Positions 1 through 42,706 of a stretch of 42,706 bases of DNA are shown one piece after another (within the stretch, counting starts at the first letter, position 1; every line of letters begins with the position of its first letter). The translations under genes were made by a program, and so were the position numbers. Where the stretch lies: contig CACIRR010000006.1 in assembly GCA_902589095.1 (NCBI GenBank), positions 1 through 42,706 of the forward strand, read 5' to 3'. Below the pieces are notes generated by a model. The model worked only from the letters and a program-made list of their open reading frames with translations, had not been told where the DNA came from and ran no database searches. The DNA comes from an uncultured Alphaproteobacteria bacterium. GTDB lineage: Bacteria > Pseudomonadota > Alphaproteobacteria > HIMB59 > GCA-002718135.

Positions 1-1
1 T

Positions 2-343
2 CTCAACTCAAAAAGAGATTGGGGTTATGCAAAAGATTATGTTCAGGCTATGTGGTTGATGCTTCAAAAAAATGATCCTGAAGACTACGTAGTTGGGACA
101 GGTGTAACTAAATCTATTGAAGATTTTGTAAAACTAGCTTTTTCCTATGTTAATCTAAACTATCTTGATTATGTAAAGTTTGATGAAAAATTTTTAAGAC
201 CTGCTGAAGTTGATCTTTTAATTGCAGATAGTACTAAAGCTAAAAAAAATTTAAAATGGAAAACAAGTGTTAACTTTGAGAGTTTAGTTGAAATGATGGT
301 TGAGTCTGACTTAAAGATGTTAAAAGACTCCAAACAATATTAA
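2..343 (+). CDS. gmd: GDP-mannose 4,6-dehydratase, C-terminal part (5' truncated by window edge)
   Basis: Frame is open to the window edge and reads LNSKRDWGYAKDYVQAMWLMLQKNDPEDYVVGTG, characteristic of Gmd C-termini; the listed ORF start at 50 is internal. Confidence 0.9.
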   Translation, partial: LNSKRDWGYAKDYVQAMWLMLQKNDPEDYVVGTGVTKSIEDFVKLAFSYVNLNYLDYVKFDEKFLRPAEVDLLIADSTKAKKNLKWKTSVNFESLVEMMVESDLKMLKDSKQY

Positions 344-428
344 TGACTTTAAATATCGCCTAAATGTAATTGATTAATAAGGTTTATAAATTAGATGAAT
401 ACCTGCAGACAAAAGACAAAAACATAAT

Positions 429-1928
429 CTATTTATGAATAATTTGATAATTACTATCAATTGATGGCCAAATATTGCCATACTTATTTTTATGATCATT
501 TATTTTTTCTAAATTTTCATAAATAAAAAAAAGAATAGCAATAAGTATCAGACTTCGACTAAAAAAAATATTAAGAGTTTTATTTAGTATTATATATTGC
601 CAAAAAGGCAGTAAAATAAAATAAATAAAAACTAAATTATAAAAAAGTCCAAAACGATATGCTGGATAATATAAAAACCAAATGAGATTACAAATTATTG
701 TTATAATAAATAAATACAGTAGATTTTTATTTTTATAATAAAAATTTTTGTAAATACTTGAAACATTAAAAGTATTTTTTTTATAAAAATAAAAATATAA
801 ATTTGGTATTATGAGAACTAAAAAATAAACACCATATATTTCTAAAATTTTTGAACTGTGGCTTGATATCCATGTTGATATCCATTTAAATCCATCTACG
901 TTTATGCTTACATTTATATCGCCTTTTGCAAAAGACTCTATTAAATATAATTCTTTTTTAGCATCACCAAACTCATAAAAGCATAATGTTTTGATAGGCC
1001 AAATGATACATCCGCTAATAATAAAATTTTGAAGAAACCATAAAAATAACGGCAATAATGCTAAAATATTTCTAAAATTAAAAAAGCTCAATAATTTTAA
1101 ATTGTAAGATAAAATGAATACAACAAAATATAAAAATACCAATGAATTAGTAATTTTAATCATAAAGGCAAAATTACAAAATAAAAAAAGAAGAAATAAT
1201 TTTTTTTGATAATCACTCTTATTTTCGTCAAAATTATAATATAGAATATTCATCATAATTAAAATTAACAATAAAAAACCAGGAACATCTGTTCCAAAAT
1301 CTTTCAAATTATTTATAACTCCAATAATAAAGACTATTGAAAACAAACTAAAAATTGAAAGTGGATGATTTATATTTTTTTCAGCTATTTTTTTTGCATT
1401 AAATAAATCATATATAACAATAGAATAGAGCAGTGAGACAGGTACAAATAGGCCATATAAGTATTTTTCAAAAGAAAATATTGAAGAAATAAAAAGCCAA
1501 TTTGAGTTATAACTCACCCTTCTTTCGTGATCAATTTCAAATAAAGTTAAATTTTTATAATTTTTAATTGTATTTAAATGGTAAACAATATCATCATTTA
1601 AGCCTGCAAAAATAGATATAAAAAATGCAAGAAGAGATAAAAAAACAAACGTTAATATTTTTTTATTATTTTTTAAAAAAAAAAATAAAACTAAACCAAT
1701 TAAAAACAAAAGAAAATTATAGAAATCAAATAATGGAAAAAATAAATTAAAAAACATGCTTATGAAAGAAACAAAAATTAAACCAACTATAAATTCATAG
1801 TGAAGAAAGTAATATTCATTGTCATGTATTTGAATGGCAATATTAATTAATCTACCAAATCCAAAAATCGAAATAAAAGTTAAAAATATAAATAAAAAGT
1901 ATAGAGCTAAATTTGAAAATATTTCCAT
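429..1928 (-). CDS. Polytopic membrane protein of the surface-glycan locus (GT-C / polymerase-like)
   Basis: 499 aa with many hydrophobic segments and a loop motif GLNDDIVYHL after an early TM segment; adjacent to sugar genes on the same strand. Confidence 0.6.
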   Translation of the reverse strand: MEIFSNLALYFLFIFLTFISIFGFGRLINIAIQIHDNEYYFLHYEFIVGLIFVSFISMFFNLFFPLFDFYNFLLFLIGLVLFFFLKNNKKILTFVFLSLLAFFISIFAGLNDDIVYHLNTIKNYKNLTLFEIDHERRVSYNSNWLFISSIFSFEKYLYGLFVPVSLLYSIVIYDLFNAKKIAEKNINHPLSIFSLFSIVFIIGVINNLKDFGTDVPGFLLLILIMMNILYYNFDENKSDYQKKLFLLFLFCNFAFMIKITNSLVFLYFVVFILSYNLKLLSFFNFRNILALLPLFLWFLQNFIISGCIIWPIKTLCFYEFGDAKKELYLIESFAKGDINVSINVDGFKWISTWISSHSSKILEIYGVYFLVLIIPNLYFYFYKKNTFNVSSIYKNFYYKNKNLLYLFIITIICNLIWFLYYPAYRFGLFYNLVFIYFILLPFWQYIILNKTLNIFFSRSLILIAILFFIYENLEKINDHKNKYGNIWPSIDSNYQIIHK

Positions 1929-1931
1929 AGT

Positions 1932-2819
1932 TTAAATAAATTTTTCTATAATTTTTATTGAATCTAATGATTTATTTATTTCATTTAAACCATTGTTTTG
2001 GTTTTTGTGGTTTAAAGAGTCTGCAAAAATATCTAATAAATTTTCTAATGGTTTTTTTTTCGACTGAAAAATTAAATTATTATTTTGACAAATTTCATGC
2101 TTAATAAAATCATTAAAAAAAATTTTTCCGTTATTCAAAATTATTTTTAATATTCGTGTTTTTTTTTTAAAAAAATTACCAGTTAAAATTTTAATATGTA
2201 TTTTGTTTTCTATTTTTACATCAAATTTTGAAACACAAAATTTATTATCTTTTGTTTTTTTAATCTCTTTATATTTAATATTATTTATTTTAAATCCATC
2301 GAAAATGCATAAAATATAACTTAATGAATGTATTCCCCAATCTAATATTGGATGAATATTATCATTTTGTGGACCTAAAGAACCCTCATGAATTATAATC
2401 TTTTCTATTTTGTTAAAATTTTTCAACATAAATTCTTTTGTGATTGTATAAGTGTCTGCATAAATATTTGGAAGATTAGTAAAAACTTTATTTTGGTTTT
2501 CGTTAATTAATCTGATCATCTTTTTGCCATCAGCAGAATTGTCACAAAATGGTTTTTCCAGTATCATAGGTATTCTTTTAAACTTTAATAAATTTAAAAT
2601 TTTAAAATTAGTTTTAGGATTTACTGCAATATAAATACAATCAATATGTTCATTTCTAAATAATTCATTTATGTTTTTATAAAACTTAGTCTGAATATCA
2701 TTATAATTTTGTTTAGAACTAACAATTGCCTTTAGATTAAAATTATTATTTTCTTTTATTCTCTGACTTACTTTTTTCCCCCAATTACCATAACCTATTA
2801 AAGCTATATTTTTTTTCAT
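1932..2819 (-). CDS. Gfo/Idh/MocA-type NAD(P)-dependent sugar oxidoreductase
   Basis: N-terminal Rossmann fold MKKNIALIGYGNWGKK and EKPF motif (MILEKPFCD). Confidence 0.8.
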   Translation of the reverse strand: MKKNIALIGYGNWGKKVSQRIKENNNFNLKAIVSSKQNYNDIQTKFYKNINELFRNEHIDCIYIAVNPKTNFKILNLLKFKRIPMILEKPFCDNSADGKKMIRLINENQNKVFTNLPNIYADTYTITKEFMLKNFNKIEKIIIHEGSLGPQNDNIHPILDWGIHSLSYILCIFDGFKINNIKYKEIKKTKDNKFCVSKFDVKIENKIHIKILTGNFFKKKTRILKIILNNGKIFFNDFIKHEICQNNNLIFQSKKKPLENLLDIFADSLNHKNQNNGLNEINKSLDSIKIIEKFI

Positions 2820-3847
2820 TAATATTTATAATTATTTTTTGCCCAATCATAAAAGAAGTTCAATCCATCAAGTAGTTGTATATTTGGGTTGTAATTCAAA
2901 TGTTTTTTTGCTTTTGATAAATCAGGACATCTTCTTTGTGGTTCATCACTTGGATAAGCTTTTGGATAATTAATTTTTTTATATTTCAAATTTTTATCAA
3001 TTTTTTTTAAAATTTTTATTACTTCAATTATAGATACTTCTGGTTTATTATTGCCTATATTGTAAGCTTCCCCTGATCTGCCTAAGCAAATTACTTTTAA
3101 AAACCCTTCAATTGCATCAGTTATGTAGCAGTACGTTCTTGTTTGACTACCAACACCATAAACATTCAATTTTCTTTTTTTAAGTAAACTACTGATAAAA
3201 TTTGGAAAAATTCTATAATCTTTTTGCTTCATACCTGGCCCATAAACATTAAAAGGTCTTATGATATTTGTGTGAACGTTAAAATAATTTGAATATACCC
3301 AACATAATGTTTCACCTAATCTTTTGCTTTCATCATAGCAGGCACGTGGACCCATAGAACTTACATTACCTTTATAAGTTTCATTAGTTGGAACATTATT
3401 TTTGGAGGGATCGCCATATATTTCACTGGTACTAAAATAAATTAATTTTGCATTATTGTTTTTTGCTATTTTAAGACAATTTTTAATACCTGCAATTGTT
3501 ACTTCAATTGTTTCTAATGGTTTTTTTCTATAATAGAATGGACTTGCTATTCCAGCTGCATGAATCACAATATCATATTTTTTTTTGGTATAAAATGGTT
3601 TGGATACATCTTTCTTTATTAATTGAATGTGTTTTTCAAATTGATTTTTTTTGTAAGTAAAATCATAAACTGTGAGTTTTACAGGTTTATTTATTTCCTT
3701 ATTTATTCTTTTAAAATATTCTACTAAATATTTTCCCAAGAACCCATTTCCTCCAGTCATTAGGATATTCTTACCTGCAAATAATTTATATAAATTTTTA
3801 GTATTTTTTAAAATTTCATTAATATCTTTTTCTAAAAAAGGTTTCAT
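2819..3847 (-). CDS. NAD-dependent epimerase/dehydratase (SDR; UDP-glucuronate decarboxylase-like)
   Basis: GGNGFLGKYLVEYF, FSTSEIYGDP, YDESKRLGE (YxxxK), RPFNVYGPGM motifs. Confidence 0.88.
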   Translation of the reverse strand: MKPFLEKDINEILKNTKNLYKLFAGKNILMTGGNGFLGKYLVEYFKRINKEINKPVKLTVYDFTYKKNQFEKHIQLIKKDVSKPFYTKKKYDIVIHAAGIASPFYYRKKPLETIEVTIAGIKNCLKIAKNNNAKLIYFSTSEIYGDPSKNNVPTNETYKGNVSSMGPRACYDESKRLGETLCWVYSNYFNVHTNIIRPFNVYGPGMKQKDYRIFPNFISSLLKKRKLNVYGVGSQTRTYCYITDAIEGFLKVICLGRSGEAYNIGNNKPEVSIIEVIKILKKIDKNLKYKKINYPKAYPSDEPQRRCPDLSKAKKHLNYNPNIQLLDGLNFFYDWAKNNYKY

Positions 3848-5028
3848 TTAAGTTTACTAAATGGAATTGGTTTAAAAAATTTGACCTGAAGTTTTTTGAA
3901 GTTTTTCTTAATATCTCTAAAGTATTCATATGCAAAAACAATTACAATATCAATTTTTTTATTTATTTTATTTTTTTTTGGAACTATTTCAATATGACTA
4001 CCTGGAGTGAATCTATTTTGCTTAAGAGGGCTATCATCGATTATGTAGCTTATTAAATTGGAATCAATACTTCCAAAATTAGTAATAGTAGAAACTCTAG
4101 CAGGTGCACCATATCCAATTATATTTTTTTTATCTTTTTTGTATTCATTTAGTTTATTTTTAAAATGTATTGTTTCTTTTTTAATTTTATTTTTAATTAA
4201 ATTTAAACTTTTTAAATTTAAGTATTTTTTTTCTATTTTAAGTATTTTCATACACCTTGCAGTTTTTTTTACTTTTTTTGCATTTTTTATAAATAATCTT
4301 AGAGAGCCTCCATGAATATTAATAATTTCTATATCAAATAAGCTCATTTGGTAAGTTTGAAATAGCTTGTTAATACAATTTGCAGAATAGTAATAAGGTC
4401 TGTCAAAATAAAATCTTTCGTATTCTAAATTCTTAATAAAATTATAGAAATATTCAATTTCTAAAATCAGTACTCCATTTTCTCTTAAAAAATATTTTAT
4501 ATTTTTTGCAAACAACCTTGGCTTTTCTAAATGAGTCATTACACTAGATGCTACAATTGCATCTGGTTTGGGGTTTTTTTCTAAAATTTTATCAATTATT
4601 TTTTTTTCAAAGAACCCTACAAATGTTTTTAAACCTTTGTCATTAGCAATTTTTGCTACATTAATTGAGGGATCAATACCTAATGATTTTACTTTTTGTT
4701 TTTTTAATGGTTCCAATAAAATTCCATCATTAGAACCTATATCTACAACAAAATCATGCTTTTTTAGTTTTTTTGATAAGAGATTAAAATGTTTTTTCAA
4801 ACCTAAATTTACCGATGATAAGTAAAAATATTTTTCAAATAATAACTTTCTATCTATAATGTTTGAAATCTGAGCTGCTTTACAAGTTTTACAAAAAAAA
4901 ACTTTGAGCCTATATTTTTTTTCTTTTATAATTTCTAATTTATTTTTTGGATATTTATTAGCTAAAGGTTGTTTTCCTAAATCAAAAATCAGATATGTTT
5001 CTAAAGAGTTACAAATACGACATTTCAT
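3844..5028 (-). CDS. Class I SAM-dependent sugar C-methyltransferase (N-terminal zinc-binding domain, C-terminal Methyltransf_14-type domain)
   Basis: CRIC...CKTC zinc motif, VVDIGSNDGILLEPLK SAM motif, C-terminal GYGAPARVSTITNF. Confidence 0.85.
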   Translation of the reverse strand: MKCRICNSLETYLIFDLGKQPLANKYPKNKLEIIKEKKYRLKVFFCKTCKAAQISNIIDRKLLFEKYFYLSSVNLGLKKHFNLLSKKLKKHDFVVDIGSNDGILLEPLKKQKVKSLGIDPSINVAKIANDKGLKTFVGFFEKKIIDKILEKNPKPDAIVASSVMTHLEKPRLFAKNIKYFLRENGVLILEIEYFYNFIKNLEYERFYFDRPYYYSANCINKLFQTYQMSLFDIEIINIHGGSLRLFIKNAKKVKKTARCMKILKIEKKYLNLKSLNLIKNKIKKETIHFKNKLNEYKKDKKNIIGYGAPARVSTITNFGSIDSNLISYIIDDSPLKQNRFTPGSHIEIVPKKNKINKKIDIVIVFAYEYFRDIKKNFKKLQVKFFKPIPFSKLK

Positions 5029-5733
5029 TTAAATTAAAAGCGTTTTTATTTTTGTTGATAAAATAAAATATAATACAGCAAATACATCATAATACCTTAT
5101 TTTTTTTCCTTGTTCATAATTTCGAGCATTGTAATTGATACCAATTTCATAAATTTTGTCTGAATTTTTAACTACATACGTTAGTATCTCTGCTTGCTGA
5201 CCCCACCCAAAACTTTTTAGTTTGTTATGATCTATTAATTCTTTTTTGAACATGCAGTAGCAACAATAAATATCTGTGAAAGTAGTATTATTTAACAAAT
5301 TGAACATAAGTGTTATGAATTTATTTCCAACCATATGCCAAAAATGTAAAACTGAACGTTTTCTGCCTATAAATCTACTACCCATTATTAAATCAGATTT
5401 ATTTTTTTCAATATTGGAAATAAAATCCATAAGATCTATAGGGTCATATTCAAGATCTGCATCTTGTATAACTAAATATTCACCACTGGCTTCTTTTATA
5501 CCCTCAATCACAGCTTTTCCCTTACCTTTGTTTTTATCAAAAAAAATTGATTTTGAATAAAGTGAATTATTTTCTTTTAAAATATTTTTTGAATTATCTG
5601 TTGAGCAGTCATCTATAACAATAATTTCCAGTTCACAAATTTTACTTAGATCATGAATTTTCGTTAAAATTTCTAAAATTGTGTTTTCTTCATTAAAAAT
5701 TGGGACAATAACACTTAGATTGATTTTTTTCAT
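5029..5733 (-). CDS. Glycosyltransferase family 2 (dolichyl-phosphate mannose synthase-like)
   Basis: LSVIVPIFNEENTI, VIDDCSTDNS, QDADLEYDP motifs. Confidence 0.9.
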   Translation of the reverse strand: MKKINLSVIVPIFNEENTILEILTKIHDLSKICELEIIVIDDCSTDNSKNILKENNSLYSKSIFFDKNKGKGKAVIEGIKEASGEYLVIQDADLEYDPIDLMDFISNIEKNKSDLIMGSRFIGRKRSVLHFWHMVGNKFITLMFNLLNNTTFTDIYCCYCMFKKELIDHNKLKSFGWGQQAEILTYVVKNSDKIYEIGINYNARNYEQGKKIRYYDVFAVLYFILSTKIKTLLI

Positions 5734-5972
5734 TTATATAACCATTATATTTTTTTTTAATAGAGTATATAAAAAATTTTTAATTATTTTGAGTTAGTTA
5801 TTATTGGATATTTCTTTTAAAAGCAGATTACTTTTCTTTTAATTTTCAATTTAAGTCTATGTTTTTTAAATTTATCAAGGGCAATCTGAGTAAGAATATT
5901 GATCACAATTACTTTTCAAAGAATTTATATTAACAACAAATTTAATGTGATAAATGATAGAAAATATAAGCT

Positions 5973-6062
5973 GGAGAGGTGGCCGAGTGGTTGAAGGCGC
6001 ACGCTTGGAAAGCGTGTATAGTAGCAATACTATCGAGGGTTCGAATCCCTCTCTCTCCGCCA
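5973..6062 (+). tRNA. tRNA-Ser (anticodon GGA)
   Basis: Acceptor GGAGAGG/TCTCTCC, D-arm GGCCGAGTGGTTGAAGGC, anticodon loop TTGGAAA, long variable arm, T-arm GAGGGTTCGAATCCCTC, encoded GCCA. Confidence 0.97.
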
Positions 6063-6066
6063 TAAA

Positions 6067-7644
6067 TTAAATTACTGATCGAATCAAATTTTTTGTATAT
6101 TCATTTTTAGGATTTTGAAATACTGACTTCGCAATATCATACTCAACTAATTTGCCTGATTTCAATACCAGAACTCTATCCGATACAGATCTTATTACAT
6201 TCATATCATGACTAATAAAAATATAACTTAAAGAATATTTTTCTTGAAGACTTTTTAATAAATCCAATATTTGATTTTGGATAGTGATATCTAAAGCTGA
6301 AGTAGGTTCATCTAGAATTAATACTTTAGGTTTAAGTATTAATGCTCGAGATATTGCAATTCTCTGTCTTTGTCCTCCTGAAAATTCATGAGGAAATTTA
6401 TTATGATCTCTCTCAAAATTCATACCTGTTTCACTTAATATGTTTTTTATAATTTCTTTTTTTTCAACTTCTGCAAATGAAGGAAAATGAACATCTATCC
6501 CTTCTGATAATATTTCATACACATTCATTCTAGGGCTCAAAGAAGAAAATGGATCCTGAAACACTATTTGTATATCTTTTCTAATATTCTTTAATTGATT
6601 TTTTTTAATTTGATTTAAATCAATATTTTTAAAATTTATTTTTCCTGACGATGAAATTAATTTCAGTATTGCTAAAACAAGGGAAGTTTTTCCTGATCCG
6701 GACTCACCAACTATTCCTAATGTTTCTTTTTCAAATAAATTAAAATTAATATCATCAATAGCTTTTACATAATCTACAGTTCTTTTAAAAATACCTTTTT
6801 TAATTGGGTACCATACTTTAAGTTTTTGAATGTTTAATATTTCTAATTTTTTATTATAATTAGATTTTTTTACTAAATTTTTATAACTTACTAACTCCTT
6901 AGTATAAGTATCTTTTGGAGTTTCAAAAATTTCTTTTTTATTTCCGTGTTCAATAATTCTTCCATCTTTCATAACATAAACATAATCAGCTATTTTATTC
7001 ACTACTCCCAAATCATGACTAATAAACAGGATTGACATTTTTCTTTTTTCTTGAATTTTTTTTAAAAGTTCTAAAATTTGAAGTTGAACTGTTACATCTA
7101 AAGCAGTGGTTGGTTCATCAGCTATTAATAAATCAGGATTATTAGCTATGCTCATTGCAATCATTACTCTTTGTCGCTGCCCACCTGATAATTCGTATGA
7201 GTATATATTAGGTCGAGTTACCAAATCCTCTAAGTTTACTTCTTTCAATAATTTAAGAACTGTTTGATTAAGTTCTTGAGAACTAATCTCTTTGTGGGTG
7301 GTTATAACTTCTTTAATTTGTTTATCAATTTTATGTAAAGGATTTAAACTTGACATAGGTTCTTGAAAAATAGTTGAAATTCTATTTCCTCTAATTTTTT
7401 CAATTTCTTTTAAAGATAGTTTAAGTAAATCTTTTCTATTAAATATTATTTGTCCTTGATCTATTTTTGCACCACTTGGCAATAATCTTAAAATACTCAA
7501 AGCTGATAAAGTCTTTCCTGATCCTGACTCACCGACAATTGCTACAGTTTTACCTTTTGGTATTTCTAGATCTACATCTTTAACTACCTGGGCACTATTA
7601 TTAAAACTGATTGTTAAGTTTTTTAGTACAACAATATTATTCAT
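6067..7644 (-). CDS. yejF: Oligopeptide ABC transporter, fused duplicated ATPase
   Basis: Two ABC modules (GESGSGKT twice, SGGQRQR twice); operon with yejE/B/A. Confidence 0.93.
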
Positions 7645-7645
7645 T

Positions 7646-8674
7646 TTATTTGAAAGTCTTTCTTGGGTCTAGGGCATCTCTAACAGCTTCCCCAATAAAG
7701 ACTAAAAGACCAAGCATTAATCCTAACGTAAAAAAACTAGTTAACCCAAGCCAAGGTGCTTGTAAATTATTTCTGCCTTGATTTACCATTTCACCCAGTG
7801 ATGCAGATCCAGGAGGTAGTCCAAAACCTAAAAAATCTAAACCTGATAAAGCAGTAACTGAAGCACTTAAGCTGAAAGGTAAAAACGTAACAGTTGCAAC
7901 TGTTGCATTTGGTATCATGTGTCTAAATATAATTTTTGATGTACTAACACCAAGTGCTTTTGCAGCTCTTATATAATCAAAATTTCTAGCTCTCAAAAAT
8001 TCTGCCCTAACTACTCCAACGTATCCCATCCAACTAAAAAGTAATAATATTATAAGTAACCACCAAAAATTTGGCTGAATTACGCTAGCTAGAATTATTA
8101 AAACATATAAAGTTGGCACTGCAGACCATATTTCCATAAATCTTTGAAAGAAGAGATCTGTTTTACCACCAAAATATCCTTGTATTGCACCAGCCGAGAC
8201 ACCAATTATCATTGAAAAAAAAGTAAGTGTAAATCCAAATAGTATTGATATTCTAAAGCCATAAATGAGTCTTGATAAAACGTCTCTTGCTTGATCATCA
8301 GTTCCAAGCCAGTTTTTTTTACTTGGTGGTGAAGGTGCTGGGCTATCAATATCACGTATTATTGTATTATATTTATACGGAATAATTGGCATTATCATCC
8401 AACCAGAGTCGTTGATTAAATTTTTTACAAATGGATCTCTGTAGTCAGCTTCAGTTTCAAAATCACCACCAAAAGTTGTTTCTGGGTATGACTGTAAAAT
8501 AGGATAATAAAATTTATTTTGATAATTTACTAAGAGTGGTTTTTCATTTGCTATAAAATCAGCAAATAAGGAAATAATGAACAAGATAAAAAAAATCCAA
8601 AAAGAATATAAGCCTCTTTTATTGGAAATAAAATTATTAAATCGTCTTTGATTTAGTGGGGATAATTTTTTCAT
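7646..8674 (-). CDS. yejE: ABC transporter permease YejE
   Basis: Length, operon position, [21 protein letters not shown] permease motif. Confidence 0.92.
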
Positions 8675-9774
8675 TCTCGAGACTCAAAATCAATTCTTGG
8701 ATCTATAATTGAATACATAAAATCTCCTATGATACCCATTATTAGCCCAAGTAATGAAAAGAAATATAGGGTGGCAAATATTACAGGATAATCTCTTGTG
8801 AGAGCAGCCTCATACCCTAGTAAACCTAAACCATCCAATGAAAATATTACTTCAATAAATAAAGAGCTAGAGAATAATATTCCAATAAAAGCTGATGGAA
8901 AACCAGCAATTACTATTAACATTGCATTTCTGAATACATGACCGTAAAGAACTTTTCTCTCTGACAACCCTTTGGCTCTTGCAGTCATTACATACTGTTG
9001 ATTTATCTGATCGATAAATGAATTCTTTGTTAAAAAAGTTAGTCCTGCAAAACCACTCACTATCATTGCTGTCAAAGGTAATGCTAAATGCCAAAAATAA
9101 TCTATAATTTTTGATATAAGAGATAATTCTTCAAAATTTTCTGAAACTAAACCCCTTAAAGGAAAGATATCATAAAAACGACCTCCTGCAAAAAACACTA
9201 TTAGAATAACAGCAAACAGAAAATTTGGTATTGCATATCCAATTGTAACAATACTACTTGAAATGATATCAAAACGTGAGCCATCTTTTATTGCTTTTCT
9301 TATGCCAAGTGGAATAGATATTAAATAAACAAGTAATGTTGTCCATAAGCCAAGAGATATTGATACTGGCATCTTATCTAAAACTAGCGATGTTACTTTT
9401 TGATCACGAAAAAAACTTTCTCCAAAATCAAAAAATATGTAACTTTTTAACATTTTAAAAAAACGTTCATGGGCAGGTTTGTCCATGCCATACATAATTT
9501 CAATTTCTTTGATAATATCTGGATCAAGACCTTGAGCTCCCCTGTATTTTGAATCCCCATTATCAAAACTTGATGCATCAAAATTTGAACTTAACTCCCC
9601 TTCACCTCCCCCAGAAAAGCGAGCTGTTGACTCAACAGCAGTACCAGTCATTTGTGCAATCATTTGTTCCACTGGACCGCCTGGAACAATCTGAATGACA
9701 GCAAAATTAATTAACATTATTCCAAAGAGTGTTGGAAAAATTAAGAGAATACGCCTTATTAAATAAGTACCCAT
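8671..9774 (-). CDS. yejB: ABC transporter permease YejB
   Basis: [37 protein letters not shown] plus the [12 protein letters not shown] insertion found in YejB proteins. Confidence 0.93.
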
Positions 9775-9814
9775 TTAAATGGTTTTATATTATTTATATT
9801 AAGTTTTTAACTTA

Positions 9815-11644
9815 TTAGTTCGTTGATCTTTGAGAATTAATAAAGTTGAATTTATTTTGATTAACCCACCAAGTATCAAATCCAAGAGAGTATTTAGGCT
9901 TTTGTTTTGGTTGATCAAACATATCCCAATATAATACTCTGTAGGCTGAAATATGCCATTGAGGAATTACATAATAATTCCATAACAGAATTCTATCTAA
10001 GGCTCTAGTGATTGTAATTAAGTCTTCCCTATCTTTGGCATTGATGAGGTTTTCAATTAGCAAATCAACTACTTTATTCTTGATACCAATAATATTACGT
10101 GAGCCATTTGTGTCAGCAGCTCCAGAACTCCAAAAATTTCTTTGTTCGTTTCCTGGTGATAAGCTCTGTGAAAAAGTAAATACAACCATGTCAAAATCAA
10201 AACTTTCAATTCTTTTTTGATACTGGGAACTATCAATTGTTCGTAAAGAAGCATTGATTCCCAATTTTTCTAAATTATCAATAAATGGAAGAACTATTCT
10301 CTCAAAAGCAGGGGATACTAATAAAATTTCAAATTCAAAAGGTTCTCCATTTGAGTTTTCTAATCTTCCATCCCGAAGCTTCCATCCAGCCTCTTGTAGA
10401 AGTTTGGTAGCTTCTTGTAATTCATTTCTTATAAAACCAGATCCATCTGTTTTAGGATTACTATATTCTTCATTAAATATTTCCTTAGGCAGTTGATCGA
10501 TATATGGATTTAAGTATGCTAGTTCTGCTTGAGATGGTAGCCCTGATGATGCGAGCTCAGAATTTTCAAAAAAACTATCAGTTCTTTTATACGCATCGTA
10601 AAATAAATTTTTATTGGTCCACTCAAAATCAAATGCAAAAGAAAGAGCTTTTCTTACTCTTTTATCGGCAAAAATATTTTTACGAGTGTTAAAGGCAAAA
10701 GCCTGCATTCCCTGAGGATTTTCATGAGGTATAAGTTCTTTTTTTATTAACCCCTCAGTGACCGCATCAATATCATAACCAGTTGCCCATTCCTTTGAAG
10801 TATTTTCAGAGAAAAAATCTATTTCACCAGATTTGAAAGCTTCTCTTTCAACGCCCCTATCTTTATAATAATCATAACGAATATTACCTATGTTATCCTT
10901 TCCAACTTTAATAGGGACAATATTGTTTTTAAAACCCCAATAATTCATGTCTAGTTCATAGGTAATTGATCGACCTGCATCAAAAGATTTAACTTTATAA
11001 GGGCCACTCCCTATTGGAACATCAAGTGTTGTTTCTTCAAAATTTTTATTTTCCCAATAGTGTTTAGGTAATACTGGCAACTGTCCAACAATGAGAACTA
11101 ACTCTTTATTGGTGTTTGTTGCAAATACAAATTTAACTTTATTTTCAGTTATTTTAATAACTTCACTTACATCCCCGTAATAATATTTATAAAATGGATG
11201 CCCCTTTTCCATTAGTGTATTGAAGGTCCAAACAACATCATCACTTGTTATTTTTTTTCCATCATGCCATTTCGCTTCATCTCTCAAAGTAAATGTTACC
11301 CAGGATCGATCATCAGGCCATTCTATACTTTTAGCTAAAAGTCCGTATTCCGTAAATGCTTCATCACTAGATCCAACTGTTAACGATTCATACAATAGTC
11401 CTATTCCAGCTGCAGAAGTACCTTTAAGTGTAAAAGGATTAAATGTATCATAAGTGCCAATAGCACTTCTAACTATATTCCCTCCCTTTTCGGCATTATT
11501 GCTGACGTATTCAACACTTAAAAAATTTTGATCATATTTTGGTTCACCATGCATGGCAATAGCATGAGATATGTTAGTTTTTGCTATTAGGTTTTGGGCA
11601 ATTAATAAAATAAAGACGGTAATGGCTGTGGGTAAAGTTTTCAT
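9815..11644 (-). CDS. yejA: Extracellular solute-binding protein YejA (SBP family 5), N-terminal signal peptide
   Basis: Signal-like N-terminus; AMHGEPKYDQNF...GTYDTFNPFTLKG; operon with yejBEF. Confidence 0.92.
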   Translation of the reverse strand: MKTLPTAITVFILLIAQNLIAKTNISHAIAMHGEPKYDQNFLSVEYVSNNAEKGGNIVRSAIGTYDTFNPFTLKGTSAAGIGLLYESLTVGSSDEAFTEYGLLAKSIEWPDDRSWVTFTLRDEAKWHDGKKITSDDVVWTFNTLMEKGHPFYKYYYGDVSEVIKITENKVKFVFATNTNKELVLIVGQLPVLPKHYWENKNFEETTLDVPIGSGPYKVKSFDAGRSITYELDMNYWGFKNNIVPIKVGKDNIGNIRYDYYKDRGVEREAFKSGEIDFFSENTSKEWATGYDIDAVTEGLIKKELIPHENPQGMQAFAFNTRKNIFADKRVRKALSFAFDFEWTNKNLFYDAYKRTDSFFENSELASSGLPSQAELAYLNPYIDQLPKEIFNEEYSNPKTDGSGFIRNELQEATKLLQEAGWKLRDGRLENSNGEPFEFEILLVSPAFERIVLPFIDNLEKLGINASLRTIDSSQYQKRIESFDFDMVVFTFSQSLSPGNEQRNFWSSGAADTNGSRNIIGIKNKVVDLLIENLINAKDREDLITITRALDRILLWNYYVIPQWHISAYRVLYWDMFDQPKQKPKYSLGFDTWWVNQNKFNFINSQRSTN

Positions 11645-11684
11645 ATGGTTAATATAATTACTTTAATTAAAATTTAAATTAAAT

Positions 11685-12461
11685 TTATTCGTTAATTATG
11701 GAAATTAATTGGGAATGAAGTTTTTCATTTGCTGAAGCGACGACACTTCCTTGTGAATCTGTGGTTATTTCTTTACCATATTTATCTGTAATTTTTCCTC
11801 CAGCTCCCTCAATTACATTTACCAAGGCCATATAATCATGAGCTTTTAGAGTATCTTCAATCACTATATCAATTAATCCTGATGCGAGCATTCCATACAT
11901 ATAACAATCACCGCCATAACGGTAATATCTGACAGTATTAGTAATCTTCTCTACAGCTTTTCTTAAGTGTGGTTCATCAAAATATAAGCCTGAAGTGAAA
12001 AGATACGCATTTTCAATTTTTGTAACATTAGATGTTTGTGCAGTTTGGTTATTAATAGTCGAGTTCTGATTTTTGACCCCAATCCATCTTTCCTTGTGTG
12101 CGGGACAATTAATAATACCAATAATTGGTTTTTTATTTTGCGTTAAGGAAATTAAGTTTCCAAAATCTTTATGTCCTGCAATATAGCTTCTAGTTCCATC
12201 AATCGGATCTATAACCCAGATGAATTCAGCATCTGGATTAATGCTATCAAACTCTTCACCTAAAATACCATGATCAGGATATTCTTTTTCTATTATTGAT
12301 CTTATTTTTAATTCTGTATTTTTATCTGCAATAGTAACGGGGCTTTCATCACTTTTATTATCAATATCAAGAGATGTTCTAAAATATTGCATAGAAGTAA
12401 CAGTTGCTTCATCAGCTAGTTTATTCGCAAAGGTTATATATTCCTGATAGGAATTATTCAT
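11685..12461 (-). CDS. hisN: Histidinol-phosphatase / inositol-monophosphatase family
   Basis: GEE and WVIDPIDGTRSYIAG metal-binding motifs. Confidence 0.8.
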   Translation of the reverse strand: MNNSYQEYITFANKLADEATVTSMQYFRTSLDIDNKSDESPVTIADKNTELKIRSIIEKEYPDHGILGEEFDSINPDAEFIWVIDPIDGTRSYIAGHKDFGNLISLTQNKKPIIGIINCPAHKERWIGVKNQNSTINNQTAQTSNVTKIENAYLFTSGLYFDEPHLRKAVEKITNTVRYYRYGGDCYMYGMLASGLIDIVIEDTLKAHDYMALVNVIEGAGGKITDKYGKEITTDSQGSVVASANEKLHSQLISIINE

Positions 12462-12468
12462 TTAACAA

Positions 12469-13014
12469 TTAAGGAAGAGGGACAGGTGAGTCCGAATGTT
12501 CTCTTAAAAATAGTACCAAGTTCGCTCTATCTTCAACTTTTTTAAGACCCGCAAAATTCATTTTAGTACCTTTGATATATTTTTTTGGTTTATATAAAAA
12601 TTCTGCTAATTCTTCATAACCCCAGTCACCACCATATTCAGCTAATGCTTTTGAATAAGCAAAGCCTTCTACATTAGCTTTTGGTCTGTTAATGAGATTC
12701 CATAAATTAGGACCAACTTTATTGGCACTGTCTTTTTCATAATTATGACAGGCACTGCATTTTTTAAATAATTTCTCACCTTTTTCAAGTGAAGCACTAG
12801 CTAATAGTAAAGAAATTGGTTCTATAATATCTTCTTTGGGAGCAACACCAGACTGAACTTCGCCAGTATCAGGTACATCTATTTTATAAGCAGTTTCTTC
12901 CATTTCATGATGTTCTACATCAATAATAATATCTCCAAGATGACCAATAACTGTTACAACAAGTATTGCTAATATGATGGAAGCCAAAATTTTGTTAACT
13001 TCAAGTCCAGACAT
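12469..13014 (-). CDS. Membrane-anchored cytochrome c (c552/CycM-like)
   Basis: N-terminal TM anchor; CSACH heme motif; KGTKMNFAGLKK distal Met region. Confidence 0.85.
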   Translation of the reverse strand: MSGLEVNKILASIILAILVVTVIGHLGDIIIDVEHHEMEETAYKIDVPDTGEVQSGVAPKEDIIEPISLLLASASLEKGEKLFKKCSACHNYEKDSANKVGPNLWNLINRPKANVEGFAYSKALAEYGGDWGYEELAEFLYKPKKYIKGTKMNFAGLKKVEDRANLVLFLREHSDSPVPLP

Positions 13015-13105
13015 GTGTAAGACATCTATATAGATTTTTTTTGAAATGAATAGAAATGAAAACGCTCAATAAAATATTAAATACTGCTTAATTGTCGCAT
13101 AATTT

Positions 13106-13843
13106 ATGAAATCAGCAATTATAATTCCAGCAAGAATGGCATCTAAACGTTTTCCAAATAAACCAATGGCCAAAATTGCCGGAATCCCTATGATAGAGAG
13201 AGTTTGGAGACAGGGAATCAAGTCAAAAATTGGAGATGTATTTGTTGCTTGCTGTGAAAATGAAGTGTTTGATTTAATATCGTCAAAAGGTGGCAAAGCA
13301 ATTATGACAGATCCAAATCATCCATCGGGAACTGATCGAATTTTTGAAGCATATAGTTCACTCGAAAACAAAAATGATTATGAAAGCGTAATCAATCTGC
13401 AAGGAGATATGCCATTAATAGATCCTCTTGTATTAGAGAGTGTGAATGAACCTTTAATGCACGGTTATGTGATAGGTACAATTGCTACTGATATTTCGAG
13501 TAAAGAGAGGGAAAATTCAAATATTACTAAAGTTAAAATAAATTGGAACAATACACAATCAGTTGGAGAGTCTATTGATTTTTATAAAGAGTCAAATAAC
13601 CAAGTTGAAAATATATATCAGCATGTGGGAATATATAGCTTTAAACCGGATGCTCTGCATAACTTTGTATCTATGCAGCCTTCAAATAACGAAATTACGA
13701 AAAAATTAGAGCAATTGAGAGCACTGGATGCAGGTATTAAAATAGGAATAACCTATGTAGAAAACATTCCAATTAGTGTAGATGCATTGGAAGATTTAAT
13801 GTTAATAGAAAAAATCATTAAAAATAACAATGAAGCAAATTAA
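13106..13843 (+). CDS. kdsB: 3-deoxy-manno-octulosonate cytidylyltransferase
   Basis: IIPARMASKRFPNKPMAKIAGIPMIERVW; LQGDMPLIDP. Confidence 0.95.
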   Translation: MKSAIIIPARMASKRFPNKPMAKIAGIPMIERVWRQGIKSKIGDVFVACCENEVFDLISSKGGKAIMTDPNHPSGTDRIFEAYSSLENKNDYESVINLQGDMPLIDPLVLESVNEPLMHGYVIGTIATDISSKERENSNITKVKINWNNTQSVGESIDFYKESNNQVENIYQHVGIYSFKPDALHNFVSMQPSNNEITKKLEQLRALDAGIKIGITYVENIPISVDALEDLMLIEKIIKNNNEAN

Positions 13844-14672
13844 AAATTTTGCCTTTCAAGGCGTAAATGGAGCTTATAGCGAGCAAGCGGGTAAAAATGT
13901 TTTTCCAAATACCACAAGCGTTCCTTGTGCAACATTTGAAGAGATGTTTGCTTGTGTTAGAGATGCTAAGGCAGATATAGCTCTAGTTCCGATAGAAAAC
14001 TCTCAAGCAGGAAGAGTTGCAGATACACAAAGGTTAATTCCTGATTCAGAATTACAAATAATAGGGGAGTACTTTCTTGAAGTTAGACACAACCTCATGG
14101 CAATTCCAGGTACAAATATTAATGACATTAAAAGAATTCATAGTCATGAGCAAGGAATTGCACAATGCAGGAACAAAATACTTAATCTTAACAAAGAAAT
14201 GGTTGTTGCTGCAGACACTGCAGGATCAGCAAAAAAAATATCAAAACTAAAAAGTAAAGAAGATGCTGCAATAGCTTCTGAACTTGCTGCAGAAATTTAT
14301 AACTTAGAAATACTTGAAAAAAATTTTCAAGATTCTCAAAATAATGTGACAAGATTTTTAATTATGTCAAAACAAAAAAATGAAATAAAATCTGATGCAA
14401 ATGATCTATTAACTACCTTAGTTTTTGTAGTGAGAAGTATACCTGCATCCCTTTATAAATGTCTGGGAGGTTTTGCAAGTAATGGAGTTAATATCACGAA
14501 ATTAGAAAGCTATATTCATCCTCAAGGTTTCGATGTAGCTCAATTTTATATTGATTTTGAAGGACATCCAGATGATCATTCAGTAAAGTTGGCGTTGGAG
14601 GAAATGAAATTTTTTTGTAAAGAAATAAAAGTTTTGGGTGTTTATAAAAAGTCAGATTTTAGAAAAAAATAA
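13830..14672 (+). CDS. pheA: Prephenate dehydratase with C-terminal ACT domain
   Basis: FQGVNGAYSEQA, VPIENSQAGRV, NVTRFLIM motifs; ACT region with ITKLESYIHP. Confidence 0.94.
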   Translation: MKQIKNFAFQGVNGAYSEQAGKNVFPNTTSVPCATFEEMFACVRDAKADIALVPIENSQAGRVADTQRLIPDSELQIIGEYFLEVRHNLMAIPGTNINDIKRIHSHEQGIAQCRNKILNLNKEMVVAADTAGSAKKISKLKSKEDAAIASELAAEIYNLEILEKNFQDSQNNVTRFLIMSKQKNEIKSDANDLLTTLVFVVRSIPASLYKCLGGFASNGVNITKLESYIHPQGFDVAQFYIDFEGHPDDHSVKLALEEMKFFCKEIKVLGVYKKSDFRKK

Positions 14673-14727
14673 ACATAAAAGATAATTCACAAGTTATTTT
14701 TTTATCCTTTAATGGTATAGTGGAAAT

Positions 14728-14815
14728 GGAAGGTTTGAGGGCGGATATCTTGTTAATCCAGTCAGGTCTGAAAAGAAGCAGCTGTACCAGGTCTATTCGG
14801 GTCTTATAACCTTCC
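14728..14815 (+). ncRNA. ffs: Bacterial small signal recognition particle RNA (4.5S-type)
   Basis: Conserved core GTCAGGTCTGAAAAGAAGCAGC; terminal stem GGAAGGTT (14728-14735) pairs with AACCTTCC (14808-14815); lies upstream of dnaX. Confidence 0.93.
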
Positions 14816-14824
14816 TTGAAAATT

Positions 14825-16498
14825 ATGACAGTAAATACAGAATATAAAGTTCTTGCCAGAAAGTACAGACCTCAAACATTTGGTGATTTAATTGGACAAG
14901 AAACTTTGGTTCAAATTTTGACTAATGCCATAACAACTAACAGAATTGCAAATGCTTATCTTTTAACTGGTGTTCGGGGAGTTGGTAAAACAACAACGGC
15001 AAGGTTAATTGCAATGAGCCTGAACTGTGAAAATAGAAAAGAGTCCAGTTGTGAACCTTGTGGAAATTGTGATTCATGTCAATCAATTAGATCAGATCAC
15101 AATTTAGATGTTATTGAAATGGATGCTGCGAGTAAAACAGGTGTTGATGATGTGCGTGAAATTATTGATAACGTAAAATATAAACCCGTAAATAGTACTT
15201 TTAAAATATTTATTATAGATGAGGTTCATATGCTCTCTAAAAGCGCATTTAATGCCCTTTTAAAAACTCTAGAGGAACCACCTGAACATGTTAAATTCAT
15301 TTTTGCTACAACAGAGGTAAAAAAAATACCAGTAACAATTTTATCGAGATGCCAACGTTTTGATTTGAAAAGAGTTGACTCTGAAAATTTAGGAAAGCAT
15401 CTTAAAAAAATTTCTGAACTAGAGAAAGTAAAAATTGATGATGATGCTATAGCATTATTGGTAAGAGCCGGTGATGGTTCTGTTAGGGACTCTATAAGCT
15501 TACTAGATCAAGCAGTTATAAATAACAGTAAAAACGTTACAGCTGAGACTGTTACAAACATGTTGGGGCTTGCTGACAGAGGCAAGATATATGACCTTCT
15601 TGAATCCATTAGCAAAGGAAAAGCATCGGAGTCACTGATTATTTTCAGAGATTTATATAATTCTGGGGCGGATATTTTGATGATCTTTGAAGAATTATTA
15701 AACGCTGTTCATTCTATTACTCAAATTAAAATTTCTCCAGATATTAAAAAAGATATTTCAATACCTGAAATTGAAAGAGTAAGAGGTAACTATTTTTCTA
15801 AACAATTATCAATGAACTCACTTGGTGTCATGTGGCAGGTTCTTTTTAAAGGCTTTCAAGAGTTACAAAATGGGTTTCATCTTTTTCAGCTGGGAGAAAT
15901 GATAATTATAAGACTTATATATATAAGTAGTAATCCTAATCCTGAAGGTACTAAAAAAGAAATTCCAAATAAAAACAATGAAGATGCTCAATTAATTTCA
16001 AAAGATCAAGAAATTAAAAAAAAAGTTGATTTAAATACAGATATCAACACCATAAATAATGATACTACTGCATCGTTTATTATTAAAATTAATAATTTTA
16101 GACAATTTGTTGATCTTTTTTATAAAAAAAGAGAAGCTTTATTGCATACCCAGCTATACAACTCCGTTAAACTGATATCATTTAAAGAAGGTGAAGTAGT
16201 CATAAATAATAAATTAATACGAGATCAACACTTCAATAGGAACGTCGCTAAGCTAATTTCTAAATGGACTGGTAGAATATGGCAAATCCACTCTTCAGAT
16301 AGCAATATTGGAAGTAGTTTAAGTGAAGAAGATATTATCGATCAACAAAATGAAATAAAAAAAATGAAAAATCATCCTGAAGTTAAAAAAATTTTAGAAG
16401 CTCTTCCAGGTTTGAGTATTTATTCTATTACTGATATTACAGATACTGTTGATGAAACAGTTGATGAATTTGAGACAGAAAATCATAAGGAGGTATAA
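14825..16498 (+). CDS. dnaX: DNA polymerase III subunit tau/gamma
   Basis: VLARKYRPQTFGDLIGQE, GVRGVGKTT, CNCDSC zinc motif region, EVHMLSKSAFNALLKTLEEPP. The listed start (TTG at 14816) lies at the SRP RNA 3' end; ATG at 14825 is preferred. Confidence 0.95.
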   Translation: MTVNTEYKVLARKYRPQTFGDLIGQETLVQILTNAITTNRIANAYLLTGVRGVGKTTTARLIAMSLNCENRKESSCEPCGNCDSCQSIRSDHNLDVIEMDAASKTGVDDVREIIDNVKYKPVNSTFKIFIIDEVHMLSKSAFNALLKTLEEPPEHVKFIFATTEVKKIPVTILSRCQRFDLKRVDSENLGKHLKKISELEKVKIDDDAIALLVRAGDGSVRDSISLLDQAVINNSKNVTAETVTNMLGLADRGKIYDLLESISKGKASESLIIFRDLYNSGADILMIFEELLNAVHSITQIKISPDIKKDISIPEIERVRGNYFSKQLSMNSLGVMWQVLFKGFQELQNGFHLFQLGEMIIIRLIYISSNPNPEGTKKEIPNKNNEDAQLISKDQEIKKKVDLNTDINTINNDTTASFIIKINNFRQFVDLFYKKREALLHTQLYNSVKLISFKEGEVVINNKLIRDQHFNRNVAKLISKWTGRIWQIHSSDSNIGSSLSEEDIIDQQNEIKKMKNHPEVKKILEALPGLSIYSITDITDTVDETVDEFETENHKEV

Positions 16499-16821
16499 TG
16501 GTTAATATAGGCAATATGATGAAACAAGCGCAGCAGCTTCAGAAAAAAATGGCTGACGCACAGGAAAAGCTGAACTCAATTGAAGTTGAAGGAGTCTCAG
16601 GAGGTGGCGTAGTAAAAGTTATTGCTACTGCCAAAGGTGAAATTAAAAGAATTAATCTTGATGATAGTTTATTAAAACCTGAAGACAAAGAGATAACAGA
16701 AGATTTAATTGTCGCTGCCATTAATGACGCTAAACAAAAAGGTGAAGTGGCTGCTCAAGAAGAGATGAAATCTGTGACTGGAGGTTTGCCTTTGCCTCCT
16801 GGCATGAAGTTGCCTTTTTAA
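16498..16821 (+). CDS. ybaB: YbaB/EbfC nucleoid-associated protein
   Basis: NMMKQAQQLQKKM; follows dnaX with TAATG overlap and AAGGAGGT SD. Confidence 0.95.
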   Translation: MVNIGNMMKQAQQLQKKMADAQEKLNSIEVEGVSGGGVVKVIATAKGEIKRINLDDSLLKPEDKEITEDLIVAAINDAKQKGEVAAQEEMKSVTGGLPLPPGMKLPF

Positions 16822-16824
16822 ATA

Positions 16825-17424
16825 ATGGAAGGATCTGCAATAGAAAAATTAATAGCCGATATTTCTAAATTGCCTGGTTTAGGAAGACGGTCAGCCCAGA
16901 GAATTGCTTTGTATTTATTAAAAAATAAGGATCGTTCATTGTTGCCTTTGATTCAAACATTAGAATCTTCTCATAAACTTATAAGTGAATGCTCAGCATG
17001 TGGAAATGTTGATATGACCAATCCATGTAATATTTGTTCAAGTGCAAATAGAGATCAAAAATCCATTTGTATAATTGAAGACGTATCAGATTTATGGACG
17101 TTTGAAAGAACGGGTTTTTATCGTGGATTGTATCATGTATTAGGAGGGTCTTTATCCGCTATAAATGGGATAGGTATGGAAGAACTGACAATTACAAAAC
17201 TTGTTAAAAGAATTGAGCAAAATGAAATTACAGAAGTAATTCTTGCTTTAAGTACTACTATGGAAGGTCAAACCACTACACATGTTATTGCAGACAAACT
17301 AGAGTCATTTAAAAATTTAACAGTAACAAGATTAGCACAAGGGATACCTATTGGTGGGGAAGTGCATTATCTAGATGAGAATACTCTAAATACAGCATTC
17401 CAATCACGAAAAAAATTAGTCTAA
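16825..17424 (+). CDS. recR: Recombination mediator RecR
   Basis: LPGLGRRSAQRIALYLL; zinc finger CSACGN..NPCNIC; Toprim region IEDVSDLW. Confidence 0.96.
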   Translation: MEGSAIEKLIADISKLPGLGRRSAQRIALYLLKNKDRSLLPLIQTLESSHKLISECSACGNVDMTNPCNICSSANRDQKSICIIEDVSDLWTFERTGFYRGLYHVLGGSLSAINGIGMEELTITKLVKRIEQNEITEVILALSTTMEGQTTTHVIADKLESFKNLTVTRLAQGIPIGGEVHYLDENTLNTAFQSRKKLV

Positions 17425-17430
17425 TAATTA

Positions 17431-17937
17431 ATGGAAATACTCTTAGTTCCTAATGAAGTTTTGCGCTTGAAAGCAAAAAAACTTACCAAAATTACAAAAG
17501 AAGATATTAATATTGCCCATCAAATGATGAATACAATGATCAAGGCACCAGGGGTAGGGTTAGCAGCCAATCAAGTTGGAATATTAAAGCAAATTGTTAC
17601 AATAAATTTTGAGGATAAAGAAAATAACAAAAAAGCAAATTATATTTTATTTAATCCCTCAATTATAGAATATTCAGAAGAAAAAACTATTATGGAAGAG
17701 GGGTGCTTATCTTTGCCTGAACAATATGCAGATGTTGAAAGACCAAAACAAATAATTGTCGAGTACACAGATGAAAATGAAAAATTAATTAAAAGAGAAA
17801 TTGATGGATATGAAGCAAGAATACTTCAACATGAGATAGATCATTTATCGGGAAAATTATTTGTTGATTATCTATCATCTTTAAAAAAAAATATCTTAAT
17901 TAAAAAAGTAAAAAAATTACAAAAATTTAAAAATTAA
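17431..17937 (+). CDS. def: Peptide deformylase
   Basis: GVGLAANQVG, EEGCLSLP, QHEIDHLSG motifs. Confidence 0.97.
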   Translation: MEILLVPNEVLRLKAKKLTKITKEDINIAHQMMNTMIKAPGVGLAANQVGILKQIVTINFEDKENNKKANYILFNPSIIEYSEEKTIMEEGCLSLPEQYADVERPKQIIVEYTDENEKLIKREIDGYEARILQHEIDHLSGKLFVDYLSSLKKNILIKKVKKLQKFKN

Positions 17938-18860
17938 TGAATGATAAAAAAATAATCTTTATGGGCACGCCAGATATAGCTGCGCAACATTTACAGTACT
18001 TACTTGATAATAGTATCAATATAGTTGGTGTATTTACACAACCACCCAGAAAAAAAAATAGAGGCATGAATATTGAAGAAAGCCCTGTTCATCAAATTGC
18101 AAAAAAAAATAATTTAGAAACCTTTTATCCAAGTTCTATAGATGGCAGAGCAATAGAACAAATTAATAGTCTTGATCCTGATATAATTATTGTCGTTGCC
18201 TATGGTATTATTTTACCATCTCAACTGCTTGATATACCAAAATTTGGATGCATCAATATCCATGTATCTTTACTTCCGAGATGGAGAGGGGCGGCACCAA
18301 TTGAACATGCTATGCTAGCAGGAGATGTAAAAACTGGCATAAGTGTTATAAAAATCTCACCCAAACTTGATGCTGGAGATATTCTTCATCAAGAAAGATT
18401 GAATATAAATGCAGATATGTACAGTGATGAATTGACAGTGGCCCTTACAAATTTAGGTAAACAAACAATGCTTAGAGTTTTACCTAAAATTTTTGAAAAC
18501 AAAACTTTATCTAAAAAACAGGACTTGAATAAAGTGACATATGCTAAGAAGTTCACATCTGTTGATAGAAAAATCAATTTTAATAATTCTACCAATGAAG
18601 TTTATAATCATATACGAGCTCATGGACCAAAACCAGGTTCATGGTTTGTCTATAGAGGCGAAAGAATTAAAATTTTAAGAGCTGTAATGAAAAAAGATAA
18701 AGGTCAGCAATCTACAATATTAAATAATAAATTTATGTTAGCATGCAGTGATGGAAGTATACTTCCTACTCTTATACAGCGTGAAGGAAAAAAAGCAGTT
18801 GAGGTAAAAGATTTCATTCAAGGTTTTGCGTTTACGATTAATGATAAAATAAATGTATAA
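17937..18860 (+). CDS. fmt: Methionyl-tRNA formyltransferase
   Basis: IIFMGTPDIAAQHL, VSLLPRWRGAAPIEHA; next to def. Confidence 0.97.
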   Translation: MNDKKIIFMGTPDIAAQHLQYLLDNSINIVGVFTQPPRKKNRGMNIEESPVHQIAKKNNLETFYPSSIDGRAIEQINSLDPDIIIVVAYGIILPSQLLDIPKFGCINIHVSLLPRWRGAAPIEHAMLAGDVKTGISVIKISPKLDAGDILHQERLNINADMYSDELTVALTNLGKQTMLRVLPKIFENKTLSKKQDLNKVTYAKKFTSVDRKINFNNSTNEVYNHIRAHGPKPGSWFVYRGERIKILRAVMKKDKGQQSTILNNKFMLACSDGSILPTLIQREGKKAVEVKDFIQGFAFTINDKINV

Positions 18861-19587
18861 TTACAAGATTACTGTTGAGTACGATGGTACTAATTTTGTT
18901 GGTTGGCAACAACAAGCAAATGGCCTTTCAATACAATCTTCATTACAGGACTCATTATTTAAACTGTCTGGTGAAAAAGTTGTTGTATACGGAGCAGGGA
19001 GAACTGATGCAGGTGTTCATGCTTATGGACAGGTTGCTTCTTTTTCAATTTCAAAAAAAATTTCTACAGACGTAATTAGAGATGGTTTAAATCAGCATTT
19101 AAGACCGCTGATGATCTCTGTTCAAAAAGCAGAGTTTGTACAAGATGATTTTCATGCTAGATTTTCAGCTAAAAGAAGGTGGTATGTTTATAAAATAATT
19201 AATAGAAGGTCTCCTCTTACAATAGAAGCAAATAAAGCTTGGTGCGTACATAAAAAACTAAATATTGATAAAATTAAAACCGAAATTGCTTCTTTTGTTG
19301 GAAAACACGATCTAAATGCTTTTCGATCTGCAAATTGTCAATCAAATACAAGTATAAAAACTATTGATAGTATAAATGTTGATCACAAAGAGGATAAAAT
19401 ATTAATCGAAATTAGTGCTAGATCATTTCTTCATTCACAAGTTCGCATAATGGTTGGAACATTAGTTGATATCGCTAAAGGAAATTTGACTGACTCTATA
19501 TCTCAAATTATTAATTCTAGAAAAAGAGATCTTGCAGGCCAAACTGCTCCAGCATGCGGACTATACTTAAAAAAAATTGATTACTAA
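18853..19587 (+). CDS. truA: tRNA pseudouridine(38-40) synthase
   Basis: YDGTNFVGWQQQ; GAGRTDAGVHAYGQVASF. Confidence 0.97.
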   Translation: MYNYKITVEYDGTNFVGWQQQANGLSIQSSLQDSLFKLSGEKVVVYGAGRTDAGVHAYGQVASFSISKKISTDVIRDGLNQHLRPLMISVQKAEFVQDDFHARFSAKRRWYVYKIINRRSPLTIEANKAWCVHKKLNIDKIKTEIASFVGKHDLNAFRSANCQSNTSIKTIDSINVDHKEDKILIEISARSFLHSQVRIMVGTLVDIAKGNLTDSISQIINSRKRDLAGQTAPACGLYLKKIDY

Positions 19588-19615
19588 GTATTTAACAACC
19601 CAAATAAATTAAGAA

Positions 19616-19888
19616 TTAACTATTACGAGCTTCTAATAATTTTTTCTTAATTAGAGACAAACCTGAATCTTGCTTAGATTTATAAGATGCTTCAAAAGCT
19701 TCGCGTTGCCATCCATTGAGACGTTTTTTTAATTCTTCAAGATTATTAAGTTTCCATTCATCAGAGGTATTTTCATCTTTCCACAATTTTTTATCATCAT
19801 TTGATCTGCCACAGCCATAACAAAATCCACTTACAGGATCTGTTTTACAAACACTGATGCATGGAGATACAATATTTTTTTCTGTCAT
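19616..19888 (-). CDS. DUF1289-family small protein
   Basis: SPCISVCKTDPVSGFCYGCGRS Cys-rich signature. Confidence 0.85.
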   Translation of the reverse strand: MTEKNIVSPCISVCKTDPVSGFCYGCGRSNDDKKLWKDENTSDEWKLNNLEELKKRLNGWQREAFEASYKSKQDSGLSLIKKKLLEARNS

Positions 19889-19937
19889 ATGAAATTAGAT
19901 ATATTTTTTTTTCCTCAATTCAAATAAAATACAAATT

Positions 19938-20903
19938 ATGTTTGATTTTAATTATCTCAATATTGTTGAAGCTTATAAAAATATTAAGAGTAAGGTGCTC
20001 AAAACTCCCTTAATTTCAAATGACTTTATTAACAATCTGGCAGGTGGAAAAATATATTTTAAGCTAGAAAATTTACAGAATACAGGTTCATTCAAACTTC
20101 GGGGTGCATCAAATAAAATATCTAAATTGACTTTGGAGAATAAAGCAAATGGACTTGTAGCATATTCTTCTGGCAATCATGCTCAAGCTGTTGCGTTCGC
20201 TTCACTGCAGGAAAATATAAATGCAAAGATTATTATGCCCAAAAATGCACCAAAAATTAAAATTGATAATACTCAAAGCTATGGAGCAGAGGTTATTTTG
20301 TATGATCCAAAAACAGAAATCAGAGAAGAAATTGGTCAAAATATTGCTGTTACTGAAAATAGAACATTAATAAAACCATACGATGACTTTGATATTATTG
20401 CTGGTCAAGGAACTGCAGGTTATGAAATTGCAGAAGAATTAAATCATCTTTCAATAACTCCTGATATCTATTTATGTTGCTGTGGTGGTGGAGGTCTGAT
20501 TGCGGGAACTGCTACATATTTAAAATATAAATTTCCAAAAATAGAGTCTTATGCCGTAGAACCATACGGTTTTGATGATACTAAATTATCTTTAGAAAGT
20601 AAAAAAATTATTTCTAACAAACACGGCTTCGAGTCAATTTGTGATGCTATTATAACACCTCAACCAGGTAATATAACCTTTCCATTAAATCTTAAGGCAT
20701 TGGCAGGAGGAATTGTTGTTAAAGATGAAGAAGTTAAAAACTCGATAAAAGTATTGGCTGAACATTTAAAAATAATCGTTGAACCAGGGGGTGCTGTAGC
20801 TGCAACTGCAGCACTTACCAAAAAAATTGATATGAAAAATAAAACTGTTGTTGTGATGATATCAGGAGGTAATATTGATTTAGATATGTTTGCCAATTTA
20901 TGA
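19938..20903 (+). CDS. PLP-dependent threonine/serine dehydratase (or serine racemase)
   Basis: ENLQNTGSFKLRGA PLP-lysine motif; CCCGGGGLIAG. Confidence 0.9.
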   Translation: MFDFNYLNIVEAYKNIKSKVLKTPLISNDFINNLAGGKIYFKLENLQNTGSFKLRGASNKISKLTLENKANGLVAYSSGNHAQAVAFASLQENINAKIIMPKNAPKIKIDNTQSYGAEVILYDPKTEIREEIGQNIAVTENRTLIKPYDDFDIIAGQGTAGYEIAEELNHLSITPDIYLCCCGGGGLIAGTATYLKYKFPKIESYAVEPYGFDDTKLSLESKKIISNKHGFESICDAIITPQPGNITFPLNLKALAGGIVVKDEEVKNSIKVLAEHLKIIVEPGGAVAATAALTKKIDMKNKTVVVMISGGNIDLDMFANL

Positions 20904-22660
20904 GTAATTTAAAAATAAAAAAAATTCAAAATTTATTGAAGGAAAAAAATATCAATACCTTAATTATCAATAGAACTGATGAATTTCTAAATGAATACAT
21001 TTCCTCAGATTCTGAGAGATTGCGATGGGCTACTGATTTTTCTGGCTCCGCAGGTAGAGCTATAATTCGTCAAAATTCAGCAAGCCTTTATGTTGATGGT
21101 AGGTATACATTTCAAGCAAATGAACAGGTAGATGCCAGTCAAATTTCTCTAGAGCATCTTAATGATTTTTCAAAAAATTTAAGTGAGTATTTTATAAATA
21201 ATGAATGTGTTGCACTTGATCCAAGATTGCATTCTGTTGAAGAAACCCTAAAATATGTAGACTTGATGTTTAAAAGTGAAACTAGATTATATTTCACAGA
21301 AGATAATTTAATTGATGAATTATGGGATAATAAGCCAAATCGTAATTATGGTTTTGTTTTTGATCATCCTAAAAATTTTGCAGGTGCAGAGTCATCAAAG
21401 AAACTTGAACATGTTATCAATACTCTAGAAAAAAGTAACTTAGATGCGTATTTTTTATCAAGTTTAGACTCCATAGCCTGGTTATTGAACCTAAGGGGTA
21501 GTGATATTCTAAATACACCTTTAGCTTTTGCGTATCTATTAATATCTCAAAAAGATAAACCGGTACTATATTCAAAGGTTGATATGGTTCAACCTATGTT
21601 GAAAGAAAGACTTGCCAAATACATCAACATCGAGCCAATAGAAAATATCAAACAAGTATTTAATCATTTAAAAACGCAATCAAAAATTGGATTTGATTAT
21701 AAAAATTCTTCATATTTTTTTTATGATTTAGCAATTAAAAAAAATTGTCTTCCTTCTCATCTTGAAAACCCATGCCTTTTCCCTAAAGCAACAAAGAATG
21801 CAGTTGAGCTTGAAGGTGCAAGAAATGCTCATGTCAGAGATGGTGCGAGTGTGACAAAATTTTTATATTGGTTAAAAAATCATCCAAATATTGAAAATGA
21901 AACTGAAGTTTCCGCAGCTGATAAATTATTTTCATTTCGTAATTTAAATGATCTATTTCATTCCGTCTCTTTTGATACAATATCTGCTATTGGAAAAAAT
22001 GCTGCTCTTCCTCATTATAGATATGATAAAAGCAATCCTATCCCTCTTAAAGAGAATACTATTTATTTATTTGACTCTGGAGGACAATATTACGATGGCA
22101 CCACTGATATAACAAGAACTGTTATTTTAGGAGAAGCAACAAAAAAGCAGAAAGAAATGTTTACTCGAGTTTTAAAAGGGCACATAAGTCTCTCTACGCA
22201 TACTTTTCCAAAACAGACAAAAGGTACAGATATTGATTACTTAGCAAGAGCAAGCCTACAAGAAATTGGGTGTGATTATGATCATGGTACTGGGCATGGA
22301 ATTGGAAGTTTCTTGAGTGTGCATGAGGCTCCTCAACGAATATCTAAAAAAAATATGTTTCCTAGTGTAGATTTACTACCTGGAATGATTTTATCAAATG
22401 AGCCAGGTTTTTATAAAGAAGGAGAATATGGAATCCGTATTGAAAACATCTTTATAGTAAAGGAAGAGAACGAAAACTTGCTTAATTTTGAAAATATATC
22501 CTGGGCTCCAATTGACAAGGATCTTATTGAACCTTCGTTATTAAATTCAAATGATGTGGAATGGTTAAATAGTTATCATCAAACAGTTTTTGATAAACTA
22601 TCAATATTTCTTACTGCAGAGGAGAAGCTTTGGTTACAAAACGTAACTTCGCCTCTCTAA
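20900..22660 (+). CDS. Aminopeptidase P family (Xaa-Pro) M24 metallopeptidase, long form
   Basis: DSGGQYYDGTTDITRT, DHGTGHGIGSFLSVHE, GMILSNEPGFY motifs. Confidence 0.92.
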   Translation: MSNLKIKKIQNLLKEKNINTLIINRTDEFLNEYISSDSERLRWATDFSGSAGRAIIRQNSASLYVDGRYTFQANEQVDASQISLEHLNDFSKNLSEYFINNECVALDPRLHSVEETLKYVDLMFKSETRLYFTEDNLIDELWDNKPNRNYGFVFDHPKNFAGAESSKKLEHVINTLEKSNLDAYFLSSLDSIAWLLNLRGSDILNTPLAFAYLLISQKDKPVLYSKVDMVQPMLKERLAKYINIEPIENIKQVFNHLKTQSKIGFDYKNSSYFFYDLAIKKNCLPSHLENPCLFPKATKNAVELEGARNAHVRDGASVTKFLYWLKNHPNIENETEVSAADKLFSFRNLNDLFHSVSFDTISAIGKNAALPHYRYDKSNPIPLKENTIYLFDSGGQYYDGTTDITRTVILGEATKKQKEMFTRVLKGHISLSTHTFPKQTKGTDIDYLARASLQEIGCDYDHGTGHGIGSFLSVHEAPQRISKKNMFPSVDLLPGMILSNEPGFYKEGEYGIRIENIFIVKEENENLLNFENISWAPIDKDLIEPSLLNSNDVEWLNSYHQTVFDKLSIFLTAEEKLWLQNVTSPL

Positions 22661-22672
22661 CTCCAGTAAAAT

Positions 22673-22864
22673 TTAAATATAAAATTGGTTATATTTACCC
22701 TTTTGATCAAGCTCTCGCATTCTTTGCTCTAAGTCATATGTGCTAGTAGATTGAGCGAGATATTGTTCAATTTTTTCGCGATCATGATCAAAAGTAAATG
22801 ATCTTAAAAAATTATTAAGCAGCTTTTTTATCATTGCTTCTATCCTTTTCGTATAAGTGTTCAT
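22673..22864 (-). CDS. DUF3563-like small protein (start uncertain: 22834, 22864 or 22891)
   Basis: FDHDREKIEQYLAQSTSTYDLEQRMRELDQKG resembles the DUF3563 YLAxS..DLExRMR motif; ORF reaches the stop at 22673. Confidence 0.6.
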   Translation of the reverse strand: MNTYTKRIEAMIKKLLNNFLRSFTFDHDREKIEQYLAQSTSTYDLEQRMRELDQKGKYNQFYI

Positions 22865-22997
22865 TAAGAGCTGATCGCCAGTCTTTACCATATTCCGTTC
22901 TGAAATATTTAACTAACTGAGGATCAACATTATCAAAACCATAATCATTTATAGCTTTGTAAGTAGAATTTATAAAAGTAAGTATATTTTTGTACAT
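22815..22997 (-). CDS. Uncharacterised 60-aa protein upstream of the DUF3563-like ORF
   Basis: ORF preceded on the minus strand by AAAGGA SD and a TTGATT-N18-TATAAT promoter; overlaps the next ORF by about 20 nt. Confidence 0.55.
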   Translation of the reverse strand: MYKNILTFINSTYKAINDYGFDNVDPQLVKYFRTEYGKDWRSALNEHLYEKDRSNDKKAA

Positions 22998-23015
22998 TTA
23001 TGTTCCTTTCAGCCT

Positions 23016-23045
23016 ATTATATAGGAATTTAAATATGCAAATCAA
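23016..23045 (-). promoter_or_regulatory. Predicted sigma70-like promoter for the small-protein pair
   Basis: Minus strand TTGATT (23045-23040), 18 nt, TATAAT (23021-23016); the -10 sits in inverted repeat CCTAT-TAT-ATAGG (23013-23025). Confidence 0.5.
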
Positions 23046-23181
23046 ACAAGTTAAATACATATATTATATGCGTATTATGCATATATAAATTCTCTTTATT
23101 ATTCGGATTAAAAAAAATATTATATTTTTCATAAAATGATTTTATGCAAAAATTAACTATACCCTTAATCTTTAATTCAAG

Positions 23182-23203
23182 ATAATCATTCATAAATGAT
23201 TAT
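23182..23203 (+). promoter_or_regulatory. Perfect 9-bp inverted repeat enclosing the GT4 start codon
   Basis: ATAATCATT-CATA-AATGATTAT; ATG at 23196-23198. Confidence 0.6.
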
Positions 23204-24311
23204 TGTTTTAACACAATGCTTCCCTCCAAGAGTTGGAGGTATAGAAAATCTTATTGAAAATTTATCAATAGAATTGAGTAAAAAATATGAAGTGCTGGTC
23301 TTAGCTGATCAGCATAATAAATCTGGAGATCATGAATATGACTCCAAGGTGAATAAAAATATTACCGTAAAAAGATTTGGAGGCATTAAATTCTTACGCA
23401 GACAAAAAAAAATATTCAATTTAAAAAAATATTTAGAAACAAAAAATATAACCTGCATTTTTGGAGATAGTTGGAAAAGTTTTGAATTATGTATTGATAC
23501 ATTAAACAAAAAATCGATTTACTCAATCTGTCTCGCTCATGGTAATGAAATTATACCTAAAAATTCTGCTTATAAAAACAGATTAATTACTACACTGAAT
23601 AAGGTTTCCCATATAGTTTGCAACTCTCACTATACAAAAGATTTAGTTATTAGAACTGGTATTACAAATCAATATATTACGTGCATTCACCCTGGTGCTC
23701 AGAACAATGTAAATTTATCAGATCAAACTTTGCAGAAAGTAAATGGTAGCCCGATAATAACTACTTTAGCAAGATTGGAAAAAAGAAAAGGACATTCATA
23801 TATTTTATCAGCAATAGCAAAACTTAAAAATGAGTATCCAAATATTCTTTATGTTATCGCAGGTTCAGGAGGGGAGTTATCAAATTTAAAAAATATTGTT
23901 CACAAAACTAATATTGAACAAAATGTTCTTTTTGTAGGTAATATAAATAATAATGAAAAAAATTATTTATTTAAAAAAACTGATGTAATGATTATGCCTA
24001 CAACTGATGAGACAAACAATCGGTCAATTGAGGGTTTTGGCATAGCATATATCGAGGCAGCTTTTTATGGGATTCCATCTATAGCATCAAATATTGGGGG
24101 GACACCTGAAGCTGTTATTCATGAGGAAACGGGTTTAATTTTAAACAAAATTGATGATGTGTATTCAGCATTGAGACACCTAATCTCTGATAAAACAAAA
24201 ACTAAAAAACTTGGTCAAAATGCAAAAATCAGAGCTGAAAGTAAATATCATTGGACAGATGTGATAAAAAAATATCTTCATATAATTCATAATATTGATA
24301 GAAAAAATTAA
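23196..24311 (+). CDS. Glycosyltransferase family 4 (PimB-like)
   Basis: LTQCFPPRVGGIENLIENLS; LARLEKRKGHSYILSA; EGFGIAYIEAAFYGIPSIAS. Confidence 0.9.
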   Translation: MIIVLTQCFPPRVGGIENLIENLSIELSKKYEVLVLADQHNKSGDHEYDSKVNKNITVKRFGGIKFLRRQKKIFNLKKYLETKNITCIFGDSWKSFELCIDTLNKKSIYSICLAHGNEIIPKNSAYKNRLITTLNKVSHIVCNSHYTKDLVIRTGITNQYITCIHPGAQNNVNLSDQTLQKVNGSPIITTLARLEKRKGHSYILSAIAKLKNEYPNILYVIAGSGGELSNLKNIVHKTNIEQNVLFVGNINNNEKNYLFKKTDVMIMPTTDETNNRSIEGFGIAYIEAAFYGIPSIASNIGGTPEAVIHEETGLILNKIDDVYSALRHLISDKTKTKKLGQNAKIRAESKYHWTDVIKKYLHIIHNIDRKN

Positions 24312-25240
24312 TGAATATTCTTTTTCATGCTTCCCTTGCTAATCAAGATGAATTTTTAAAAGCATTAAGAAAAAAATTTTTTTCTCATAAAATTTTTACT
24401 TTAGATCAAAATGTATCTTTAGATACAATAGAAGTAGCTTTGGTATGGAATTTATCTGATAAAATTTTTAAGAAATTAAAAAATTTAAAAATTATTTTTT
24501 CTTTAGGTGCTGGGGTAGATCATATTCTTAAATTACCAAGTTACAAAAATACACCAATAATTAGAATTCAAGACCCAAATATGCGATCACGTATGTTGAA
24601 TCATGTGCTATCCCAAATTTTGATTTATCAATTAAAACTTAATGAATTTAATAAGGCTCAACAGAAAAATATATGGCTTGATGAAAGACATACATCTTTA
24701 AATAAGGATCTGACCATTGGTGTTTTAGGGGTTGGATATTTAGGTAAATTTATTGCAAATAAATTAAAATCATTAGATTATAATGTAATTGGATATAAAA
24801 ATTCTATTTCAGCAGCAAAATTTTCAATACCAATATATTATAAAAAATCCTTAAAAACTTTTTTAAAATTATCAGATATTATAGTCTCTGTACTGCCAGC
24901 AACTAAAGAAACTAATGATTTAATAAATAAATCTTTTCTTAATAAAATGAAAAAAAAATCTTTACTAATTAATATTGGCAGAGGGTCTTCATTAAATGAA
25001 ATGGATTTATTAAAGCATATTAAACAAAATAATTTTTTTTTTGCTTCTCTAGATGTTTTTAAAAAAGAGCCATTACCGAAAAATAGTAAACTTTGGAAAA
25101 GTCAAAACATTACAGTAACTCCTCATGTTGCTGCTATTACTGATGTAGACTCATCAATTAATTATATTTTTTCAAAATTTGAGCAATTTAGAACAAACGG
25201 AAAAATTAAAAGTGATGTGAAAATAAAAAATGGATATTAA
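24311..25240 (+). CDS. D-2-hydroxyacid dehydrogenase (glyoxylate/hydroxypyruvate reductase A-like)
   Basis: IGVLGVGYLGKFIANKL; NIGRGSSLNEMDL; TPHVAAITD. Confidence 0.88.
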   Translation: MNILFHASLANQDEFLKALRKKFFSHKIFTLDQNVSLDTIEVALVWNLSDKIFKKLKNLKIIFSLGAGVDHILKLPSYKNTPIIRIQDPNMRSRMLNHVLSQILIYQLKLNEFNKAQQKNIWLDERHTSLNKDLTIGVLGVGYLGKFIANKLKSLDYNVIGYKNSISAAKFSIPIYYKKSLKTFLKLSDIIVSVLPATKETNDLINKSFLNKMKKKSLLINIGRGSSLNEMDLLKHIKQNNFFFASLDVFKKEPLPKNSKLWKSQNITVTPHVAAITDVDSSINYIFSKFEQFRTNGKIKSDVKIKNGY

Positions 25241-26418
25241 TTATTTTTGAAATAATTTTCTAAAATTTGATAATATATCTTTGTCAATTCATTTAGATCT
25301 TCCAAATAAACAAACTCATCAATTTGATGTAGGGTTTGATTCCTAATACCAAGCTCAATAACTTCACAATAATTTTTAATAAATCTTGCATCGGATGTAC
25401 CTCCATCAGTGGCAAGTTCTGGGTCTTCATTTCTTCCAGTAGCTTGAGAAATTGATTTAGATATAATCTTACTTAATTGACCTGGTTTATTTAAAAATGA
25501 TCGTGCACTGATTTCATGATGTACTTTACAAGTTGCTTTTATCTTATTAGTAAAAACAGTTTCTATTTTATGATCAATCCATTCAATAAGAGTCTCTGCT
25601 GTATGCAGATCATTGAAACGAATATTTATTGTAGCTTTTGCAAACTCTGGAATTACGTTGTGAGCAGTATTACCAACATCAAAGGTTGGAATTTGTATAC
25701 TGGTTGGTAAAAAAAATTCATTACCTTCATCAAGAGGCTTCTCTAAAATATTTGATAAGAGTTTAGTTAGATAATGTACAGGATTCTCAGCTCTGTGACC
25801 ATTAGCTGTATGACCTTGGATACCCTTTACCGTTAAAAAAAAATTAATAGATCCTCTTCTGCCTATTTTAACCTTATCTCCTATACTAGAGTTTGACGTG
25901 GGTTCTCCAACTAAACAATGGTCAATTTTAATGTTATTTTTTTTTGTCCACTCCATAATTTGCGGCGTTCCATTGATGGCTTCTCCTTCTTCATCACCTG
26001 TTATTATAAATGACAACTTACCACCAAAGTCTCCACCATTATGTTTCAAAAATTGTTCAGCAGCTGATATGAAGCATGCGATGTTACTTTTCATATCTTC
26101 TGTGCCTCGTCCAAACAGTTTATCATTTTCTATAATTGCTCCAAAAGGAGGATGCTTCCATGAACTTTCATTACCAGGAGGAACTACATCTGTGTGACCT
26201 GCAAAAGCTAAATGAGGACCCTCACTCCCAATAGATGCAAATAAATTTTTTACCTTATAAGATCCATTTCCAGAAAAGGATAAGGGAGTGCAATTAAAAC
26301 CAAGAGAGCTCAAGTGATCTTGGACCACAAGTAATGCTCCGTCATCCTCTGGTGTAATACTGCGACATTTAACTAATGCTTGTGTAAGTTTAATAGCGTT
26401 GAAATTGATTTCAGTCAT
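25237..26418 (-). CDS. dapE: Succinyl-diaminopimelate desuccinylase
   Basis: AFAGHTDVVPPGN, GRGTEDMKS, TGDEEGEAINGT; adjacent to dapD. Confidence 0.96.
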   Translation of the reverse strand: MTEINFNAIKLTQALVKCRSITPEDDGALLVVQDHLSSLGFNCTPLSFSGNGSYKVKNLFASIGSEGPHLAFAGHTDVVPPGNESSWKHPPFGAIIENDKLFGRGTEDMKSNIACFISAAEQFLKHNGGDFGGKLSFIITGDEEGEAINGTPQIMEWTKKNNIKIDHCLVGEPTSNSSIGDKVKIGRRGSINFFLTVKGIQGHTANGHRAENPVHYLTKLLSNILEKPLDEGNEFFLPTSIQIPTFDVGNTAHNVIPEFAKATINIRFNDLHTAETLIEWIDHKIETVFTNKIKATCKVHHEISARSFLNKPGQLSKIISKSISQATGRNEDPELATDGGTSDARFIKNYCEVIELGIRNQTLHQIDEFVYLEDLNELTKIYYQILENYFKNN

Positions 26419-27248
26419 TAATCACGAAGTAGGTCATTAATTGAAGTTTTAGATCTTGTTCTTTCATCCACTCTTTTTACTATAACTGCACAATATAATC
26501 CTGGACCCTCAGAACCGTCAGGCAACTTCTTTCCAGGAACTGTTCCAGGAACAATAACAGAATATGGGGGTACTTTACCCATATGAATTTCTCCACTTGC
26601 TCTATCAATAATTTTTGTTGATGCGCCAATAAAAACTCCCATTGACAGAACTGAACCCTCTCCAACGATAACTCCTTCAGCCACCTCACTTCTCGCTCCT
26701 ATGAAACAATTGTCTTCTATAATAACTGGATTTGCTTGAAGCGGTTCTAATACTCCTCCAATCCCGGCACCTCCAGAGATGTGGCAATTTTTACCAATTT
26801 GTGCACAAGAACCAACGGTTGCCCAAGTATCAATCATTGTACCTTCATCAACATATGCGCCTAAGTTCACAAAAGATGGCATCAAAATTACTCCTTTTGC
26901 AATAAAAGCAGATTTTCTTACAACAGCATCTGGTACATATCTAAAACCAGCCCTTTCATGATCGTCTTTTGTCCAGTTAGCAGTTTTACTTGGAACTTTA
27001 TCATACCAAGTTGCATGTGATGCTTTGACTATTTCATTGTCATTTAATCGAAAGCTTAGAAGTATAGCTTTTTTTATCCATTGATTAACTATCCATTCAG
27101 CATTAATTTTTTCACAAACACGTATTTTCCCAATATCAAGTTGATTTAGTGTTTCCTCAACTGAATCTCGAATCTCACCTTTGGTATTAAAACTAATTTC
27201 ATCTCGTTGTTCAAAAGCTTGCTCTATAATTTTTTTTAATTCACTCAT
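26418..27248 (-). CDS. dapD: Tetrahydrodipicolinate N-succinyltransferase
   Basis: Left-handed beta-helix hexapeptides; [27 protein letters not shown]. Confidence 0.97.
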
Positions 27249-27922
27249 ATTTTTCCTTTGTTAACATCTTCTAAAAATTCTGTAATATTTGTTGTTTCAT
27301 GATCAAGATATTGTTTTGATGCTTTGATGTCATCACTAAAATTTTCGTACCCAGCATCAATCCAAACAGATGTAAAACCAACGTTTTTGGCAGGAACAAG
27401 ATTTTTTGCAATATCATCAAACATTGCGGAACTTTTTGTTTCTATATCAAATTGTGCAATCATTTGTTCATAAGGAGCTAATTCTGGCTTTGGTATATAA
27501 TTTGCCATTTTAATATCATAAATTTCATCAAAAAAATTTGATAATTCTAATCTTTCTAAAACATCAAGAGCATGCTGCATATTAGCGTTGGTATAGATAA
27601 TTTTTCTTCCTTGAAGTTTTTTTAACTCTTCATTAAGTTTGTGATTTGGTCCAACAATAGAATAGTCAAGCTTATGTACTTCAGCTAGAAAATGATCAGG
27701 ATCAACCCCATGATTATCCATCATACCTCTTAATGTTGTACCATGCTGTTTATAATAATTTTTTTGTATTATCTTTGCCTCTTCAATATCTATATCCAGA
27801 TGACTCGATACAAATTTACCCATTAAATCATGAACTTGTTGAAATATTCCACTATCAGCAGAATAAAGAGTGTTATCAAGATCAAAAATCCAGGTATTTA
27901 TTTTCTTGTTAAGATTAGTCAT
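27245..27922 (-). CDS. HAD-family hydrolase (pyrimidine 5'-nucleotidase type)
   Basis: [27 protein letters not shown]. Confidence 0.9.
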
Positions 27923-27925
27923 ATT

Positions 27926-28837
27926 TTAAGAATAAATTTGTGTTCCAATACCATGTTCAGTAAATAATTCTAATACTAATGAATGAGGAATCCTACCATC
28001 TAGAATTGTCGATTTAGTTACCCCACTTTTCATGGCATCAATACATGTTTTAATTTTAGGTTTCATGCCACCAACTACAAAATCTTCTTTCATTATGGTT
28101 ATGGCATCTTCAATTTTTAAGGAAGGAATTAATTTTTTATCCTTATCCAATACGCCGGCAACATCTGTTAAAAGCAATAACTTGCTAGCTTTTAACTTTC
28201 CAGCGATAAATCCTGCAGCTGTATCAGCATTGATATTATAAGAGTTACCCTCTTCATCGATACCGAGCGGAGCAATTACAGGAATTTCTCCTAAATTAAT
28301 ATGCTCTCTAATTAAGTTGATATTCACATCCACAGGTTGTCCAACAAAACCAATATCTACTATTTTTTCAATATTAGAGTCAGAATCTTTAACTTCTACT
28401 TTTAGTTTTGTTGCAGTTAAAAGATTATTGTTATTACCACTTAAGCCAATTGCTTTTCCACCTGAGTCACTAATTGCTCTTACAATTTCACCATTAATTT
28501 CATTTCCTAATACATCTTCCACAACTTTTACTGTTTCAATATCAGTAACTCTTAAACCCTCAATAAATTGAGAAGTAATATTTTTAGTTTTTAATCTGTC
28601 TGCAATTTGAGGTCCTCCCCCATGAACAACAATTGGATATATTCCAACTTCTTTAATCAGACCAATATCTCTTGCGAAGCTTTTAGCGAGCTTAGGATCT
28701 CCCATTGCATGCCCACCATATTTGATGACAATTGTATCTCCACTGTGCTCCCTTATAAAAGGCAATGCTTCAACTAATGTTGAGGCTTTATGGATAAAAT
28801 AAGCTTGGTCGCTTTCTGATAAAAAATCAAATTTCAT
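27926..28837 (-). CDS. argB: Acetylglutamate kinase
   Basis: IVIKYGGHAMGD; VVHGGGPQI; LLLTDVAGV. Confidence 0.97.
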   Translation of the reverse strand: MKFDFLSESDQAYFIHKASTLVEALPFIREHSGDTIVIKYGGHAMGDPKLAKSFARDIGLIKEVGIYPIVVHGGGPQIADRLKTKNITSQFIEGLRVTDIETVKVVEDVLGNEINGEIVRAISDSGGKAIGLSGNNNNLLTATKLKVEVKDSDSNIEKIVDIGFVGQPVDVNINLIREHINLGEIPVIAPLGIDEEGNSYNINADTAAGFIAGKLKASKLLLLTDVAGVLDKDKKLIPSLKIEDAITIMKEDFVVGGMKPKIKTCIDAMKSGVTKSTILDGRIPHSLVLELFTEHGIGTQIYS

Positions 28838-29460
28838 TTTTGTTTTGATAAAGTATAAATATCTTTTTGAATATTTATTATTCCTTCATTTTTTTTTGTA
28901 CTTGTAAAAAAAAAATTATTAAAATATTTTTTGTAAGATTTCATTAAACTTTGCATTGAATTTTCTAGACTTGACAAATAAGACTGTGAGCATTTATCAA
29001 TTTTTGTAAACACTATTGAAAAATTTTTTTCCGCCTCACTAATCAAATCAAACATATCAATATCACTATTTTTTACGCCTACTTTGGCATCAATTAATAC
29101 ATAAGCATGTATTAAATTTAATTGGTTCATAATATATTCTTCAATTAAAATGCCAAGATTATCTCTCATTACTTTTGAGACCTTGGCGTAACCATAACCA
29201 GGCAAATCGACAAGATTGATATTTTCATTGATCATAAAAATATTTATAGATTGAGTCCTTCCTGGAGTTTTGCTCGTTTTGGCCAGATTTTTTGTTTTGG
29301 TAACTGCATTAATCATGCTTGATTTTCCAACATTTGATCTGCCAACAAAACAACAATCATTAATAGTTTTAATTTTTTTAATATCTTTGTACGATTGAAA
29401 TGATCCAATAAATTTATTTGAATTAAAAAAATTTTTTAGAGATTTACTTCCATTACTCAT
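28834..29460 (-). CDS. engB: Ribosome biogenesis GTPase EngB/YihA
   Basis: FVGRSNVGKSSMINA; LVDLPGYGYAKVSK; FTKIDK. Confidence 0.96.
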   Translation of the reverse strand: MSNGSKSLKNFFNSNKFIGSFQSYKDIKKIKTINDCCFVGRSNVGKSSMINAVTKTKNLAKTSKTPGRTQSINIFMINENINLVDLPGYGYAKVSKVMRDNLGILIEEYIMNQLNLIHAYVLIDAKVGVKNSDIDMFDLISEAEKNFSIVFTKIDKCSQSYLSSLENSMQSLMKSYKKYFNNFFFTSTKKNEGIINIQKDIYTLSKQK

Positions 29461-31180
29461 TTTTAGCGAGTATTTTTCTTTGAATGAACCATTGTTGCGC
29501 TATCGAGAGTATGTTGTTTACAGACCAATACAAAACTAATCCGGCTGCAAAACCTGCTAAAACAAAGGTAAATACAAAAGGGAGTAAAGCAAATATTTTG
29601 GCTTGAGTTGGGTCTGTTGGTGCTGGATTTAATTTTTGTTGCAGCCACATTGTTAAGCCCATAATTATTGGAAGAATCCCGATATTTACTATGGATAAAA
29701 TAGGCGGGACATCCCAGGGGACTAAACCAAAAAGTATTAATATACCAAGTGGATCAGGTGCTGATAAATCATGAATCCACCCATAGAATGGAGCATGATA
29801 CATTTCAATAGTTACAAAAAGAACTTTGTACAATGAGAAAAAGATTGGAATTTGAACTAATATAGGTAAACAACCAGCAACAGGGTTAGCTCCTTCTCTT
29901 TTATAAAGCGCCATTAATTCTTGCTGCATTTTTTGACGATCATTTGGATAAGTTTCTTTAAGTCTTTGCATCTCTGGCTGAAGTTTTTTCATTTTAGCCA
30001 TTGATTTAAAAGAAGCGTGTGCCAAAGGAAAAAGAATCAATCGCATTAAGATTGTAAAAGCAATTATTGCTAAACCAAAATTTCCAACGTAACCAAAAAA
30101 CCAATTAATTGAATAAGAAACTGGTTTTGTTAAAAAGGCAAACCACCCCCAATCAATAGCATCAGTAAAACGAGGAATTGATAGTGTTTTGTCATAGTTG
30201 CTTAAAATATCTAATTTTTTTGCTCCCGCAAATAATTTACCATTATATTGAATTGACTCACCGGGAGCAATTTTGAAAATTTGCCCAACATATCCAGTTC
30301 TATAATTATCCCTTCCATTATTTCCATGACGATAATTAACATTAATAGGCTCATTTGGATCTGGAATTAACACTGACATCCAATATTTATCAGTAAATCC
30401 TAACCAACCCCCTTGCCCTTTTGCATCGCAGAACTCATCTTTTACAGGCATACTTGCTGAACAATCATCTAATAAATCATCATAATTTTTTTCAAGAAGT
30501 TCATCATCTACAAGGCTAATTAAACCTTCATGCAAAATAAAAAAATTAATTGTCTTTGGTGTATTTATTCTTTTGATTAATCTATAGGGATATATTTCAA
30601 GATCTTTAGAACTGTTGTTAATAACTTTCTGAGTTATTGAAAACATATAATTTTCATCGACAGAAATATTAATTATAAATGTATTATTTTCATTACTAAC
30701 CCAACTTAAGTTTACTTGATTACCTGGTGAGAGATTTAATGAGTCCGTGCTCCAAACAGTTTCCAGGTTAGGAAGTTGAATATTTTGACTTCCAAGAGAT
30801 TTCCACCCTAGTTCAATATAATAGGGGTTAGCAGTTCCATCAGGTGATAGTAGATCAATATTATCTGACTCTTCATCCAGACTAACTTTGTAATTGGAGA
30901 GTATTAAATCATCTAATAATGCACCTTTTAAATTAATTGACCCTGTTAAAGAAGGTGTATTAATTTTTACTCTTTGATCAACAGAGAGAATGTCTTCTTT
31001 TGGCTTTACGATTTCAACTACATCTATTTTTTGATTATCAATCGACGCAGCAGGTGCTAAAATTTCATTGTCTGCATTTTGAACTGGTTCCGTTATTGGA
31101 GTTGGAAAAATAAATTGAAATAAAACAATAATGGCAATTGAAATAGCTATTGCTAAAAATAAGTTTTTTTGTTCGTTCAT
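29453..31180 (-). CDS. yidC: Membrane protein insertase YidC
   Basis: N-terminal TM, periplasmic domain and [31 protein letters not shown]-terminal domain. Confidence 0.97.
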
Positions 31181-31422
31181 TTATATTCTACCTTTTTCGT
31201 TGGTATGGGATCGTAGCCATGACCACCCCATGGGTGGCATTTTCCAATTCTTTTAATTGTTAAATAACTTCCTTTTATTAATCCATGTGATCTCAATGAC
31301 TCCATAGCGTACTCAGAACAAGTAGGCATGAAACGACAATTCGAACCTAATAATGGTGATATTATTAATTGATATCCACGTATAAGTATAAGTAAGGGAA
31401 AGGTTACAACTTTATTTAACAT
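31177..31422 (-). CDS. yidD: Membrane protein insertion efficiency factor YidD
   Basis: [47 protein letters not shown]. Confidence 0.97.
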
Positions 31423-31744
31423 GAATAATGCTCTCCATCTCTTCCAATAAGGTTTTAAACTTGGTATCTAAAATTGATAATTTGGCTATTAACACATAAT
31501 ACGTATTTGTTTTACCTTTTATCAATATTTTTTTTGCTAATTCTCTCATAATCCTTTTGGCTTTATTTCTTTTAACGGCATTTCCAATTCTTTTTGTTGC
31601 CGTGTAACCAACTCCAATTTTCCCATCTAATTCTTGATTTAATAATTTTTGCACATTAATATTTTTACTTCGAATGAAAACACCTTTGTCGCGAATATGG
31701 ACAAATGTAGCTCTTTTTTTTATAGTAAATAATTGAGGGGCCAT
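31412..31744 (-). CDS. rnpA: Ribonuclease P protein component
   Basis: [26 protein letters not shown]; between rpmH and yidD. Confidence 0.94.
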
Positions 31745-31753
31745 ATGGCCAGA

Positions 31754-31888
31754 TTAAGCGCTAAGCTGAGCTCTTCCCTTTGCACGACGACGATTTATGA
31801 TCTGCCTCCCAGCCTTTGTTGCCATTCTAGCACGAAAACCATGTCTGCGTTTTCTTATTAATTTGCTTGGTTGATAAGTTCTTTTCAT
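31754..31888 (-). CDS. rpmH: 50S ribosomal protein L34 (below the ORF-track length cut-off)
   Basis: Manual translation: [44 protein letters not shown]. Confidence 0.97.
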
Positions 31889-31955
31889 TTTTATTTAATT
31901 TTTCGGACCTATTACGAATTGATCGTATATAAGTCAAATAGATAGTCAAAAAAAC

Positions 31956-32789
31956 ATGCAAATAGTCAAAAAAATATCAGAAATTAAAGAAATATTGTCT
32001 GATTTAGAGAAAAATAATTCAAAAATTAATCTTATTCCCACAATGGGTAACATACATGAGGGTCATTTATCTCTTTTGAAAGAGGCAAATAAATTTGAGG
32101 GCATAAATGTGGTTAGTGTATTTATTAACCCCACCCAATTTAATGATATTAAAGATTTTGAAAATTATCCTAATACCTTTGATAAAGACGTAAAATTGTT
32201 ATCAAAAAATAATTGTGAAATTATTTTTGCTCCAAACATAAATGAAATGTATCCCAATGGTCTTGAAACAAAAAAAACTATTTTTGAATACAGAGATATT
32301 TTGTGTGACGCATTTAGACCAGGTCATTTTGATGGTGTAACTACAGTTGTCAATTTGTTGCTAGACATTATAAAGCCATCAAATGTTTTTTTTGGAGAAA
32401 AAGATTTTCAGCAATTTAAAATAGTAGATAAACTAATTATTCAAAATAAACTAAAAGTAAATTTGGTTAAATGTTCATCAATTAGAGGTTTGAATGGGAT
32501 GAGCTTATCGTCACGATACACTAAATTAAATATAAAAGAAAAAACTCAATTCGATAAGTGTGCTCAAATCATTGATAAGAATTTATCAGATTTAAAAAAT
32601 TCATTTGATACTAAAATTTTAGAAAATATTATAAAAGAATTACAAAGCATTGGAATTTCTAAAATTGATTATTGTGAAGTAAGAGATGAGAGTAATTTAG
32701 AAATTTCTAAAACAAATTTACATTCTAGATTATTCGTAGCATTCTATGTGAATAAAATAAGAATTATTGATAACTTTGTTTTGTACTAA
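31956..32789 (+). CDS. panC: Pantothenate synthetase
   Basis: IPTMGNIHEGHLSLLKEA; FINPTQF; VFFGEKDFQQ. Confidence 0.95.
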   Translation: MQIVKKISEIKEILSDLEKNNSKINLIPTMGNIHEGHLSLLKEANKFEGINVVSVFINPTQFNDIKDFENYPNTFDKDVKLLSKNNCEIIFAPNINEMYPNGLETKKTIFEYRDILCDAFRPGHFDGVTTVVNLLLDIIKPSNVFFGEKDFQQFKIVDKLIIQNKLKVNLVKCSSIRGLNGMSLSSRYTKLNIKEKTQFDKCAQIIDKNLSDLKNSFDTKILENIIKELQSIGISKIDYCEVRDESNLEISKTNLHSRLFVAFYVNKIRIIDNFVLY

Positions 32790-33397
32790 GGTATTAACCA
32801 TTCAAAGTTTTTAATATTTTCCTTAAAAGTAATTTTTAATCTTCTGTGCCCACTTGCTTCTAAATATAACCAATCTATTTCTTTTATTTTGTTTTGTACA
32901 ACAGTGAAGTTTTTATAACCCTTTTCACTCTCTTCCCTGGACGGTTCTTTTCCTTGAAGACTTATATCGATACCATCTTCTGGGATATTTGTAGGAGTGC
33001 TAGGTGCTTTTTTTGTCAAATAGCACTTCCTGCTGAATAATTTTGTTTTATTCCACTTCTCCTCAGTAAGTAAATTTTGATAATTAATAATTGAAATCGT
33101 TTTAATACGGAGTTGAACTTTTAGCTTGTAATCATAAAACACAAATAAAGAATTTTCATTTTTTGTAAGATCTTCTACTTTAGGAGATCTATAATCTGTA
33201 TGAAAATTTAAAATCATATTTTCAACATCAAAATCTCTCAAAACGACAACTCTTGATGCAATACTATTTTGATTATTGATATTAGAAAAGACTGGAGTAT
33301 GAAAGTCGTGCTTTCTATCTTTTACACCACGAGACAAATTTCTTTTAATATCCTCGAATATTTCATTAGTATTTTCTTTTGAAAACGTCGACATCAA
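32786..33397 (-). CDS. Pyridoxamine 5'-phosphate oxidase-like FMN-binding protein
   Basis: PNPOx-like fold: ASRVVVLRDFDVENMILNFHTDYRSPKVEDL. Confidence 0.75.
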   Translation of the reverse strand: MMSTFSKENTNEIFEDIKRNLSRGVKDRKHDFHTPVFSNINNQNSIASRVVVLRDFDVENMILNFHTDYRSPKVEDLTKNENSLFVFYDYKLKVQLRIKTISIINYQNLLTEEKWNKTKLFSRKCYLTKKAPSTPTNIPEDGIDISLQGKEPSREESEKGYKNFTVVQNKIKEIDWLYLEASGHRRLKITFKENIKNFEWLIP

Positions 33398-33434
33398 TCA
33401 TGTAATATAATTTGTTTTAGAAAAATAGCTAGAG

Positions 33435-34220
33435 ATGAACACTGATAAAATAACCAATTTACTTAATCATGAAACTATCAAATACTTATTTTCAATTTTT
33501 CATAATTACAAATCTGAAATTCGCTTAGTAGGTGGAAGTATAAGAGATGCTTTAATTGACAGAGACGTAAAAGATATAGACTCAGCAACTCCTCTTGAAC
33601 CAGATGAAGTAATGGATTTACTAAAGAAGCACAATATTGAATACGATGACTATGCGTTACGATATGGATCTATTATTGCTTATCTAAATAATAAAAAAAT
33701 TCAAATTACTACATTAAGAGAAGATATTAATCAGCTTGGAAGGCATACTTCCGTTTTATATACTAAAGATTGGAAAAAAGACGCTGCAAGAAGAGATTTT
33801 ACATTCAATGCGCTATACCTTGGTATTGATCAGACAGTATATGATTTTTACAATGGGGAAAAAGATTTAAAGAAAAAGAAAATAAAGTTTATTGGTGAAA
33901 TTGAAGATAGAATAAAAGAAGATTATCTTAGAATATACAGATACTTTCGCTTTCTGGGTTTATTTGATCAACCTGACATAGATGATACAACGCAGTCATT
34001 TGTTGAAAAATATATTCATGAGTCTTTAGTTGTTTTGACGAATGATGTCATACGTCAGGAAGTCTTAAAAATGTTTAATATGCCTTTTCCATTGAACTGT
34101 TTCTTTCGATCACATGATAAATTCAAGTGGGTCGAAATTTTAAAAGAACATTTTATTAAAACTAATTATACGTTAGGGTTAGAGAAATGTCTTAATAGGA
34201 TTGATAATATTATAAATTAA
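33435..34220 (+). CDS. CCA tRNA nucleotidyltransferase / poly(A) polymerase family, unusually short
   Basis: RLVGGSIRDALIDRDVKDIDSATP, AARRDFTFNAL, EDYLRIYRYFRFLG motifs; 261 aa. Confidence 0.85.
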   Translation: MNTDKITNLLNHETIKYLFSIFHNYKSEIRLVGGSIRDALIDRDVKDIDSATPLEPDEVMDLLKKHNIEYDDYALRYGSIIAYLNNKKIQITTLREDINQLGRHTSVLYTKDWKKDAARRDFTFNALYLGIDQTVYDFYNGEKDLKKKKIKFIGEIEDRIKEDYLRIYRYFRFLGLFDQPDIDDTTQSFVEKYIHESLVVLTNDVIRQEVLKMFNMPFPLNCFFRSHDKFKWVEILKEHFIKTNYTLGLEKCLNRIDNIIN

Positions 34221-34569
34221 CAATATCTGCGTAGTTATTTTCAATCACTTTATTAATGGTTCTTTTTTTTGTGTTCCCCCAATGATGTAATGATTTTAAA
34301 ATGGGTAAACTAGATCTTCCTAAATCAGTAAGAGAATATTCAACTTTTGGAGGAACAACATCATAAACTTTTCTATTAATAAGTTTATCACGTTCCATCT
34401 CCCTGAGTTGTTTGGTTAACATTTGTTGTGTGACATCGCCTAACGATCTTCGAAGAGCACCAAATCGCATTGTGTTTTGTGATAATTGAAAGATAATATT
34501 TATTTTCCATTTTCCCCCAAGGATAGTTAATGCGTTTGTAACTGGACAGACATTTTGCTTATTTTTCAT
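34210..34569 (-). CDS. HxlR-family winged-helix transcriptional regulator
   Basis: NVCPVTNALTILGGKWKINIIFQL...RFGALRRSLGDVTQQMLTKQLREME. Confidence 0.93.
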   Translation of the reverse strand: MKNKQNVCPVTNALTILGGKWKINIIFQLSQNTMRFGALRRSLGDVTQQMLTKQLREMERDKLINRKVYDVVPPKVEYSLTDLGRSSLPILKSLHHWGNTKKRTINKVIENNYADIVNL

Positions 34570-34586
34570 ATTAGTATGATTTTATA

Positions 34587-34616
34587 TAGTATACTAAAAA
34601 ATTAGACTATAGACAA
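34587..34616 (-). promoter_or_regulatory. Predicted hxlR promoter with palindromic operator
   Basis: Minus strand TTGTCT (34616-34611), 17 nt, TATACT (34593-34588); perfect palindrome TAGTATACTA (34587-34596) covers the -10. Confidence 0.55.
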
Positions 34617-34703
34617 ATTTTTCATACCAGGCAAAAAAAATTGCCTAATTGTTAATTCATCAAAAATAATTAAATATTTTTTTAATTAAAAGGAGGTATA
34701 AAT

Positions 34704-34946
34704 ATGACTGAAAAAGGAAAAATTGCTCAAACCGGGAATTATGTAGTTGAGATAAAAGAGGGTAAAACATATTACTGGTGTCAATGTGGAGAGAGCAGTA
34801 ATCAGCCTTTTTGTGACGGCTCTCATAGCAAAACAAATCTCAATAATATTGCCTTTACTGCAGAGAAAACTGGCAAGGTATATCTTTGTGGGTGCAAACA
34901 AACATCTAATCAACCTTTTTGCGATGGAAGCCATATGAATTTATAA
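34704..34946 (+). CDS. CDGSH iron-sulfur domain protein with two CDGSH motifs
   Basis: YWCQCGESSNQPFCDGSHS and LCGCKQTSNQPFCDGSHM; strong SD AAAGGAGGT. Confidence 0.95.
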   Translation: MTEKGKIAQTGNYVVEIKEGKTYYWCQCGESSNQPFCDGSHSKTNLNNIAFTAEKTGKVYLCGCKQTSNQPFCDGSHMNL

Positions 34947-34986
34947 AAAAATTGAAATTAAAAAATTTATAACCATTTAAAATACT

Positions 34987-35844
34987 ATGAGAAAAATTGT
35001 TGCTATCAAAGATTGTATGAAAACTTTTGAAGGGGACGGCATTCCTGTGACAAGAGCTTTCCCAGTGCCCCAAATGCGAGAAAATGATCCATTTCTTTTA
35101 TTCGATCACTTCGGACCAATAAATTATGAACCAGGAGGAGCAACGGGTGTACCTGCCCATCCTCACTGCGGGTTTGAAGCGATAACATATTTATTAGGTG
35201 GGGAAATAGAGCATAAAGATTCATGGGGTGGTCAAGCAGCTATTGAAACTGGAGACGTTCAATGGATGACAACAGGTTCAGGTCTCATTCATTCAGAATT
35301 AGTGACAGATAAATTTAAAAATAGTGGGGGAGTAATGCAGGGTTTACAGATTTGGGTAAACCTACCTCAAAAAAATAAAAAAGTAAAACCATGGTATCAA
35401 CATATTAAAAAAAATGACATCCCTACAATAGAAGAGGGTAATGATGTTTTAATAAAAGTATTGGTTGGTAAAGTTAAAAATATTTCTTCAGCTGTCCAAA
35501 CATATTCCCCAGTTTCAATCTTTGATGTTCAGTTTGCTAAACCAAGCTTGATAGATTTAGATATCCCTAAAAATCAAACAGCTATGGTTTATGTAATAGA
35601 TGGAGAGTTAAAATTTCATGAGGAAAATCAAATTGCTAGAAAAGGGCAGATGATTTATTTTGATCAGTCATCTGATATGATTAATTTAACATCCATTTCT
35701 CCCAATGGATCTTACTTAGTTTTAGCTGGTGAGCCTCTAAATGAGCCTGTTGTTAGGTATGGGCCATTTGTGACAAATACGGAAGGGGACATGAAACAAG
35801 CAATGTTAGATTACCAGAATGGCAAAATGGGAACGCTTAGTTAA
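34987..35844 (+). CDS. Pirin family protein
   Basis: DPFLLFDHFGP; GVPAHPHCGFEAITYLLGGEIEHKDSWG; GDVQWMTTGSGLIHSE. Confidence 0.95.
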   Translation: MRKIVAIKDCMKTFEGDGIPVTRAFPVPQMRENDPFLLFDHFGPINYEPGGATGVPAHPHCGFEAITYLLGGEIEHKDSWGGQAAIETGDVQWMTTGSGLIHSELVTDKFKNSGGVMQGLQIWVNLPQKNKKVKPWYQHIKKNDIPTIEEGNDVLIKVLVGKVKNISSAVQTYSPVSIFDVQFAKPSLIDLDIPKNQTAMVYVIDGELKFHEENQIARKGQMIYFDQSSDMINLTSISPNGSYLVLAGEPLNEPVVRYGPFVTNTEGDMKQAMLDYQNGKMGTLS

Positions 35845-36292
35845 TTTTATTAGTTTGTCGAAGACCCTCCCCAATAACTAATGCAACAGAACTACTTAAG
35901 TTAATTGATCGAACCCCTTCTTTCATAGGTATAGTTAATCGATGATCAACTAGTTGATGAATCTCTTCAGGCACGCCAGCACTTTCCCTGCCAAATAAAA
36001 GAATATCAGAGGAGTGAAATTCAAATTCATAGAAGCTTTGACTAGCTTTTGTTGTCATCAATATTAATCGAAAATTATTTTTTTTTGTCCAATTGTAAAA
36101 ATGCTGCCAATCAATATGCCTTTTGTATTCAATGTGATTTATATAATCCATTGCACTTCTTTTGAATTTTTTGTCATCAAAAATAAAGCCTGTAGGCTCA
36201 ATAATATCTACTGGAACGCCCAAGCATGCACCTAGACGAAAAATATTGCCAGCATTTTGAGGTATGTCAGGTTGATAAAGAGCAATTCTCAT
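35837..36292 (-). CDS. trmL: tRNA (cytidine(34)-2'-O)-methyltransferase (SPOUT)
   Basis: IALYQPDIPQNAGNIFRLGACLG; LFGRESAGVPEEIH; SINLSSSVALVIGE. Confidence 0.95.
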   Translation of the reverse strand: MRIALYQPDIPQNAGNIFRLGACLGVPVDIIEPTGFIFDDKKFKRSAMDYINHIEYKRHIDWQHFYNWTKKNNFRLILMTTKASQSFYEFEFHSSDILLFGRESAGVPEEIHQLVDHRLTIPMKEGVRSINLSSSVALVIGEGLRQTNKIN

Positions 36293-36387
36293 ACTTTCTT
36301 GTCTACATTATTTTTATGATTGCGTCACGCTGGCACACATAATTTGGTATTTTTTTTCGAATTTAAGCTATAAGAGAAAATCAATTT

Positions 36388-36915
36388 ATGGCAGAAAATT
36401 CCAATAATAAAAGAAGAGACTTTCTTCAATTAAGTACCGTTACGATCGGTGCAGTAGGAACAGCTGCATTCATTTGGCCTTTCCTAAAAAGTATGAATCC
36501 GGCGGAAGATACAATAGCTCTTGGGACAACTGAGGTTGATGTAAGTCAAATAGAAGAGGGGCAAAGTATTACAGTTAAATGGCGAGGAAAGCCTGTATTC
36601 ATTCGTAAAAGAACAAAAGATGAAATAGATGAGGCAAAAACTGTCAACATGTCTGATTTAAAAGATCCTGAGGAAGATGTTGACCGTGTAAAAAAAGATG
36701 AGTGGCTAGTGCTCGTTGGAGTATGTACGCATTTAGGTTGTGTTCCACTTGGACAAAAATTAACTGACTCAAAAGGTGAATACAACGGCTGGTATTGTCC
36801 ATGCCACGGATCACATTATGATACATCTGGTAGAATAAGAAAAGGACCTGCTCCTGAAAATCTTGCAGTACCTCCTTATTCCTTTTTAAACGATACAACA
36901 ATTAAGATTGGTTAG
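36388..36915 (+). CDS. petA: Ubiquinol-cytochrome c reductase Rieske iron-sulfur subunit
   Basis: [10 protein letters not shown]...[24 protein letters not shown]-terminal RRDFLQ signal/anchor. Confidence 0.97.
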
Positions 36916-36920
36916 AACAT

Positions 36921-38186
36921 ATGAGTGGTAATTCAGAACCTAGAAAATATAAAAATCCTGTTTTAAATTGGATCGAATTTCGACTTCCAATAATTTCTTA
37001 TTTTGAAAAAGAGTATGGCGATTATCCAATGCCAAAAAACTGTAATTATTTTTGGAGCTTTGGAGCATTAGCAACAATAACATTAGTTACAATGATAGTT
37101 AGCGGAATTTTTCTTGCGATGAACTATACCCCACATACTGAAATGGCTTTTGATAGTGTTGAGAGAATAATGAGAGATGTTAATTATGGGTGGCTTCTAA
37201 GATACATACACTCTAACGGGGCAGCATTTTTCTTCATTATTGTTTACATCCATATTGTAAGAGGAATGTATTACGGTTCCTATAAATATCCAAGAGAACT
37301 GAATTGGATTTTAGGTGTATTTATATATCTTTTGATGATGGCTACTTCATTTCTTGGATATACTCTTCCGTGGGGGCAAATGTCTTACTGGGGTGCTACG
37401 GTAATAACAAATTTATTTAGCGCTATTCCATTCATAGGAGAAGGATTAAAGACATGGTTACTTGGTGACTATACTGTTGGTAATGCTACATTAAATAGAT
37501 TTTTTGCTCTGCATTATGTTCTTCCATTTGTTATTTTTGGTATTGTTGGCTTACATGTGGCGGCGGTCCACGTTCATGGATCAAATAATCCTGCCGGTAT
37601 AGATATTAGATCCAAAAACGATACCGTAAACTTTTTTCCATACATGCTAATTAAAGACACTATTGCAGTTTGTGTATTTGGTGTTCTTATTTCAGCTGTG
37701 ATATTCTTTGGACCAAACTTAATGGCAGAAGTTGATAATTATATACCTGCTGATCCATTAGTTACTCCTGCGCATATTGTACCCAATTGGTACCTAGCCC
37801 CGTTCTATGCAATCTTAAGGGCTGTACCTGACAAGTTAGGTGGGGTAGCATTGATGTTTGGAGCAATCGCAATTCTTTTTGTTCTACCATGGTTAGATAC
37901 TTCAAAAGTGAGAAGTTGTAATTTTAGACCAATGTATAAATGGTTCATGATGTTATTTTTTGTAAACTTTTTCGTTCTTGGTTATGTTGGCATGTTACCT
38001 GCTGAGGGATTATATCTTTTAATAGCAAGAGTGGGTCTAGTATATTATTTTGGTTTCTTTCTCATTATCACGCCATTTATAGGATGGATTGAAAAACCAA
38101 AGACACTTCCTGCAAGTATAAGTGATGTTTATTTAGGTGGTGGTAAAGAGTCACCATTACCTGCTAGCCAAAAAGAAATTCATTAG
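36921..38186 (+). CDS. petB: Cytochrome b of the bc1 complex
   Basis: Full-length cytochrome b (421 aa), GYTLPWGQMSYWGATVITN, PEWY-equivalent PNWYLAPFYAILRAVP. Confidence 0.97.
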   Translation: MSGNSEPRKYKNPVLNWIEFRLPIISYFEKEYGDYPMPKNCNYFWSFGALATITLVTMIVSGIFLAMNYTPHTEMAFDSVERIMRDVNYGWLLRYIHSNGAAFFFIIVYIHIVRGMYYGSYKYPRELNWILGVFIYLLMMATSFLGYTLPWGQMSYWGATVITNLFSAIPFIGEGLKTWLLGDYTVGNATLNRFFALHYVLPFVIFGIVGLHVAAVHVHGSNNPAGIDIRSKNDTVNFFPYMLIKDTIAVCVFGVLISAVIFFGPNLMAEVDNYIPADPLVTPAHIVPNWYLAPFYAILRAVPDKLGGVALMFGAIAILFVLPWLDTSKVRSCNFRPMYKWFMMLFFVNFFVLGYVGMLPAEGLYLLIARVGLVYYFGFFLIITPFIGWIEKPKTLPASISDVYLGGGKESPLPASQKEIH

Positions 38187-38942
38187 ATGGTAAAGATATT
38201 AATATTAATCTTAACTCTAAGTTTTACATTTAATGCGCATGCCGCTGAGTCAAACAAAGGACCTATGCCAAAACATGAATGGTCATTTAATGGTATTACA
38301 GGAACCTTTGACAGAGCAGCATTGCAAAGAGGTTTTAAGGTTTATAGAGAAGTTTGTGCTGGATGCCATTCAATGAAACTGCTCTACTATAGAGATCTTT
38401 TAGATATAGGATTTTCTGAAGCTCAAGTAAAAGCAATTGCGGCTGAATATGATGTGTTAGATGGGCCTAATGATGAGGGTGAAATGTTTGAGAGACCAGC
38501 ACGTCCTGCAGATAGATTTGTAAACCCCTATCTAAATGATAATGAAGCAAGAGCGAATAATAACGGTGCTTATCCGCCTGATCTAAGTGTTATTACTAAG
38601 GCAAGAAGATATGGGGAAGATTACATATATAATTTGTTAATGGGTTATGAAGAAGCTCCTGAGGGAGTCGAAGTTGGAAATGGAATGTATTATAATAAAT
38701 GGATGGATGGTAATCAAATTGCTATGCCGGCTCCAATTTTAGATGGTAGCGTTGACTATGATGATGGAACAGACAATAATGCAGCTCAACTATCTGAGGA
38801 TGTTGTTACATTTTTAAAATGGTCTGCAGAACCTGAACTAGAAGTTAGAAAAAATCTTGGTATTAAAGTTATTCTATTTTTCTTAGTTCTTGGGACAATA
38901 GTTTATCTAGCAAAAAATAGGTTATGGAGAGAAGTGCACTAA
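38187..38942 (+). CDS. petC: Cytochrome c1
   Basis: REVCAGCHSMKLLYYRDL; C-terminal TM anchor; downstream of petAB. Confidence 0.97.
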   Translation: MVKILILILTLSFTFNAHAAESNKGPMPKHEWSFNGITGTFDRAALQRGFKVYREVCAGCHSMKLLYYRDLLDIGFSEAQVKAIAAEYDVLDGPNDEGEMFERPARPADRFVNPYLNDNEARANNNGAYPPDLSVITKARRYGEDYIYNLLMGYEEAPEGVEVGNGMYYNKWMDGNQIAMPAPILDGSVDYDDGTDNNAAQLSEDVVTFLKWSAEPELEVRKNLGIKVILFFLVLGTIVYLAKNRLWREVH

Positions 38943-40039
38943 ACATTAAAGAGAAAGTGCATTACATCCCCATTTTTTACAATATAATCCTTACCTTCTT
39001 GCCTTAGTTTCCCTGCATCTCTGCTGCCTGCCTCACCTTTGAATTTTATGAAGTCCTCATAAGCAACAGTTTCCGCTCTGATAAAACCTTTTTCAAAGTC
39101 ACTGTGTATTTTCCCTGCGGCTTGTGGAGCCAGAGTATTTTTATTAATTGTCCATGAACGTGTTTCTTTAGGTCCGCAGGTAAAGTAATTAATCAAATTA
39201 AGTAGATCATAACCGCTTGCAATTACTTTTGTTAAAGTCGTACTATTAAGGCCCATTTCTTTAATCATCTCAAGCTTTTCTTCATTATCTTCTAATTCAG
39301 CAATTTGAGATTCAATCGACGCAGAAACAATAACTGAGTTGTGATTATTTTTTACAGCGTACTCATTTACTTTATTAGATAATTCATTTCCATTTTGAAC
39401 AGAGTTTTCATCAACATTACAGATATATAACATTGGTTTAGTTGTAATTAAGTTCAATGTTTTGATGAATAAATTATCTTCTTCTGAATATTCATCTTTA
39501 TTCAATGTATTGATATCACTTAAATTGTTCAAAAGTTTTTCAATTATCTCGATTTGATTTTTGATAATTTTATCGCCTTGCTTAGATTTTTTTTCTAGAG
39601 AATTTTTTTTTGATTCTAACGTTTCAATATCTGCTAATTGAAGCTCTGTATTAATTGTTTCAATATCATTAAGAGGATCAACCCTACTTGACACATGAGT
39701 AATGTTTTCATCCTCAAAACATCGAACAACATGTGCAATAGCGTCAACTTCTCTAATATGACCTAAAAATTTATTACCTAACCCCTCTCCTTTGGAGGCA
39801 CCTTGAACGAGTCCAGCAATATCAACGAAATCCATATAGGAGGGAATTATCTTTTCGCTTTTACCTATTTCGCCAAGTATTTTTAATCTTTCATCAGGAA
39901 CAGCGACTCTTCCTACATTAGGTTCAATAGTAGCAAATGGATAATTTGCGGCCTCAGCTTTATTGGACTCAGTAAGAGCATTAAATAAAGTTGATTTTCC
40001 AACATTTGGCAAACCGATAATACCGCATTTAAAACCCAT
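38939..40039 (-). CDS. ychF: Redox-regulated ATPase/GTPase YchF
   Basis: CGIIGLPNVGKSTLFNALT; VDIAGLVQGASKGEGLGNKFL. Confidence 0.97.
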   Translation of the reverse strand: MGFKCGIIGLPNVGKSTLFNALTESNKAEAANYPFATIEPNVGRVAVPDERLKILGEIGKSEKIIPSYMDFVDIAGLVQGASKGEGLGNKFLGHIREVDAIAHVVRCFEDENITHVSSRVDPLNDIETINTELQLADIETLESKKNSLEKKSKQGDKIIKNQIEIIEKLLNNLSDINTLNKDEYSEEDNLFIKTLNLITTKPMLYICNVDENSVQNGNELSNKVNEYAVKNNHNSVIVSASIESQIAELEDNEEKLEMIKEMGLNSTTLTKVIASGYDLLNLINYFTCGPKETRSWTINKNTLAPQAAGKIHSDFEKGFIRAETVAYEDFIKFKGEAGSRDAGKLRQEGKDYIVKNGDVMHFLFNV

Positions 40040-40599
40040 TATTTATTCTCTGATAGTTTTGTTAAAAAAAGACCTGTATCACTTAAAACAAGTTCAAAGT
40101 TTTGTGTAATATTATTTAGTTGTTTGTTAATTATATCTTTTTCAGTTTCATTAAATTTATTTAATACATAATTTGAAACGAGATGCTTTTCTCCAGGATG
40201 ATCAATACCAATACGAATTCTATGGTAATCATTTCCAATCATTTCATCAATATTTGAAAGACCATTATGACCACCATTACCTCCGCCTACTTTTACTTTT
40301 ACCTTACCTAATTCTAGGTCTAAATCATCGTGTACTATAAATAGTCTATTTTTTTCAATTTTATAAAAATTCATTACTTCTCTTATTGGTTGTCCAGATA
40401 AATTCATGAAATTTAAAGGCTTCAATAGAAAGCAAGAATTATTATTAATCACACCCTTAAAAATTTCTTTTTTTGAGTCTTTTTTATATGAAATAAAATT
40501 ATAAAAACTAACAAGTTTATCAATTAAGGCAAAACCAATGTTATGTCTTGTATCAATATATTCTTTACCTGGATTTCCCAGACCACATATTAGAAACAT
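40039..40599 (-). CDS. pth: Peptidyl-tRNA hydrolase
   Basis: CGLGNPGKEYIDTRHNIGF; GGNGGHNGLSNID. Confidence 0.97.
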   Translation of the reverse strand: MFLICGLGNPGKEYIDTRHNIGFALIDKLVSFYNFISYKKDSKKEIFKGVINNNSCFLLKPLNFMNLSGQPIREVMNFYKIEKNRLFIVHDDLDLELGKVKVKVGGGNGGHNGLSNIDEMIGNDYHRIRIGIDHPGEKHLVSNYVLNKFNETEKDIINKQLNNITQNFELVLSDTGLFLTKLSENK

Positions 40600-40617
40600 A
40601 ATTAATTATAAAGTATT

Positions 40618-41301
40618 TTACTTAGATTCTTCTTTAGAGTCTTCTTTGTTATCTTCTTTTTTATCTTCTTTTTTATCTTCAGATTTTTCTTCTTTAGACT
40701 CTTCCCCAGCTTCTTCCCCAGCTTCTGCTGGTTTTGTCTCAACTTCTACAGTTGGAGGAACCAAAGTAGCTATAACAAAGTCTCTGTCTGTAATAGTAGG
40801 TTTAACTCCCTCTGGAAGTTCAATATTACTTATTTTAATGGAGTCACCAATTTCACTTGCTATAAGGTCAAACTGTAATTTATCAGGAATATTATTTGCA
40901 TTACAGTTAAGTTCAACTTCACGTCTAACCAAGTTTAGAACTCCACCTTTTTTAAGACCTGGGCAAGTTTCTTGATTCAAAAATTCTACAGGTACCTCAA
41001 CAGTTACTTTTGTATCGTTTTGAACTCTTAAAAAATCAAAATGAATTAGTTTATCAGTTACTGGATGATACTGTAATTGTTTAGGAAGAACCTTTTCCGA
41101 TTTTCCATCAATATCAAGATCTAAAATTGTAGAGTAAAAAGATCCTGTGTGCATAAGCTTCTGGAGAGCCTTATTTTCAAAAGCAATTTTAGTAGGTTCA
41201 GTTCCTTTGCCATAAACTATGCCAGGAACCATACCTTTGCTAAGTAATGAAAACGTAGAGCCAGTACCTTTAGATCTTTCAATAACTTTATATTTTTCCA
41301 T
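40618..41301 (-). CDS. rplY: 50S ribosomal protein L25/CTC form with low-complexity C-terminal tail
   Basis: GMVPGIVYGKGTEP; LPKQLQYHPVTDKLIHFDFLRV; operon prs-rplY-pth-ychF. Confidence 0.95.
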   Translation of the reverse strand: MEKYKVIERSKGTGSTFSLLSKGMVPGIVYGKGTEPTKIAFENKALQKLMHTGSFYSTILDLDIDGKSEKVLPKQLQYHPVTDKLIHFDFLRVQNDTKVTVEVPVEFLNQETCPGLKKGGVLNLVRREVELNCNANNIPDKLQFDLIASEIGDSIKISNIELPEGVKPTITDRDFVIATLVPPTVEVETKPAEAGEEAGEESKEEKSEDKKEDKKEDNKEDSKEESK

Positions 41302-41319
41302 ATTAATTTATTTTAATTT

Positions 41320-42255
41320 TTAATCAAAAAGGGCCGAAACAGAAGAATCACTGTTGATCCTTTTTATGGCCTCCCCCATTAAAGGAGCAATGCTAATATG
41401 TCTAATATTTTTTGTATTTTTTACATCATTTGATGCTTCTATGCTGTCAGTTAGAACTAATTCCTTTATAGCAGAGTTTTCAATTCTTTTAAGAGCTTCA
41501 CCAGATAAGACCCCATGAGCGATATATGAGTATATTTCTTTAGCGCCGCTGTCCTTAAGGGCTTTTGCTGCATTACAAAGTGTTCCAGCAGAGTCAGCAA
41601 TATCGTCCAGTAAAATACATGTTTTGTCTTTTACGTCCCCAATAATATTCATAACTTCAGACTCACCAGCTTTTTCTCTTCTTTTGTCAGCTATAGCTAG
41701 TCCAGCGTTCATTCTTTTTGCAAAAGCCCTTGCTCTCACGACACCACCAACATCTGGAGATGCGATTACTAGATTGCTTTCATTGGAAAATTTTTCTTTC
41801 ATATCTTTGATTATTGGTGGTGCAGAAAAAATATTATCTAGAGGAATATCAAAAAACCCTTGAATTTGACCTGCGTGTAAATCCATGGTTAATACTCTAT
41901 CAGCTCCAGCTGAGGTAATTAAGTTTGCAACAAGTTTTGCAGTTATTGGAGTCCTAGGACCTGTTTTTCTATCTTGTCTAGCATACCCATAATAAGGAAT
42001 GACAGCAGTTATTCTTTTTGCCGAACCTCTTTTGGCAGCATCTATTGTAATTAATAATTCCATTAGGTGATCGTTTGCAGGGTGAGATGTTGATTGAATG
42101 ATAAATACATCTTCCCCTCTTATATTTTCATTAATTTCTACAAATATTTCTCTATCGGCAAATCTTCTTAGGGATGTATCAGCTAATGATACACCATTAT
42201 AGGCGCAAATTGCTTCTGCTAAACTCTTATTACTGTTGCCTGCAATAATTTTCAT
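41320..42255 (-). CDS. prs: Ribose-phosphate pyrophosphokinase
   Basis: [46 protein letters not shown]. Confidence 0.97.
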
Positions 42256-42298
42256 TAATATTTTTCATCAATATATAAGTATAAAAATAGTTCAAGAA

Positions 42299-42706
42299 TT
42301 AAGTCAGAGAGATTAAGTTAATAAGTCTTCCTGTAGTTTTTTCATTTTGATGTTTAGATCTTCTATGGCTAAAAAATAGTCTTTCGTGCGCATAAGTATC
42401 GAGATTTATGTTGTGAATATTTTTTATACCTAACTCTTTAAGCTGGTAATTTATTAAACCTCTAAGATTAAAAAAAGATTTATTCATATTTTTTTTAGCA
42501 AAAAATTTTGAATAATTTTGATTTTTTTTTATAAATTTCTTTTCAAAACTTATATCAACTTCATAATTTTGTTTATTCAGACAAGGTCCAACAATCGCTG
42601 TAATATTTTTTAAATTAATTTTATGTTTACGAAACATATTTACAGCTTTTTTAGAAATATTTTTAAGTGTACCTTTCCAACCTGAATGTAAACAGCAAAC
42701 AAACCT
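42299..42706 (-). CDS. pgeF: Laccase-domain / YfiH-family protein, N-terminally truncated by window edge
   Basis: Frame continues past the listed start to the edge: RFVCCLHSGWKGTLKNISKKAVNM; C-terminal YAHERLFFSHRRSKHQNEKTTGR. Confidence 0.85.
   Translation of the reverse strand, partial: RFVCCLHSGWKGTLKNISKKAVNMFRKHKINLKNITAIVGPCLNKQNYEVDISFEKKFIKKNQNYSKFFAKKNMNKSFFNLRGLINYQLKELGIKNIHNINLDTYAHERLFFSHRRSKHQNEKTTGRLINLISLT

Follow-up and report, generated by a model that had tools for sequence, protein, structure and literature searches.

An A-tract in dnaX of uncultured ocean Alphaproteobacteria as a candidate slippage site for a gamma-like clamp-loader subunit

Described two-product dnaX genes and the locus studied here

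The dnaX gene of Escherichia coli gives rise to gamma through a -1 programmed ribosomal frameshift. Another route is described for Thermus thermophilus where, according to the passages on dnaX in PMC1088944 and PMC5009743, transcriptional slippage takes place on a run of nine A residues (Larsen et al. 2000). Two-ORF dnaX genes with A7-A10 tracts (a GeneTack cluster, PMC3711429) and the frameshifted dnaX of Blochmannia (PMC3017870) also carry a poly-A tract at which slippage was proposed to lead to two products, but there slippage makes the long product, whereas at the locus described here tau is in frame and slippage would shorten it. In Caulobacter, gamma is produced by proteolysis of tau, which is the only source of gamma named in the alphaproteobacterial literature that we found (PMC5009743, PMC7566177); a literature search for transcriptional slippage joined with SAR11 found no paper.

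The stretch of DNA analysed here (the window, 42,706 nucleotides) comes from the incomplete 1.13 Mb genome of an uncultured alphaproteobacterium, whose order we read as HIMB59/AEGEAN-169 (PMC10308909). Its dnaX product matches the NCBIfam model NF006585 (PRK09111 gamma/tau) with 673.9 bits against a cut-off of 604, and the gene is followed by a ybaB-like and then a recR-like gene, both named by eye from their translations. The features of the locus, in positions of the window, are as follows:

14825 to 16498, + strand: dnaX, DNA polymerase III tau, 557 aa, stop included; open reading frame from ATG 14825, with NF006585 and Pfam clamp-loader domains
14825 to 15952, + strand: domains I-III, residues 1-376, common to tau and the predicted gamma-like form; Pfam, AlphaFold
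15935 to 16075, + strand: disordered linker, residues 371-417, with the candidate slippery run inside; pLDDT below 50 over these residues
16016 to 16024, + strand: A9 tract, codons 398-400 (AAA AAA AAA), from the reading of the ORF; A9-A12 in 15 of 16 clade species
16025 to 16048, + strand: weak 6-bp hairpin GUUGAU/AUCAAC directly 3' of the run; -8.0 kcal/mol for a 61-nt stretch, z -1.7
16027 to 16029, + strand: TGA stop of the +1-insertion (-1) frame, 2 nt past the run, closing a 401-aa product; TGA, TAA or TAG equivalent in 15 of 16 clade species
16032 to 16034, + strand: TAA stop of the -1-deletion (+1) frame, 7 nt past the run, closing a 402-aa product; TAA or TAG equivalent in 16 of 16 clade species
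16091 to 16423, + strand: tau-specific C-terminal domain, residues 423-533, absent from the predicted short form; PF12362 (DUF3646, gamma/tau C-terminal), E 1.7e-20

The A9 tract lies exactly in frame, between ATT and GTT GAT TTA AAT, at the coordinates and codons given in the earlier note on this DNA. The product lengths claimed there are reproduced as well: gain of one A gives 401 aa (ending KKKS) and loss of one A gives 402 aa (ending KKKLI). Gain of two gives 403 aa and loss of two 400 aa, while gain of three remains in frame. Also borne out is the claim that slipped frames end after the clamp-loader region and before the tau C-terminus, as the Pfam matches of the former (PF13177 at residues 24-184, PF22608 at 191-231 and PF12169 at 238-376) end at residue 376 and that of the latter begins at 423. 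The AlphaFold model is confident to about residue 370, and the linker that follows is its sole long disordered stretch, with omega of ~0.3 compared with 0.04 for the body of the gene. Since the tract falls within this linker, the predicted short form would have its clamp-loader part intact but would lack the tau C-terminus.

Judged by sequence, the window's dnaX has the defining sequence features of the Thermus system. Shared with Thermus, as that gene is portrayed in the passages cited above, are nine A residues within a single tau ORF, close stops in both other frames, a short product that corresponds to the clamp-loader part, and no need for ribosomal stimulators. The two differ in that the window's lineage is unrelated (Alphaproteobacteria), the tract varies from 9 to 12 among species, A9 is not an avoided length in the window's genome, and slippage here is predicted from sequence. 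The tract also lies at ~71% of the gene here and at seven-eighths in Thermus, going by the dnaX passage of PMC1088944.

We consider it fairly probable that the dnaX run is a selected frameshift site, where slippage by RNA polymerase yields a gamma-like subunit beside tau; a long and a short protein probably come from one dnaX gene. RNA polymerase would slip on the A-tract such that a share of the mRNAs gains or loses A residues, and translation of the slipped mRNAs would proceed as usual into the tract and terminate no more than about two codons on. The product would be a gamma-like clamp-loader subunit of ~400-403 aa (domains I-III), made alongside full-length tau. That slippage occurs, that RNA polymerase and not the ribosome is responsible, and that the cell uses the short protein, we infer from comparisons among related genomes.

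Conservation of the tract and of both off-frame stops

In the dnaX tree, the 16 closest species (amino-acid identity of at least 76%) form a single clade (SH-aLRT 100; one partial gene omitted). An in-frame AAA AAA AAA is present at the tract site in 15 of them, none of which has A_AAA_AAG, and tract length is A9 in one species (that of the window), A10 in three, A11 in six and A12 in five. The window thus has the shortest run of its clade, while 14 of the 16 species carry A10-A12. The sole exception is the window's nearest relative, G057, which reads AAA AAA GAA and whose dnaX is 98.1% identical to the window's in nucleotide sequence. In the insertion frame, 15 of the 16 species have a stop no more than two codons away, and in the deletion frame all 16 have one no more than three codons away. 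The residues after the run vary, with 11 different tripeptides (VDL, VEL, INL, IDL, VNL, NDL, NSI, NNL, IGI, NEI and NKV), and the off-frame TGA, TAA and TAG stops arise from GAT, AAT, AGT, GAA and AAA codons, some also from TTA, ATA or GTA followed by A or G. The earlier note had proposed aligning orthologues for the run and both off-frame stops; within the clade this comparison is positive, with the run in 15 of 16 species and the stops conserved beyond synonymous expectation.

A second tract, an A10, is seen in dnaX of one species (G003) at codon 377, 20 codons upstream of its A12, and it too has both off-frame stops close by.

As a control, we compared 17 neighbouring genes with 11-15 orthologues each, in which 21 sites (the dnaX site included) have an A9+ or T9+ run in some genome. 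Clade-wide retention was found only at dnaX and at an fmt-like gene, the other sites keeping the run in at most 8 of 15. The fmt-like run (18050 to 18058, + strand, codons ~38-40) encodes K-K-N and is always exactly nine A in 14 of 14 clade species. It shows that a run of this length is tolerated in a housekeeping gene here, and its boundary is absent from the list of codon boundaries with conserved stops in both frames.

Truncating slippage has been regarded as hard to judge comparatively because no new coding sequence is conserved (PMC1088944). Conservation of both stops, set against a codon simulation and all other codon boundaries, gives a usable comparative test for it. Only 8 of 5611 codon boundaries match the both-stop conservation seen at the tract, and two of the eight are at the tract site. 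We simulated codon evolution along the clade tree with the three lysines fixed and a linker omega of 0.2-0.3 (10,000 simulations per setting), and the probability of both stops in at least 15 species was 0 to 0.0005, subject to a simple codon model, a single tree estimate, an assumed root state and a site picked from the earlier note. With the lysines fixed, the run alone was retained by chance in ~2-4% of simulations; run and stops jointly were retained in 0 of 10,000 per setting, apart from a single setting (omega 0.1) that gave 2 of 10,000, and in 0 of 4,000 trials with linker omega ~0.3.

These simulations bear on the possibility that the lysines are kept for the protein, as a basic patch of the linker, and that the stops are by-products of AT-rich codons, with no useful short form made, least of all from the window's A9. 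KKK is indeed kept in the proteins of the clade, and AAA makes up 87% of lysine codons; the fmt-like A9 is kept in every species without sign of use, and G057 has lost the tract. However, fixing the lysines leaves the run and both stops together at 0-2 per 10,000 simulations, 14 of 16 species have tracts of A10-A12, lengths that are depleted elsewhere, and an independent site in the sister family includes an invariant fourfold-degenerate base. We regard this explanation as improbable.

Run length, ribosomal alternatives and proteolysis

An A9 is not in itself unusual in this genome, and we rejected the count of such runs as evidence for slippage. The window has 28 A9 matches compared with 21.3 expected from shuffles, and 21 of its 23 A/T runs of at least nine lie within genes, in line with the earlier caveat that such runs occur elsewhere. 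In coding sequence, A9 is not depleted relative to synonymous codon shuffling, either in the window (14 observed, 9.0 expected) or in the clade genomes (87 observed, 79 expected). A lone A9 is within chance, while its conservation across species is beyond it. Longer runs behave differently: in genes of clade relatives (335 kb of coding sequence), with synonymous codon shuffles as the expectation, we found 10 A10 runs where 16.7 were expected (ratio 0.60), 4 of A11 or longer where 11.7 were expected (ratio 0.34), and 1 of T10 or longer where 8.3 were expected. Polymerase, ribosome or replication slippage may be the cause of this depletion of runs of at least ten.

Run-length avoidance has been used as a criterion for efficient slippage (PMC1088944). 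That dnaX carries A10-A12 in 14 of 16 species despite the depletion of these lengths in the genomes counts for a selected site, whereas the lack of avoidance of A9 counts against efficient slippage on the window's own tract. The case for the window's A9 allele is weaker than for the clade, since its tract is the shortest, its length is not avoided and its nearest relative has lost the run. Being the shortest in the clade, it probably also gives less of the short form than the tracts of the A10-A12 relatives would.

The same short product could instead be made from unaltered mRNA if the ribosome loses its frame, either by sliding on the poly-lysine A-tract or by a -1 shift on A_AAA_AAA. Sliding of E. 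coli ribosomes has been found on K3 inserts; it is robust from A11 and leads to out-of-frame termination without a hairpin, although this is a laboratory reporter effect, yields little product at A9 or A10, and was not described as a conserved programmed site (PMC4363877). As 11 of the 15 clade tracts that retain the run are A11-A12, sliding would be a real rival for these relatives and a weaker one for the window.

A programmed -1 shift would bring the locus closer to E. coli dnaX, in which the shift likewise lies in the linker after domain III and a -1-frame stop follows immediately past the slippery site, as does the window's TGA at 16027-16029. The E. coli heptamer A_AAA_AAG, present in the sister family, is absent from the window, which reads A_AAA_AAA_G, and from the rest of its clade. 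The window also differs from E. coli in its conserved +1-frame stop and in lacking an upstream Shine-Dalgarno sequence and a conserved stem-loop. No Shine-Dalgarno-like stimulator was found upstream of the window's tract, and Shine-Dalgarno-like tetramers occur in 6 of 15 members of the clade and in 0 of 42 of the sister family. The statement of the earlier note that no obvious hairpin lies downstream needs qualification, as the weak 6-bp stem begins right after the run, but relatives do not conserve it: an alignment fold of 15 relatives gave no consensus structure downstream of the tract, and the sister family likewise showed none. The window's hairpin is probably incidental, and we rejected it as a frameshift stimulator because it is weak and unconserved.

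With neither a hairpin nor a Shine-Dalgarno sequence conserved, slippage of the Thermus type by RNA polymerase is favoured, the mechanism that the earlier note also held likelier. Stops in both directions also suit polymerase slippage, which would insert or delete 1 or 2 nt, better than a -1 ribosomal shift, which would not need both; sliding would. Loss of frame by the ribosome is supported by the single tRNA-Lys (UUU) of the HIMB59-like genome G110 and by the sister-family tract described below, yet we judge it unlikely as the explanation overall. The proposal of the earlier note that the tract makes a gamma-like form by slippage is thus upheld in part: the run, both stops and the lack of conserved stimulators speak for it, while poly(A) sliding would leave the same signature, and the ordinary frequency of A9, the interrupted run of G057 and the absence of the run from most of the genus speak against it.

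Finally, a gamma-like form could come from trimming of tau by ClpXP, the tract being incidental. This is established in Caulobacter crescentus, an alphaproteobacterium without a frameshift site (PMC7566177, PMC5009743), and it would serve the many members of the genus that have no tract, but it leaves the DNA-level conservation of the A-run and the off-frame stops unexplained. We consider it very improbable as an account of the tract, although trimming and slippage are not mutually exclusive.

Distribution of dnaX tracts in the order and their meaning

We read the tract site in more than 60 species outside the clade, of the about 100 in the genus, and found no conserved run with both stops among them, the clade's sister pair included. 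In Pelagibacterales, as in the large main group of this genus, there are only scattered A7-A12 runs, none with both stops kept. In the genus g4, 2 of 4 species carry an A9 whose stops have the same spacing (+2 and +7), and a close third reads AAA AAA CAA. In the main group (L118-L162), scattered A7-A9 runs at dnaX codons ~377-392 mostly have one close off-frame stop, often a TGA 3 nt past an A7-A9 at codons 390-391; the species concerned lack the clade's tract. These runs could represent a site that has decayed or that works in one direction.

The order's other family carries a tract of its own. All 43 genes read from this sister family (L190-L232) have GAA AAA AAA AAG, an A10 (once A11), at residues ~376-379, directly after domain III and ~22 codons upstream of the window's site. 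The -1-frame stop is present in 39 of 39 aligned genes and the +1-frame stop in 69%. The third lysine is encoded by AAG in 38 of 39 although AAG is the rarer codon, which creates the heptamer A_AAA_AAG. The -1 stop begins with a T at a fourfold-degenerate third position, which is one of only two invariant positions among 84 fourfold columns, while the amino acid at this codon varies. This tract is apparently a recoding site separate from that of the window. Given A_AAA_AAG, the single tRNA-Lys (UUU) of G110 and the one-sided conservation of the stops, ribosomal frameshifting may operate in this family.

Two sister-family dnaX genes are interrupted at almost the same position, just ahead of the Walker B motif, L223 by an in-frame TAA and L231 by a frameshift; these are probably assembly errors, though the coincidence is odd. 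An in-frame stop in many family-level matches was not taken as a finding: in the three loci checked, the stop is the end of a tmk-like gene, after which comes a holB-like (delta-prime) ORF in the same frame (names by eye), and the match reads across it.

We tentatively propose that the order HIMB59/AEGEAN-169 may recode dnaX at two different A-tracts to make the short subunit, the site having been gained and lost repeatedly: the window's clade would do so at a pure A9-A12 tract with both stops, and the sister family at an A10 with A_AAA_AAG, where mainly the -1 stop is kept. As part of the same tentative reading, the clade would use polymerase slippage and the sister family a hybrid of slippage and ribosomal frameshifting. 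Two members of the order, HIMB59 and LSUCC0245, are in culture (PMC10308909), so that the A10 site of the sister family is open to direct testing. If true, the two-tract reading would provide a natural series between the Thermus and E. coli mechanisms within the Alphaproteobacteria.

Overall, our results add a widespread group of ocean bacteria, uncultured for the most part, to the few lineages in which dnaX likely makes two products through slippage. They bear on why gamma keeps being reinvented, by frameshifting in E. coli, by polymerase slippage in Thermus and by proteolysis in Caulobacter.
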